Made by a program: the position numbers and the translations under genes. A model generated the notes under the pieces. It was not told where the DNA came from. It did not search any database and was given only the letters and a program-made list of their open reading frames with translations. Of a stretch of 64,000 nucleotides of DNA, positions 1 to 64,000 are shown piece after piece (within the stretch, counting starts at the first letter, position 1; each line of letters starts with the position of its first letter). Source of the DNA: an uncultured Phycisphaerales bacterium (lineage in GTDB: Bacteria > Planctomycetota > Phycisphaerae > WQYP01); the NCBI GenBank assembly GCA_903845195.1, contig CAIMWO010000018.1:35174-99173 (forward strand), read 5' to 3'.

Positions 1-1251
1 GTGAACGAGCAGGAGATTCTGGCCGGGCACCTCAAGGCCACCCGTGAACGGTTCGCTGCAACGGATGGACCGATTCTGGTACTGCACGACACCACCGAGT
101 TCTCCTTCACCCGCAGCGATACTGCGGCTATCGGCAAAACCCACAAGGTCGCCAGCGGCCATATGAACGAGCACGGCCGTCAACGGATGCACACCGTCTG
201 TGGCATCCTCATGCATTCGAGCCTCGTCGTAACCACTGACGGAGTTCCGCTGGGCCTGGCGGCGATCAAGCTGTGGACACGCAAGAAGTTCAAGGGCATC
301 AATGCCCTCATGGGCCGGGGGATCGACGGCGGCAAGCATTCCGTCAACACGACGCGCATCCCCATCGAGCAGAAGGAAAGCATCCGCTGGCTGGAGAACG
401 TGCGGCAGTCCACCGCCAACCTCGGCGACGCCGGTCGTTGCGTGCATATCGGCGACCGGGAAAGCGACATCTACGAACTCTTCTGCGAATGCCAATTCCT
501 GGGGGCGCACTTCGTGTTCCGCACCTGCGTCGACCGCCGGGCTGGGGAGGGCGAGGAGACGGTGATCGAGATAATGGAAGAACAGCCCGTCAAGGCTGTG
601 CACCGCATCGAGGTGATGGACAACAAGGGGCGGCCCTCGACGGCGGTGCTGGAGATCAAGTATCACCGCCTGCAGGTCTGCCCGCCCATCGGCAAGGAGA
701 AACGCTACGGCAACTTGATGCTGACGGTGATCCACGCCACCGAACGCGGCACACCCAAGGATCGTGAACGCATCGAGTGGAAGCTCATCACCGACCTCTC
801 GGTAATCTGCAAGGCGGACGCGATTGAGAAACTGGAATGGTACGCCCTGCGCTGGAAGATCGAGACCTTTCACAAGGTGCTCAAGTCCGGCTGCCGGGCC
901 GAAGACTCGAAGTTGCGGAATGCCGAGCGCCTGGCAAACCTGATTGCGATCCTGTGCATCCTCTCGTGGCGTGTACTGTGGCTGTGCATGACCAACCGCG
1001 TATCGCCGGACTTGCCGGCACGACTGGTCTTCACTGACACAGAGATCAAACTGCTGGAGCACTTGGTCCCGATGAAGGAGGGGTCATGCAAGAGAACCGT
1101 CGGCCACTTCCTGATCCGCCTCGCCCGCCTTGGCGGCTACCTGAACCGAACGAGAGACGCGCCGCCGGGTAACATGGTGCTGTGGCGCGGCATGGCAAGG
1201 CTCACCGACATCCACCTCGGCTTCAGCTTGGCAAAAGATGTGGGTAATTAG
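1..1251 (+). mobile_element. IS4-family (IS50/Tn5-like) transposase, N-terminus cut by window edge
   Basis: ORF contains the YREK signature Y-(2)-R-(3)-E-(6)-K (YALRWKIETFHKVLK) followed by SGCRAEDSKLRNAERLANLIAILCILSWRVLWL, typical of Tn5-type transposases. The open frame reaches position 1. Confidence 0.93.
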
Positions 1252-1351
1252 AAGTCGCGCAATGCCTGGTAACTCTCGGTGTATTGATCGTTCATGGTGC
1301 GAACTCTCAGAGTATTCTGAATTCACCACTCTGAATTCTGAATTAATCGCG

Positions 1352-4300
1352 TCAGGCGGCGGCGACGGTTTCTTGTTTGGGGGCGCCGGGGGCGTGGATG
1401 GCGGCGGGGCCGCGTTCGTCGAATCTGACGGCGACGCGTTTGGAGCAGCCTTGCTCCTGCATGGTGACGCCGTAGAGGACGTTGGCGACGCCCATGGAGC
1501 GTTTGTTGTGCGTGATGACGATGAACTGCGAGAAGTGGGTGAAATCCTGAATGATGCTGGCGAAGCGGGCGGTGTTGGCTTCGTCGAGCGCGGCATCGAC
1601 TTCGTCGAGGATGCAGAACGGGGAGGGCTTGGATTTGAAGATGGACATGACGAGGGCGACGGCGGTCATGGTTTTTTCGCCACCGGAGAGGAGCGACATG
1701 GACTGGGGTTCCTTTCCGGGGGGGCGGGCCATGATTTCGATGCCGGATTCGAGGATGTCATCGGGATCTTCGAGGATGAGGTCGGCCTTGCCGCCGCCGA
1801 AGAGCCGGCGGAACATGTCCTGGAATTCGTTGCGGACGGCGGCGAAGGATTCGGCGAAGCGGATGCGGGAGTCTTCGTTGATCTTGCCGATGAGCTCTTC
1901 GAGTTGCTGCTTGGCGTCGTGGATGTCGGCCAGGGCGGCGGTGAGGGAGGCGTGGCGTTCTTCCAGTGTGGACTGTTCGGAAATGGCGTCGATGTTGACG
2001 TTGCCGAGGCGGGAGATCTTGCCTTTGAGTTCGTTGATCTCGGCGGCGACGGCGTCCCAGTCGGTTTCCTGGGCCTGATAGTTGGCATAGGTCTCGTGCA
2101 GGTTGATCTGAAGTTCATCGATGGTGTGTTCGATGAGGGTTTCGATGCGAACGGAGAGTTCGTTTTTCTGCAGGGAGAGTTCATGTTCGCGGCGGGCCTG
2201 GGCTTCGATCTGCTCCTGAACGGAATCGATGCCGGAGGTGACGGTGGTGAATTCGCTACGGAGGGTGGTGACGCGATCGGTGTGCTGGGCGAGCTGCGCT
2301 TCGGCGGCGGTGATGACTTGGGCGACCTGGGCGAGCAGCGTGGCAGTTTGATCGACGGTGGTCTTGGCGTCGCCGACGCGTTCTTCGACGGTTTCGACTT
2401 CGCCGGCGAGGCGGTCGAGTTCCATCTGCGCCTGGTTGGCTGAGACGCGGGCGGTGGCCAGTTCGCGGGAGAGGCCGGAGCGCTGTTCCTGCACCTGGCC
2501 CATCGCGACGCGGGCAGCGGTGGCGGCTTCGGCAAGTTCCGAGACTTCATGCTGGCGGACGATGAGCTGGGCACCGAGTTCGTGAACGAGGGCTTCGACT
2601 TTTTTCTGTTCGGTTTCGAGCACGGCGACTTTGCCTTCGGCTTCGGTTTGGCGCTCGGCGGCGGAGGCGGATTGGCGGTCGATGGATTCCATTTCGCCGG
2701 CCAGAAGCGGGGCTTCGGAGCTGGTGCGTTGAAGCTGCGAGCCGGCCTGCTGGAATTGGGCGCTGGCCTCGGCGCGGGCGGAATCAGTCAGATAGATCTG
2801 GGAGCGGAGCTCCTGCTGGCGGGCGTCGAGTTCGCGGGAGGTTTGGTCGCAGGCGGCGATCTGGGTGGTGAGATCGTTGACGCGGATTTCGATGGCGGCC
2901 AGATCGCGATCGAGTTTGGCGCTTTCGGCGCGACGGGTGATCATGCCGCCGGATTTTCGGGAGATGTCGCCCAGGACGATGGAACTGGACAACCCCCCTA
3001 CCGCTTCGACGACTTCGCCGGCGCGGGTGACAAAACGGTGGCCGCGCGGCGCGGCGTCGGCGAGTTCGAGCGCTGCGGCGAGGGATTCGACGATGAAGGT
3101 GTGGCCGAGAAGTTGGTGGAGGAGCAAGGCGTGCTGAGGGTCGCACTTGACGAGATCGATGGCGGAGATGGCGAATTCTGAATTTTGAATTCTGAATTCT
3201 GAATTGTCGATACCCGCGGTTTGATACGCGAGCAACTTATCTGTGGCGAGGACGGTAACGCGGCCGGCGAGTTTTTGCCAGATTTCGCGGTCGGCCAGCA
3301 ACGCCTGGGAATTATCGACGATGACGGCGTTGGCGAGATCGCCGAGCGCGGCTTCGATGAGCGAGGCATTTTCGAGATCGGTCGAGACGGCGTCGGCAAC
3401 GATGCCCTTGACGTAGGAGAATGCGGCCGTTGCTGCCCCCCCACTGCCGGTGGCGGCATCGCGCTGCTTGAGGATTTCGCGGACGACCTGCGAGACGCCT
3501 TCGCGCTTGGCCTGCAGATCGTTAAGCACATTCTGGCGGCTCTTGAGACCGGAGCGGAGTTCGCGCTCGCGGGCCAGCTCTTGCGAGATGGCGGCCATTT
3601 TCTGGCTGGTAGCTTTCTGCTGCTCGCGGATCTCGTTGGCCTGGGCCTGCAGCAGCGTGGACTGCTCGGTGAGCTGGTTCTTGCGGGCTTCGTGTTCGGC
3701 GACCTTGGCCTTGAGCTCGGCAATTTGCTGATCGATGACGGCCTTGCGCTGTTCGAGCCGGGTCTTCTGATTGGCGAGATTTTCGCGGGTGATCTTGAAA
3801 GAGTTGATGTCGGTGTGCAGGCGGGCGATCTGACGCATGAGGTCGATCGCTTTGGACTTGTGCTCATCGACGCTGCGGTTGAGGCCGGCGATGGCCTTGG
3901 ATGCCGCCTCCTGCGTTTGCACGGCCTGGGCGACCTGCGCTTCGTGCTCACGGAGCTTCTGGTCGATGGCGGCGAGTGCTTCTTCATGGCGGGCGACATC
4001 GGCCTGGCGTGCGGCAAGGCGTTCGCCGAGTTCGGCCTGGCGATGGTTCAGCAATTCGCGTTGTTCGGTGAGCTGCTGGATCTGCTGGCGGGCGAAGTCG
4101 CCGCGCTGCTGAGCGGATTGCCGATCGTTCTGGGCGCTGAGCAATTCGCGTTCGGCTTTGCGGGCGGATTCCTGGGCGGATTCGAGTTCGAGCTGCAGTT
4201 CGGCCTGGCGGGTGCGTTTGCCTTCGAGATCGCGGCGGACGGCGGCGAGCGAATCGACGACATCATTGAGCTGTTCGGAGAGAGCGACTTCCTTACGGTG

Positions 4301-5026
4301 AAGCTGGTCGTATTCCTGCATGACGTAGGAGGAGCGGAGTTCGCGCAGGCGGGTGGAGTATTCCTGGAAGCTGCGGGCGCGGCCGGCCTGAACTTTCACG
4401 GAACGCAGCTGGCGTTCGACTTCATCGAGCACGAGCTGGGACTGGGCGAGGTTTTGATCGGTGCGTTCGAGTTTGCGGAGAGCTTCTTTTTTGCGCTGCT
4501 TGAAGCGGGAGATACCGGCGGCTTCTTCGAAGATCTCGCGGCGGTCCTGCGAGTTGGCGTCGAGGAATGCGGCGACGCGGCCCTGTTCGATGAGGGAGTA
4601 GGCATCGACGCCGACGCCGGTGTCGAGGAACATTTCGCGGATGTCCTTGAGGCGGGCGATCTGGTTGTTGATGAGGTATTCGCTGGTGGCGTCGCGATAG
4701 AGGCGGCGGGTGACTTTGACGACATCGGCATCGAGGGGGAGTTTGCGGTCGTCGTTGGTGAAGGTAAGGGAGACTTCGGCCATGCCCATGGGTTTGCGGG
4801 TGCCGGAGCCGTTGAAGATAACGTCGAGCATGGCATCGCCGCGGAGGGATTTGGCGGACATTTCGCCGAGGACCCATTTGACGGCGTCGACGACGTTGGA
4901 TTTGCCGCAGCCGTTGGGTCCGACGATGCCGGTGATGCCGTCATCGAAGACGAATTCGGTGTAATCGGCGAAGGATTTGAAGCCGGAGAGTTCGAGGCGG
5001 GCGAGTTTCAAGAGATCGACCTCCAT
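1352..5026 (-). CDS. smc: Chromosome segregation protein SMC
   Basis: Walker A GPNGCGKSNVVDAVKWVLGE, C-terminal signature LSGGEKTMTAVALVMSIF and Walker B FCILDEVDAALDEAN, with long coiled coils and a hinge. Confidence 0.97.
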   Translation of the reverse strand: MEVDLLKLARLELSGFKSFADYTEFVFDDGITGIVGPNGCGKSNVVDAVKWVLGEMSAKSLRGDAMLDVIFNGSGTRKPMGMAEVSLTFTNDDRKLPLDADVVKVTRRLYRDATSEYLINNQIARLKDIREMFLDTGVGVDAYSLIEQGRVAAFLDANSQDRREIFEEAAGISRFKQRKKEALRKLERTDQNLAQSQLVLDEVERQLRSVKVQAGRARSFQEYSTRLRELRSSYVMQEYDQLHRKEVALSEQLNDVVDSLAAVRRDLEGKRTRQAELQLELESAQESARKAERELLSAQNDRQSAQQRGDFARQQIQQLTEQRELLNHRQAELGERLAARQADVARHEEALAAIDQKLREHEAQVAQAVQTQEAASKAIAGLNRSVDEHKSKAIDLMRQIARLHTDINSFKITRENLANQKTRLEQRKAVIDQQIAELKAKVAEHEARKNQLTEQSTLLQAQANEIREQQKATSQKMAAISQELARERELRSGLKSRQNVLNDLQAKREGVSQVVREILKQRDAATGSGGAATAAFSYVKGIVADAVSTDLENASLIEAALGDLANAVIVDNSQALLADREIWQKLAGRVTVLATDKLLAYQTAGIDNSEFRIQNSEFAISAIDLVKCDPQHALLLHQLLGHTFIVESLAAALELADAAPRGHRFVTRAGEVVEAVGGLSSSIVLGDISRKSGGMITRRAESAKLDRDLAAIEIRVNDLTTQIAACDQTSRELDARQQELRSQIYLTDSARAEASAQFQQAGSQLQRTSSEAPLLAGEMESIDRQSASAAERQTEAEGKVAVLETEQKKVEALVHELGAQLIVRQHEVSELAEAATAARVAMGQVQEQRSGLSRELATARVSANQAQMELDRLAGEVETVEERVGDAKTTVDQTATLLAQVAQVITAAEAQLAQHTDRVTTLRSEFTTVTSGIDSVQEQIEAQARREHELSLQKNELSVRIETLIEHTIDELQINLHETYANYQAQETDWDAVAAEINELKGKISRLGNVNIDAISEQSTLEERHASLTAALADIHDAKQQLEELIGKINEDSRIRFAESFAAVRNEFQDMFRRLFGGGKADLILEDPDDILESGIEIMARPPGKEPQSMSLLSGGEKTMTAVALVMSIFKSKPSPFCILDEVDAALDEANTARFASIIQDFTHFSQFIVITHNKRSMGVANVLYGVTMQEQGCSKRVAVRFDERGPAAIHAPGAPKQETVAAA
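3173..3214. repeat. GAATTCT heptanucleotide tandem repeat inside smc
   Basis: GAATTCT GAATTTT GAATTCT GAATTCT GAATTGT CGATACC; encodes DNSEFRIQNSEF on the minus strand. Confidence 0.9.
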
Positions 5027-5383
5027 GTCGAACGAGAGGGGATGGCCGGGGGCGATAACATTGGAGCCCCGCGGGTACCACTACCATCCGTGGTTGGGGG
5101 GTAGGATACCATACTTGATGTGGGGGGGACAATGAAAAAGGGGGGGTAAAAGGGGGTGAGAGCGCAAAAAGTGCGGGGGAGTCCGATAAGTGGGGATTGG
5201 GAGGGTGGAATGTGGCATTTTTACGCTCGGGGCCAAATCACGTAGGTGCAGCGGGAAGTTTCGGGACGGGAATGAGGAGATGTGTTGGTCACGAGGCTAT
5301 TGCGGGCAATCGACAAAGAGGAGGCAAGAGTGGAGGGGATTCGAGAGAGCGCTTTGGGGCACCTTCCCTTTATTTTCCAATTG

Positions 5384-6292
5384 TCACTTCTTCTGCAACA
5401 TCGCGAACATGTGGTCATGTGCTGAAATCCAGTGTGGAACTTGGTCGCTCCATGCGCTTGGAAACAAAGGCAGATGACTTGCCACGGCGTAGCGAGCATT
5501 TTTGATCCAATCTTTTAAATGCCGTGCCACTCCCGACCGCAAGTGAGGTCTGCGTTCATAATGGACAACCTTCAAACCGCATTTGTTTCCGACCCATTCC
5601 ACTGATCTCCGATTCAAGAAGCTGATGTGTCCAATGTAGCTGCAGTACCAGTAGTGTGACCCATAGATACGCCATGTACGGGCATCCGTGTCACCGGTTA
5701 CGCAAAGCAGTACACCTCCGGGTTTCAGCAAACTCGCAGCCCGTTCGAAAAATTCCCGAGGCGCAGGAAGATGCTCCACAACATCCACTGCAATTATGCC
5801 GTCAAACGAATGCTTTTCCGGATCCAATGAGTCAATCGTTGGGCCAAGGATTTCTATCCCCTTGGTTCGAGACACTTCCGCTGCCATTACCGAAGGTTCC
5901 ACACCGTAGTGCTTCCATCGGGTTCCAAAATGTCTGAGCAATTCCCCGTTGAAGCAACCCACGTCCAGAATTGCATTTCCCAAAATCCGTGAGCAGAGCA
6001 ACTGCTCCATATAATCGAATTGTCGTTCCCTTCCGTCCTCAACGGCAGACCAGTGATCGGCAGGCGATTGGGAATAACCTCGCAACAATAATTCCTGATC
6101 CAGCGGTGGAGCTTTCCAAGTGAACCCACATTCCTCGCAGGCACGCAACTGGAAAATCACTCCATCGGGATTAATGTTCACGCCCCCCACTTCCTCGGGC
6201 TGAAAATGCCGGATGTTCCCTTTGGTTTTCCAGTTTTCTTTCATACATAGCGGGCATTGGTTGCCATCGTTCAGGTTCGTCTGAATCGTCAT
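5384..6292 (-). CDS. Class I SAM-dependent methyltransferase with N-terminal CxxC zinc-ribbon-like segment
   Basis: NAILDVGCFNGELLRHFG (motif I), IIAVDVVEHLPAPREFFERAASLLKPGGVLL; N-terminal CPLC...CEEC. Confidence 0.85.
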   Translation of the reverse strand: MTIQTNLNDGNQCPLCMKENWKTKGNIRHFQPEEVGGVNINPDGVIFQLRACEECGFTWKAPPLDQELLLRGYSQSPADHWSAVEDGRERQFDYMEQLLCSRILGNAILDVGCFNGELLRHFGTRWKHYGVEPSVMAAEVSRTKGIEILGPTIDSLDPEKHSFDGIIAVDVVEHLPAPREFFERAASLLKPGGVLLCVTGDTDARTWRIYGSHYWYCSYIGHISFLNRRSVEWVGNKCGLKVVHYERRPHLRSGVARHLKDWIKNARYAVASHLPLFPSAWSDQVPHWISAHDHMFAMLQKK

Positions 6293-6347
6293 AAATCCCT
6301 TTCAGACTACAACGCCTTGCAGTCACAGTGAAATATGCGAGGAATCG

Positions 6348-7277
6348 TCATTGCATGCGCGAACCCTTAAGTCGTTCGCGAATCGCCAGAATCGGAAATG
6401 CAGCCAAGTATCGAAATCGAAGTAGAGCTAGATTCCATCCAAACGTACGCCGAAATAAACGCCAAGCCCACTTCGATTCCTTATGATTCAGACATCCGAT
6501 CGACACCGGGCGGATATGCATGGTGATAAGCGACCAGCGTGCCTTTCGGCGCGCCTTTCCTCCGGGATATTTGCCCTGTCCCTCTGAATCTATCAGGTAC
6601 ATTCCACCTTCCACATTTTTCATTGAGTACGCAGAGATGTTTCCTGCGTGCTCCCGCCGGGCACAGCATACGGGTCGATCAATCCGCACAAACCCAGGAG
6701 CATCAGAGACGCGCAGCCACGCATCGTTCTCCTCGTGCGTGAACCGATGAATAAAAAAGCCCCCGGCCTTCTGCAGGATCTCCCGTTTTACGGCAAGTGA
6801 ACTGGGGGTCAACCATGCCGGCTCCCGCCATGAGGCCAGGTAGTCCGCGTAATAGCGATCGCGTAACGGGGCGGGCTGAATCTCCTGAACCGTGTCGGCA
6901 TTCGTAAAACTCTGTATCGCTCCGAGCACCAGGGACGGGTGTTTGTGCTTCGCGATTGCTTCCGCCATACGCTCCAGAGCCCACGGCAACCACAGATCGT
7001 CGCTGTCCAGAAAGATGACGTATTCTCCGGCCGCCGCGGCCATGGCGTTATTGCGGGCCGCGCCGAGGCCCTGATTATTCTGGCGCAACAACCGGACGCG
7101 ATCCTTGTATCTGGCGAGGACTTCGGGGGTACGATCGGTAGAACCGTCATCGATGACGATAATCTCCTGATCCTTGAAGGTCTGGTTCAACACCGACTCG
7201 ATCGTTTCCACAACCAAATCGGGCCGGTTATAGACTGGGATGATCGTCGAGAATAACGGCATAGCCACCAAAGTCAA
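6348..7277 (-). CDS. Glycosyltransferase family 2
   Basis: FSTIIPVYNRPDLVVETIESVLNQTFKDQEIIVIDDGSTDRTPEVL and FLDSDDLW (DxD). Confidence 0.93.
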   Translation of the reverse strand: MTLVAMPLFSTIIPVYNRPDLVVETIESVLNQTFKDQEIIVIDDGSTDRTPEVLARYKDRVRLLRQNNQGLGAARNNAMAAAAGEYVIFLDSDDLWLPWALERMAEAIAKHKHPSLVLGAIQSFTNADTVQEIQPAPLRDRYYADYLASWREPAWLTPSSLAVKREILQKAGGFFIHRFTHEENDAWLRVSDAPGFVRIDRPVCCARREHAGNISAYSMKNVEGGMYLIDSEGQGKYPGGKARRKARWSLITMHIRPVSIGCLNHKESKWAWRLFRRTFGWNLALLRFRYLAAFPILAIRERLKGSRMQ

Positions 7278-7392
7278 TTCTGCAATTGAACGGGTAATAG
7301 AACGGGTGACAAATTGTAACGGCTCACGAGGCGGTTATCATATCATTTTACTATCGGTTCGTAATTCTTACGGCAATAGCTGATTTGCGAGG

Positions 7393-8178
7393 ATGTCCAT
7401 GGCCAGCACAGAACCGCTTCCATCCATCACCATCGTTACTCCGAGCTTTCAACAGGCCCGTTTTCTCGAACGCACCATTCAAAGCATTATCGGGCAAAAC
7501 TATCCCCGACTGGAATATCTGATCTTCGATGGCGGATCGACGGATGGGTCGGTGGAGATCATCAAGAAATACGCGGATCGTATCAACTTTTGGGTAAGCG
7601 AGAAGGATGATGGCCAATCCGATGCGATCAACAAGGGACTGAGCCGGGCAACAGGCGAGATCGTGGGATGGATCAATAGCGATGATACGATGGCACCCGG
7701 ATCGCTGGAGGCGATTGGCACGTATTATCGCGCTCATCAGGATGCCGAATTTCTCTACGGACATCTCAACCTAATAGATGCTGACGATCATATCATCCGG
7801 CGACTGTTTGCCGTGCAGACTAATGCGCACGAACTGATTTACTTCAATCGCAACCTGTTCTCCCAACCTGGAACGACCTGGCGGCGGCGGCTGCAGGAAC
7901 GAATCGGCCTGTTGGACCGGTCGCTGCATTACACAATGGATTGTGATCTTTATATCCGAGCGGCGAAGGCGACACCGTTGCATTTCATACCGCGACGATT
8001 TGCGAATCTGCGGATTCATGGCGATACGAAAACCAAATTGATGAAACCGCGGTTCGATGCCGAACACAAGTTGCTGGACGAGCGTTATGGCGCGCGCTCG
8101 ACCAACCGCATCGTAAAACAATTCTTCAATCTGCGCAGGCGCATGCGCATTCTGCGGTGCCTAGCCAACTGGAAATAA
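7393..8178 (+). CDS. Glycosyltransferase family 2
   Basis: SITIVTPSFQQARFLERTIQSIIGQNYPRLEYLIFDGGSTDGSVEII...WVSEKDDGQSDAINKGLSRATGEIVGWINSDD. Confidence 0.93.
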   Translation: MSMASTEPLPSITIVTPSFQQARFLERTIQSIIGQNYPRLEYLIFDGGSTDGSVEIIKKYADRINFWVSEKDDGQSDAINKGLSRATGEIVGWINSDDTMAPGSLEAIGTYYRAHQDAEFLYGHLNLIDADDHIIRRLFAVQTNAHELIYFNRNLFSQPGTTWRRRLQERIGLLDRSLHYTMDCDLYIRAAKATPLHFIPRRFANLRIHGDTKTKLMKPRFDAEHKLLDERYGARSTNRIVKQFFNLRRRMRILRCLANWK

Positions 8179-8357
8179 GGTTGGAAGAATTGGCTCCCCA
8201 GCTTTTCGCGAGCGAAGGTCTGGGCGGCTTCGAGGGAGAGGATTATTTGGTGATACTCGGATGTAAAAGCTTGATCTGAGAATGAATTGGGGCGGAGAGT
8301 TCGAGCATGGTGTCGATGAATTTGCGATTTGATGAGCGGCAGGCTTTGAAAGCAACT

Positions 8358-8957
8358 CTAGAATTCCAGTTGGAATCGCGCCACCAGGCGGGCTTCGCGG
8401 GCGAAGCTGTCATCGGGGCCGGAGCCACCATCGAAGTAGAGCAAGCTGGTGCCGATGCTGGCATTCTTGCCCACTACCCACATGATGCCGGCGCCAATGC
8501 CCATGCGTTTTATGTCTTCGATCCGCGAATCGTCTTCCTCCGCCACTGCAATGAACGGCAACAGGAGCGAATCGATCGGGGCCGGGACATTGAAGATCGT
8601 CGTGGCTGACCAGGGCGTTTGCGTCTCCCAGACGTTCATCCGGTCAAGAAACGCATCCATTCCTGTGGCGGGAATCATCATTTGATAGACGAAGCGCACC
8701 GCGGGATCGGTCAGCGTTGCCAGAGGCATGATGAACTGCTTGACCTTTTCGGAATAGGTCTCATCGACATCGCGGCCGACCAGGAATTCGGTCTCCGGGA
8801 GGATGACCCCCATCGGCTGCAACGTGAGGGGTCCGACGGGAAACGAAATGTCCTGTGCCTGAGCAGTCCCCGCGGCGGTGCACCAGAGGCACAACGCCGA
8901 TAATACCCCGGCCCACCAGGTTCTTCGCAATGAGATTATACTAAGCTTTGCGCGCAT
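8358..8957 (-). CDS. Exported protein, putative outer-membrane beta-barrel-like
   Basis: Signal peptide (MRAKLSIISLRRTWWAGVLSALCLWCTAAGTAQAQ) and a C-terminal aromatic residue (ARLVARFQLEF). Start chosen at internal ATG 8957. Confidence 0.5.
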   Translation of the reverse strand: MRAKLSIISLRRTWWAGVLSALCLWCTAAGTAQAQDISFPVGPLTLQPMGVILPETEFLVGRDVDETYSEKVKQFIMPLATLTDPAVRFVYQMMIPATGMDAFLDRMNVWETQTPWSATTIFNVPAPIDSLLLPFIAVAEEDDSRIEDIKRMGIGAGIMWVVGKNASIGTSLLYFDGGSGPDDSFAREARLVARFQLEF

Positions 8958-9222
8958 CCACCTTCCAGACAACGGATAGCTGAGTCGGTTAGGCAACTTT
9001 GCCAAAATTCTCACCGATTATCCAGCGTTTTCTTCCAGAAAGAAAAAATTGTTACTGGCCTGTGGCAATTTGCGCAGAAGTCGCGCGAACTTGCTCGCAA
9101 CACCACGCATAGGTGAACGTTTGTCCCTTCGCGGCGTTTGCCGCTTCGTCACCTTGTCACTCTCGCCCAACTAGGTACGATGAGCACGAATCAGCCGTTC
9201 TGCACCGTTTTCAGGAGTTTGC

Positions 9223-10302
9223 ATGAGCGCCAACCCCCCAACGCATCAGTCGGCCCTCCTCGCTGCGGCGCAGGCTCAGAGCGCATCGTCCACTCCCGCC
9301 ACTGAAGCTGCCGCCATCGAAAAACTCAAAATCGCCCGCGAAGCATTACTTCATGAAATCCGCAAGGTGATCGTCGGCCAAACGGATGTCTTGGATCTTC
9401 TGCTCACGGCCATGTTTTCGCGCGGGCATTGCCTGCTCGTCGGCGTACCGGGTTTGGCCAAGACGCTCATGATTTCCACGCTGGCCCGCGTTCTTTCGCT
9501 GCGGTTCAACCGCATTCAGTTCACGCCTGACCTGATGCCGTCGGACATCACGGGCACCGACATCATTCAGGAAGACCCACAGACCGGTCACCGGGCATTC
9601 AATTTCGTCAAAGGCCCCATTTTCTCCAACCTATTACTGGCGGACGAAATCAACCGCACGCCGCCGAAGACGCAAGCGGCGCTACTCCAGGCCATGCAGG
9701 AATATCAGGTGACGGCATCGGGCAAGACGTACCCCCTTGAGCCCCCTTTCTTCGTACTGGCGACGCAAAACCCAGTGGAGCAGGAAGGCACCTATCCGCT
9801 TCCGGAAGCCCAGCTCGACCGTTTTATGTTCATGGTGAAGGTCGGGTATCCGCAGAAAGAGGATGAGCGCACGATCGTTAAGTCCACCACTTCTGAGATC
9901 TCACAGGATCTGAGCCCGATTCTCACGGCCAATGATATTCTCACCGTGCAGAAGATGGTGCGAAAAGTGCCGGTATCCGACCATATTGTGGACTATGCTG
10001 TCACCCTCACGCGCGCCACCCGACCGCACGAGAAGGATACTCCGGAATTCATCAACAACTGGCTGACGTGGGGGGCCGGTCCACGTGCGGCACAATACCT
10101 GGTGCTGGGGGCCAAGGCCCGGGCTATCACCCGCGGCCGGCTTAATGTGTCTGTCGAAGACATCAAACAGATGGCGAAACCCGTGCTCCGGCACCGCATC
10201 ATCACCAACTTTAACGCAGATGCGGAAGGTGTGGATCCTGATACCATCATCGAAAAACTCCTTTCCGCCATCAAAGAACCGAGTGCTGAAGCGTACCGAT
10301 AA
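9223..10302 (+). CDS. MoxR-family AAA+ ATPase
   Basis: [95 protein letters not shown]. Confidence 0.97.
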
Positions 10303-10448
10303 TCGACGGCTTTCCGGCCCTTCCCGCCTCACCTGCCTATAGTGGGCTCAAGTTTATTGCGCTACGTATCCGATCCACTACGATGGATTCTCATCGCGCT
10401 GCCATTTGGTATTTGACTGGCCTCAATCCGGAGCTATAAAGAATTCAT

Positions 10449-10910
10449 GTGGAAGTGAGGCGTGGTATGTCAAACTATTCTGCGGCCCTCAAGCATGAAG
10501 CCAGCCCTCTGCCGGGCAAGAAGTTCTTCACGCTCAGTGAAGCGCGCCGGGCACTCCCACTCGTCAAGCGAATTGCTGCGGACATTCACGACGCACAAAG
10601 CCATCGGCTCCGCATTCACGCCGAGCTGTCGGCGGGGATGGCGGATCTGGCCCTTGGGGGGCACGAGGCCCTGCAACGCGAATTTGATGATGAGACCGAT
10701 CACCTTGAATCGCTCGTTGCGGAGTTGGGGCTAATCGGGGTGGAACTGAAGGACCCCTCGCGGGTGCTTCTGGATTTCCCGGCGATGCATGAAGGCCGGG
10801 AGATTCTGCTGTGCTGGAAATCGGATGAAGAAAACATCGACTTCTGGCACGAGCTCGACGGCGGATATGCCGCGCGAAAACCGGTCAGCGAACTTGCCGA
10901 CGTGCACTGA
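10449..10910 (+). CDS. DUF2203 family protein
   Basis: FFTLSEARRALPLVKRIAADI...GVELKDPSRVLLDFPAMHEGREILLCWKSDEENIDFWHELDGG, typical of DUF2203. Confidence 0.88.
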   Translation: MEVRRGMSNYSAALKHEASPLPGKKFFTLSEARRALPLVKRIAADIHDAQSHRLRIHAELSAGMADLALGGHEALQREFDDETDHLESLVAELGLIGVELKDPSRVLLDFPAMHEGREILLCWKSDEENIDFWHELDGGYAARKPVSELADVH

Positions 10911-10971
10911 TCAGTGGGCCTCTCCCTCTTTCGACTGAATTGTTAGCATTCTGGTGGTGAGTCACGCGGCG

Positions 10972-12777
10972 CTAGCTGCGTTCGGCGGTTGCGCTTTCCG
11001 GCGCGGCCTCCAGCCGGGCGTAATTCGGAGTCCACATCGCAGCGCCCACGGCGCTGGGAATATCCCCATCATCCAGCGGGCGCCCCACGCCTTCTTCACG
11101 TGCCTGGCGCACCACAGCACAAGCGACCTTATGTGTGATGGCCCGCAGTTCGCGTAACCGCGGAAAGAGCGTTCCGGCGGCGATATCGGCATCGGAAACA
11201 TGTTGCGCCAACGTCTCGGCGGCGACGCGGAACATCGCATCGCTGACGCGGCTGGCCTCGGATACCAAGACGCCCAGACCCACACCGGGGAAGATCAAGA
11301 CGTTGTTGCCTTGGCCGATGCGAATCATGCGTCCCTGCCACTCGACGGGATCAAACGGACTTCCGGTGGCGACCATGGCGCGGCCGGCGGTCCAGGCGAT
11401 CAAATCGGCGGGCTTGGCTTCGCACTTGCTGGTCGGATTCGACAGGGGCAAGATGACCGGGCGTTCAACATGTGAGGCCATCGCGCGGATGACCGCTTCG
11501 GTGAATACGCCGGGTTGACCGGATGTTCCCACGAGCACGGTGGGTTTGAGTGCGCGGACCACGGCGAGCAGATCAAGGGGCTGATTCGGGTCCATTCCCG
11601 CGGCCTTGACCATTTCAACGGGCCAGGCAAATTCAGCTTTGGTTTCATCGCTCAGCTTGCGTCCCTGGTGCAGGAAGCCGCCGCTGTCGAGCATGCCGAT
11701 TTTCCCGATCAGTTCGTTTCCTTCCGCACCGGAGCGGCGGAAGGTATCGCGAATCAAGCGGCTGATGCCGATGCCGGCGGCGCCGGCGCCGAGCATGACC
11801 ATGCGCTGTTGACTGAGGGGTTTGCCGGTGGCGCGAACGCCGGCGAGCAATGCCGCCGCACCGATCGCGGCCGTTCCCTGAATGTCATCATTGAACGAGG
11901 GCAGGCGTTTGCGGTAGCGCTCCAGCAGACGCAGGGCGTTCTGCTGTTTGAAATCTTCCCACTGGAGCAGGGCCAGCGGGAATATGCGCTTAACCGCCTG
12001 CACGAATTCTTCGATGAAATCATCGTAGGGTTTGCCCCGCAGGCGTGCATGCCGCCAGCCGAGGTAAAGCTCATCGTCGAGCAGTTCCTGATTATCCGTG
12101 CCGACATCGAGGCTGATGGGGAGCGTGTATTTGGGGTGGATGCCGGCGCCGGTGCTGTAGAGGGCGAGTTTGCCGATGGGGATGCCCATGCCGCCGGCGC
12201 CGAGATCGCCGAGGCCCAGAATACGTTCGTTATCCGTCGCGACAATCAAGCGGATGTCGCGCGTTCCGACGTTGGCGAGGACTTTTTCGATACGGCCGCG
12301 ATGTTCGGGGCAAATCCAGACGCCGCGAGCCCGGCGGTAGATATGGCTGTAGCGCTGACAGGCCAATCCGACCGTCGGCGTATAAATGATCGGCAGACAT
12401 TCCTCGAGATGGTCGAGCAGCACGCGATAGAAGAGCGTTTCGTTGCGATCCTGCAGGGCGACCAGGCCGATGTAGCGTTCGAGGGGATCGGTTTTCGCCG
12501 CAATGTGTTGATAGGCGCGCTGGGCCTGCATATCGAGAGCGGCCACACCCGGCGGCAATAATCCTTCCAACCCCAGCGCCCGCCGCTCACTATCGGGGAA
12601 GGCCGTTCCCTTGTTCAGGCGTGGATTGTTGAGCACGGCCTGTCCGCGCAGGGATACGAACTCGGCGACATCGTCTTTCATGTAACCACTGACGCCTTGA
12701 TTGCCCGCATCAGCCGGCCGGCTTTCGACGGAAGCAACATCGCCGGCATTATCCACTTCAGAATTGGAACGACTCAT
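10972..12777 (-). CDS. maeA: NAD-dependent malic enzyme
   Basis: LPIIYTPTVGLACQRYSHIYRRARGVW, ILGLGDLGAGGMGIPIGKLALY, FNDDIQGTAAIGAAALLAG, PLSNPTSKCEAKPADLIAWT. Confidence 0.95.
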   Translation of the reverse strand: MSRSNSEVDNAGDVASVESRPADAGNQGVSGYMKDDVAEFVSLRGQAVLNNPRLNKGTAFPDSERRALGLEGLLPPGVAALDMQAQRAYQHIAAKTDPLERYIGLVALQDRNETLFYRVLLDHLEECLPIIYTPTVGLACQRYSHIYRRARGVWICPEHRGRIEKVLANVGTRDIRLIVATDNERILGLGDLGAGGMGIPIGKLALYSTGAGIHPKYTLPISLDVGTDNQELLDDELYLGWRHARLRGKPYDDFIEEFVQAVKRIFPLALLQWEDFKQQNALRLLERYRKRLPSFNDDIQGTAAIGAAALLAGVRATGKPLSQQRMVMLGAGAAGIGISRLIRDTFRRSGAEGNELIGKIGMLDSGGFLHQGRKLSDETKAEFAWPVEMVKAAGMDPNQPLDLLAVVRALKPTVLVGTSGQPGVFTEAVIRAMASHVERPVILPLSNPTSKCEAKPADLIAWTAGRAMVATGSPFDPVEWQGRMIRIGQGNNVLIFPGVGLGVLVSEASRVSDAMFRVAAETLAQHVSDADIAAGTLFPRLRELRAITHKVACAVVRQAREEGVGRPLDDGDIPSAVGAAMWTPNYARLEAAPESATAERS

Positions 12778-12912
12778 CTTTGACCTGCCTGTTCACGTTG
12801 AATAAATACGCATCCACAGAGTCACGCACTCCGTTGTCGAAGCAGACTATCACCTGGTGGAAACGGCCATCGTACCATGCCCGCGTCGCACACGCCGAGG
12901 GCACGGCATCCC

Positions 12913-13314
12913 TCATTTCGGGGCAGAGGTGCTATTGCCCTCTGCCGCTTTTGGGGCACCGGTTTCTTCATTGCCGGATTTGTGTATCTGCAATTCTGAA
13001 GATTTGGTCGTCACGGGACTCGAATGGGCCTCGCCCAGCGAGAACGACTTCTTCGGGCAGACATCCACGCAGTAACCGCAACTGATGCAGCGCAGGCGGT
13101 CGATTTCCATGGTTTTCTTGTCGCGGCTGACGATCAGTGCATTGGCGGGGCATTTTTTGGCGCAGGCCGTGCAGTAGACGCAGTTGCCGTCAGTGAATAC
13201 CAGTTTGCCGCGAGAACCGGCGAGCGGGACGCGCGGTTCAAACGGGTAGCGGCTGGTCACCGGCTTGCGGAATATCCATTTCATGACCAGCGAGGTCATC
13301 TGGAAGAACGCCAT
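12913..13314 (-). CDS. echF: Ech-like hydrogenase ferredoxin subunit (EchF/HycF/NuoI-like), 2x[4Fe-4S]
   Basis: CVYCTACAKKCPANAL and CISCGYCVDVCPKKSF; start at ATG 13314, immediately after the large-subunit stop. Confidence 0.85.
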   Translation of the reverse strand: MAFFQMTSLVMKWIFRKPVTSRYPFEPRVPLAGSRGKLVFTDGNCVYCTACAKKCPANALIVSRDKKTMEIDRLRCISCGYCVDVCPKKSFSLGEAHSSPVTTKSSELQIHKSGNEETGAPKAAEGNSTSAPK

Positions 13315-13315
13315 G

Positions 13316-14392
13316 TCACCTCTCCGTACAACTGATGCAGGGATCAATCGTCAGCACCAGCACCGGCACATCGGCCAGGTCACACCCTTGCAGGACTTTG
13401 AGCATTGCCGGCAGATTGGCGAAGGTCGGCGTGCGGACGCGGAAACGCTGCAGATTCTTCGAACCCGTCGCCTTCACGCAATAGGCCACCTCGCCGCGCG
13501 GCTGCTCGGTTCGCATGATCGTTTCGCCGTTGGGATTGCCGGTCACCTTGACGGCAATTTCGCCGTCAGGAATTCTTTCCAGGGCCTGCCGGATGATATC
13601 CACCGACTGGAATAATTCTTCGCTGCGGACGGCACACCGGGCATACGAGTCGCCCTCGGTGCGCGTGATCGGTTCAACGGGAATATCTTTGTAGGCGGCG
13701 TAACCGAGCTTTCGCATGTCTTGAGCGACGCCGCTGGCCCGGAGCATCGGACCGACGCAGCCGAGTTCGTAGGCTTCCTGTTTGGTCAGCACGCCGACGC
13801 CGCAGAGACGCGATTTCACCGAGCGGTCGTTCATGAAGACCGTGGTGATCTCACGCATTTCCTTTTCGATGGTCTTCATTTCCGACTGGATGTGCGTGAT
13901 CATGGCGGGATCAATGTCGCGGCGGACTCCGCCGATCTTGCACGATCCGAAGATCACGCGTCCGCCGGTGGTGGCTTCAATGATGTTCAGCACGCGTTCG
14001 CGTACCCGCCACGAGTGCATGAAGAGGCTTTCAAAACCCATCGCATCGGCGAGCAGTCCCAGCCAGAGCAAGTGGCTGTGGATACGTGACAGCTCTCCCC
14101 AGACGGTCCGCAGATAGAGTGCCCGCGGGGGGACGGTGACGTTCATGATGGTTTCGATGGCCTGGCAGTACGATTGCCCGTGAATGAAACTGCAGATGCC
14201 GCAGATGCGTTCGGCGACGTAGACAAATTCGACGTAATCTTTTTTCTCGGCCAGCTTTTCCAAGCCGCGATGAATGAAACCGATCGAGGGGCGTGCCTCG
14301 ACGACCTTTTCGTCTTCGACGACGAGATCGAGATGCACGGGTTCCGGCAGGACGGGATGCTGCGGACCGAAGGGAATAATCGTACGAGCCAT
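13316..14392 (-). CDS. echE: Group 4 [NiFe]-hydrogenase large subunit (EchE-like)
   Basis: L1 motif RICGICSFIHGQSYCQAIE and L2 motif DPCISCTER; both Cys pairs for the NiFe site are present. Confidence 0.93.
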   Translation of the reverse strand: MARTIIPFGPQHPVLPEPVHLDLVVEDEKVVEARPSIGFIHRGLEKLAEKKDYVEFVYVAERICGICSFIHGQSYCQAIETIMNVTVPPRALYLRTVWGELSRIHSHLLWLGLLADAMGFESLFMHSWRVRERVLNIIEATTGGRVIFGSCKIGGVRRDIDPAMITHIQSEMKTIEKEMREITTVFMNDRSVKSRLCGVGVLTKQEAYELGCVGPMLRASGVAQDMRKLGYAAYKDIPVEPITRTEGDSYARCAVRSEELFQSVDIIRQALERIPDGEIAVKVTGNPNGETIMRTEQPRGEVAYCVKATGSKNLQRFRVRTPTFANLPAMLKVLQGCDLADVPVLVLTIDPCISCTER

Positions 14393-14398
14393 AAATCC

Positions 14399-14824
14399 TC
14401 ACTTCACCGGAGCGGCGCCTGCCGCGGGCTTGGGGGTTGGGGCCGGGGCAATTGCCGCACAGGTCACGCCGGGGGCCTTCGTGCTGCCGAAGGGGAATTT
14501 CACTGCGGTCTTGTAGAGGTTGCCCTTGAAGTCGAGCGTCATGCCGTCGACCTGCACGCGAAACAGATCGTGCATTTCGTTTTCGTAAAGGACGGCGCAA
14601 CCGTAGATTGTGCTGACGCTGGGGAGCCGCGGCTCTTCCAGGGGCAGATGCAGCCGCAAACTTGCCAGGCGAAGATCCAGGTCAAAGCTGTAAGTGATCT
14701 CCAGCTTGTCGGGCAGTGTCGTCGCGTGAATCTGCACCAGCCGGTAACCGTCCTCGTGCATTTTCTGGACGCGCTGCAACAGCGTCTCCACCGCGATGGG
14801 TTCCATGGTTTGTTCCGGAGTCAT
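14399..14824 (-). CDS. echD: Ech-like hydrogenase 30-kDa/NuoC-like subunit (EchD-like)
   Basis: NuoC-like STIYGCAVLYENEMHDLFRVQVDGMTLDFKGNLYKTAVKFPFGS; ATG at 14824 overlaps the preceding stop. Confidence 0.85.
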   Translation of the reverse strand: MTPEQTMEPIAVETLLQRVQKMHEDGYRLVQIHATTLPDKLEITYSFDLDLRLASLRLHLPLEEPRLPSVSTIYGCAVLYENEMHDLFRVQVDGMTLDFKGNLYKTAVKFPFGSTKAPGVTCAAIAPAPTPKPAAGAAPVK

Positions 14825-15724
14825 TTTCGCTCCTTCTGGAAATAGACCCGCGCGATTGCCGGCCGCCACGAATCCGTCTTGTAGAGTTCATATCCCTGCC
14901 GCTGCAGCCACGCGGCGCTTTCGACGCACTTGTCGCCGATGGAGGCCTCGAAGCGATTCATGTCCGGGAGGGCCTTTTCCAATTCTTCGAGGAGCCGGCG
15001 CCCGACACCGCAGCGATGGAAATACGGGTGCACGATGACATCGCTGATGAAACCGGTGCGATCCTGGGCGTATCCGCGGGCGACACCGACAAGCCGCCCA
15101 TTGACGGTGGCCTTGATGAATACGCGTTGCGTCAGTTCGACTTCGAGTGCCGGAAGTGTCTGGACCAATCCCGGCACGTGTTCTTCGCCGTAGATTGTGC
15201 CTTCCTGCTGATGGGCGGTTTTCTGCAGGGAGAGGATGCGTGCAGCATCCGCAGATTCCGCCCGCGAGTAAAGCACCTGATCGACATTCTTGCCAAGGGC
15301 CTTCATCGCCTTGCGACGATCCATCAGGGCGGCGAGGGCCTGCACGACGCCATCGATGATGGCCTCGGGGCGAGCGGCACAGCCGGGGACGAAGACGTCG
15401 ACGGGGATCACCGTATCGACGCCGCCGGAGATGTTGTAGCACTCGCGGAAGATTCCGCCGGTGCAGGCGCAGGCGCCGATGGCCACGACCACCTTGGGTT
15501 CGGGCATCTGGTCGTAGATATTGCGGATCACGGCGTGGCTCTGTTCGTTGGCGGCGCCGGTCACCAGGAAGATATCGGCGTGTTTGGGGTCACCGGTGTT
15601 GAGGACGCCGAGGCGTTCGACATCAAAGCCCGGCGTCAGGCACGCCAGCGTTTCGATGTCGCAGCCGTTGCAGCTGGAGGCATCGTAATGAATCACCCAC
15701 GGCGATTGTTTCAAGCCAAACATG
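14821..15724 (-). CDS. echC: Ech-like hydrogenase small subunit (EchC/NuoB-like) fused to C-terminal GNAT acetyltransferase domain
   Basis: N-terminal half: SSCNGCDIETLACL, AIGACACTGGIF, VFVPGCAARPEAIIDG (NuoB-like 4Fe-4S). C-terminal half: DVIVHPYFHRCGVGRRLLEELEKA (GNAT motif A). One uninterrupted ORF; true start taken as MFGLKQSP at about 15724. Confidence 0.9.
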
Positions 15725-15731
15725 AGCGGCC

Positions 15732-16592
15732 TTAACGCAAGAGGGACAAAATCAGAATATTGCCGAAGCCCAGCACTGCGGCCACTGCCCACGCGCTGCG
15801 GATCGCGGCCTGCCACTTCAACCGGGCAAAGACGTTGTCGACGAAAATCACGAGCACGAAGACGAGCAGGGAGACCGCCACGCCGAGAATGGGCATCGAC
15901 GCGAAGAAGAGATAGACCCATCCCAGGAGGAAAACGAGTTCGTACCAGTGGGCGATTTCGATCATGGCGAGCGTGCGGCCGGAGAATTCGGTTGTCAGGC
16001 CGCGGACGAGTTCCTGGTGGGCGTGATGGGAGGAGGAGAGGTCAAACGGGGATTTGCGGAACTTGATCTCGAGGGTGTAGAGGAATCCGAGGAAGATCCC
16101 CGGCAGCAGGAAGACCAGCGGGACGCCGTGATAGCCGGCGATGTCACCGACCTGGAAGCTCTTGGTCACCATGTACATGCCGATGGCGGTGAGTAGGACC
16201 ATGGGTTCATAGGCCATCATCTGGATCAGCTCGCGTTCGGCCCCGATAAAGCTGAAGGGGGAGCTGGCCTTGTAGGCCCCGAGGACGAGGAAGATGGCGG
16301 CCAGAGTGAGGGCGAAGATCACCAGGAGCAGATCGGAGCCGGCGAAGAAGAGTCCGCCGGTGAAGATGACGAACACCAGGAAGAGGGCGACGTAATAATT
16401 CTGCGAGCGGCGGACGACGATGTTTTCTTTTTTGCACAGTTTGAAGACATCATAGAAGGGCTGAAAGATCGGCGGTCCCTGGCGCGACTGCATGCGGGCG
16501 GAAATCCGGCGATCCCAGCCCACGAGCAGCCCGCCGACCAGCGGGGCGGCCAGCAGATACACCACGAGCGAAATCCAGGAATTTATTGACAT
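15732..16592 (-). CDS. echB: Ech-like hydrogenase membrane subunit (EchB/HycD/NuoH-like)
   Basis: Multi-TM protein with GWDRRISARMQSRQGPPIFQPFYDVFKLCKKE and SHHAHQELVRGLTTEFSGRTLAMIEIAHWYE (NuoH/HycD-type). Start at ATG 16592. Confidence 0.92.
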   Translation of the reverse strand: MSINSWISLVVYLLAAPLVGGLLVGWDRRISARMQSRQGPPIFQPFYDVFKLCKKENIVVRRSQNYYVALFLVFVIFTGGLFFAGSDLLLVIFALTLAAIFLVLGAYKASSPFSFIGAERELIQMMAYEPMVLLTAIGMYMVTKSFQVGDIAGYHGVPLVFLLPGIFLGFLYTLEIKFRKSPFDLSSSHHAHQELVRGLTTEFSGRTLAMIEIAHWYELVFLLGWVYLFFASMPILGVAVSLLVFVLVIFVDNVFARLKWQAAIRSAWAVAAVLGFGNILILSLLR

Positions 16593-18533
16593 GCGATTAC
16601 CACCATCACGGCCAGGAGGCACGTGCAGCAAATGACCCCGCAGCGCGACAGCCATATTTCACTGAGCAACCCGCGCATGTAATAGTTGTTCATCGTCGTG
16701 TTTTCGACCTTGCCGCCCGAACCGAGGAATTGAACCTTGTCGCCGACGTTGGCGCCGCTCAGGTAGGCGGCCACGACTCTGGGGGCCGCGGCCGTAGCGA
16801 ATGAAGCTCAGCGGGAAGAGCATGACCATCGCCATCATGATCATCATGATGATGATGTTGCCCTGGGTCAGCGAAGCCGCATGCTCACCGAAAACGCCAG
16901 TCACATACGGCACGATCATGTGCGATGAAATCATCGGGAAAAGCAGGCATGCCAGGAAGGTTGCCATGGAAAGCACGCCCACGGCCAGGCCTTCGCCCAG
17001 CGTGAATTCGTTGCGGACCCGCTCGGGGGTTCCTACGACTTCAACAAGTTTGCCCATCCACTTCACCCAGAAGAAGAGCGTGGCCGAACTGCCGAAGACG
17101 ATGAACACGGAGAGTACCGGGGCCGCGTCGACGACCGCCATCAGCACGGCATACTTGCTGATCAACATGCCGAAGGGGGCCAGGAACATGCCCGCCATGC
17201 CGATGAGCATCATCACGGCCACGGCCGGCATGCGCACGATGAGGCCGGACATGGCATCGATGTTCCGGCTATGAATCTTGTGTTCGACCAGACCGACGCA
17301 GAGGAACAGGAGGCATTTGGCAACCGCATGGAAGATAATCAGCAGCACGCCTGCCCAGACGGCCGCATAGGTTCCGATTCCGCCGCAGAGGACGATCAAA
17401 CCGAGATTTGCCACGGTGGACCAGGCCAAGACGCGTTTGGCATCGGCGGCCGTGATTGCAGCCAGCGATCCCACCAGGAAGGTCACGGCCCCAACCAGCG
17501 CCACCAGCATTCCGACCTTCGTTTCCGTAATCACCGGCGCCATCCGCAGAACCAGGTAGACCCCGGCTTTCACCATCGTGCTCGAATGCAGTAGTGCCGA
17601 CACGGGGGTGGGCGCGACCATCGCTCCGAGCAGCCAACTGGAAAACGGCAACTGGGCCGACTTGGTAATGCCTGCAAAGCAGAGCAGGGCTGCGGGTAAC
17701 AGTACGAGTGCCTTGCTTGATCCACCGGACTTGGCGCTGTCGATCAGTCCCTGAAGGTCGAGCGGGCAGGCATTGCGGCTCAGGTAGACAATTGCCGCGG
17801 CAAAGGCCACTCCGCCCAGGAGGTTCATCATCAGGGCGCGCTGGGCGTTGCGGCGGGACTCTTCGGTGCGGGTGTAGCCGATGAGGAGATAGGAGCAGAG
17901 GGTGGTGATTTCCCAGAAGAAGAAGAGCCAGGTGAGGTTGTTGGAGAAGACGAGGCCAAACATTGCGCCGACGAAGACGAAGAGCAAGGCGAAGAATGTT
18001 GGGCGGCGATCGGTAACATCGGTATGTGCGACCTCGTGGTATTCCTTCATGTACCCAAGCGCGTACAGGCAAATGCCGCCGCCCACTATCCCGTTGATCA
18101 GGGCCATGATGACGGAAAAGTGATCTGTAGCGGGAAGAAGATTTTGGCTGACTTCGGGATGACTTCCCGAGCCATACTCAAACCACGCCATCAAACCGGC
18201 CTGAACCGCCATCAGGACGGCGATCAAGGGTCGGCGGGAGTGAACGCCGACGTAGAGCACGAAGATCGCCATTGCCGCTTCGGTCAGGTTCATCGCCAGA
18301 TTGATCGAATGATCAGAAACCGCGGTTATCGTGAAGGAGATTGCGTCGGGAGCTACCACCAGCAGGACGCTGGCGGCGCCGATCGCCAGTACCAGGATGG
18401 TCACGATCACCCGGCGAACGTGGTCATTGCGGATCAGCAGCATGGCCAGACCCGCAACCAGCGGAACGAGAATAAGCAAAGGTATGAGCGTCATCATCAT
18501 CAAATGTTCCAACGCGTGAAGCCGGACAACCAC
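16583..18533 (-). CDS. echA: Ech-like hydrogenase proton-pump subunit (EchA/HyfB/NuoL-like); apparent frameshift near 16781-16785
   Basis: LFVFVGAMFGLVFSNNLTWLFFFWEITTLCSYLLIGYTR, KSAQLPFSSWLLGAMVAPTPVSALLHSSTMVKAGVYL, HAVAKCLLFLCVGLVEH. The C-terminal continuation VVAAYLSGANVGDK... lies in another frame. Confidence 0.88.
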
Positions 18534-19019
18534 CAGGTGGAGGCACTTCTGACAAGTAGGCCTGCAAGTCCTGATTTACATGGGAGTTACGAGGATCTTG
18601 CAGGGCTCAATAGAATCAATGTCCAGGAAGTCTGCAGCAGAAAAACTCCGAACGAGCCGCGCTGCAGCTTCCCCTTCACCACATCGGCAGCCGCGATTTA
18701 CTGCCAATACAGAAAAACAGATCGCTTTATCTTTAATCAACTATAACGGACATTGACGTACGCCGCTACTGAAAAGATCCCTAACGGATAACTCAGCTAC
18801 CGGCGAGAAATGACGTTTTTGCGAACAATTGTATGCCAATCCGCCAAATTCTCGCCACCCACCGAATCCAAACCGCGCCATCTCCGGCAGAAAAAGACCA
18901 CAGCCGTTCATCAAAGCCATTGATTGAACCACTCAACGTCATATAAGCTACTTGAAACTGTCTTCTTGTTTACTAAACACCTGTCTGTCACTCCCCTCAT
19001 CACATGGAGTATTTTTCAC

Positions 19020-20921
19020 ATGGCCGTCCATGATCTGATCGTCTCCACCGCACACGATTCGCCCCGTATCACCTCCGTGAAGCTTTTCGATCAGGAGCTT
19101 CTTGATACAACCGCACCTTGCCAAAGTGAGCTGTGGGTCAACGGGCAACCGCTGGCGCTTCGTCCGCACGTGGATCCGCATGATACCGACCGAAAACTCC
19201 TCCATCTCAAGGGCGAACGGTTCACCAACTTCTTTTCCGGCTGGGCGCTGGTCGTGGCCCGTCGAATGGGACATCGGACCAACCTGAAGCATCCCTGCTT
19301 TGGCATCGAAACCGTCGTCCGCCGCGAGCAGTGCGATCAAACTTGCCCGTGCCCCGGTCCGGGCGGTCCGGTCACCGAGGCCCCGCTCTGGGCGGAAACG
19401 TTCTCGATTCTGAATTGGAACTGGAAGTTCTGGGGCGATGACACCCGCATGATTTTTCCGACGATCCACGGCGGCGGCCCCGCGGATGAGTTTGGGCACG
19501 TTGGCTACGATCACGACACCCCGGAAGTCTGCAAAAACTTCATGCAGAACATCCGCCGGCGGATCTACCCCGGTTCGATGGTCATCCACGGGGGGCTTTT
19601 CTACAACGTCAAAACGGCGAACTGGATAGCCATCACGTGTCGGCGGCCCAATCTCGGCTACAACCTCAACATTAATGATGCCGGCCGCGGGATCAGCTAC
19701 GACTTCACGCTTCACGCCATGATTCCCCTGGGCGAAACCCTTCCACTGCCCGAAATCAAGATTTACTACGGCAAGACCCGCGAACAGATGATGACCTGGC
19801 TGGCCGACTACACCACCAATTACTATGAAGAGCCGCCCGAATGGGTCTTCAAGACCGTCTTCGGCGGGGCGCTGGCCTGGAACAATCAACCGACGTGGTC
19901 GCAGCAGGCCGATCACTGGGAAAAGCAGTTGGATGACGAGCTTTACAGCGGGATCGATTACTGCCTGGTGACCAGCCGACCGATTCAGAGCGGGACTACA
20001 CCGTATAGTTACGAGCCTGATCCGAATCACGGCTCGATCCAAGAATTCAAGAAAATGTCCCGCCGCATGGCCGACCGCAAGGTCCCGCTGCTGATCTGGA
20101 TGAGCCATTCGGGGCTCATGTACCGGGGCAGCCCCGATATCGATGATGACTGGTTCATCCGCGGCATCGATGGGCGTATTTCGGCGGCGTGGGGTAGCGT
20201 CGACAACCCCGACCTGGCGCACGTCAACCCAGGCCATCCCGGCTACATCGAATACACCAAGAAGTGGATCCGCTTCTACATCGGCGAGTGCGGCTGCAAA
20301 GGGATCTTCCTCGATTGCCTGGCGTGGGCGTTCCCCACCGATTACACCCCGCGGAAATTTATGCGCTATCCGGGCGACACGAATCGGATGGCGATCAAAT
20401 TCATCGATGAAATCTACGCGTGCATCAAGGAGTGCGATCCCGAGGCCATTCTGCTGGGCGAAGGGGCGACCCTTGAAGCGCCGTGCAACGTCGTCGCGCT
20501 GCATACCAATCCGCAGCGGGCCATCGACGGCTTCGGCCCACGGGATTTCATGCTGCAACTCAACAGCTTTAGTTCAAAACGGATCGTGATCGACCAGGGC
20601 CCGTGGCTCTTTCCGGCCAGCGGCTATTGCCATGCCGACAACCGCCGCGAGGGCGCCGCGCAGAATCGTCAGATGGTGCAATTGCTTCGCGAGCGCGGAG
20701 CACCGAAGGCATTTACGCATCTGCCGGGAGACCTTTCGGTCCTCGATGATCTTCTCTTCGTTCCTGTGCCCGAAACCAAAGAGAAGAAGATGAGCTTCAA
20801 GCTTCCCGCGAGTTTGAAGAGCATTCGCGTTCTGACGGAGACGACTTCACAGGTGGCCCATAAGCGCGCGGACGATCACAAATTCCACGATGTTCCCCCC
20901 GGCGTCTACCGCATGCAGTGA
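19020..20921 (+). CDS. Putative TIM-barrel glycoside-hydrolase-like protein
   Basis: Start at ATG 19020 (MAVHDLIVST). C-terminal half has barrel-like strands GIDYCLVTSRP, VPLLIWMSH, CGCKGIFLDCLAWAFPTDY and ECDPEAILLGEGATLE resembling GH31/GH36-type enzymes. Family not firmly recognised. Confidence 0.5.
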   Translation: MAVHDLIVSTAHDSPRITSVKLFDQELLDTTAPCQSELWVNGQPLALRPHVDPHDTDRKLLHLKGERFTNFFSGWALVVARRMGHRTNLKHPCFGIETVVRREQCDQTCPCPGPGGPVTEAPLWAETFSILNWNWKFWGDDTRMIFPTIHGGGPADEFGHVGYDHDTPEVCKNFMQNIRRRIYPGSMVIHGGLFYNVKTANWIAITCRRPNLGYNLNINDAGRGISYDFTLHAMIPLGETLPLPEIKIYYGKTREQMMTWLADYTTNYYEEPPEWVFKTVFGGALAWNNQPTWSQQADHWEKQLDDELYSGIDYCLVTSRPIQSGTTPYSYEPDPNHGSIQEFKKMSRRMADRKVPLLIWMSHSGLMYRGSPDIDDDWFIRGIDGRISAAWGSVDNPDLAHVNPGHPGYIEYTKKWIRFYIGECGCKGIFLDCLAWAFPTDYTPRKFMRYPGDTNRMAIKFIDEIYACIKECDPEAILLGEGATLEAPCNVVALHTNPQRAIDGFGPRDFMLQLNSFSSKRIVIDQGPWLFPASGYCHADNRREGAAQNRQMVQLLRERGAPKAFTHLPGDLSVLDDLLFVPVPETKEKKMSFKLPASLKSIRVLTETTSQVAHKRADDHKFHDVPPGVYRMQ

Positions 20922-21202
20922 ACGCCGAATCGGGAGTTATGTCTTCGTATCACCTCACCTAACGTGCGGCAGCCCGTTGGGAGGTGCTCCGGGGGGCGCT
21001 GGGCATGTTCGCCGCCAGCCCTATCCATCGTGATACATTTCATTTGACTGGCGAACTCCGCGACATAGAATTCTCGCGCGATTTTGTCCCCCCCCGCCCG
21101 CCGGACAACCTCGACCGACCCCAGGCCCTTGTGCGGCCGGCCACGCGCGGTGCGTGTCCGTGGGACCCCCGGAAAAGTGGAACCTTCTATCGCGGAGCTC
21201 AG

Positions 21203-21985
21203 ATGAGTCAGAACGCGACGTTGCCGGCAGAACACACCTCCTTCACTCCTCGCGCAAGACCTAATCCCACCCGCTTGTTCTACGTCGCTGCCGCCGTCAT
21301 CGTACTGGCGCTCACGTTCATCGGTTTCCACCATTTCTATTTGTACGGAAAATCCTACCCCGGCCGCGACATCACCCCGCCCATACGCACGCTGATCATC
21401 AGTCACGGCATCGCCATGTCCGGCTGGTTGGTCCTGTTCCTGCTCCAGCCCCTGCTGGTCGCCAGCGGGAACCGACGCGTCCACATGGCGTTGGGAAAGC
21501 TCGGGGCCATCTACGCGACGGCCATTTTCATCCTGGGCGTCTGCGTCGCGGTCCAATCCGCACGCGTCTCGCCTCCGGACATGAAACTCTGGGGCCTGTT
21601 GCCCAAGCAGTTCATGGCGGTTCCCCTCATCGCCGTCATCATCTTCGCCCTCTTTGTCGCGGTGGGAGTCTGGCAGCGGAAGCGCCCGGCCATCCACCGC
21701 CCGATGATGCTGCTGGCCACCCTCAGCGTGCTCTCGGCCGCCGTCAGCCGCATCGATTTCATCAATAATCTCTACGTCGGCACCCTCTGGGAATCGCTGT
21801 TCGGTCCCTTCTTCGCCACGCTCATCCTCGGCGCACTCCTGCTGCTCGCCAAATGTGCGCTCACGCGTTCATTCGACAAGTGGTTCACGATCGGACTGGG
21901 CGCCCAAACCCTCGCCTTCGCCCTGACCATGCAGCTCGCGACCACCCCCCTCTGGGACCATTTCGCCAGCGCCCTGGTGCACTGA
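21203..21985 (+). CDS. Polytopic membrane protein of unknown function
   Basis: Start at ATG 21203 (MSQNATLPAEHTSF); about 7 hydrophobic segments. Confidence 0.7.
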   Translation: MSQNATLPAEHTSFTPRARPNPTRLFYVAAAVIVLALTFIGFHHFYLYGKSYPGRDITPPIRTLIISHGIAMSGWLVLFLLQPLLVASGNRRVHMALGKLGAIYATAIFILGVCVAVQSARVSPPDMKLWGLLPKQFMAVPLIAVIIFALFVAVGVWQRKRPAIHRPMMLLATLSVLSAAVSRIDFINNLYVGTLWESLFGPFFATLILGALLLLAKCALTRSFDKWFTIGLGAQTLAFALTMQLATTPLWDHFASALVH

Positions 21986-22192
21986 AGCTCCCCCCCCCGC
22001 ATCCAGCGGATGCCATAGGAGAACGTGCCGAACTATGAAGCGCCGTCTCGCAAAGTGGTGCTGACGCCCTCGTCGACCGTCCCGCCACGATGCTGGAATC
22101 ACCAGATCAAGTAACAGTATTTCTCAACAGGAGCCCCGTCACACCCGTTGTTCGCGGATGGCTTCTCAGAATTCACAGATTGCCGGCATCGC

Positions 22193-24661
22193 TCACTTTC
22201 CCGGCTCCGGGCTCGGCGGCGGCACATCCGTCTCGGGCGGAGCATTCGGCGCGTTCTCCGTCTCCGCCGGCGGCACGGGCCGCGCCACGGGTGTCGCCAG
22301 GTGGGTCACAATGTTCCGCGCCAGCGCCTGGGCGGAATCGGGGGCGTAGCCCAGAATTCCCCAGGTGTTGGTTCCCAGCAGTCCGCTGGTGATATCCTCC
22401 GGCGAATAGATCACCGCGGGTCGATTGTCGATCATGTAGGCCTGCATCCCCGGGTTTGATTTCCGGCCCCGCAGGTCGATCAGCATTCGCCGGTACTCGA
22501 CGGCCGTGCAGTCTTTTCCGCCATCAAATTTTCCGGTGTAGAGCACATCATCGGGGGCCAGCGGCACGGGCTGGGCGCTGGGCGCCACGCGTTTCATCAT
22601 CTCCTGAATGCTTCGGATGAACGTCTCGGTGTTGCCCGCCCCGCCGCCGGTCACATCGATAAAGAGCGTTCCGCCGGCGGCCAAATAGGCCTTGATGCTG
22701 GCGACTTCCTCATCGGTCGGCGTATAGGATGCGGTGCCTGTCATGTGGGCCAGATGCGTCCGCGTCGCATCCAATTTGTTGAGTGGCATCGTCGTCAGAT
22801 CCAGGCCTGTTCCGGCGTCGGTCAACAGCAATTTGGCCATCCGGGGCCAGGCGCCCGGCTCGGGATCCCAGTTGCCGTTATACGTCACGCGTGCCATGGA
22901 AACGTAGCGAACGGGCGACTCGCCGGTCTCGCGAACGGTCAACGGCTGAAGCTTGCTCCGCAAAGTGCCCTTGCCCGTCGCATAGAAGAAGAGGTTCGCG
23001 GGAATCTCAAAGAAGTCTTTTTTAGAGACCTGCCGAATCTGCCATGCCGCCCCCATGTCCGATGGGGAGTGAATCCACAGTTCCCGCGAACCGTTCGAAA
23101 GGCCGTACATCTTCGCGCTGGTCTTGATTTCTGTGAAGACGTTGAAAATCGGATGATCGGCCGGCAATTCGCGGAGCTCATATTTGCGATCGACGATTGC
23201 CCCGGCCATCACCCGCACGGCCTTGTTGAACTCTTCGCTTCCGCCGTCGGAGTTTGAAAAGATCATTCCCCCAGCCTCGACGAACGCCCGCAGTTTCGCA
23301 ATATCGCCGGGGGCAAATTTCGGATCGCGCGAGCCGGTGATCAAGAGAATGGGCGCATCGAGCCAGTCCTCCGGCTTCACCTTCAGATTCACCACCTGCC
23401 AGTTGATTTCGCGTTCAAATCGCTTGGACATCCAGCGGGTCAGATTGGCATTGTCCCGTGGGCGGGCGTTCCAGGTTTCTCCCGGGTATTCCAACTTGTT
23501 AAAGACGACCGGATTGCGTCCGCGGGCCAGGAACAGCAGTGCGTAGGCCGTCCCGATAGCGTTGCCGCTGTAGTTCCACGATCCATCGCTGCGCTGTGCC
23601 AGCACGACGTTCCGCGCGCCTTCGCGATACCAGTTAGTGTCATTGAAGAATTTCAATCCCGTCGCCAGCCCCACGCGCTCCAACCCGTACAGGGAATACA
23701 AATTCATGTTCGGCCGAAACTCGCGGGTGAGCATCGCGAGGCCCTGATCGACGTTTTTGTCCTGGCGATTGGTGAGTCGCACGGCTATGTCGGTAAATTC
23801 GCTCGTGATATGCAGCGACGCCAGGCCGGCCAGAGTCATCGACAACTTCTGATAGCGAAACTGATCCGGCTTGCCGGCAATGTACGGCCATGACCCGTCA
23901 GAATTCTGCGTGAGCCGCCAGAACCGATCCGATGTGGCCCAGTAGGCGTTGGGCAGCTCAATCCCGGCATCTGACAGGGCCCAGGCCCCGAGCGTTCCGT
24001 ATTGGCCGTTCGACAAATCCCCCGAGGGCCGAAAATCGCCTTCTTTCGTGGATTCAAACGGATTGCGCACGCCGGACTTCACCACGGAGCTGCCGTAGGT
24101 ATAGCCGCCGTTCTGTCCCATGGCTTCAACGATATATTTCTGAAACTTCCAGAGCGCCGCGGTATTCTCCGGCGACTTCGGGCAGAGGGCCAAAGCACTG
24201 ATCGCCAGCGCCGAAACGTAGGTTCGATCGGCCTCGAGCTTCATCAGATAATTCACCGCGGGGGCCATATCCTTCGAGCGCGGGTGGAGCCGGGGATCGT
24301 TCATGCCGGCCGAGCGTCCGGCATGCAGCAGGGAGTAGACGACGAGGGCCGTGACGCCACCTTCCTGGTCGTAGGGATTTTTCGACGGCTCCCAGATATC
24401 CCCCTTGCGCGACGCCAGCAGGTAATCGATTCCCATCTTCATTGAATCGAGCACATCGTCATCCGACAGCGGCTTGCCGCCGGCGATGCGCGCCTGCACT
24501 TTGGTATGGGAACCTGAGGCCATGTCGAGCGTCTCGGGGCGTTCCTTGTCCGCATCCGTCTGCGCCCACAACCCCGGCGCTGCGAGCGTCAAACCGACCA
24601 GTGCGCTTGCCATCCACGTCCATGTCCGCCGCGTCCGTTGCATCATGATGCCCTCATGCAA
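22193..24661 (-). CDS. DUF4159 domain protein with N-terminal prenyltransferase/squalene-cyclase-like repeats, exported
   Basis: Signal peptide; repeats (GVTALVVYSLLHAG, GSWPYIAGKPDQFRYQKLSMTLAGLASL); C-terminal DUF4159-type YSPEDITSGLLGTNTWGILGYAPDSAQALARNIVTHL. Confidence 0.88.
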   Translation of the reverse strand: MHEGIMMQRTRRTWTWMASALVGLTLAAPGLWAQTDADKERPETLDMASGSHTKVQARIAGGKPLSDDDVLDSMKMGIDYLLASRKGDIWEPSKNPYDQEGGVTALVVYSLLHAGRSAGMNDPRLHPRSKDMAPAVNYLMKLEADRTYVSALAISALALCPKSPENTAALWKFQKYIVEAMGQNGGYTYGSSVVKSGVRNPFESTKEGDFRPSGDLSNGQYGTLGAWALSDAGIELPNAYWATSDRFWRLTQNSDGSWPYIAGKPDQFRYQKLSMTLAGLASLHITSEFTDIAVRLTNRQDKNVDQGLAMLTREFRPNMNLYSLYGLERVGLATGLKFFNDTNWYREGARNVVLAQRSDGSWNYSGNAIGTAYALLFLARGRNPVVFNKLEYPGETWNARPRDNANLTRWMSKRFEREINWQVVNLKVKPEDWLDAPILLITGSRDPKFAPGDIAKLRAFVEAGGMIFSNSDGGSEEFNKAVRVMAGAIVDRKYELRELPADHPIFNVFTEIKTSAKMYGLSNGSRELWIHSPSDMGAAWQIRQVSKKDFFEIPANLFFYATGKGTLRSKLQPLTVRETGESPVRYVSMARVTYNGNWDPEPGAWPRMAKLLLTDAGTGLDLTTMPLNKLDATRTHLAHMTGTASYTPTDEEVASIKAYLAAGGTLFIDVTGGGAGNTETFIRSIQEMMKRVAPSAQPVPLAPDDVLYTGKFDGGKDCTAVEYRRMLIDLRGRKSNPGMQAYMIDNRPAVIYSPEDITSGLLGTNTWGILGYAPDSAQALARNIVTHLATPVARPVPPAETENAPNAPPETDVPPPSPEPGK

Positions 24662-24743
24662 TATTCACCACCGCATCGGACATCTTAACGCCCGCCCCAG
24701 CGGGAACAAGACGCCCCCTGCGTTCGCGCCGACTTTTTTCTTT

Positions 24744-25769
24744 TCACTTTAAATGCTTGTCGAAAAACGCCGCCACGGTTTTGCGCACGCCGGCATTGTC
24801 GAATCCCGCGCCGTGCCCCATCCCGGGCATAATGACCAACGTCGATTCCACCTTTGCCTTCTGCAATGCGTCGTAGAGCATTTGACTCTGCGCCACCGGT
24901 ACGATCGCGTCCTTGTCGCCATGCATGATCAGAAAGGGCGGAGTATCCTTTGAAATGAACGCGATCGGATTGGCCCGGGCCACCAACTCCTTGTGCTCGT
25001 CCAGTGGTCCGCCGAACAGCCGCGACAAGGGTGAATTGGCCAGCACCATCTCCACCACTGCGTCCTTCCCCATTTGCTCCATCGCCGCCTTCATTTTCGG
25101 ATCGCGCGTCGCCTTCTCCAGCGCCTTGTTCATGTTTTCATCCTTGGCCGCCTGCTCGGCAAAATGGCTCATGTCCGTCGGGCCGAAAAAATCGCAGACC
25201 GCCTGCACGCTGCTCGATTGATCCAAGTTGGCTCCCACCTTTCCCTCCTCGCCCTTCACGCCGCCGGTCGTGCCCAGCAGAGCCGCGAAATGGCCGCCCG
25301 CCGAGGCACCCCACACGCCGATGTGATCCGAATCGATATGGTATTGGCCCGCGTGCGCCCGCAACCACCGAATCGCCCCCTTGCAGTCTTCAAGTTGCGC
25401 CGGATACAACGCCTCACGGCTGAAGCGGTAATTGAGGCTGGCGCCGATATATCCCTTGGCCACCAGAAACTGCAGCGGACAATCCTTCTTGTCGCCTTGT
25501 TCCGCTCCCCCGCCATGGATCCAGATTACCAGCGGCAGTTTTCCCTCGGCCTTCACTGGCATGTAAATATCCAGCAAATTGGCTTTGCCTGTGGCCTCGC
25601 CATACTTCAGATCCCGCTCGGCACGTATGCCGGCGGCTGCGATTTTTTCATCATTGACCGCGGGTTTCGTCTGCGCGGTCGTGCTTTGACCGCACAGCAA
25701 TCCAGCGCCCAACCAACCTGATGCCAACAGGATGATGCCCGCCGCGATGCGTAGGAAAATCGACTTCAC
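24744..25769 (-). CDS. Alpha/beta hydrolase (esterase/lipase-like), exported
   Basis: LVIWIHGGGAEQGDK, HIGVWGASAGGHFAALLG (GxSxG), PPFLIMHGDKDAIVPVAQSQML, MGHGAGF; N-terminal signal peptide. Confidence 0.92.
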   Translation of the reverse strand: MKSIFLRIAAGIILLASGWLGAGLLCGQSTTAQTKPAVNDEKIAAAGIRAERDLKYGEATGKANLLDIYMPVKAEGKLPLVIWIHGGGAEQGDKKDCPLQFLVAKGYIGASLNYRFSREALYPAQLEDCKGAIRWLRAHAGQYHIDSDHIGVWGASAGGHFAALLGTTGGVKGEEGKVGANLDQSSSVQAVCDFFGPTDMSHFAEQAAKDENMNKALEKATRDPKMKAAMEQMGKDAVVEMVLANSPLSRLFGGPLDEHKELVARANPIAFISKDTPPFLIMHGDKDAIVPVAQSQMLYDALQKAKVESTLVIMPGMGHGAGFDNAGVRKTVAAFFDKHLK

Positions 25770-25931
25770 GACTGCTCCTCGAAAGCCGGAACACTCTTGG
25801 CCATCATCCTCGATCGATCATGCCAGAGCGAACAAATTATGGAATGAAGCCACACGCCGAGAAAGTGGGGCCCGCGCTATCGCACGAATGCTGATTGGAG
25901 TTACGAAACCGCCTCTACATCTCCCCCAAGC

Positions 25932-26582
25932 CTACTCTGCCTCCCTCCACTGCACTTCCAGCCGCACCCCCAGTTCCTCTTCCAGCATGCGATACTTCTT
26001 CTTCCTCCCCAGGACATCTTCGGCCCGCGTCACGTCGTCGACGTAACAGCGGATCCGCAGCCGATCGCCTTTACGTTCCAGGGCCACGGCTGGGGTTTCG
26101 AACTTGCGGCTGTCCAGGGCATCGGCGGCCCGCAATATGGCCAGGAGTACCCGCATGGCCCGTGGCTGGCGCAGGCCGGCAAACCGCCTGTCCTTTCGCG
26201 GACTCACCACGGCCCCGCGGTGATACCACGTCAGGTATGCCACCGCCAGGCGTTCCGACGCGTCCAACTCGAGCGTGCGCCCCTCCAGCACCAGTTGGGC
26301 CCCGCGTGCGTGATGTTCGTCCGCCCCGTGAAGGCGACCGACATCATGCAGGAGGGCGGCAAATTTCAGAATGCGCAAATGCCCGTGGTCCAGGCCATGA
26401 GTATTGCTTGTGAGGTGGAAGATTCCCGCCGCGATCCGCATCACGCGTTCTTCATGTCGCGTCGACCCCAGCCGGCGTCCCACCCACGCCCGTATGCGTT
26501 CGAGGCGAGCTCGGAACAGTTGCCGGGCCTGGACCCCGTTGGGTCCCCGCCGGGTATGCGTCCGTGCAATGACGATTCCCAT
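25932..26582 (-). CDS. HD-domain phosphohydrolase-like protein
   Basis: RHEERVMRIA...LRILKFAALLHDVGRLHGADEHHARGA (HD motif). Confidence 0.75.
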   Translation of the reverse strand: MGIVIARTHTRRGPNGVQARQLFRARLERIRAWVGRRLGSTRHEERVMRIAAGIFHLTSNTHGLDHGHLRILKFAALLHDVGRLHGADEHHARGAQLVLEGRTLELDASERLAVAYLTWYHRGAVVSPRKDRRFAGLRQPRAMRVLLAILRAADALDSRKFETPAVALERKGDRLRIRCYVDDVTRAEDVLGRKKKYRMLEEELGVRLEVQWREAE

Positions 26583-26889
26583 GCAACCCCTTCAAAAACA
26601 CGCGTATCTGCTGTTTATCGGACCACTTCACCCCACCCACCACAACATTTTCCCCAAAAACCAACAAAATTGGTGCTACCCATCGCCCTGTCGCAATCAC
26701 ACCTGTTCCTCTTGTTTGCTGTATCATTTTGTCGGTCCGCCCTCTCACCGTGCATGACAATCCCATCGTGTGCCGATAACGTATTACAAGCTGTTTCATG
26801 ACCCCGGTTACGAATTGGAAGCCAGTTGTTCTTGGCGGCACTCTGGAGTTATGAAACCGCCTCTGCAGTCATCCGAACCAGGAGCCATC

Positions 26890-27531
26890 ATGCAGCTTAT
26901 CGCTCGCGCGTCGACCACGGTCCGCAACAAGAACATCCTCCTCACCACCTTATGCGTGGCATTTGCGTTCTGGTTCGCCTACGACGGCTACATCGGCTGG
27001 CCTGCGCGGAACGACGAACTGGTGCGCGCCATGAAGCGCATGATCATCGACAACCGCCTCGACAAAGTGCACGAGAAGACCCTCGACGCATGGAAAGGCT
27101 TCAACAACTCCACGGCCGAAGAGCGCGAAGCCATGTACAAGATCGCCGACGCGGCCCACGTTGAAGGGTGGAAAACAGATCTTGATCTGAACATGCAACG
27201 ATACATCACGGCAGGGCTGGCGGTGGTTTCGGTCGGCGCCATCGGCTGGTTCATCCGCTGCCAGCGCCGCCGGGTCATTGCCGATTTCAACGGGCTCTCG
27301 CCGGCGCCCGGCGTGCTGATCCCCTGGGACAAAATCACCAAGGTCGACAATACCCGGTGGAAAAAAGGGTTCGTCGAAATCACCTACACCGACGAACTAG
27401 GGAACGAAGATACTGCATTGCTCGACGACTACATCGTCGAACGTCCACCGCTGATCGAAATCCTCAAGGAGCTCGACGCCCGGGCCACCAAGGCGGAGTT
27501 CCTACCCAAGCAAGAGCCCGCCGCTGGCTGA
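26890..27531 (+). CDS. Two-TM membrane protein of unknown function
   Basis: Start at ATG 26890; TM segments TTLCVAFAFWFAYDGYIGW and GLAVVSVGAIGWFIRC; PH-like C-terminal part (VLIPWDKITKVDNTRWKKGFVEITYTD). Confidence 0.7.
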   Translation: MQLIARASTTVRNKNILLTTLCVAFAFWFAYDGYIGWPARNDELVRAMKRMIIDNRLDKVHEKTLDAWKGFNNSTAEEREAMYKIADAAHVEGWKTDLDLNMQRYITAGLAVVSVGAIGWFIRCQRRRVIADFNGLSPAPGVLIPWDKITKVDNTRWKKGFVEITYTDELGNEDTALLDDYIVERPPLIEILKELDARATKAEFLPKQEPAAG

Positions 27532-27764
27532 GCGGCGCTATGGGATTTCCTGGCGACCTATGCACGACAAAGTGCTACGAAGGACCGACGAGCGAACCGA
27601 GCGCGGTCTGTAGGGGCGTGTTGTCGCGATGCAACATGAGCGTTGCGTAACGTCGTCTCGCCGCATCACCCACCTTCACATTTCCGGCATCGAACGTTTC
27701 TAACTCCTGAAATTACCACCATTTCCGGACTTCTCTCCGGCACAGCGATTGCCTATGCTTAGGT

Positions 27765-28130
27765 ATGACCCAGGGGCGATTCCATATTCTTACGGGCTTG
27801 ATGCTGATGCTGGCGACCGGTATGCTGTCAGCCTGTCAGTCCACATCACAAACCTCTGCTGTACCGCCACTTAGAGTTCCCAGCGCCATGATGTACCAGC
27901 CCCTCCACGAGCCGCAGATCGTTTATGCCCATGCCGACCACATCCTTCCCAGTTCTGACGCCGATTACTATGATTTCCCGCGCATCCATCCCTTTGCCTA
28001 CGGCTCCGTGGAACTGGGCGGAGTGTCCGCATACACGGATTACACCTTTGACGCGCAGCAGATTTCTACCCCGGCTGGCACCGGGTACCACTATCGTTAC
28101 GTGGTCCGCCAGGGGCTCTCATATCCCTAA
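27765..28130 (+). CDS. Small putative lipoprotein
   Basis: MTQGRFHILTGLMLMLATGMLSACQST: lipobox LSAC. Confidence 0.6.
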   Translation: MTQGRFHILTGLMLMLATGMLSACQSTSQTSAVPPLRVPSAMMYQPLHEPQIVYAHADHILPSSDADYYDFPRIHPFAYGSVELGGVSAYTDYTFDAQQISTPAGTGYHYRYVVRQGLSYP

Positions 28131-28334
28131 TTCTGTGGCCGCCCTACCGCGTGGAAACTACCGTCAAATCACATCTTGACGTTCGCGGCGCGAAAGACGA
28201 TGATAAGCAAATCCTTGGTGTTCGCGGCGAGCGAAGCGCTGGCGAGAAGGACGTCCGGCTTCAATTTCTCTTGATCGTGAACTTCGTCGGGCAAGGGCAC
28301 ATCTCGTCCTGTCGGGGACAGGAAAAGGAAAAGC

Positions 28335-28682
28335 ATGGCTACAATTACCAAAAAAGAACTCGTGGATCGCATCGCGGAACAACTGGGCGTCAAACGCGTG
28401 ACCGTCAAGCGCGTCACTCAGCAGTTCCTCGACGAGATCATCTCCGAGCTGGGCAAAGGTAACCGTCTGGAGTTCCGAGACTTCGGCGTGTTTGAGTGCA
28501 AGCAGCGGGCGGCCCGGGTGGCGCAGAATCCCAAGACCATGGAACGCGTCACGGTGCCGTCGAAGCGCACCGTCAAGTTCAAAGTTGGCCGCCTGATGAA
28601 GGCCAAAATGCAGGAAATCGCCAGCAAACAGGCCGCAGCACGCGATGGTCAAGCGGCGCCGGCGATAAGCCCGAAGCTATGA
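28335..28682 (+). CDS. HU/IHF-family DNA-binding protein
   Basis: MATITKKELVDRIAEQLGVKRVTVKRVTQQFLDEIISELGKGNRLEFRDFGVFECKQRAARVAQNPKT. Confidence 0.95.
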   Translation: MATITKKELVDRIAEQLGVKRVTVKRVTQQFLDEIISELGKGNRLEFRDFGVFECKQRAARVAQNPKTMERVTVPSKRTVKFKVGRLMKAKMQEIASKQAAARDGQAAPAISPKL

Positions 28683-28710
28683 AATCCGCCGAAAAATGTT
28701 AACTTCCATC

Positions 28711-28740
28711 GAGCCTCGGCAGTTGCCGGGGCTCTTGTTT
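28711..28740 (+). terminator. Rho-independent terminator after HU gene
   Basis: GAGCCTCGGCA-GT-TGCCGGGGCTC stem followed by TTGTTTT. Confidence 0.8.
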
Positions 28741-28861
28741 TGATGGAGACGCTCAACGGCACGGAGTACGAAGATCGTTCCAAACGGCGACCTCCGTTTC
28801 CAGCAGATAGGCGATTTCGTTCTGCTTCTTGATTCTTGTTTCTTTCTTCTCGGAAAACGTC

Positions 28862-30106
28862 ATGGCTGATATTCGAAGCCAGTGGATTCAGTCGCTGCGT
28901 GCCGAGCTCGATGAGCGTCGCGCAGGGCATCTGTTGCGCGAACTGCGGCAAGTCGAATCGCCGCAGGGACCCACACTGGTGATTGACGGCCATGAGTACG
29001 TGCAGTTCTGCACGAATAATTATCTTGGACTCGCGACCGATCCGGAAGTGATCGAGGCGTCGCGAGAGGCCACCGGACGGTTCGGCGCCGGCAGCGGCGC
29101 GTCGCGACTGGTGGCCGGTTCAATGGCACTGCATCACCAGCTTGAGACGGCACTCGCTCATTTCAAACACGCGGAAGCGGCACTCGTTTTTCCGACGGGT
29201 TTCATGGCCAACCTTGCAGTGCTGACCACGTTTGCCGGCGAAGACGATCTGGTGGTTTCGGACAAGCTCAATCACGCCAGCCTGCTGGATGCTGCGAAGT
29301 TCAGCGGCGCGTATCACCGGACGTTTCCGCACCGCAAGTATGAGCGGGCTGCGGAATTGCTGGAGAAGCAGGAAGTAAGAAGCAAGAAGCAAGATGAGAA
29401 GGGGAAAGATCAAGAATCAGGCAGGAAGAGCGCGGGGCGTCGATTTCTGGTGACGGACTCGTTTTTTTCGATGGATGGCGATCTGGCGGATCTGCCCGCC
29501 GCATGCGCCGTCGCTGCGAGCCATGATGCCCTGGTGATCGTCGATGAAGCCCACGGGACGGGCGTGCTGGGGCCGCGCGGTGCGGGGGTGGCGGAACTGC
29601 AGGGAGTGGAAGACCGCGTGACGCTCTCGATCGGAACGCTGAGCAAGGCGCTAGGATCGCTGGGCGGATTCGTCACCGGGCCGCGTGAGGCGATCGAGAT
29701 GCTCGTGAATGCAGCCCGCAGTTTCATTTACACGACGGCCCTTCCTCCCGGATGCTCGGCGGCGGCGCTGGCGGCATTGAAAATCGTCGAACGAGAACCG
29801 GCGCGCCGGCAGCGTGTGATGAGCTTGGCGCAACGGGTGAAGACGGAACTCGAGGCGCTGGGATTTGACTGCGGAAACTCCGCCTCGCCCGTCATCCCTG
29901 TCATCTTGGGCGAAGCGGAAACGGCTGTGGCGGCGGCCATGTTCTTACGTCAGCGCGGCATCTACGTACCGGCTATTCGCCCCCCCACCGTCCCACCGAA
30001 GTCCGCACGCCTGCGGATCAGCCTGATGACCACGCACACCGATAGCCAGGTGTCACAACTCATCGACGCGATGGCAGCGCTGGCCGCTGATCAGGCAAAC
30101 CGCTGA
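28862..30106 (+). CDS. bioF: 8-amino-7-oxononanoate synthase / glycine C-acetyltransferase family (AONS)
   Basis: YVQFCTNNYLGLATDPEVIEA, GSGASRLVAGSMALHHQLE, VTDSFFSMDGDLADL, IVDEAHGTGVLGPRGAG, LSIGTLSKALGSLGGFV. Confidence 0.92.
   Translation: MADIRSQWIQSLRAELDERRAGHLLRELRQVESPQGPTLVIDGHEYVQFCTNNYLGLATDPEVIEASREATGRFGAGSGASRLVAGSMALHHQLETALAHFKHAEAALVFPTGFMANLAVLTTFAGEDDLVVSDKLNHASLLDAAKFSGAYHRTFPHRKYERAAELLEKQEVRSKKQDEKGKDQESGRKSAGRRFLVTDSFFSMDGDLADLPAACAVAASHDALVIVDEAHGTGVLGPRGAGVAELQGVEDRVTLSIGTLSKALGSLGGFVTGPREAIEMLVNAARSFIYTTALPPGCSAAALAALKIVEREPARRQRVMSLAQRVKTELEALGFDCGNSASPVIPVILGEAETAVAAAMFLRQRGIYVPAIRPPTVPPKSARLRISLMTTHTDSQVSQLIDAMAALAADQANR
29365..29427. repeat. GAAGCAA heptanucleotide tandem repeat inside bioF
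   Basis: GAAGCAG GAAGTAA GAAGCAA GAAGCAA GATGAGA AGGGGAA AGATCAA GAATCAG GCAGGAA (9 x 7 = 63 nt; later units degenerate). Confidence 0.85.
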
Positions 30107-30134
30107 ATCCCCCCCCCGCACAGCGCAAGAAAAA

Positions 30135-30152
30135 CCCCGGCCGATACCGGGG
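30135..30152. terminator. Hairpin, likely terminator between convergent genes
   Basis: AAAAA-CCCCGG-CCGATA-CCGGGG-TCTGGTTT between convergent bioF and the HTH/TM gene. Confidence 0.6.
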
Positions 30153-30182
30153 TCTGGTTTGCGTTGAATTGGAACCTGCCGA

Positions 30183-31058
30183 TCAGGTTTTGGCCTTGCC
30201 AACGAAGAAGCCTACGCCGGCGAGGAGGGCCGAAACCACCACCAGCACCGCGGAGAAGAGGAAGATCTTGCCGTTATCCTGGGTGATAGCGCCGAACCAT
30301 GAGGGGAGGTAGTTGTTCAGCGAGGCGCCGACGATAATGCCGACGGTCGCCATGACCAACACGGCCGCAAGGGCCAACCCGCCGAACGCGCCGGATGCCG
30401 GATCGGTTTCTTCCAGCACTTCCGCCACGCCGAGCGGTGCGGCAGAGCCACCGGTCGCGATATTCTCCAGGCCCGATGGCCCGGACGATTCGACCGTGGC
30501 GGAATGTTCAAAGATGCCGGAGGACGAGCCGATGCCTTCGGTCTTGGCCTGTTCGCCACCGGGATAAATTTCGTCGAGCAACTCAGCGCCGAGGGAGGTG
30601 TCATCCGATTCGCGGGTCAGGTCGAGCAGACCGGAGCCGGAACCGACGCCTTCGAGTGAAAGCTGATCGTCGATGGCGGATTGGATCTGAGTTTGAGCGG
30701 CAGCCTCGGCGGGCTTCACTTCGCCCTTCTCGAAAACCTGCACGCCCTGGCCGGTGACCACCGTATCTTCCTTGGCCGCGGCCGCGGGAGCGTTGGAGTC
30801 GGAAAGCGAGATCACATCGCTGGCGCCGGAGTCCTTGGGGGGAAGGGAGATGCCGGAGTCGGACAGCCCCAACTCAGCAGCGCCGGGCTTGCTGCCCTTA
30901 TCGGCGGCGAATTTGTCGACCTGGTCGACCTTGAACATCACGCGAGCACCATCACGAAATTCGCGTAACTTGTTGTCGGCAACGAATTGCTTGAGCTGGT
31001 CCGTCGAAACGCTCAGCTTCTGGGCCGCTTCTTCCGTTGTGTAAAACATCTTGGCCAT
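30183..31058 (-). CDS. Membrane-anchored protein with N-terminal excisionase/MerR-like HTH
   Basis: MAKMFYTTEEAAQKLSVSTDQLKQFVADNKLREFRDGARVMFKVDQVDKFAA at N-terminus; two hydrophobic TM segments at C-terminus. Confidence 0.75.
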   Translation of the reverse strand: MAKMFYTTEEAAQKLSVSTDQLKQFVADNKLREFRDGARVMFKVDQVDKFAADKGSKPGAAELGLSDSGISLPPKDSGASDVISLSDSNAPAAAAKEDTVVTGQGVQVFEKGEVKPAEAAAQTQIQSAIDDQLSLEGVGSGSGLLDLTRESDDTSLGAELLDEIYPGGEQAKTEGIGSSSGIFEHSATVESSGPSGLENIATGGSAAPLGVAEVLEETDPASGAFGGLALAAVLVMATVGIIVGASLNNYLPSWFGAITQDNGKIFLFSAVLVVVSALLAGVGFFVGKAKT

Positions 31059-31234
31059 AGACGACTCCTCGCGATTTGCCTGCTAAGAGGACTTGAAATC
31101 TATCTCAAAGGGCTTTTTCCGACGCACCATATTGCGAACGCAAAGATTTTCGGCGGCCTTCTGAGATAGCGTGTTAACGATTCTTGTAACACCAGTGGCT
31201 ACAAAAGTCTAGGGCCATGCCCATCGAGTTTCCG

Positions 31235-31720
31235 CTATTTGTTCTCCGGCGGGTTCTGGTCAACCGTCGGGGTATCGGTCTGGTTCTTCAACTCCGTCCG
31301 GGCTCGCTGTTTTTGCACGAAATCCAACACGTCCTTGGGGGTGGGCGAATCGTTGTTGAGATCTTCGAGAAAGCGGTCATTTTTGAAGGAACGGGCCGCA
31401 ATCAGCTTGAAACGGTTACCCTCGGGCAAGACGCGGTAGACGCAGATTGTGGAGGAATCGATATCCATCAGGTAGAGCCCAAAGGCGGTGGGGCCAAGCT
31501 GTGCGGGCATCATGTAGATGCCGCGAGCGCCGAGCAGGCCTCCGGTGGGCGTTTGGGCAAAGGCGCCACGATCGAGGATCAGTTCGGGGAATTGTCCGCC
31601 GCTGTGCGAATAAACCATGGCTGCGGCATTGGCCAGGAGGCCCAAGCCGAGGCACCACAGAGCCGCATTGGTCCAATTGCGGCGCGGCGCGGGGGACGGA
31701 TTCTGACTTTGATCAGTCAT
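31235..31720 (-). CDS. Single-TM protein of unknown function
   Basis: TM ALWCLGLGLLANAAAMVY; no recognised domain. Confidence 0.6.
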   Translation of the reverse strand: MTDQSQNPSPAPRRNWTNAALWCLGLGLLANAAAMVYSHSGGQFPELILDRGAFAQTPTGGLLGARGIYMMPAQLGPTAFGLYLMDIDSSTICVYRVLPEGNRFKLIAARSFKNDRFLEDLNNDSPTPKDVLDFVQKQRARTELKNQTDTPTVDQNPPENK

Positions 31721-31886
31721 GCGCTGGTTCCAGCATTCTTGTTCGGACAGGGGGCCGAAACGCCTGCCAACGCTTCGACCATATCACGCTATCTTACCTG
31801 CTGGGAGACGCTTACGGCAAGTATGGACGAAACGTTCTTCATCAAGAAGCAGGAATCAAAAACGCGGACGCGATATAATCGACCGC

Positions 31887-32294
31887 ATGATTATGAAGAA
31901 CCTGACCAGCGTTACCCCGCAAACCGTCACCATGGCCGGCGCCGAAAAGGTGCAGATGCAGCTTTTGTGTGGCCCGGGAGATGGTGCGCCGAGCTTTGCC
32001 ATGAGAAAATTTATCATCGCGCCGGGTGGATGCACACCCCTACATCAGCATGATTACGAGCATGAAGTGCTGATCCTTGCCGGTGGGGGCGTTGCTTTCG
32101 GTAATGGCCGCGAAAACGCGATCAAGTCGGGCGATGTGCTCTTCGTGCCTGCCAATGAACTGCACCAGTTTCGCAATACCGGCGGCATGCCACTGGAATT
32201 TCTGTGCCTGGTCCCGGCCTTCGTGCACCAGAGCGGCGCACCGCAGCCGGTCGCGGTAAACTGTGCGAGCGATATGGCCGCCAACAAGAAGTAG
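31887..32294 (+). CDS. Cupin-domain protein
   Basis: KFIIAPGGCTPLHQHDYEHEVLILAGGGVAFGNGRENAIKSGDVLFVPANELHQFRN. Start at ATG 31887. Confidence 0.92.
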   Translation: MIMKNLTSVTPQTVTMAGAEKVQMQLLCGPGDGAPSFAMRKFIIAPGGCTPLHQHDYEHEVLILAGGGVAFGNGRENAIKSGDVLFVPANELHQFRNTGGMPLEFLCLVPAFVHQSGAPQPVAVNCASDMAANKK

Positions 32295-32337
32295 TCCCCA
32301 ACGACAATCGGGGGAGATCGGCGGACGGGGTTCAGCA

Positions 32338-33597
32338 ATGTCCACACCCAGCAAACAGCGCGACCGAGCGGTCATCACCGTTACGCCTGAAGTTTCTGGA
32401 CAGCCGAATGAACCGGCGCAATCCCCGCAAACTCTCGAAGTGGCCGGGCAGCGGCTGACCGTCTTCGTCGAATCGCCGCCGCTGTATGAAGCGATGCTGG
32501 CCGACCTTGCTGCGGCTCGCCAGCGTATCTGGCTGGAGGTTTACATTTTCAGCAATGATGGCGCGGGGACGGCCATCGCCGAGATGCTCGCACGGAAAGC
32601 ACGCGAAGGCGTGGATGTCCGCATCATGTACGACGCGGTGGGGTCAAGCACGACACCCGCGGCGTTCTTTACAGCGCTTCAAGCCGCCGGCGCCCAGGTA
32701 CATGCCTATCACTCGTTCTGGGAAGCCCTGCAAAGATTCCGGCCGCTGACGCTGTTGAACCGGCGCAACCACCGCAAACTTCTCGTGATCGACCAGAGCA
32801 TTGGATACTTCGGCGGGATGAACATCGTCAACCACGTCGGCGATGACGCCGGCAAGAGCGCCGGTCCGTCCAGCGGGGGATGGCGTGACGCTCACGTACG
32901 GCTTGAAGGCGCGCAACAGTCCGAGATTGCCGAGTCGTTCAGTCGCTCGTGGCAGAAAGCCCACGGCCAGCCGCTCCGCGGGAAAAGAAAATACTTTCGC
33001 CGGGTGCTCCGCGGCATCTCCAGCAAATCCGCGAACACCGGACCGGCTGAATCCATCCACTTTTTTGATTCGGGCCCCGGCATCCGCTACGGCGCCGCAG
33101 GACGCGTCTTTCGCCGCGTAATGCGATTGGCACGCTCCAGTGTGACGATTTCGATGGCTTACTTCATACCCGTGGGTCCATTGGTGCAAAGCCTGCTCCG
33201 CGCCCGCAGGCGTGGCGTGCGTTTCCGGCTGATCGTTCCGGGATCGCAATCTGATGTCTGGCTGGTGCAGCGCGCCACCAGCCACATCTATGCGCGCCTC
33301 ATCCGCCGCGGCTTCCGCGTCTACGAGCGCCGCGACCAGATGCTCCACGCCAAGATCATCATCGTCGATCACCAATGGACGCTCGTCGGCTCGGCCAACA
33401 TGGATCCACTGTCGATGTATTTTAATCTGGAATTTCTGGCCGTGATTCGTTCGCAGGCGTTCGCCGAGATGGTGGAGCGGATCACACGTTTTGAATTGCA
33501 GCACTCGCAGCGCATTACCGAAGCCCATTGCAGGCGCATCACACGCTGGAATCGCCTGCTGAACGCGCTGGCGTGGTCACTGCGGTGGTGGCTGTGA
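32338..33597 (+). CDS. Phospholipase D / cardiolipin synthase family protein
   Basis: Two HKD motifs: HRKLLVIDQSIGYFGGMNI and HAKIIIVDHQWTLVGSANMD. Start at ATG 32338. Confidence 0.93.
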   Translation: MSTPSKQRDRAVITVTPEVSGQPNEPAQSPQTLEVAGQRLTVFVESPPLYEAMLADLAAARQRIWLEVYIFSNDGAGTAIAEMLARKAREGVDVRIMYDAVGSSTTPAAFFTALQAAGAQVHAYHSFWEALQRFRPLTLLNRRNHRKLLVIDQSIGYFGGMNIVNHVGDDAGKSAGPSSGGWRDAHVRLEGAQQSEIAESFSRSWQKAHGQPLRGKRKYFRRVLRGISSKSANTGPAESIHFFDSGPGIRYGAAGRVFRRVMRLARSSVTISMAYFIPVGPLVQSLLRARRRGVRFRLIVPGSQSDVWLVQRATSHIYARLIRRGFRVYERRDQMLHAKIIIVDHQWTLVGSANMDPLSMYFNLEFLAVIRSQAFAEMVERITRFELQHSQRITEAHCRRITRWNRLLNALAWSLRWWL

Positions 33598-33634
33598 CGG
33601 GCTTCGCCGGCTTTCTCACGTCATGGATGGCGGA

Positions 33635-34084
33635 TCAGTCGAAGACCCATGCCCGGGCGGCGAGTTCGTAGTCCACGAGTTCTTCGGGTTTGAACCAGAT
33701 CGCCAGTTCCGTTTTGGCGGATTCGGGCGAGTCCGAGCCGTGGATCAGGTTGAAGGATGCCGAAACGCCGTAATCGCCGCGGATGGTGCCGGGCTCGGCC
33801 TTGAAGCCGAAGGTGGCGCCCATCATTTTTCGCGCGATGTCGACGACGCCCTTGCCCTGCAGCGCCATCACGATGACCGGGCTGGAGGTCATGTATTTCA
33901 GCAGGCCGTCATAGAAGGGTTTGCCCTTGTGCGGCGCGTAATGCTTCTCGGCCAGTTCCACCGGAATCTTCATGAACTTCATGCCGACGACTTGAAGTCC
34001 CTTGTCTTCGAAACGGGAGATGATTTTGCCGGTCAAGCCGCGCTGCACTGCGTCGGGCTTGAGAATAATCAGTGTGCGATCCAT
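33635..34084 (-). CDS. ndk: Nucleoside diphosphate kinase
   Basis: MDRTLIILKPDAVQRGLTGKIISRFEDKGL...NLIHGSDSPESAKTELAIWF. Confidence 0.97.
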   Translation of the reverse strand: MDRTLIILKPDAVQRGLTGKIISRFEDKGLQVVGMKFMKIPVELAEKHYAPHKGKPFYDGLLKYMTSSPVIVMALQGKGVVDIARKMMGATFGFKAEPGTIRGDYGVSASFNLIHGSDSPESAKTELAIWFKPEELVDYELAARAWVFD

Positions 34085-34193
34085 GACTCGTCACTCCAAA
34101 AAATAGAGGCAATTTGAGGGGGACATCCTACGGCATCGCCGGGATGTTGTCACACCGCACATAGGCATTGTGCTTGTGGCGGGCTATTCGCCC

Positions 34194-36197
34194 TCAGGAC
34201 TCGACGATCGCCACGCCGTACGCGGGCAACGTCAACGTGCCGCCGGCGACCTTCTGCGCCGTCAGGAGTTCCTTGCACTTCTCCGGCAAGCCGCGGACCT
34301 GCTCGGGCTTGGTGGAATGATTCATCAGAAACAGGTATTTGTGCTTGCCCGAGTCGCGGGAAATCGCTTCGACCCGTGGCGTGGCGTCGACCAGTGAGGA
34401 GAGCCCCGCCATTTCCATCAGCTCATCAGCCAGCGTGTCGGTCGCTTCACTGGGACAGTAGCCGCCGACATAAATGATCGATCCCTTGCCGACCTTGGCC
34501 CGCGTGATGGCCGGGGCGCCGGCCAGCAGTGTGTCATCGGTGTCCCAGGTGGCCAGCACCTCCGTGCCGCGGGTCGGCTTGAGGCGTTCGGCAAATAGGC
34601 TCAGTGTGAAATTACGATCGCCGCCGAGTTTCACCGGGCGCGTCTTACCGTCCAGCATCGTCCAGTCTTCTACTTCCACGCCGGCGACTTTGCGCCACAA
34701 TCCGGGAAGCACCGCTTCAACGATGTGACAGTTGCGATCCTTCAATCCCGACTGGGCGCCGAGTACCACGACTCCGCCGGCCTGGGCGAACGCCGTCACT
34801 TTCTCAACCAGCGCCTTATCCACAATTTTCAGGTGCGGGAGGATCAGAATCTTGTAGCCCTTGAGATTGGAGCTTGGCCAGACGATATCGGTGGGAATCT
34901 GCCGGCCGGCAAATTCGCCGATCCAGCGGCCAAGTTCCCAGCGGCCATCCGGAATATAGGTATTGATCCGCGTGTCATTGACGTCATTGTCGTAATCGCG
35001 CATCACCGCGACCGCGCGGGCCACCGGAGCATCCCACAGCGCCTTGGGCAACCGGGCGATCTCGCTGCCGACAGTCTTGGCCTCGGCCAGACGGCGACTA
35101 TCGCGATCATCCTGATCGATCAGGCCGTGCCAATGCTGTTCGGCGCCGTACGGACAGGTACGCCAGCGGAAATAACTGAGCGCCTTGGCGCCGTGGGCGA
35201 TCGATTGCCAGGTAAAAAGGCGCTGCTGCCCCTGCCGCGGCGTCCGATGGAGATAACTCAACTGGCCCCCGGGACCGGACTGCTGTTCCATGACGGCGTA
35301 GGGGAACGAAAGCGATCTCGCGACGTGCAGGCCGTGGGCGTAATCGGTCCAATTGCCTTCACCGGTGAAAAGCGGGTATTGGTCGTGCGAGAAGAAATCC
35401 AGCCCACCGTCATGAACGAGCTTGGGCCCGTCAACATTGGCGAAAAGGTGATTGTGCGTGATGAGCCACTTCGGATTGGCCTTGCGAAGAATGTCCGCCT
35501 GCCGCCGTGCGAAGCGGCACACCATATCCGAGATGAATCGCGATTCATCGAGCAGGTGCGAAGGATTGGGGTGGGCGGCCGTCGGATGCGGGAGGAGAAT
35601 CTGCGACCAGTCGTTGTACTGCTGACTCCAGAAGGCAGTGCCCCACGCCTTATTGAGTTTCTCAATCGTGCCGTATTTTTCCTGCAGCCAGATGCGGAAT
35701 GCCGCCTCATCGGATGGTGCGTAGCTCACATCCATGTGGCAATTGAATTCATTGTCGAGCTGCCACGCGAAGATCTGTTTCTCGCGCCGGTAATGCTCGG
35801 CCAGGGCGGTGCAGATCTTATCGGAGAGCTCAATGTACTTCGGCGAAGTGTAGTTGTAGTTTCGCCGGGAGCCATGTTCCATCGGAATGCGCTGAAAATT
35901 GTAGCGGAGCACTTCGGGATAGTTCCGGGCGATCCAGGCGGGGCCGCAGTAGGTCGGCGTGCCGAAGATGACCTTGAGGCCGTGCTTGCGGCAAAGATTC
36001 AAGACATTGTCGAAAAGGTCAAAGCGGTACTGGCCCTCGACTGGCTCAAAATATCCCCAAGCCCCTTCGCCGATGCGGATGTATTCAAATCCCGCGGCTG
36101 CGATGCGCTGGATGTCCGAGGCATGCCGCGATGCATCCCAGTGCTCAGGGTAGTAGCACACACCGTAAAGAAACCCATCGGGTAGAGTGCGGGGCAT
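34194..36197 (-). CDS. GH42 beta-galactosidase
   Basis: GVCYYPEHWDASRHASDIQRIAAAGFEYIRIGEGAWGYFEP, WQLDNEFNCH (acid/base Glu), VMEQQSGPGG (nucleophile region). Confidence 0.94.
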   Translation of the reverse strand: MPRTLPDGFLYGVCYYPEHWDASRHASDIQRIAAAGFEYIRIGEGAWGYFEPVEGQYRFDLFDNVLNLCRKHGLKVIFGTPTYCGPAWIARNYPEVLRYNFQRIPMEHGSRRNYNYTSPKYIELSDKICTALAEHYRREKQIFAWQLDNEFNCHMDVSYAPSDEAAFRIWLQEKYGTIEKLNKAWGTAFWSQQYNDWSQILLPHPTAAHPNPSHLLDESRFISDMVCRFARRQADILRKANPKWLITHNHLFANVDGPKLVHDGGLDFFSHDQYPLFTGEGNWTDYAHGLHVARSLSFPYAVMEQQSGPGGQLSYLHRTPRQGQQRLFTWQSIAHGAKALSYFRWRTCPYGAEQHWHGLIDQDDRDSRRLAEAKTVGSEIARLPKALWDAPVARAVAVMRDYDNDVNDTRINTYIPDGRWELGRWIGEFAGRQIPTDIVWPSSNLKGYKILILPHLKIVDKALVEKVTAFAQAGGVVVLGAQSGLKDRNCHIVEAVLPGLWRKVAGVEVEDWTMLDGKTRPVKLGGDRNFTLSLFAERLKPTRGTEVLATWDTDDTLLAGAPAITRAKVGKGSIIYVGGYCPSEATDTLADELMEMAGLSSLVDATPRVEAISRDSGKHKYLFLMNHSTKPEQVRGLPEKCKELLTAQKVAGGTLTLPAYGVAIVES

Positions 36198-36367
36198 GCG
36201 GACTCCTGAAAGAGGCTAGGCAATCGGCAGCGGCCCAAGACGGGTGAAAGCTCCACTGGGCCCACGGAATGCGTGGCATCATAACAGGACTTGGCAGGTT
36301 TTCGATACGCCAATCCACGAAGGCGGCAATAATTGTACGCTTTTAGGGATAATGGTCAAAATAGAGT

Positions 36368-39334
36368 TCAGGTGAAGGCCTTAGTAGCGAGGGCCTTGGC
36401 AGCTGCGAGGGCATCGCTGACTTTGGCGGTTTCCTTGCCACCGGCCATGGCGAGTTGGGGACGTCCGCCGCCGGAGCCTCCGACGAGGGGGGCGATGCCT
36501 TTGACCCAGTCGCCGGCTTTGAGTTTGCCGATGAACGGATCGCCGACGCCTGCCAGCAGGTTAACCTTCGGCGGCTGCGGGTTGCCGTCCTTGTCGTTTT
36601 CGACGATCACGCTGGCCAGGAATGCAGCGACGTTGCCTTGCGGATGCTTCTTCTTGAGCCAATCCCAGGTGTTGCGGAGGGCATCGGCATTGGCGTCCGG
36701 GACGGAGGCGACGACGAGCATGACGCCGTTGACCGATTCGGCGGAGGCCAGCAGCGCTTCGGCATCGAACGAGGCGCTGGCTCCTGAAGCCTGACCCTTG
36801 GCCCCTTCGTTTTTCTGCCAATTTTTATGGCGCGTCTGCAGATCGGCGATCGCGGCCTGGGCGCGGCGTTTGAGACGAAGCGGAATGTTGGGCGCGGCGA
36901 GAGCCTTCTGAATCGCGGCAATGTGATTGGGGAGATTGGCTTCACTGGTCTGAGCCGACGCGGTCAGCAGCGTCTCGACGACCTGCGCCTGCGTGGCAGC
37001 GTCCTTGGCTCCCGGACCGGTCAAGGCAACGATGCGGCGAATGCCTTTGCTCACCGACTCTTCGCTGGTGACGACGAAGCGCTCGATCTGTTCGGAATTG
37101 GCCAGATGCGTGCCGCCGCAGAACTCGATGGAGTATTGCTTCCACTGGGTATTGGCGGGGTCTTTGAGCAATTCGCTTACCGGTGCGCCGACGGAGACGA
37201 CGCGGACCATCGCCGGGTATTTTTCGCCGAAGACGGCCCGCAGACCGAATATTTTGAGCGCCTGTTCCTGCGGGGCAACTTCCGTGTACACAGGCAGCTT
37301 TTTCGCGATGCCCTGGTTGACGAGATCCTCCACCTTGGCGAGTTCATCGTCGGACATCGGCTTAGGATGCACGAAGTCGAAGCGAAGTTTGTCCGGATCG
37401 ACCAGTGATCCTTTTTGCTGCACGTGATCGCCGAGGGTTTCGCGAAGCGCCCAGTTGGCCAAGTGGGTGCCAGTGTGATTTTTTTCGATCGAGTCGCGGC
37501 CGTGAGAACCGCCGTCGACGTTGAGGGTGGCGCCGTCCGCCACGGCAATCTTGCCGGTCTTCACGTGTCCGATATGGAGGACGAAGCCGCCGACGGCGCG
37601 CGTCGTCTCGACGATAAAGATGCCGCCGGAATCGGCGCGGATTTCGCCTTTGTCGCCGACCTGGCCGCCCATTTCGGCGTAGAAATTGGTTTTGTCGGCG
37701 ATGAGGGCGATCTGCGCATTGGCGCGGGCGTCGGCCAAATCAGTCTGAGTTTCGAGGGTGGCGCCGTTCCAGATGGCGCGGAGGGTGGCGCGGGCCGGGC
37801 CGCGTTTGAACTTAGGAGAATCGTCGGTGGGATGCACGTTGAGCTTGGCGAGTTCGTCGAGGATGTTGGGCGGCAGATCGTAAACGGCAACGCCGGCGCC
37901 CTTGTCGACGCCGCGAGAACGCTCCTTGGCTTCTTCCATGAGCTTGTCGTAACCGGCAAGATCGACGGTCATTCCGCGTTCCTCGGCCATGATGCGGGTG
38001 AGGTCGATGGGGAAGCCATAGGTGTCGTAGAGCTGGAAGGCGTCTTCGGCGGAGATGGCTCGTGGTCCGTGATCCGTGGCCCGTGGTCCGTTGGCCGCGG
38101 CTTCTTCAAAAAGTGCGATGCCGCGGCCGAGGGTCTTGCCGAAACTGATCTCTTCATCCTTAATGATGTCGATGACGTGCTGGGGACTCTTCTTCAATTC
38201 GGGAAACATGTCGCCCATCGTGTCGACGACGACGGGGACGAGTTTGTAGAGGAAGGGTTCATGCAGGTTGAGTTGCTGGCGGCCGAAGCGGACGGCGCGG
38301 CGGAGGATGCGGCGTAAAACGTAGCCGCGGCCTTCGTTGCTGGGGACGGCGCCATCGGTGAGGGCGAACGTCAGACAGCGCAAGTGATCGGCGATGACGC
38401 GGAAGGCGATGTCGATGCGCAGCTGCGGGTTGGCCGATTCGAGCGCCGGGTCGGCGGCATTGGTTGGGGGGAATTGGCCGGTGTATTTCAGATTTGAAAT
38501 TTTCGAGATCGAATCAAAGAGCGGCGAGAACAGGTCGGTGCCGTAGTTGTCATCCTTGTTCTGCATCACCTGGCAGAGGCGTTCGAGGCCCATGCCGGTG
38601 TCGACGTGCTGGGCGGGAAGCGTGGTGAGGTGCCCCGCGGCATCGCGGTTGTACTGGATGAAGACGAGGTTCCAGATTTCCATGACGCGCGGGTCGTTGC
38701 CGTTGACGGGGGCGCGGCGGCCGGCGGTGACGTCGGCATGTACTTCCGTTTCGGGGCGGCGATCGATGTAGATTTCCGTGCATGGCCCGCAGGGGCCGGT
38801 GTCGCCCATTTCCCAGAAGTTGTCTTTGCCGAAGTAGTGAATGTGGTCATCGGACTTCAGGCCGAACTGTTCCCAGTTGGCGACCTTGCGCCAGATGTCG
38901 GCAGCTTCGTTATCGCGCGGGATGCTGTGCTTTTCATCACCTTCAAAGCAGGAGACGTGGAGGAACCGCGGGTCGAGCTTGAGGACCTTGGTGAGGAGTT
39001 CCCACGCCATTTCGATGGCGCCCTGTTTGAAGTAGTTGCCGAAGGACCAGTTGCCGAGCATTTCGAAGAACGTGTGATGGCGGCGGGAGCGGCCGACGTC
39101 ATCGAGGTCGTTATGTTTACCGCCGGCGCGGATGCATTTCTGGGTGTTGGCCACACGCGGCCAGGGAGCCTTCTGCACGCCGAGGAAAAACGGTTTGAAC
39201 TGGTTCATGCCGGCGTTGGCGAAAAGCAACGTCGGATCATCGTGCGGCACCACGGACGACGATGCCACAAAAGCATGCCCATGCTGCTGCACAAAAAAAT
39301 CGATGAACTGTTTACGGATTTCTGCGGACGTCAT
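36368..39334 (-). CDS. alaS: Alanyl-tRNA synthetase
   Basis: MTSAEIRKQFIDFFVQQHGHAFVASSSVVPHDDPTLLFANAGMNQFKP, GRGYVLRRILRRAVRFG, HTGTHLANWALRETLG, EFCGGTHLANSEQIERF. Start at 39334. Confidence 0.97.
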   Translation of the reverse strand: MTSAEIRKQFIDFFVQQHGHAFVASSSVVPHDDPTLLFANAGMNQFKPFFLGVQKAPWPRVANTQKCIRAGGKHNDLDDVGRSRRHHTFFEMLGNWSFGNYFKQGAIEMAWELLTKVLKLDPRFLHVSCFEGDEKHSIPRDNEAADIWRKVANWEQFGLKSDDHIHYFGKDNFWEMGDTGPCGPCTEIYIDRRPETEVHADVTAGRRAPVNGNDPRVMEIWNLVFIQYNRDAAGHLTTLPAQHVDTGMGLERLCQVMQNKDDNYGTDLFSPLFDSISKISNLKYTGQFPPTNAADPALESANPQLRIDIAFRVIADHLRCLTFALTDGAVPSNEGRGYVLRRILRRAVRFGRQQLNLHEPFLYKLVPVVVDTMGDMFPELKKSPQHVIDIIKDEEISFGKTLGRGIALFEEAAANGPRATDHGPRAISAEDAFQLYDTYGFPIDLTRIMAEERGMTVDLAGYDKLMEEAKERSRGVDKGAGVAVYDLPPNILDELAKLNVHPTDDSPKFKRGPARATLRAIWNGATLETQTDLADARANAQIALIADKTNFYAEMGGQVGDKGEIRADSGGIFIVETTRAVGGFVLHIGHVKTGKIAVADGATLNVDGGSHGRDSIEKNHTGTHLANWALRETLGDHVQQKGSLVDPDKLRFDFVHPKPMSDDELAKVEDLVNQGIAKKLPVYTEVAPQEQALKIFGLRAVFGEKYPAMVRVVSVGAPVSELLKDPANTQWKQYSIEFCGGTHLANSEQIERFVVTSEESVSKGIRRIVALTGPGAKDAATQAQVVETLLTASAQTSEANLPNHIAAIQKALAAPNIPLRLKRRAQAAIADLQTRHKNWQKNEGAKGQASGASASFDAEALLASAESVNGVMLVVASVPDANADALRNTWDWLKKKHPQGNVAAFLASVIVENDKDGNPQPPKVNLLAGVGDPFIGKLKAGDWVKGIAPLVGGSGGGRPQLAMAGGKETAKVSDALAAAKALATKAFT
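38058..38099. repeat. GTCCGTG heptanucleotide tandem repeat inside alaS
   Basis: GCTCGTG GTCCGTG ATCCGTG GCCCGTG GTCCGTT GGCCGCG (6 x 7 = 42 nt); encodes NGPRATDHGPRA. Confidence 0.88.
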
Positions 39335-39506
39335 AACGCTTGAAACTCCTGACTCAATCGAGCTCATTATTGTAAGGGAAGGGTGGGCGACAGGCGAATG
39401 CCGGGGTTGCGTCACGGCGATTTTTCATTGCGTCCTTTCTTGCGGCAAATGATAATCCCGGTGGGGAGTTGTCTAACAGATTGTCTTTCGCTTGAAGGAG
39501 CACGAC

Positions 39507-40274
39507 ATGAAAAAGCTGCTGAAATGGGGTTTGATCGCCGTCGGGGTGCTGGTCGTTTTGATCGTTGTCTTCTGGCTGTTCTTCCTGAACGGTGCGATCC
39601 GCATCGGCGTGGAAAAAGGCGGCATGTATGCCACGGATCGCACCACCACCCTGAATGCCGCGAATCTTTCGATCATGAACGGCACGCTCGATCTCTCCAG
39701 CCTGAGCATGGACAACCCCAAAGGCTATTCCATGCCGGTATTTCTCAACTTGAAGGAATGCAAGGTCACCGTGCAGCCGAGTTCACTGTTGGCCGGCACC
39801 GTGAACGTTCCGGAGATTTCCATGGATGGCCTCGAAATAACGCTGGAACAGAACGGCCTGAAGAACAATCTCGCCGAAATTCTTGATGTCATTCAGCGGA
39901 AGACTTCCGCGGGAAACACTACCGGCAACACCCAGGGCGCCAGTTCGCCGGGCAAGAAACTGCAGATCGGCGTCATCCGCATGACCGGCACGAAGGTGCA
40001 CATCAAAGCGGTGACGGAAATGACGCTCGATCTGGGCCCGATCGAAATCAAGGAGCCCACGAATCCGGACGGCCGGCCGATGAAAATTGCCGACGTCATC
40101 GGCAAGGTGCTGATCAGTGTTGCCAAGCAGATTGCGGATAATCCGCAGGTACCCGGCGGGCTCAAGGACGGCCTCGGCAGTGTCAACAAGTTGTTCGGCG
40201 ACAGCGGCAAGCAGTTGCAGGGCGGACTCAATGACGCGACCAAAGGCTTGCAGGATATGTTCAAGAAACATTAA
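39507..40274 (+). CDS. Single-TM AsmA-like envelope protein
   Basis: MKKLLKWGLIAVGVLVVLIVVFWLFFL, then beta-rich AsmA-like segments. Confidence 0.5.
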   Translation: MKKLLKWGLIAVGVLVVLIVVFWLFFLNGAIRIGVEKGGMYATDRTTTLNAANLSIMNGTLDLSSLSMDNPKGYSMPVFLNLKECKVTVQPSSLLAGTVNVPEISMDGLEITLEQNGLKNNLAEILDVIQRKTSAGNTTGNTQGASSPGKKLQIGVIRMTGTKVHIKAVTEMTLDLGPIEIKEPTNPDGRPMKIADVIGKVLISVAKQIADNPQVPGGLKDGLGSVNKLFGDSGKQLQGGLNDATKGLQDMFKKH

Positions 40275-40282
40275 GTACGGGT

Positions 40283-40354
40283 GAATGACCGATGACGCAA
40301 TGCCCAATGACCAAGGCCTGATTTCCTTGCGTCATTGGGCATTGGTCATTGTGT
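40283..40354. repeat. Heptanucleotide repeat hairpin (AATGACC/GATGACG/CAATGCC...)
   Basis: AATGACCGATGACGCAATGCCCAATGACCAAGG and near-complementary CCTTGCGTCATTGGGCATTGGTCATTG. Confidence 0.85.
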
Positions 40355-40375
40355 GATTCCAAGACCACTGACGTT

Positions 40376-41671
40376 ATGCCGGAAACTTTTCCAACTACTC
40401 TGGCCATCTCCCACACGTGGGACTGGGTGATTTTTGCGGCGGTGTATGCCGGGATCGCCATCGGAACGATTCCGTTTACCCGCCTCAATCGCTCGGCGAT
40501 TGCACTGCTGGGTGCGATCGCAGTCGTGGCCATCGGGCGGCTGTCGTTTACCGATGCGGTCGGGCATGTGGATTTCGCGACGCTGGCGTTGCTGTTTGCC
40601 TTGATGGTGATCGCCGCGATGCTGCGGGTCGCCGGCTTCTATACGCGGATCATCGAGTGGATCGTTTCACGCGCGCATAAGCCCTGGACGCTGCTCGTGG
40701 GGGTGATCGCCGCAGCGGCAATTCTTTCGGCGATCTTCGCCAACGACATCATCTGCCTGGCCTTTGCCCCGGTATTGTGCGTGGGACTGCAGAAGGCCGG
40801 GCGCCGGCCGCTGCCGTATCTCATCGCGCTGGCTACCAGTTCTAACATCGGGTCGGCGGCCACGATCATCGGCAATCCGCAGAACATGCTCATCGGGCAG
40901 TCGGCGCATCTTTCCTTTGGCCACTATTGCCTGATCGCCGCTCCGCTGGTGCTGGCCTGCCTGATCCTGAATGTGCTGGTAGTGGCCATCGTTTACCGCA
41001 AGACGCTTTTCACCGCGGCAGAAATCGCAGTCGTCGGTCCTCAGCACGCAGAACTCGTTGTCCCGGACTTTCCCTTTCGTCCCTGGCAAGTCGCCAAGAC
41101 ATTGCTGATCATGCTGGGTTTGATGCTTGCATTTCTCTTCACCGGCGTGCCACGGGAAATTTCGGCGCTGGTGGCCGCGGGGCTGGTGTTGATTTCCCGC
41201 ACGCAAGATCCGCGGAAGCTGTTTGCACTGGTCGACTGGGAGTTGATCCTGCTTTTCATCGGCCTGTTCGTGGTTATCGGCAACGTACAACAGCAGGGCC
41301 TGATGCAGCAGGCATTGGATCACATCACGGCCCAGGGCGTGCAGATCTACCAGCCGGTGCCGTTCTCGTTGATCACGGTGGCGCTGTCCAACATCGTCTC
41401 CAACGTGCCAGCGGTTCTGCTGCTCAAGCATGGATTGGCCGTGCCCGCCGGTACAGCCGATCCCGTGACGTACACGTGGTACCTGCTGGCGGTGGTTTCA
41501 ACATTTGCGGGGAATTTCACGCTGCTGGGATCGATTGCGAATCTGATCGTCGCCGAGCAAAGCAAGCCACATGGAGTAAAGATGGGATTTGTCGAATATC
41601 TGAAGGCCGGGGTGCCGCTGACGATTTTGACAACCGTTTTGGCCGTGGTCTATTTTGGTTGGCTGGTGTAA
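40376..41671 (+). CDS. SLC13/ArsB-type anion permease
   Basis: Multi-TM; ATSSNIGSAATIIGNPQNMLIGQSAHLSF and LSNIVSNVPAVLLLKHG motifs. Confidence 0.9.
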   Translation: MPETFPTTLAISHTWDWVIFAAVYAGIAIGTIPFTRLNRSAIALLGAIAVVAIGRLSFTDAVGHVDFATLALLFALMVIAAMLRVAGFYTRIIEWIVSRAHKPWTLLVGVIAAAAILSAIFANDIICLAFAPVLCVGLQKAGRRPLPYLIALATSSNIGSAATIIGNPQNMLIGQSAHLSFGHYCLIAAPLVLACLILNVLVVAIVYRKTLFTAAEIAVVGPQHAELVVPDFPFRPWQVAKTLLIMLGLMLAFLFTGVPREISALVAAGLVLISRTQDPRKLFALVDWELILLFIGLFVVIGNVQQQGLMQQALDHITAQGVQIYQPVPFSLITVALSNIVSNVPAVLLLKHGLAVPAGTADPVTYTWYLLAVVSTFAGNFTLLGSIANLIVAEQSKPHGVKMGFVEYLKAGVPLTILTTVLAVVYFGWLV

Positions 41672-41681
41672 CGACGGAAAG

Positions 41682-41757
41682 GAGTATCGGGGTGTCAGGG
41701 CCTCGGGATATCGGAGTTGCACACTCCGACGCCCCGAGACCCCGACACCCCCATACC
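41682..41757. repeat. Octanucleotide repeat hairpin (TCGGGGTG family)
   Basis: GTATCGGGGTGTCAGGGCCTCGGGATATCGGAGT-TGCAC-ACTCCGACGCCCCGAGACCCCGACACCCCCATAC. Confidence 0.85.
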
Positions 41758-41763
41758 GTTTCG

Positions 41764-41958
41764 TTAGTGCTTTCCGGCCGGCGAAGGCTGGGGCGCCTGC
41801 GACGGGATCTTGAACAGCGTGGCGCAGTTCGAGCATTTCACATTCTTGCCGCGGGCCGTTTCGGGCACCACGAGAATGCTGCGGCACTTGAGGTTCGGGC
41901 ACATGATCCGAATGTTCTTGACGGGATTCACAGTATATCCTCCGAGTTGATGGGCCAA
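41764..41958 (-). CDS. Small zinc-ribbon protein (MJ0042-like)
   Basis: MCPNLKCRSILVVPETARGKNVKCSNCATLFKIP: CxxxC...CxxC. Confidence 0.7.
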   Translation of the reverse strand: MAHQLGGYTVNPVKNIRIMCPNLKCRSILVVPETARGKNVKCSNCATLFKIPSQAPQPSPAGKH

Positions 41959-42092
41959 GCAAACGCATCATGCGTTGCCCTTCACACGGCTCATCGGATC
42001 GATAAAGCCGCCGGTTTAGACGCCTGAATGGAATATGTTCGGAAAAGGCTATGTGCAGGCCGAAAACGAGCCCCATTCACAACCATGAAACA

Positions 42093-42130
42093 AAAGCCCG
42101 CACCGAGGTGTTATCGGTACGGGCTTCTTC
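42093..42130. terminator. Rho-independent terminator-like hairpin
   Basis: AAAAGCCCGCACCGA-GGTGTTA-TCGGTACGGGCTTCTT. Confidence 0.65.
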
Positions 42131-42168
42131 GTTTCTTAGCCAATGCTCCCTGTTCTGGGAGGTCTGCC

Positions 42169-42675
42169 TCAGAACATCACGGGCTTTCCGAGCTTTCTCC
42201 GCACGACCTGGATCTGCCCCATGTGCATCAGGACGTGACCGAGATTGAGTTGCACCAGATCGAGGGTCGTCGGCGCGAAGGCGCGGATGCGCTCGGGACT
42301 GGGCGCCGCCAACTGTTCCGGCGTGGCTGAACTCACCCAGGCAATGGTGGCGGCGCGAATTTTGTCGAAGAGTCCAAAGAGTTCGGCCTTGGTATTAAAT
42401 TTTGTGGGACTGTCGATCTTCGCGGTTTCTTTGGTGAATGCGTCCTCGAAGCCTGCGGGCAGTGGGACGGGCTTGGCGCCAACCGTGGACATGAAACGGG
42501 CCTCGGTATTGATCAGGTGCCCGATCTGCCACTGGGGGGTATTGGCACTGGGAACAGGCCGAACAAGCAGTTCTGCATCAGAAAAATCCGAGACCGTATT
42601 CTTCAGCCAATCGAGGTTGCCGCGTAGTGAGTTCGCCATGTGTTCCTGGATGGTCACGGGATATCTCCTTGTCAT
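42169..42675 (-). CDS. DinB-family protein
   Basis: LRGNLDWLKNTVSDFSDAELLVRPVPSANTPQWQIGHLINTEARFM...LVQLNLGHVLMHMGQIQVVRRKLGKP. Confidence 0.85.
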   Translation of the reverse strand: MTRRYPVTIQEHMANSLRGNLDWLKNTVSDFSDAELLVRPVPSANTPQWQIGHLINTEARFMSTVGAKPVPLPAGFEDAFTKETAKIDSPTKFNTKAELFGLFDKIRAATIAWVSSATPEQLAAPSPERIRAFAPTTLDLVQLNLGHVLMHMGQIQVVRRKLGKPVMF

Positions 42676-42859
42676 TTAAAGACATGAAACGTCCATCATA
42701 TTACCCGTCATTGCGACGATTTCTACCAGTAGGGAATAATCAACGAAATGGACATAATTGCCCACAAAGAAAAGTCTGGCGTTTTTCCAAAAGATTGGTT
42801 CTATTAAGCAGATGAGGGGACACGTCTGAACTGATGTTGACCAAAAAAGGGGATGGATC

Positions 42860-43135
42860 ATGCCAGCAGTCGCACAAGCTCATCGTTTGGGTAAACAGGA
42901 TCTCGAAGACATTGCCGCCGGAAATCGCTGCGAAAAAATTGACGACATGGAATTTCTGGAAACGCTTGCCCACAAACATTGCATGATCATGCCACCGTGG
43001 ATCTATCACCTGAGTACCGATGGCAAGTTGGAAAAACTTACGCCCGTGCGCTATACGCAGGAGTACGATCTCGACAAGGCGTCGATTCTGCTGGGTGTGA
43101 TGCGCCGGCTGCATGAGCCGCAGCCTGTGCATTGA
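42860..43135 (+). CDS. Small protein of unknown function
   Basis: 91-aa ORF MPAVAQAHRLGKQDLEDIAAGNRCEKIDDMEFLE... in an otherwise empty interval. Confidence 0.5.
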   Translation: MPAVAQAHRLGKQDLEDIAAGNRCEKIDDMEFLETLAHKHCMIMPPWIYHLSTDGKLEKLTPVRYTQEYDLDKASILLGVMRRLHEPQPVH

Positions 43136-43206
43136 CACACGCCGCAGGAAGCATTGAGCCAACTCAAAGGGGGAATTCGGGGTGAAGTCCTGCGCCCGAT
43201 GCCTGC

Positions 43207-44595
43207 CTATTGCATGATCGCAAAATAGCCGCCATCATTTGTCGCCGCGATTTCATCGCTGAGCGATGGTAGCGTGGATTCTTCCTTGATCACTTTCAAT
43301 CCCTGCGGAAACTCTGCTGCGAGTTCCTCAATCAGTTTTTCGTTTTCGGCCGGATCGAGCGAGCAGGTCGAATAGATCAGCGTTCCGCCGGTCTTCAGAT
43401 AGGCCGCGCCCTGCGTGAGCAGGTTCTTCTGCAGCACGTGCAGGGAGACGTGATCCAACGTGACCCACCGCCAGCGGCTCTGCACGCGCTTGCCCATCAC
43501 GCCCGTGTTCGAGCACGGCACATCCACCAGCACGAGGTCAAACTGCCCGCCGACTTCGATTTCACTGGCCAGATCGTTCGCGGAAACGCTGCGGATGTTT
43601 TTGATGCCGATTTTTTGTGCGCGATCCATGAGTCGCGAGAGTTTGGCGACGTCCGTATCGCTGCTGACAATGAGGGCGTCAGGAAACGTACGCGCCAGTT
43701 GAATCGACTTGGTTCCCAGCCCCGCGCACAGATCCAGTACGCGCTTCGGCGGCGTTCCTGCGGTGAGGATCTCAGCCGCGGCACGCACCGGCCGCGCCGA
43801 CGTCGGATCCTGCGGGGAAAGAATTCCCTTGTTCACCAGCGTATCGATCGACTGGTTCCATCCCTCGGCGGCCACGAGAAACCGCTTGGCGCTGGCATGC
43901 GCCACGAGTCCCGCCATCGCCGGGGCATCCACGGCATCGGCATCGGCGCGCAAGGTAATCGTGGGCCGCTGGTTATTTCGCAAGAGCAGTTTCGCCGCAA
44001 GATCATCCTTGAAATGCCTGCGGAGAAAATCGACGTACATCCGCGGATGACTGCGCGTCGCGGCCAGATGACTGGTCGGTGCCGTCAGCGGATCGGGGAA
44101 AATTGCGGTATTCAGATCGACCTGCGTCGCAAAATCGATTTCAAAACTTCTCCGGCTCAAACCCCGCCGCGGCACCCGCGCCGGATTGAACCGCGTAATC
44201 CCCCGCAGCACCGCGTTGATCAGCCCCGACGCCTTCGCTGCCGTCTTGCTGCGCTTGGCCATGTCGACCGTCGTATCGACCGCGGCATAATCGCTCGTCC
44301 CGCCTTGAAGCAGCAATTGATACGCGCCGAGCCACAACAGCACCTGCACCGGATGATCGAGCGAATCGAGCGGCTGTTTCAAACGTGACGCGATGACATG
44401 ATCGAGCAGCCCCCGCCAGCGGATCACGCCCGTCACCAGATCGAACGCGAACGCCCGATCCCGCGGGGCAAGCGACGCCCACGCCTCATCGCCCATGCCC
44501 CCAGTGCCGCTGACGCGGTCCGGCAGCATCGGCGGTTCTGACAGCACGTGCCAACGTCCCAAGACTCGAAGTGCATTGTCGCGTGCCGTCAGCAT
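43207..44595 (-). CDS. rsmB: 16S rRNA (cytosine-C5)-methyltransferase, RsmB/Sun-like
   Basis: NusB-like N-terminus; VLDLCAGLGTKSIQLA, VDVPCSNTGVMGKRVQSRWR, LIYSTCSLDPAENE. Confidence 0.94.
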   Translation of the reverse strand: MLTARDNALRVLGRWHVLSEPPMLPDRVSGTGGMGDEAWASLAPRDRAFAFDLVTGVIRWRGLLDHVIASRLKQPLDSLDHPVQVLLWLGAYQLLLQGGTSDYAAVDTTVDMAKRSKTAAKASGLINAVLRGITRFNPARVPRRGLSRRSFEIDFATQVDLNTAIFPDPLTAPTSHLAATRSHPRMYVDFLRRHFKDDLAAKLLLRNNQRPTITLRADADAVDAPAMAGLVAHASAKRFLVAAEGWNQSIDTLVNKGILSPQDPTSARPVRAAAEILTAGTPPKRVLDLCAGLGTKSIQLARTFPDALIVSSDTDVAKLSRLMDRAQKIGIKNIRSVSANDLASEIEVGGQFDLVLVDVPCSNTGVMGKRVQSRWRWVTLDHVSLHVLQKNLLTQGAAYLKTGGTLIYSTCSLDPAENEKLIEELAAEFPQGLKVIKEESTLPSLSDEIAATNDGGYFAIMQ

Positions 44596-44656
44596 TCAAA
44601 CTTCCGATCAGAAAATGCCATTCTTATGACTTCGTGCGTTCGCGGTTCATTGCGTC

Positions 44657-45403
44657 TCATCCATCCACCAGCGGAATCTCCACCCGGAAATTCGTCCCCT
44701 GCCCCGGTTCGCTGGTCACTGCAATATGGCCGCCGTGCTCCTCGATGATACGCCGCGTCGTGGGCAATCCCAATCCGGTGCCGCCCTTTTTCGTCGTAAA
44801 GTAGGCATCAAAAATCCGCGGCAGATTTTCCGCCGGAATGCCCATGCCCGTGTCGGAGATATACAAAATCGCCTGCCCCTTGGAAGCGAGCGATCGGATC
44901 AGCAGTTCACCGCCCTTGGGCATCGCCTGGATCGCATTGAGCAGCAGATTCAACAACGCCTGCTTGAACAGATTCACATCGAGCCGGCAACGCGGGCCTT
45001 CGGCGGAAAGAGATGTAAGAATCCGCACCTTGTGGGCCTGCGCCTGCGGGTGCAGAAAATCGACCAGCTCTTCCACGATCGCGTTGACCCCCACCTCTTC
45101 CGTCCGCAATTCGATGCGTCCGGCAAACCGCAGAAAATCATCCAGCGTCTGCCGCAGCCGATCCGCTTCCTTCTTCAGCGTCGTCAGACGCGTCTTGGAG
45201 CGTTCTACCCCCGGCACATCTGCCAAATCCTCTTCCAGCAGTTGCAGATTCAGCTTTAGCGTTGAGAGGGGGTTCTTCAGTTCATGCGCCAAGCCCGCAG
45301 CCAGTTTGCCCATGTCGGCAAGCTGGTTGAGACGCGCGATGCGCTCGCTCTCCCGCCGCATCCGGCGCGGGCGTTTGTCTTCCTGTGGTTCGGTCATAGT
45401 CAT
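44657..45403 (-). CDS. Soluble sensor histidine kinase (HisKA + HATPase)
   Basis: MGKLAAGLAHELKNPLSTLKLNLQLLEED (H-box), LLNLLLNAIQAMPKGG (N-box), GTGLGLPTTRRIIEEHGG (G-box). Confidence 0.93.
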   Translation of the reverse strand: MTMTEPQEDKRPRRMRRESERIARLNQLADMGKLAAGLAHELKNPLSTLKLNLQLLEEDLADVPGVERSKTRLTTLKKEADRLRQTLDDFLRFAGRIELRTEEVGVNAIVEELVDFLHPQAQAHKVRILTSLSAEGPRCRLDVNLFKQALLNLLLNAIQAMPKGGELLIRSLASKGQAILYISDTGMGIPAENLPRIFDAYFTTKKGGTGLGLPTTRRIIEEHGGHIAVTSEPGQGTNFRVEIPLVDG

Positions 45404-45479
45404 GATTGTAACCCAGCCGCCCCGAACCCGCAGTAGCGACTGAAAGCCATGTCCTCCAATGAGTTCGATGCCGAGCGAC

Positions 45480-47678
45480 TTACGCGTGAACCAGCAGGGA
45501 AATATCCTCCGGCAGATTATCCGCCACCGCGCTGATCACATCGCCTCGCAAGGCGCGAATCACCGCACCCTGTCGCGATACACCCATCATCACCGCCTCA
45601 ACGCCGTAGGTCGCGGCAAAGTCCAGAATCGTGTATGCGACATCCGGCGCGACCGCGTAGATAGGAATCATTGATACGCCGTGTTTCGCGCAGACATCGG
45701 CCGCCATCTTCAGCGCGGCAAGAGCGTCCTTGTCTTCTTCGATCTTTGGCGCTTGGACGGCGCCCGTCATCGTCACGTTCAACTGGCGCACAAACAGCAC
45801 GAACGCCACGGCTCCGGTCTTGTGACAGTAGTTCGCCGCAAATTCGATCAGCTTGGCGGCCCCGCGGGTGGCGATCAGCACATGGGGGCGATTGAGATCC
45901 AATCCTCCCGCACCTTCCGCCGTCGGCAGCCGCACCGGCGCCCCAGCACCTGCACCGACCGGCACCAGGCCAGTTTCCACCGGCATCTTCCCGCGGAGAT
46001 AACGAAACGCCGTCGAGGCGCTTGATCCTGCTGAAAGCAGCAATACGGCGCCGATGGCCAGCAATGCGAAGAGCCCTTGCGTAGGCGTATGGATCACCGG
46101 CAGGTTGGCCGCCAGAATTTCCGCCAGCGCATCATGGAACTGCGCAGCAAGACCCGCGCATAGCAACAGCACGCAGGTCGCACCGCTCAGGGCAATGCCC
46201 CGGCCGCGCGGCGCCAATAGCGGATAGGTCTTGGTGCTGAACCGCATCAACAGACCACCGACCAGCACCGATCCCGCAAAGAGCAACGCGTGCGGCTTCT
46301 GATACGCCAGCGTGCCCTCAATCGCCAGCATGACCACCGCCAGAATGCCCATGCCCACGCGTTCGTAAGTCTTCAGGGGCATCGTGCGATTGGCCGTGCA
46401 CGAGCCCAAGTTGATGGCAATCGCACCCACCACGCCGATCGCATACAGATCCGCGAGTTTTTCCAGGTCCGTGATAAAGCACAAAATCAGAATGGGCAGC
46501 ACGATCGCGGGTATCAAGGCGTACCACGGCACGCCGAAGATGTTGAGCTTCGTAAAGAACTTCGGCAATTCCGTATCGCGCGACATCACGTACTGGATGG
46601 AAATCATGTCCGCAACCGCTGTATTCACCGCGGAAAGCAGTAACAGTCCAAACACGCCGCCCGAAAGAATCGCGAACCAATGCCCGATGAATTTTTCGCC
46701 CATGAAGCGAAGGATGGCGTTTTTTGCGCGATCCTCATCCGGTGTCAGTTCCGGCAGGGCCTTGACCTTAGCTGCGGCCTCGTCGACCTGAGCCGCCAAG
46801 GCCGAATTTTCCTTCCACTTGGCATCCACCTGCTCCACTTTCTTCGTGACCGCTGCAAGTTCCTCTCGGGCTTGCGCGATCTTCTCGTCCTTCACATACG
46901 GTGCGGAATTCGCCGTGCGGCCGTGTCCGATGTCCACCCCCGGCAGCGACGGCAGGGCGTTCATCGCGATAGCAAAGATGATGTTGAAAATCACCACTTC
47001 CAGCAGCACCGGCCAGATCGCCTTGTTGGCCGTCTTCGTCACCGGCGGCACCATGATGCCCGTCATGTTGGCGATGGCCTCCACGCCCGAGAGCGCCAGC
47101 ACCACGTTCACCAGCATCAGCCACTGATGCCCCATCGATTCGGTCGGGCGATGAATGGCGCTCCAGCCGGCGCGAAGATGCGGTATCGAAAAGAAAAACA
47201 GGACCAAGGTCAGCAACAGCGTCGCCAATGCCACAATCAGCGCAAACGTGCCGGCCTTCTTCGGGCCGACGAAATTGATCACGCCGACAAGCAGAATGGC
47301 ACCGATGGCGCAAATTGGCACCAGATTGTCCGGCACGCCGAAGTAGTGCATGCCATCGAGTGCCGAAAGAGAGGCCGTCACGATGTAATCCGCAAACAGG
47401 AGCAGCGCCCCGATTACCGCGAGCGTGCGCGAGGTGTGCTTGGCCGCGGAATAGACGCCGCCGCCATCGGGATAGCACCGGCAGATGATCGTGTAAGCCC
47501 ACCCTACCGCCGCCACCAACGCGCATACGCCCAGCACGTAATAAAACGACGCGTGCAGTGCGTAGTAGAACGCCAACCCCAGCACATAAAAACGCGAAGT
47601 GCCCCAGTCGCCATACAACATGGGACCGGCGTGGTACCACTTCAATTCGCGCGGACGTTCCGAGTGGGTAACGAGCAT
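45480..47678 (-). CDS. KimA-like APC-superfamily K+ transporter with C-terminal USP-like domain
   Basis: CRCYPDGGGVYSAAKHTSRTLAVIGALLLFADYIVTASLSALDG, LSGVEAIANMTGIMVPP; USP-like tail PHVLIATRGAAKLIEFAANYCHKTGAVAFVLFVRQLNV...VMMGVSRQGAVIRALRGDVISAVADNLPEDISLLV. Confidence 0.85.
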   Translation of the reverse strand: MLVTHSERPRELKWYHAGPMLYGDWGTSRFYVLGLAFYYALHASFYYVLGVCALVAAVGWAYTIICRCYPDGGGVYSAAKHTSRTLAVIGALLLFADYIVTASLSALDGMHYFGVPDNLVPICAIGAILLVGVINFVGPKKAGTFALIVALATLLLTLVLFFFSIPHLRAGWSAIHRPTESMGHQWLMLVNVVLALSGVEAIANMTGIMVPPVTKTANKAIWPVLLEVVIFNIIFAIAMNALPSLPGVDIGHGRTANSAPYVKDEKIAQAREELAAVTKKVEQVDAKWKENSALAAQVDEAAAKVKALPELTPDEDRAKNAILRFMGEKFIGHWFAILSGGVFGLLLLSAVNTAVADMISIQYVMSRDTELPKFFTKLNIFGVPWYALIPAIVLPILILCFITDLEKLADLYAIGVVGAIAINLGSCTANRTMPLKTYERVGMGILAVVMLAIEGTLAYQKPHALLFAGSVLVGGLLMRFSTKTYPLLAPRGRGIALSGATCVLLLCAGLAAQFHDALAEILAANLPVIHTPTQGLFALLAIGAVLLLSAGSSASTAFRYLRGKMPVETGLVPVGAGAGAPVRLPTAEGAGGLDLNRPHVLIATRGAAKLIEFAANYCHKTGAVAFVLFVRQLNVTMTGAVQAPKIEEDKDALAALKMAADVCAKHGVSMIPIYAVAPDVAYTILDFAATYGVEAVMMGVSRQGAVIRALRGDVISAVADNLPEDISLLVHA

Positions 47679-47708
47679 AAACGTACTGAAGACCCGTGGC
47701 GCTCTTCA

Positions 47709-47775
47709 CAAAACATGAACGAACTCATCGCGGGCCGATCCGCCAGGTTCGGCTCGCCACTCGTCTCATGTTTTG
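47709..47775 (-). promoter_or_regulatory. Large hairpin between riboswitch and transporter start (putative expression platform)
   Basis: CAAAACATGA ... TCATGTTTTG 10-bp perfect inverted repeat with further internal pairing (GCCGA...TCGGC). Confidence 0.55.
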
Positions 47776-47804
47776 GAGGAAGCGTTTAGGCCTTCACTCC
47801 AGCG

Positions 47805-47982
47805 TTCGCCTGCGAGGTTAGCTGACGGGCTCGGATGCGCTGTTCTCCGTCTGCGTTTACCGCAGATTAGCCCCTGCGCGGCCAGTCTTTCGACCGGCTT
47901 TGCGTTTTTCCGCCGCTACACGCAACGGATTGGTTTCCCCGCTGCCGGGCTTTGCGCCCGGCATTCGGCACTTCTCAGCGAA
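47805..47982 (-). ncRNA. c-di-AMP riboswitch (ydaO/yuaA type)
   Basis: Minus strand: TTCGCTGAG...GGGGAAACCAATCC...GGGGCTAATCTG...CATCCGAGCCCGTCAGCTAACCTCGCAGGCGAACGC, matching the remembered ydaO consensus (GGGGaACCAA, GGGGugAAUC, CCGAauCCGUCAGCUAACCUCGuAgGCG), with P1 TTCGC/GCGAA. Lies upstream of a KimA-like transporter. Confidence 0.9.
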
Positions 47983-48066
47983 TGCAGTGATAAAGGCTAA
48001 CAATCGAGGCCGAAATGTCAAAAGGATATTTAAACGCAAATACGTATGTTGTTATGGAGAATAGGC

Positions 48067-49260
48067 TTACAATTCCAAGAGTAGCCCTTCTGCCATCAGC
48101 CCTGGCCCAAACCCGATGGCCGCACATGGGCGATGACCGCCCTCTTTAGCCTCTTGTTCATCTCCAGATTTGCGGTTTTGGAGAAGCCGATTCAGCAGGA
48201 ACAGCAGCGTGGCCGACGACATGTTCCCATGCTGTGCCAATATCTGGCGCGATGCGCGCAGGTCGGGTTCTCCGATTCCCAATGCTTCCCCCGCTGCCGC
48301 GAGAATCTTCGGCCCGCCAGGGTGGATTGCCCAATAGCGCACATCCGACAATGCTAGCCCTTCCTTGGCCAGCCATGATTCACACCATGACCGTAAATGC
48401 CGGCCAATCAACGCGGGCAATTCCGCTGACAACGTCATTTCAAAACCATGATCACCGATGCGCCACGTCATGGCATCGCGGCTGTCGGGCAACAGCAGGC
48501 TGGCCGTTTCGATCAAACGCCAACCGCGCGGCACGTCACCATGAACCTTTTGGTTTTCATCGTTTTCCGCACCAACCACGCATGCCGAAGCGCCATCCGC
48601 AAATAGCGCATTGGCCACCAGCTTTTCGGGATTCCACCCGTACGCAAAATGCAGCGTGCTCAACTCGACACAGCACACGAGCACCCGCGCGCTGGGATCG
48701 GCCGTTACCGCATCCTTGGCCGCGCCGAGCGCATTGAACGCGGCGTGACATCCCATGAAGCCAATATGCACGCGCCGCACATCGGGACGTAAATCAAGCC
48801 GGCCGGTCAGTTCCACATCCAGTCCTGGCGCATAGAAACCGGTGCAGGAAACGGTGATCAGATGCGTGATACGCCGTGGCGCGACGCCGGACGCCTCAAG
48901 TGCTGCGCGTGCGGCCCGCTCGGCCAGCACCGGTGCTTCTGCCGCATAGCGTGTCATGCGTATCGCCGTTGTGGGGCCACGCAATCCCGCCTCCGCCGGC
49001 GGACCGTAGAACGCCCGCAGGTCCGCCAGTCCCTCGCCGGTATTAATCACCGACCCGCGTTGCTCCACTCCGCTGTGCGAAAACACGCGGCGTAGCCAGG
49101 CACGCTGGCCATCCGACTGGCAACTGAATTCCTCGGATACCGCTGCCGCATCCAACTGGCTGAGCGTCGGCGGCGAGGCCGTGCCGATGCCCAGAAGGCT
49201 GACGGATCGCCGCAGCGGCGTCGCATCGCGAACGATCGTTTCACCCAGCAAGTCCGTCAT
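48067..49260 (-). CDS. Type III polyketide synthase (chalcone/stilbene synthase-like)
   Basis: LITVSCTGFYAPGLDVELTGRL (Cys), IGFMGCHAAFNALGAAKD, YWAIHPGGPKILAAAGEALG (His), QHGNMSSATLLFLLNRLL (Asn). Confidence 0.95.
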   Translation of the reverse strand: MTDLLGETIVRDATPLRRSVSLLGIGTASPPTLSQLDAAAVSEEFSCQSDGQRAWLRRVFSHSGVEQRGSVINTGEGLADLRAFYGPPAEAGLRGPTTAIRMTRYAAEAPVLAERAARAALEASGVAPRRITHLITVSCTGFYAPGLDVELTGRLDLRPDVRRVHIGFMGCHAAFNALGAAKDAVTADPSARVLVCCVELSTLHFAYGWNPEKLVANALFADGASACVVGAENDENQKVHGDVPRGWRLIETASLLLPDSRDAMTWRIGDHGFEMTLSAELPALIGRHLRSWCESWLAKEGLALSDVRYWAIHPGGPKILAAAGEALGIGEPDLRASRQILAQHGNMSSATLLFLLNRLLQNRKSGDEQEAKEGGHRPCAAIGFGPGLMAEGLLLEL

Positions 49261-49285
49261 GAGTCCACTCCTCTGAGGCCGCCGA

Positions 49286-50437
49286 TCACGCACTGATCTG
49301 CCGCGCCATGATCTCCGATGCCCACGGCACGTGCCGCGTCACGCGGACGCACGCCGCGGCCAAAGCCGGCCTGTGCAATATGCCGCGCAATCCTCGGCAC
49401 CAGCGTTGCCTTCGCACGATCTCCAACGAATGGATCGCGCCCCAGCGATCCGCCAGATCGCCGGGCCAGGTTTCCGCTTGATTCGGCAACAGCTTCACCA
49501 CTTCACGGGCGCTCCGAATGGCCCAGGAAATTCCTTCGCCCGTGAACGGCTCGACGTAGCCGCACGCATCGCCGACGGCCAATACGCGATGCCCCCCTAC
49601 CGCCCGGCGCCGCCGGGTGAGCGGACCGGTGCCGATGAATTTCGCTTTCTCCAACGACTGCCATTCATTCAAACCACATTCCGCCAGAATCTCGCGTACC
49701 ACCGCCGCCGGGCAACCGTGTCTCGCATGGCAAGCGGCAGGATCGAGAGACGCCCCCACGTGGAAATGTCCGTCGGAAAGCCGCACCAGTCCCACGTATC
49801 CGTTCGTGCCGACGTACATGCCAATCGTTCCGGCGGGCAACGTACCGGCATGCTCCACCGTGGCCGCGAAACCGAGCCGTATCGGCTGATCCTGTTCGAA
49901 TCGCGCCCACGACTCATTCGCCAGCGAGGTTCCACCCAATCCATCGCACGCCAACACCACGCGTGCCTGCACCTCGACGCTTGTGCCGCCGGATTTCAAA
50001 CGCACGGTTCGCAATTCGCCGCTGGTTGCCGGTACCAACTGTGCGGCCACTGCGTCAACAAACACGCATCCGCGGCTTGTGGCCAGCCGCACCAGCAGTT
50101 CATCCAATTGCCGCCGTTCTATGGCGATGCCCTGCGGCAATGCGATCGTCGTCCCACATTTTCCGACGTGCAGAGCCATGCGGGTCAAGACGATTCCGCC
50201 ATCCAACACTTCACCGAGCCCCATCGACAGCAGCATGGCTGTCGCCGCGGCGTTCACGCAGCCGCCGCAGGCTTTGTCGCGCGGCCAATGCGATTTTTCC
50301 ACCAGCAATACTTGCCATCCTTGCGCCGCCAGCAATGCCGCCGATACGCTTCCTGCCGGGCCGGCGCCGACAATCACGGCATCCCACGTTTGCCGGGAAA
50401 TATCCGCCAGATTTCTTCTGACTGCAGGTTCAGTCAC
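49286..50437 (-). CDS. FAD-dependent oxidoreductase (geranylgeranyl-reductase-like / halogenase-hydroxylase superfamily)
   Basis: WDAVIVGAGPAGSVSAALLAAQGWQVLLVEK (FAD GxGxxG), VLAVGDACGYVEPFTGEGISWAIRSAREV. Confidence 0.9.
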   Translation of the reverse strand: MTEPAVRRNLADISRQTWDAVIVGAGPAGSVSAALLAAQGWQVLLVEKSHWPRDKACGGCVNAAATAMLLSMGLGEVLDGGIVLTRMALHVGKCGTTIALPQGIAIERRQLDELLVRLATSRGCVFVDAVAAQLVPATSGELRTVRLKSGGTSVEVQARVVLACDGLGGTSLANESWARFEQDQPIRLGFAATVEHAGTLPAGTIGMYVGTNGYVGLVRLSDGHFHVGASLDPAACHARHGCPAAVVREILAECGLNEWQSLEKAKFIGTGPLTRRRRAVGGHRVLAVGDACGYVEPFTGEGISWAIRSAREVVKLLPNQAETWPGDLADRWGAIHSLEIVRRQRWCRGLRGILHRPALAAACVRVTRHVPWASEIMARQISA

Positions 50438-51191
50438 GACGGCCCTCCCCCTCAACTGGGCCGCGTCGTTGCCAGACCAGCAGCATGCGCCAGGGCCAGC
50501 AGGCGGTCACGCGCAACTCCGACTCATCCGTTGTCGCGTGCATCCCCGCTTCCCGCGCCATTTCCGCCAATTCCGTTTTCGTCCAGGCGGCGCGGACGCT
50601 GGCCGTCCCGTCGTGATGCACGATCGCGCTGCGGCTCAGCACGCGGCAACCGGCCCAGGCAAGCGCCCAGCCCATCGCGGATCGCCGCAGGTCGCTGATC
50701 ACAATCATTCGCTGTGCCCGCTGGCGCATGTGTGCCAGCGTCTCGATCACTTCCGGCCGCTGCAAATGATGCATGAAGAGGCTGCACGTGATGGCATCGA
50801 ATTGGCCCGGCGGCAATCCGTCAGGTGCGGATCCTTGCGTCGTGCGGGCGCGCACGCCGGCTTGCTTGGCCGCCTTGGCCGCCAGTTCCAGCGCGGTCGG
50901 GCTCCGATCCATCAAACTCAGTTCGACATGGAGGCCTTGAGCCTGCAACAATTTCGCAACCGCCACCGGCACATCCCCCCCGCCGCAGGCGACATCCAGC
51001 AATGTCAGATTCTTGAGCCCGCAGTCGCGCGCCATTTCCGCCAGCGGCTGCGCGATAATCCGGGCGGCGTGCGAGGCGCGGTTGATTCGCTGCAGCCCGG
51101 CCAGTGCCGCGCCGTGCAGCGATTCATCCAATCCCGGTTCGTCCATCAATTCCGGAATGACGTGGCGCTGGCGTAGAGCTGAAAATAGCAT
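50430..51191 (-). CDS. SAM-dependent methyltransferase (PKS-associated)
   Basis: LTLLDVACGGGDVPVAVAKLLQAQG (motif I), FDAITCSLFMHHLQRPEVIETLAHM; overlaps the FAD gene. Confidence 0.9.
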   Translation of the reverse strand: MLFSALRQRHVIPELMDEPGLDESLHGAALAGLQRINRASHAARIIAQPLAEMARDCGLKNLTLLDVACGGGDVPVAVAKLLQAQGLHVELSLMDRSPTALELAAKAAKQAGVRARTTQGSAPDGLPPGQFDAITCSLFMHHLQRPEVIETLAHMRQRAQRMIVISDLRRSAMGWALAWAGCRVLSRSAIVHHDGTASVRAAWTKTELAEMAREAGMHATTDESELRVTACWPWRMLLVWQRRGPVEGEGRRD

Positions 51192-51303
51192 GCCTCATGG
51201 TAGGTGCGCCGGGGTGCAAAGGGAACGAAAATTCCCGGCGGGGGATTCGCAAACGTTCAAGCAGGGCATTCTCGTGCTATCATGATGAAGCAGGAGGATC
51301 TCC

Positions 51304-51804
51304 ATGACTCGACATGCCGCTAAATCATTCCAAGCGATACGATTCCCTGGCGCTCTGTTCATTATGCTGGTGCTGATTGCCGTCGGCATCGTGGTCGCGG
51401 ATCGGTACTTCGCCAGTGCCAAACCACCGGCAACCACAGCCGCGTCGCAAACGCAACCGGCCAGCACCTCGGCACCGACGACGCGCATCGCGGCGCCCGC
51501 AACGCCGACTCGCTCGTCGACCACGGCACTGCCCACCGGGCCAATCAACGCCCGCATCGGCGACGGTCCTATCAATGGGCAAGTTCCTGGTACAGGCACA
51601 CCCAACAGTGCCACACCCAATCCATCGGGCCAGGCGCTGAATACGGAGGCGCCGCAGGGGGACCATGTCGAGGTGTTCAAGGATAATCAATGGTTGCCCG
51701 CCACCGTTCTAAAACGCGAAGGCAACCGGCTCTACATCCAATACTATGGCCGCGGCGATGCATCGAACGAATGGGTGGGACCAGATCGCGTCCGAGCCAA
51801 ATAG
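51304..51804 (+). CDS. Single-TM protein with C-terminal Tudor/Agenet-like module
   Basis: N-terminal TM LFIMLVLIAVGIVVADRYF; Pro/Thr/Ala linker; C-term GDHVEVFKDNQWLPATVLKREGNRLYIQYYGRGDASNEWVGPDRVR. Confidence 0.6.
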   Translation: MTRHAAKSFQAIRFPGALFIMLVLIAVGIVVADRYFASAKPPATTAASQTQPASTSAPTTRIAAPATPTRSSTTALPTGPINARIGDGPINGQVPGTGTPNSATPNPSGQALNTEAPQGDHVEVFKDNQWLPATVLKREGNRLYIQYYGRGDASNEWVGPDRVRAK

Positions 51805-51866
51805 ACTTGAAATGTAAGAGTTGCCCCCTCTTCCTTGAGGACTGAACCTTCCCCCCACGCCTTGCG

Positions 51867-52790
51867 CTATTTCCCCCGCGCCCCAGCTTGCTCATCAGCA
51901 TGATAACTGGACCGCACCAGCGGGCCGCTCTCTACCACCGGATACCCCAACTCCGCCACGCAGTACCGCTTGTATTCTGCAAATTGTTCCGGCGTTACCC
52001 AGCGGTCGATGGGCAGGTGCTGGCGTGTCGGTTGCAGGTATTGGCCAATGGTGAGGATGTCCACCTGTTCGGCGCGGATGTCGCGGAAGGTGGCGCGAAG
52101 TTCCTCATCGGTTTCGCCGATGCCGGCCATCAGACCGGTCTTGGTGATGAAGCCCTGGGCCTTGGCGCGGCGGAGGAGTTCCAGCGAACGCGGATACTTG
52201 GCCTGGGGGCGTACTTTTCGGTACTGCGAGGGGACGGTTTCCATGTTGTGATTGAGGATGTCGGGCTTGGCGTCCAGGACGGTTTGCAGGGCCTGCCAGT
52301 CGCCGCAGAAATCGGGGATGAGTACTTCGATGTTGGTGCCGGGGGAAGCGGCGCGAACGCGGGTGATGGTTTCGGCCCAGATGGCGGCGCCGCCGTCGGG
52401 GAGTTCGTCGCGGTTCACGGAAGTCATGACAACGTGCTTGAGATGCATGAGGCTGACCGCCTCGGCAACGCGGCGGGGTTCGTCGAGGTCGAGTACGGGC
52501 GGGCGGCCGGTGGCGATGTTGCAGAAGCCGCAGGAACGGGTGCAAACGTCGCCGAGGATCATGACAGTGGCGGTGCCGCGGGCCCAGCATTCGCCCATGT
52601 TGGGGCACTTGGCGGATTCGCAGACGGTGTGAAGTTTGTGATGGTCGATGGTGCCGCGGAGTTCCTGATAATTGGGCCCGGCGGGGAGTTTGACGCGCAG
52701 CCACGACGGTTTTTTCCCGGGCTGGGTGTGCTCGGGTGCGGGCTGGGGGGGCATGACATTCAGGGGAACAGAGCGGCTCATCAGGTTCAC
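51867..52790 (-). CDS. lipA: Lipoyl synthase
   Basis: [13 protein letters not shown] and [16 protein letters not shown] radical-SAM clusters; [39 protein letters not shown]. Confidence 0.98.
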
Positions 52791-53070
52791 GGGACCTCAT
52801 TTAGACCACGTATTTGAATGGGACAGTATATCGAATCCGCCAGCGACTTAATACCGCTCAGCGTGCCCTCGCGGAAAGCTTATTACTGAGATGTGTTTAC
52901 ATCACCCCGTTTGTAAATAATCCCCAATTTCGTCCGCGCCATCGGCGCGGGCCAGTCAACTAACGCACATCAGACAAGATGCGAACTGATCCAGAATTTA
53001 CTGCATTTTGATGATTTTATTGAGGCTGTCGGTGCGGCGGTGGTAGCCAAATTATTCTCCAGATCATGTT

Positions 53071-53802
53071 TTACTGCGGTTTACCTTCGGTCGTGTTAGC
53101 TACAACACGCAAGACATCCGCGTATTCTGGGCTGTCTTCCCAGTGGCGTTCGACGATGAAGAGCGGGCCTCCGGGCGCAAGCATTACCTGCCTGAAGGCG
53201 CCAACAGTCGCACGGGCATCCACCTTAATAAAGAACGTATACCCCGCCGCATTGAAGCGGTAGTAGTTCAAAGCGCCCCGTTTTCTTGCTCGGAACACCT
53301 GTAGGCCGAGTTCGCGGGCGCATGGATCGTCAAATGACATGACGATGACGGAATACTCTTCTGAACTCCCGGGATTTCCAGCCTTAATCATTGCGAGTAG
53401 GCGATCTTCATGTGGCCCGAGAGTGACCTGCTCGAACATCCGATGTGTTGAGATTCCTGCACGCCATAAAAGGGTTAGAAAGAAGAGCTTGAGTTTTGCA
53501 TAGTCATATTCTTGTATCAGTCGAGCTGGACCGTGTGGGTAAGGTTCCATGGGCGTGTCAAAAAGGATCCTCTTGGCATAGTCGTCGTAAAGGCCCATCG
53601 CTCCATCACAGGAAGCGCAGAGAATGCCGGTGTCATAAACTCCGATGGGTGCTTTTCGCGGGTACTCCGCTTCGCGTGTCGAATACAGCGTTGGTACCTC
53701 GCCTGAGTCCAAAATGGGACGGTAAAAGCTTTCTGGGAAAATGTGCGCTTTGATCAGAGGTCTGAATTCTCCGCAGTAACGACATGTACCATGATTCTTC
53801 AA
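53071..53802 (-). CDS. HNH-like (treble-clef zinc-finger) protein
   Basis: GTCRYCGEFRPLIKAHIFPESFYRP...GILCASCDGAMGLYDDYAKRIL; canonical catalytic HNH not complete by eye. Confidence 0.6.
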   Translation of the reverse strand: MKNHGTCRYCGEFRPLIKAHIFPESFYRPILDSGEVPTLYSTREAEYPRKAPIGVYDTGILCASCDGAMGLYDDYAKRILFDTPMEPYPHGPARLIQEYDYAKLKLFFLTLLWRAGISTHRMFEQVTLGPHEDRLLAMIKAGNPGSSEEYSVIVMSFDDPCARELGLQVFRARKRGALNYYRFNAAGYTFFIKVDARATVGAFRQVMLAPGGPLFIVERHWEDSPEYADVLRVVANTTEGKPQ

Positions 53803-53851
53803 CTCTTATCCTTAACATGCGGCGTCTGGAGAGTCCTTTGTCCCTATGCCA

Positions 53852-54178
53852 CTACGTAACATGCCGAGCGCCTCGCTTAAATCTTCGGCGAAAATCTGCG
53901 ATCGAAAGCGCATATACGAAGTGAATGGCGTCCACCCCCTCAGGGTCGATATGCAAGAATTCACCCAATTCTCTGCCAGTCACTTCATAAGAGGGGATGT
54001 CGGGGTGAGCTTCGAACGCCTGAAATCTGGTGTGACTTCCCGAAGCAATCATCTTGCCGTAAACCGTAGAAAAAAGAACTGCATATTCGTCCCAGGAAAC
54101 TAAGATGAGCCCCAGTTCTGGCAGAAAAATAAAATAGTCATCCTCATCAAAGTTTTCATAATAAGATTGATTTTCCAA
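53852..54178 (-). CDS. Small acidic protein of unknown function
   Basis: 108-aa ORF MENQSYYENFDEDDYFIFLPELGLILVSWDEY..., same strand and 49 bp upstream of the HNH-like gene. Confidence 0.55.
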   Translation of the reverse strand: MENQSYYENFDEDDYFIFLPELGLILVSWDEYAVLFSTVYGKMIASGSHTRFQAFEAHPDIPSYEVTGRELGEFLHIDPEGVDAIHFVYALSIADFRRRFKRGARHVT

Positions 54179-54600
54179 TTGGTGTCTCCAATTTCGATTG
54201 ACGAATAGGAACTCTGCTATCTACGTTACACCGTGTGACATACGAACTCCTTTGGTTGGCGACCGCATGCAAATTCATGGCGATCCTTAAAGGTTCGCAT
54301 CATCTTGGTCTCGCCCCGAATGACTGTGTCGTTACGGTTGGAATCGAACGCTGGCTCAAAATAGATCAGGTCCAAGTATTCCAGAGGTAGCTTGGCACGC
54401 TACTCCAAGTTGCCGCCGTAGCAAACAAGCGAGTGTCGAACACCGATGACAACCTTTCTTTGTTCATGACGAAGCAGAATACCGTCTCGATCTGAATTCT
54501 GCACTCTGAATTCTGTATTCCCACACACCATTCCCCCCACCCTCTCCGTTCCCACGGTAGGAACCGAAGCCCGAACGTAGCAGCCCTGTTTCGGTCGTCA

Positions 54601-56385
54601 TCACTCTAAATTCTGGTGTCCGCGTCTGGGGCGGACGTAGGTCCAGGCGAGGGTGAGGATGGTGGTGATGCCGCAGATCATGGGGAGGAGGTCGCCGATT
54701 CTTGTGTAGAGGGTGAGGCGGGAATCGATCTGGAGTTGCTGGGTGGCGTAGCCGACGGCGTGGAGGCTGGCGCCGGTGGCGGGGTCGCGGACGAGCTGGA
54801 CGAGGCGGCCGTTGGAGTCGATGAAGCCGGAGTTACCGGTGTTGACGCTGCGGGCGATGGGGATGCGGTTTTCGACGGCGCGGAGCATGCAGGCCTGGAG
54901 GTGCTGGTCGAGTTCGACGGGAAAGAACCAGCCGTCGTTGGAGATGTTGACGAGGAAATCGGCCTTGGCGCCGTCGCCGGCGCGATTGGCGGGCGAGGTC
55001 ATGTCGCGGGCGGGATAGGGCATGACGTCCTCGAAGCAGATGGGTGTGCCGAACTCGTAGATTTTGTTGCCGGCGGCGACGGGGAAGCGCTGCCAGGAAT
55101 CGCCGCGCTTGAGGGAATAATCATCATCGGCGCCGTAGGGTGTGAGAGAGAGGAGGAAACGCTGGAGCCAGGGGACGGATTCTTTGAAGGGGACGTATTC
55201 GCCGAAGGGGACGAGGTGGCGCTTGGCATAGAAGATGTCGAGTTGGCCGCGGCCGGGGGCGTATTCGAATGCGGCATTTTGCCGGGCGTTATCGACAGGA
55301 TCCCAGGAGGCTGAACCGACGAGGAAAGTGACATGATGTGCATCGGAGAATTCGGCGAGGCGACGGTCGAGGTCGATGGCGAAGGACTGGAATTTGCGGC
55401 CTTCCACATTGAGGTAGCGCGGTTCGAGTTCGCGCCAGGCGCGGTTGATCGGCTCGGGCACCATGGTTTCGGGCCAGACGATGAGATCGGGGTTGTCGGC
55501 GAGGGCGGCTTGGCTGAGGCGGAAGTGGCGGTCGAAGATGTCCTGCTTGTGGGCGTCGTCTGATGAATCCTTTTGCGATTGGGGGATGTTTTCCTGCACG
55601 ACGCAGACGCGCGGGCCGGGGGTGGTGGTGTGCTGGCTAAGGCGGAAGAGGCCGTAACCGAGGACGGAAGCGGTGGCGACGAGGACGCAGACGAGGAGGC
55701 TTCCAATGGCGGGATTGAACCGGCGCTGTGGCTGTCCCAGCGCGGTGGAGACGCGGCGCGGGACCATGAGGGGCAGACGCAGGAGGTCGACAACGAAGCC
55801 GTTGAGTAACGCGAGGAAAAAGCTGACGCCCCAGACGCCGAAGAGGTCGGCGATTTGGATGAGCGCCGGTACTGGCGCAACGCAGTTGCCGAGCATAAAC
55901 CAGGGGAAGCCGCCTTGGATGAAGGATGAGCGGACGTATTCGACGGCGGTCCAGACGAGGGGGACGGCGAAGGTGGCGGGCAGGCGGAGTTGTACGACGA
56001 GTCGGTTGGTGCCGATGGCGAAGAGGGGCGTGTAGATGGCGAGGTAGACGGAGAGTGCGAGCACGCCGCCGAAAGTGACGGGCCAGAGCCAGTAGAGGTT
56101 GAGGGCGAAGAAGATGAAGCCCAAGGCGTAATAAGCGAGGAGGTAGCGCCAGTTGAGCGAGCGGCGAATGGAGCAGACGGCCAGCGGGACAAGGGCGACG
56201 GGGGCGAGGAAGAAACAGTAGAACGGGGGAAAGAGGAGGGGGAGGAGAATGGCGGCGAGGGCGAGCATGATGAGGGTGGAGGACCACTTGCCGCGGGTTG
56301 CGTCAGGGGGAGGAGATTTTGCGGAAGATTTTGTCTTTGCGGCCAAGGTATCACTCGCGGGAAATCGTTTCGGATCAGAGTTCAT
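54601..56385 (-). CDS. lnt: Apolipoprotein N-acyltransferase
   Basis: N-terminal TMs; nitrilase domain VCVVQENIPQSQKD...IVWPETMVPEPI, KRHLVPFGEYVPFKE, GTPICFEDVMPYPARDM. Start taken as ATG 56385. Confidence 0.93.
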   Translation of the reverse strand: MNSDPKRFPASDTLAAKTKSSAKSPPPDATRGKWSSTLIMLALAAILLPLLFPPFYCFFLAPVALVPLAVCSIRRSLNWRYLLAYYALGFIFFALNLYWLWPVTFGGVLALSVYLAIYTPLFAIGTNRLVVQLRLPATFAVPLVWTAVEYVRSSFIQGGFPWFMLGNCVAPVPALIQIADLFGVWGVSFFLALLNGFVVDLLRLPLMVPRRVSTALGQPQRRFNPAIGSLLVCVLVATASVLGYGLFRLSQHTTTPGPRVCVVQENIPQSQKDSSDDAHKQDIFDRHFRLSQAALADNPDLIVWPETMVPEPINRAWRELEPRYLNVEGRKFQSFAIDLDRRLAEFSDAHHVTFLVGSASWDPVDNARQNAAFEYAPGRGQLDIFYAKRHLVPFGEYVPFKESVPWLQRFLLSLTPYGADDDYSLKRGDSWQRFPVAAGNKIYEFGTPICFEDVMPYPARDMTSPANRAGDGAKADFLVNISNDGWFFPVELDQHLQACMLRAVENRIPIARSVNTGNSGFIDSNGRLVQLVRDPATGASLHAVGYATQQLQIDSRLTLYTRIGDLLPMICGITTILTLAWTYVRPRRGHQNLE

Positions 56386-56496
56386 TTTCAATGGGGCAAG
56401 GTACGGGCGGGGGTTGTGGTTGTCTATAGGAAGACGCGTGAACATGCCCAGCGGGGCCCCTGCCCCACTGGGCTTGCCCCCCGCCACTAGCACGCG

Positions 56497-58836
56497 TTAC
56501 GGTTTGGGTTGGGGGCGGGTGGTGGCGGCAAAGAAGAGGAGAAGATCGCGAGAGAGGAGTTCGGCACTGTCGATGGTGTAGCCGTCAACGCCCCAGGCGC
56601 GGACGCCGGCGAGGCCACAAGTGATATCGAAGGGCGAGAAGACGATGGCGACGCGTGTGCCGCCGGCGGCGCGGGGGAGGGAGAGGGCGAACATGCGTGG
56701 GGTGGTGGTTTTGCCGATGACGGCTTCGGTGAGCGGGCGGTACTTGATGATGCTGGCGGGTAGGCCGTCATCGACTGTGCCGGCGTAGATGGAGTGGCGG
56801 TCGCTGAGAAGTTTGAGTTCGTCATGGGGGTAGAGTTGTTTGCAGAGGGCTTGAAAGGAGTCGGCGAATTCGGCGTTGCCGCCGGCCGCATCGACGATGA
56901 GCGCGCCGCCGCCGTCGAGGTAGGCGCGTACTTTGGCGAGTTGGTCGTCGGTGAGGGAGATTCTTCCCGTGCCGGTGAGCCAGGTGAAGCGGGCCTTGTT
57001 GAGGTCGAGTTTTTCGGGAGTCATGGTGACGGTTTGGAGTTGCGTGCGGAAGTGAGCGGCAGCGAGGCGAGCAAGGCGGTCCCAGGCGCCAAATTCGGGA
57101 TTCCAGTTTCCATCCCACTGCAGGCGGCCCATGGTGATGGAGCGTACAGGCTGCTGGCGGCCGAGGTTGACGGCGGTGGTGCGGAGTTTGGAACGGAGAT
57201 CTTCCTTGCCGCAGGCGTAGACGTAGATGTTGGTGGGGAGCTCGAAGGCCTCTTTCTTTTCCTGGTCTTTGAGTTGCCAGGCGGCGCTGAGATCGGAGGG
57301 CGAATGGAGCCAGAGTTCGCGGATTCCGTTGGTTAGGCCGAGGAGTTTCGGAGGATTTGCGATTTTTCCGAAGATGCTGAAGAGGGGATGGTCGGAGGGC
57401 AGATCGCGCATCTGGGCGTGGTTCTGCAGCATTTGCGAGGCGTATTTTTGCATGGCGGCGGTGAATTCGGCGGAGTCCACAGACTCACCGAGGGCGACGC
57501 TGAAAATCATACCGCCGCCGCCGAGATATTCCCGCAGTGAGTTGAGCTGTTCCGGGGTGAAGTTGGGGTCTTTGGTTCCGGTGAGGAGGAGCGCGGGGGC
57601 ATCCTGCCACTGGTCGGGATCGACGGTCAGATTGACGACCTGCCAATTAAAGGGGCGCTCGAGCTGTCGACTGATATGTTCAGAAAGGTTTGCGACATCG
57701 CGCGGGCGGGCCTGCCAGTTGCCTTCATATTGGAGTTTGTTGAAGGCGACGGGGTTTCGACCGCGGGCCAGGAAGAGGAGGCAGAAGGCGGTGTCGACAC
57801 GCGTATCGCTGAGGCCGACGATGGGTCGGGTCCATGAGCCGTCTTTGGCCTGGGTTTGGACGAGGAGGTTGGCGCCGGATTCGAACCAGTTGCGGTGTCC
57901 GAAGTATTTTTCGCCGGAGAGCAGGCCGGAGCGCTCGACGCTGTAGAGGGTGTAGGAATCGCAGAGTTTGGGGTCGAAATTTTTGCTGAGGAAAGCGATT
58001 CCGCGTTCGAGGTCTTTATCGGGTCGCGATTCGAGGCGGAGGATGCGGTCGGTCTGTTCGGTGGAGATGAGCAGGCTGGAGACGCCGGCGGCGGTCATGG
58101 AGAGCGTGGCAGCGCCTTTCGGTCGATACGCCCAGCCGCCGTCGGGTGCGGCGTTGTCGCGCCAATAGCGCTCGGCGTTTTTCCAATAGCCGGCGGGGAC
58201 GGCTCCGCCGACATTGAAGGCGGCCCAGGTTCCGAGAAGGCCGTACTGGGTATTGGAGGCATCCAGCATGCGTTCGGGATCCCGATTGAAATTCTGGCCG
58301 ACGTTGTAGTTGTGGCCGCCGCATTTGTATTGGCCGTCAATCAGAAGTTTAAGCGAGCGCTGGATCGCATTGGTGTATTCAGGCTTGGGGGGCAGGGACG
58401 TCAGTGCGCTAACCTGCATGCTCGCAACGTAAGTGGTTTTGGGTTTGAGGGTGGTGAGAAACTTGTTGGCGGCCTGCAATTCCGGGGCGTGCGGTTTGAG
58501 GCGGGGATCGTTGATGCCTTGGCCGACGTTTAGAAGGGCGTAAAGAATCAAGGAAGTCTCGCCGCCGGTGTAACGATGCTCGGCGTTGTAAACGCGTTCC
58601 CAGGTTCCGGTCTTTTCATCCTGTGATTTGAGAAGGAAGTCGGCGCCTTTCTTCAGGGCATCAAGAACCTGCTCGTCGGTGAGCGGCTTTTCCTCGGCGT
58701 CTTCGGCGGGGGGATCATTCCCGGCGGCGATAAGGGGGGCTGAGGCGATAAACGCGATGAGTGCAAGGATACAAGGCTTTGCCCCATGCCGTAAAAGGTG
58801 TATTAAGAGGCGTTTACGCATGTTCATTCCCACCAC
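56497..58836 (-). CDS. DUF4159 domain protein with prenyltransferase/squalene-cyclase-like repeats, exported
   Basis: Same architecture as 22193..24661: DEQVLDALKKGADFLLKSQDEKTGTWERVYN, ARGRNPVAFNKLQYEGNWQARPRDVANL, IVFSPFDITCGLAGVRAWGVDGYTIDSAELLSRDLL. Confidence 0.9.
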   Translation of the reverse strand: MVGMNMRKRLLIHLLRHGAKPCILALIAFIASAPLIAAGNDPPAEDAEEKPLTDEQVLDALKKGADFLLKSQDEKTGTWERVYNAEHRYTGGETSLILYALLNVGQGINDPRLKPHAPELQAANKFLTTLKPKTTYVASMQVSALTSLPPKPEYTNAIQRSLKLLIDGQYKCGGHNYNVGQNFNRDPERMLDASNTQYGLLGTWAAFNVGGAVPAGYWKNAERYWRDNAAPDGGWAYRPKGAATLSMTAAGVSSLLISTEQTDRILRLESRPDKDLERGIAFLSKNFDPKLCDSYTLYSVERSGLLSGEKYFGHRNWFESGANLLVQTQAKDGSWTRPIVGLSDTRVDTAFCLLFLARGRNPVAFNKLQYEGNWQARPRDVANLSEHISRQLERPFNWQVVNLTVDPDQWQDAPALLLTGTKDPNFTPEQLNSLREYLGGGGMIFSVALGESVDSAEFTAAMQKYASQMLQNHAQMRDLPSDHPLFSIFGKIANPPKLLGLTNGIRELWLHSPSDLSAAWQLKDQEKKEAFELPTNIYVYACGKEDLRSKLRTTAVNLGRQQPVRSITMGRLQWDGNWNPEFGAWDRLARLAAAHFRTQLQTVTMTPEKLDLNKARFTWLTGTGRISLTDDQLAKVRAYLDGGGALIVDAAGGNAEFADSFQALCKQLYPHDELKLLSDRHSIYAGTVDDGLPASIIKYRPLTEAVIGKTTTPRMFALSLPRAAGGTRVAIVFSPFDITCGLAGVRAWGVDGYTIDSAELLSRDLLLFFAATTRPQPKP

Positions 58837-58980
58837 ATGTCGTCCAGTTCAACCGGTTTCCCACGACCAGACCATGTCTGATAATAGCCCGCTAATGCGG
58901 ATTCGCGAGTTTATGCTTCCCGGAAGCCCCTTTCGACAGGTACGATATTCCTGACCATCGGCATTATCCGGTGTCTAAGG

Positions 58981-60210
58981 ATGAATCGAAAGCTCGGACA
59001 CGCCGGCGATGCCGACGATCCGCAGCAGTATCTCACAGGAAGACCCACCATCATGCCATCAGCCACGCAACCCACCATCAGCATCATTGTGCCGACATAT
59101 AAGGAAGCAGAGAACCTGCCGCTGCTGATTCCGCAGGTGGCGGCGGCGATGCGCTTGCGCGGGTGGAAGTGGGAACTGATCGTCGTGGACGACAATTCGC
59201 CGGACGCCACACCGACAGTGCTGAAAGATCTTTCGGCAATGTTCACGCAGTTGCGTTACATCATCCGGCTGGATGAGCGCGGACTTTCGTCGGCGGTGCT
59301 GGCGGGGATCAGCGAGGCGCGGAACGACTATGTGGTGGTCATGGATGCGGATCTATCGCATCCACCGGAATCGATTCCCGCGCTGGTGGACAAGCTGGTG
59401 GCGGATGAAGCGGATTTCGTCATCGGTTCACGGTACGTGGCGGGCGGGGCAACGGAAGACTGGTCGCGGCTGCGGTGGCTGAATTCTTTCGGGGCGACGC
59501 TACTGTCGAAACCGCTGGTGGGAAGCACGCGGGATCCGATGGCGGGGTTCTTCGCGATTCGTCGCGAGACGCTTCGCACGGCCGATCCGCTGGTGCCGGT
59601 GGGATACAAGATTGCTCTCGAGCTCATCGTGAAGACGCGGGTCACGCGCGTGGCCGAGGTTCCGATCGTTTTCCGGAATCGCCGGCACGGTGAATCGAAG
59701 CTCAGCCTGAAAGAGCAGTTCCATTACCTGGAACACCTGTCGCGACTGTATGACTACAAATATCCGCGGCTGTCGCCGTGCGTGAAGTTCATGATTGCCG
59801 CCGGATGCGGAATCTTCGCGTGCTACGGCACGGTGGGCGTGCTGAACACGCATGTCATTCCGCTGCTGACCATTGCGGCGGGCCTGCTGGCGATGATTGC
59901 CGTCACGATGGTCTTCTTCCTGCGCTATGCGCATACGCAACGTGACTTCATTGTGATGAAACATCCGTATACAGAGTTCTTTGCCATTTCCGCGGCGGAA
60001 TTCATCAGCGGCTGGGGCTTCGCAGTGGCGACGCAGGCCAGCATCTACCTTCAGATGGCGGTTGGTCTGGTCATCCTGCTGCTGGTGCGTTACACGCTGC
60101 GCAAGGTGTTCCTGCACGATATCCGCGGTATTCGCGGCACGCCGAAGGCGGGGAGCAGCCGAAAGCTCATTCTTTCACCAGCGGCGTCGAAGTCTGCGGC
60201 ATCCGCGTAA
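58981..60210 (+). CDS. GT2 polyprenol/dolichol-phosphate mannosyltransferase-like, C-terminal TM segments
   Basis: ISIIVPTYKEAENLPLLIPQVAAAMRLRGWKWELIVVDDNSPDATPTVL, YVVVMDADLSHPPESIPALVDKL, GSRYVAGGATEDWSRLR, DPMAGFFAIRRE. Start possibly at internal ATG 59053. Confidence 0.92.
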   Translation: MNRKLGHAGDADDPQQYLTGRPTIMPSATQPTISIIVPTYKEAENLPLLIPQVAAAMRLRGWKWELIVVDDNSPDATPTVLKDLSAMFTQLRYIIRLDERGLSSAVLAGISEARNDYVVVMDADLSHPPESIPALVDKLVADEADFVIGSRYVAGGATEDWSRLRWLNSFGATLLSKPLVGSTRDPMAGFFAIRRETLRTADPLVPVGYKIALELIVKTRVTRVAEVPIVFRNRRHGESKLSLKEQFHYLEHLSRLYDYKYPRLSPCVKFMIAAGCGIFACYGTVGVLNTHVIPLLTIAAGLLAMIAVTMVFFLRYAHTQRDFIVMKHPYTEFFAISAAEFISGWGFAVATQASIYLQMAVGLVILLLVRYTLRKVFLHDIRGIRGTPKAGSSRKLILSPAASKSAASA

Positions 60211-60230
60211 GGAACGCGGGGCGGGGATTC

Positions 60231-61301
60231 CTACTTTTCGATGGGTTGCCTGGTTAAGGCAGAATAATCCGAATCCTGCGCATGCATGGCGTACCAGGCG
60301 AAGAGAAAACTGTGAATGCGGAAGGTGTGCGGCGCGTCGGCAAGTGCCGGCTCGGCGGGCGAGGCGGGATTAACCATCCATTGTTTTTGGTCGGTGCTGG
60401 TGGCGATCACGGGGGTTTTTCGGGAAATGCCAAGGATGTTCCAGAGGGGATCGACGGGGAATTTCACATCATCACTGTGGAAGTACGTGGCGTAGGGCTC
60501 GGCGCGATATTCGTCCTTGAGCGTACGCAGTCCCAGGAGAACGCGCGTTTGCGGATACTTTTCCCGCCATTTGCTCCAGGTGGTCAGTTCGTACGGTAAC
60601 AGCGGCAGGGGCTTTCCGACGGCGGGTCCGGCGATGGCTTTGAGACCGAGCTGGCTCCAGAGGCTCTCCTGCGACGGTGCGGAACGCCGATCGTAGAGAA
60701 CCAGATTGGAATTGATCAGCAGGCCGCTGACGCCGAACTCGGGTGCGGCATCGACCGCGGCAGTGCCAAGCGGCGCGGCATCGACTCGGCGATCGAAGAC
60801 CACGGCGCTGTCGCAGAGCGGCGAGTAAGAAACGCAGATGGGCAGCCGATCAGGCCCTTCGCCGAGGACATCATTGCAGACTTCGTGCAGCGTCAGGACG
60901 CGGAGGGGATAGGCCCGCGCCACGCGTTTCTCGCCTACGCCGACGGTCACGCCGATGACCCGGTCTTCACCGACAAGAAAATAACTGTGTTCGTTCTTTT
61001 TGATCAGGTCGACTTCCTCGGGGCGGATCGTTTCGGCGAGTCTGACGGGAATTGCACGAATGCCATCCTTGGGAACGCCGGAGGCGATCAGTTTTCCGGC
61101 AGGCACGGAGAGCTGGGAAAGATCGAAGCCGTAGGTTTCGACGTGTTCGCCGTCGCCGATGGCGCGGCGAAACCCGGTTTGATAGGCGGGCCAGAGGATC
61201 AGGACCGCGGCGACGAGGGAGAAGAATGCCGAGAGCACAAGCACCCAGCCTCCGCCGCGGAAGGTGAGCATTCTCTCTTTTTTTGCGGGGATATCGTTCA
61301 T
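60231..61301 (-). CDS. DUF3179 domain protein, membrane anchored
   Basis: YPLRVLTLHEVCNDVLGEGPDRLPICVSYSPLCDSAVVFDRRV...LLINSNLVLYDRRSAPSQESLWSQLGLKAI. Confidence 0.85.
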   Translation of the reverse strand: MNDIPAKKERMLTFRGGGWVLVLSAFFSLVAAVLILWPAYQTGFRRAIGDGEHVETYGFDLSQLSVPAGKLIASGVPKDGIRAIPVRLAETIRPEEVDLIKKNEHSYFLVGEDRVIGVTVGVGEKRVARAYPLRVLTLHEVCNDVLGEGPDRLPICVSYSPLCDSAVVFDRRVDAAPLGTAAVDAAPEFGVSGLLINSNLVLYDRRSAPSQESLWSQLGLKAIAGPAVGKPLPLLPYELTTWSKWREKYPQTRVLLGLRTLKDEYRAEPYATYFHSDDVKFPVDPLWNILGISRKTPVIATSTDQKQWMVNPASPAEPALADAPHTFRIHSFLFAWYAMHAQDSDYSALTRQPIEK

Positions 61302-61317
61302 GATGTTCCGCCGTCCA

Positions 61318-62337
61318 TCAGCGCGATCCGAGCGAGGGGTCCTGGAACGATCCGTCATTACTCGGCGCGACATAGCCGGCCGGCGCTTTTTGCAGGCCAT
61401 CGAGCGGGCCCCGGGCGTCGATCACTAGGATCGCCATGAGCAGCGGGAGGTAGAGTACGCTGCCGAGGAAGAGTTTGCGGGCATTGGCGTGCGTCTTGTC
61501 CATCGCCAGTTTGAGGGTGAGTGCAAAGAAGCCCAGACCCAGCATCATGGAACCGGCCAGGAAGAACCAACCGGCAGCGCCTGTCACTACGAGCATCACG
61601 CACAGCGGCAGCAGCACGAGGCTGTAGAGCATGGCCAGCAGGCAGGTGAGACGGCCCGAGGGCTCGACCACGGGAAGCATTTTGTAACCACCCTTGGCGT
61701 AGTCGGCGCGATACATCCAGGCGAGCGCCAGGAAGTGCGGAATCTGCCAGGCGAAGAGCACTGCACCGAGCAGCCAGGCGCCGGCATCGAGACGATCCAC
61801 GGCGGCGGCCCAACCGAGCATGGGAGGAATTGCCCCGACGATCGCACCGACGAGCGTGTTGGCGGTCGTATACGGTTTCATGGGCGTATAGACCAGCACG
61901 TAGAGGAGGAGGTTGACGGTACACAACAAGGCGGCAAGACCATTCGAAGTGGGGCAGAGAATGGCCACGCCGATGATCGAAGCGATCAGGCCGACAAACG
62001 CGGCATGCGTGCGGCTGATGTGTCCGGCGGGGATAGGGCGTTTGAACGTCCGCGGCATGCGGGCATCGCGCGGGGCTTCGATGGCTTGATTGAAGGCACT
62101 GGCTCCGACGGCCGCCAGAAAGGTTCCCAGACACGTCCACCACAGGCGAGTCCAGTTCGTGTGTTCCATCGTCTGAGAGGCAACGAAATAACCGACGGCG
62201 GCGGTGACCACGACCATCAAGCTAAGACGCGCCTTGCCGAGCTCCATGTAGGAACGCAGGAGTGACTGCGCGGCGGCAGGAACAGATGCCGGAAATTCAT
62301 TTGCGTTTCCGAGCGCGATGGATTGGGTTCGACTCAT
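61318..62337 (-). CDS. ctaB: Protoheme IX farnesyltransferase
   Basis: Start at ATG 62337; ASAFNQAIEAPRDARMPRTFKRPIPAGHIS, LVYTPMKPYTTANTLVGAIVGAIPPMLGWAA, ALAWMYRADYAKGGYKMLPVVEPSG. Confidence 0.96.
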   Translation of the reverse strand: MSRTQSIALGNANEFPASVPAAAQSLLRSYMELGKARLSLMVVVTAAVGYFVASQTMEHTNWTRLWWTCLGTFLAAVGASAFNQAIEAPRDARMPRTFKRPIPAGHISRTHAAFVGLIASIIGVAILCPTSNGLAALLCTVNLLLYVLVYTPMKPYTTANTLVGAIVGAIPPMLGWAAAVDRLDAGAWLLGAVLFAWQIPHFLALAWMYRADYAKGGYKMLPVVEPSGRLTCLLAMLYSLVLLPLCVMLVVTGAAGWFFLAGSMMLGLGFFALTLKLAMDKTHANARKLFLGSVLYLPLLMAILVIDARGPLDGLQKAPAGYVAPSNDGSFQDPSLGSR

Positions 62338-62427
62338 GAAGACTTCGCTATCCTTCGGCGACGGCGCGTTGCTTGAAACGTCCCGCCACTGGGCCCTATG
62401 CTGTGGCACTAAGGTTACCACAAGAGA

Positions 62428-63828
62428 GTGCCAATAGTATGCGAGGAAAGCATGGCGGTACAGCCCGCGGGAACAGCTTCGACGGAAGAAAATAGCTCCA
62501 AAATCGCGATAGACTACGCCCCGGTCGGAATATCGGCCGAACCGCGTCCAGTCTTCGGCGACGTGCTGACGCTGGGCTTCGGCATCACCGTGGCAGCGTG
62601 GACTTGCGCGTACATCTGCCGCATGCCCATCGTCAATGCCGACGGGCCGACGACGGTAGTGACAATGCTGGGAGTGATCATCCTGGGCGGGATGGCCGCC
62701 GGGCGCTATTCGCACAAAGGATGGAGGGCGGGGATTTATGCGGGCGGAATTTCTGGCATTCTCGATATCCTGATCGTCGGATCGCTCATTCAGGACTATA
62801 CGCGCAGTCATCACGGCGCCACGCTTCCTTCGGCGGCGCTGTGGATCGGCGGGTCGATCGGTTTCAACGCGGCGGTAGCGGGTCTGGGCGCAGCGCTGGG
62901 CAGTCTTATCCCCAGCCCGCGACGTACGCAGATTGCCTGGGCTCAGGTCTTTGCGATCGTACTGTGCTGCGCCACGCTGCCGCTGATCACTGCGGGCGGA
63001 CTCGTAACGGCGTTTCGCGTCGGCATGGCCGTGCCCGACTGGCCGCAGTCGTACGGTTACAACATGTTTCTGTTTCCGCTCTCGATGATGCAGAAGCACG
63101 AAGGCAATTTTTATGAACACGCACACCGGCTGATGGGTTCATTGGTCGGCTTCACGGCGCTGACGCTGGCGATCTATCTCACGTGCGTTGAATCGCGGCG
63201 GTGGGTCAAAATCTACGCGTGGAGCCTGGGTGTAGCGATCGCCATCCAGGCGGTTCTGGGCGGCACGCGCGTGACGGAGAACAGCATTCCGCTGGCGATT
63301 GCCCACGGCATTTTCGCGCAAGTCGTCTTTGCGGGCATGGCGGCGCTGGCCGCGATCACGTCGCGACGGTTCATTGCGTTGCAGACGCCGGTGCGCGACG
63401 GGGCATCGGTGGACTGGGTACTGGCGATCACGTTTCTATCGATCATGGTCGTGCAGTTGCTGCTGGGGGCGCTGGTGCGGCACAAGGACATGCTGGTGCT
63501 GCTGCACATCACCGTGGCCATGTTTGTCGCGATGATCGGGATGGGCTGCGGCGTACGCGCCTGGGGCATGCAGGAGAATTTCTCTTCGCTGCGACGGGCC
63601 GGCGCGTGGCTGATGACGATCATCGGGCTGCAGCTTTTTCTGGGGATTCAGGCGCTGATCTTCCGCAACCCCCACGGCGAAACACCCACCACCGTGCACG
63701 CGTTCATGACCACGGCGCACCAGGCCAACGGCGCGCTGCTGCTGGCGACCGGCGCGGTGCTGGCGGCGTGGACGTTCCGGGGACTGGAGTTTTCGCGCAC
63801 CGAGCGATTAACAACGACGGCTTCATAA
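62428..63828 (+). CDS. ctaA: Heme A synthase (CtaA/Cox15) with long N-terminal membrane extension
   Basis: VGMAVPDWPQSYGYNMF, NFYEHAHRLMGSLVGFTAL, VLGGTRVTENSIPLAIAHGIFAQVVFAGM, LHITVAMFVAMIGMG, TTAHQANGALLLATGAVLAAW. Confidence 0.93.
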   Translation: MPIVCEESMAVQPAGTASTEENSSKIAIDYAPVGISAEPRPVFGDVLTLGFGITVAAWTCAYICRMPIVNADGPTTVVTMLGVIILGGMAAGRYSHKGWRAGIYAGGISGILDILIVGSLIQDYTRSHHGATLPSAALWIGGSIGFNAAVAGLGAALGSLIPSPRRTQIAWAQVFAIVLCCATLPLITAGGLVTAFRVGMAVPDWPQSYGYNMFLFPLSMMQKHEGNFYEHAHRLMGSLVGFTALTLAIYLTCVESRRWVKIYAWSLGVAIAIQAVLGGTRVTENSIPLAIAHGIFAQVVFAGMAALAAITSRRFIALQTPVRDGASVDWVLAITFLSIMVVQLLLGALVRHKDMLVLLHITVAMFVAMIGMGCGVRAWGMQENFSSLRRAGAWLMTIIGLQLFLGIQALIFRNPHGETPTTVHAFMTTAHQANGALLLATGAVLAAWTFRGLEFSRTERLTTTAS

Positions 63829-63852
63829 CTCCAAAAGGCCGCTGGTACTCTT

Positions 63853-64000
63853 CTACTGTTTATCCGCATAGAGCAGGATATTCCGGACGAGCGCTTCGGA
63901 CGAATCGGGCGCGTAGCCGATGATGCCCCAGGTATTCGTCCCCAGCAGGCCGCTGGTCAAATCGTAAGGGGAAAAGAGCACGGTCACGCGACCGTTGACC
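63853..64000 (-). CDS. C-terminal fragment of a third DUF4159 domain protein (cut by window edge)
   Basis: Translating the minus strand from 64000 gives ...VNGRVTVLFSPYDLTSGLLGTNTWGIIGYAPDSSEALVRNILLYADKQ*, near-identical to the 22193..24661 C-terminus (TSGLLGTNTWGILGYAPDS). Confidence 0.9.
   Translation of the reverse strand, partial: VNGRVTVLFSPYDLTSGLLGTNTWGIIGYAPDSSEALVRNILLYADKQ

Follow-up and report, generated by a model that had tools for sequence, protein, structure and literature searches.

A GNAT domain fused to the small subunit of an Ech-type [NiFe] hydrogenase

In the window (the whole stretch of 64,000 nucleotides analyzed here), the third of six genes in a complete Ech operon encodes the small subunit of an Ech-type [NiFe] hydrogenase, EchC, with a built-in GNAT module. 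We regard this anatomy as virtually certain. The enzyme and the fold are both known and their combination appears to be new: we found no description of the EchC-GNAT architecture in open-access papers, and within that literature the impression of the first-pass annotation that it is undescribed is borne out. Through the fused domain, acetyl-CoA may directly control hydrogen production.

The fusion gene and its operon

The annotation had described a single uninterrupted minus-strand ORF with an N-terminal NuoB/EchC domain and a C-terminal GNAT domain carrying an acetyl-CoA motif, and had proposed a domain search and a structure prediction. Our analysis agrees on each of these points. The ORF runs from an ATG at 15723 to a TGA at 14821, so that the end first given (15724) should be lowered by one base. 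Pfam recovers Oxidored_q6 (PF01058) at residues 18–128 (E 6.8e-29) and Acetyltransf_1 at residues 198–258 (E 1.8e-9), each above its curated cut-off. By sequence, the closest solved chain to the EchC domain is MbhJ (6cfw_J; phmmer E 1e-43, residues 5–134). AlphaFold (AF2) with 85 aligned sequences gives two confident domains (mean pLDDT 92.4, pTM 0.79), NuoB-like and then the complete beta/alpha order of a GNAT, with pLDDT mostly above 90 in the latter; a shallower alignment (19 sequences) modelled EchC poorly (pLDDT 72), which the deeper one cured. Foldseek matches the EchC part to 6cfw_J (TM 0.83 by target length, rmsd 2.1), and the GNAT part to PaiA with CoA (1tiq, TM 0.76) and a RimI-like protein with AcCoA (4jwp, TM 0.70; both by target length). 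The domain thus has both the fold and the CoA-binding loop (Q/R-xx-G-x-G/A) of the GNAT superfamily, the loop reading HRCGVG, where H occupies the Q/R position. The EchC domain ends around residue 135 and the first GNAT strand of the model starts from about residue 151–152. A junction is therefore present, as had been proposed, at about 15268–15318, slightly upstream of the 15230–15290 first suggested. The linker between the domains is poorly conserved (27% mean pairwise identity over residues 136–152 in 26 aligned fused proteins).

The operon has the order A-B-C-D-E-F (Table 1). The echD ATG overlaps the echC-GNAT stop (ATGA), which embeds the GNAT part in a compact operon, and the last stretch of the GNAT-coding part contains an AGGAG motif resembling a ribosome-binding site. 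EchE carries both CxxC Ni-ligand pairs, the first as RICGIC close to its N-terminus and the second as DPCISC at its C-terminus. Among solved chains, MbhL matches it best (6cfw_L; E 1.5e-80 over 6–358). These Ni ligands rule out a complex I. With six subunits, the Ni-ligand pairs and maturation genes in the genome, the operon has the features of an Ech-type (group 4) [NiFe] hydrogenase, and its predicted product is a proton-reducing, energy-converting membrane enzyme of this type. The fused protein is the only EchC in the window genome, where the three other matches are 41–44% identical over about 110–130 residues.

Table 1. Positions of the operon genes, of the domains of the fusion protein and of other loci mentioned in the text
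Feature	Position	Strand	Basis
echA, NuoL/MrpA-type antiporter-like membrane subunit	16659..18533	(-)	Pfam PF00361 E 7.7e-55
echB, NuoH-like membrane subunit	15732..16655	(-)	Pfam PF00146 E 5.6e-44
echC-GNAT fusion gene	14821..15723	(-)	300 aa + stop, single ORF
EchC/NuoB-like [4Fe-4S] domain	15319..15723	(-)	residues 1–135; Pfam PF01058, phmmer, Foldseek
linker	15271..15318	(-)	residues 136–151; alignment of 26 fused proteins
GNAT domain	14824..15270	(-)	residues 152–300; Pfam PF00583/PF13508, Foldseek
echD, NuoC-like (30-kDa-like) subunit	14399..14824	(-)	Pfam PF00329 E 8.2e-8
echE, [NiFe] large subunit	13316..14392	(-)	Pfam PF00346/PF00374; Ni-ligand motifs
echF, 2x[4Fe-4S] ferredoxin-like subunit	12913..13347	(-)	Pfam Fer4 families; NCBIfam PRK08348/NuoI-like
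malic enzyme gene	10972..12777	(-)	750 bits to PRK13529
HoxEFUH-type [NiFe] hydrogenase cluster, window genome	L197 (G000:C78) 6490-11418		
HypC-radical SAM protein loci	L018:9874-11169, L014:10342-11658, L008:10056-11366, L007:9989-11383, L011:5042-6358		TIGR03956, below cut-off
fused homologue with insertion in GNAT domain	L113:1501-2514		

Elsewhere in the window genome, one contig holds hypF, hypD and hypE-type genes beside a HoxEFUH-like NAD hydrogenase. A full pyruvate:ferredoxin oxidoreductase (PFOR) lies on the same contig, and this second [NiFe] hydrogenase cluster is beside both hypFDE and PFOR. A malic enzyme gene follows echF on the same strand and could be a pyruvate source for PFOR.

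In relatives, hypA and a HypC-containing protein are found downstream of the fused Ech operon. The latter (431–464 aa, after hypA in most) combines HypC and a HydE/PylB-like radical SAM enzyme in one chain, with TIGR03956 matches at E of about 1e-64 to 1e-71, below the cut-off. Of 19 genomes tested, all but one of them carriers of the fused EchC, 10 have it at full length; it is absent from the window genome. A radical-SAM step in assembly of the [NiFe] centre is a possible role, and we found no paper on this protein.

Distribution and history of the fusion

An architecture search, which the annotation had also proposed, returned 26 further complete fused homologues, so that 27 fused proteins were compared. 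They come from Verrucomicrobiota, Omnitrophota, Fibrobacterota and the window's own family and are, where measured, 48–62% identical over the full length. Scanning named genomes yielded 15 complete homologues and a further one that was cut, in records titled Verrucomicrobia, Akkermansia muciniphila (MAG), Opitutaceae, Omnitrophota, Fibrobacter and unnamed bacteria. In whole-genome samples, whose counts overlap partly with these named-genome loci, the fusion was present in 8/344 genomes for the phylum of the Verrucomicrobial carrier, 5/243 for that of the Omnitrophota carrier, 2/121 for that of the Fibrobacter carrier and 2/28 for the window's family (G000 and G008). Genomes sampled from the window's phylum do not turn up again in the phylum samples of these three other carriers, which makes it likely that the fusion occurs in a fourth phylum. 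Both domains were detected in all 16 fused proteins scanned with Pfam. Unfused EchC proteins mostly end at about 140–160 residues, some having longer low-complexity tails, and no relative of the fused GNAT was found near their genes in the surrounding DNA examined. One fused homologue (L113) has about 24 Ala/Pro-rich residues inserted inside the GNAT domain.

The source assembly is fragmented (97 contigs), and a sequencing or binning error could in principle have merged two genes. However, the same two-domain order in 26 other complete proteins from independent assemblies means that the fusion is not due to chance and rules out an assembly, frameshift or binning artefact; the junction has no conserved internal start either, and we give such an error next to no credence. 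An internal start yielding a separate GNAT was likewise rejected: only 17 of 26 fused proteins have a Met at the junction, and the internal start codons of echC-GNAT in the window have no clear ribosome site. The annotation had named three ways in which its reading could fail (a base error joining two ORFs, a C-terminal half other than a GNAT, two separate proteins), and none of them occurred.

On the GNAT-domain tree, all fused GNATs group together, apart from 28 free-standing relatives, in a single clade with support 96/96. The EchC-domain tree, which is weakly resolved with its 140 columns, does not recover the fused proteins as one clade (6 changes, AU p 0.039), so a strict single-clade history is not obtained there; on this tree an unfused Verrucomicrobial protein (L021) groups beside the window protein. 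Since the fused GNATs are one clade, the simplest history is that EchC gained a free-standing GNAT at its C-terminus, probably in a single event, with later loss of the GNAT and transfer between phyla, and this fits both trees.

The GNAT part is kept by purifying selection, less strictly than EchC, as dN/dS between close pairs is 0.03–0.12 for the former and 0.015–0.04 for the latter (Nei-Gojobori; some pairs approach saturation of synonymous changes). The branch of the window GNAT is long (1.1 on the GNAT tree, compared to 0.22 for the window EchC domain on the EchC tree), which indicates that the GNAT drifted further in this lineage. Several of its conserved residues are gone, and the domain could be decaying in the window species.

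Possible acyl-CoA sensing or catalysis by the fused GNAT

The CoA loop of the window protein (H236-R-C-G239-V-G241) belongs to a motif, Q/R/H-xx-G-x-G/A, that is kept in 26 of the 27 fused proteins; G239 is found in all 27 and G/A241 in 26. Also kept in 27/27 are K204, R216, Y178, Q188, V231, P233 and Y278, and E259, a possible catalytic base, is kept in 25. The presumed catalytic Tyr, at position 273 in the LYxxxGY/F helix, is present in 28/28 free-standing relatives but in only 15/27 fused proteins. We take this residue to be the equivalent of the RimI Tyr; a Tyr occupies the same place in the solved GNAT 2atr. It was lost in the window protein, which has Leu273, and in 11 of the 26 others, through at least 4 changes on the tree. 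Position 260 is Leu in all 28 free-standing relatives and altered in 26 of the fused proteins. Thus, as judged from these alignments, the predicted binding features are retained while the presumed catalytic feature is repeatedly lost. A general-acid Tyr is among the mechanisms known from GNATs (PMC8556138). The best NCBIfam equivalog of the window GNAT is PanM/PanZ, with 30.4 bits against a matur_PanM cut-off of 68 bits; the domain is therefore not a PanM member.

We tentatively propose that the fused GNAT would be an acyl-CoA-sensing allosteric regulatory module of Ech. The GNAT domain would bind acetyl-CoA (or CoA), occupancy by the ligand would alter a putative interface between the domain and the cytosolic module of Ech (EchD/E/F or the ferredoxin site), and the changed interface would tune electron flow from reduced ferredoxin to protons, in a direction that may be either up or down. 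PFOR has two products, acetyl-CoA and reduced ferredoxin, and acetyl-CoA would therefore be a sensible signal of ferredoxin needing discharge. In a possible, more speculative version, the hydrogenase would be gated by acetyl-CoA: a retired acetyltransferase would read the acetyl-CoA/CoA state and set the rate at which reduced ferredoxin is discharged as H2. The precedent for a sensing role is PanZ, an AcCoA-dependent GNAT regulator in which AcCoA occupancy governs the grip on an enzyme (PMC4410942). Consistent with sensing are the number of fused proteins, their single GNAT clade, purifying selection, the kept CoA loop and the eroded Tyr, together with the [NiFe] ligands, HypF/D/E and PFOR of the window genome. 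Against it, catalysis may persist at least in the 15 of 27 fused proteins that keep the Tyr (with E259 in 25 of 27), GNATs are able to work without the Tyr, the single-chain AF2 model shows no partner contacts, and the unfused L021 protein, nested near fused ones, shows that the core enzyme is independent of the GNAT domain.

The annotation had suggested that acetyl-CoA level is coupled to the hydrogenase through lysine acetylation. The link to acetyl-CoA is plausible, but the route is not favoured. A catalytically active domain, acetylating a lysine or the N-terminus of a neighbouring Ech subunit, of ferredoxin or of another partner at the membrane and so switching activity or assembly, would agree with the complete GNAT fold in the AF2 model, the intact CoA loop, the retention of E259 and Tyr noted above and purifying selection on the domain. 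We nevertheless think it unlikely, since the Tyr invariant among free-standing kin is lost in 12/27 fused proteins including that of the window, and since searches of 9 fused genomes, which may be incomplete, left 5 with neither a sirtuin nor an HDAC-type deacetylase. A conserved deacetylase partner was thus not seen in these genomes (the window genome has an HDAC-type deacetylase, and a sirtuin was not found in it), and in at least these 5 of 9 genomes, completeness permitting, an acetylation switch would be irreversible by known erasers. The pattern of residues and deacetylases favours acyl-CoA sensing over an acetylation switch.

Erosion of the Tyr and the change at position 260, alongside strict conservation of Y178, Q188 and Y278, would also suit a structural or assembly module that steadies EchC or docks EchD, EchF or a maturation factor, acyl-CoA being irrelevant, and the GNAT is dispensable for other Ech enzymes. 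But the CoA-binding glycines and loop, needless for pure structure, are among the best-kept parts of the domain, and we consider such a role quite improbable. Another member of this GNAT family is joined to a chorismate mutase type II domain (L192; PF01817 E 7.6e-16), in a genome (G1034) that has the EchC-GNAT fusion as well. The family may therefore fuse readily, and the domain might be a passenger: a small-molecule acetyltransferase of an ordinary kind that happened to become tethered to a membrane protein and leaves the hydrogenase unaffected. This is very unlikely given that the fusion is kept across several phyla, that specific residues were fixed after fusion and that the catalytic Tyr is often lost.

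If acyl-CoA sensing is true, a sensor within the enzyme would link acetyl-CoA and reduced ferredoxin at the place where H2 and the ion gradient form, and the GNAT would be a cis regulatory module within a complex-I-like machine. We know of no earlier description of an Ech hydrogenase with built-in control by a metabolite or by post-translational modification.

Comparison with known systems

The N-terminal domain, the cluster motif, the operon order and the Ni ligands of the large subunit are those of Ech/Mbh group 4 hydrogenases (EchC, MbhJ; 6cfw_J). The window protein differs by its added C-terminal GNAT, which MbhJ and the unfused EchC proteins compared do not have. That small subunits are normally single-domain, as the annotation stated, holds in general, but complex I with NuoB fused to its siblings C and D is known, for example in classes of Thermodesulfobacteriota (PMC12361115). 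These NuoBCD fusions also place a NuoB-type subunit within a larger polypeptide; there it is joined to sibling subunits, whereas EchC is joined to an unrelated, putatively regulatory fold.

Like PanZ/PanM, the AcCoA-dependent GNAT regulator of PanD to which it has a weak sequence match, the fused GNAT is possibly a CoA-occupancy sensor on a metabolic enzyme. However, PanZ is free-standing and has another target (PMC4410942), while the fused GNAT falls below the NCBIfam cut-off and its CoA binding is a prediction. The free-standing GNATs L168, L169 and L103 are 48–51% identical to a fused GNAT and have the fold family and sequence signature in common with it; unlike many fused GNATs, all 28 free-standing proteins compared keep both Tyr 273 and Leu 260. 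Bacterial protein acetyltransferases of types I–III (Pat/PatZ, cAMP-GNAT, ACT-GNAT, NADP-GNAT) combine a GNAT with another domain and tie metabolism to acetylation (PMC8556138). The Ech fusion resembles them in having a GNAT fused to another domain. In the Pat/PatZ-type proteins the partner domain regulates the GNAT, whereas the GNAT of the Ech fusion is attached to one subunit of a multi-subunit membrane enzyme and has often lost the presumed catalytic Tyr.
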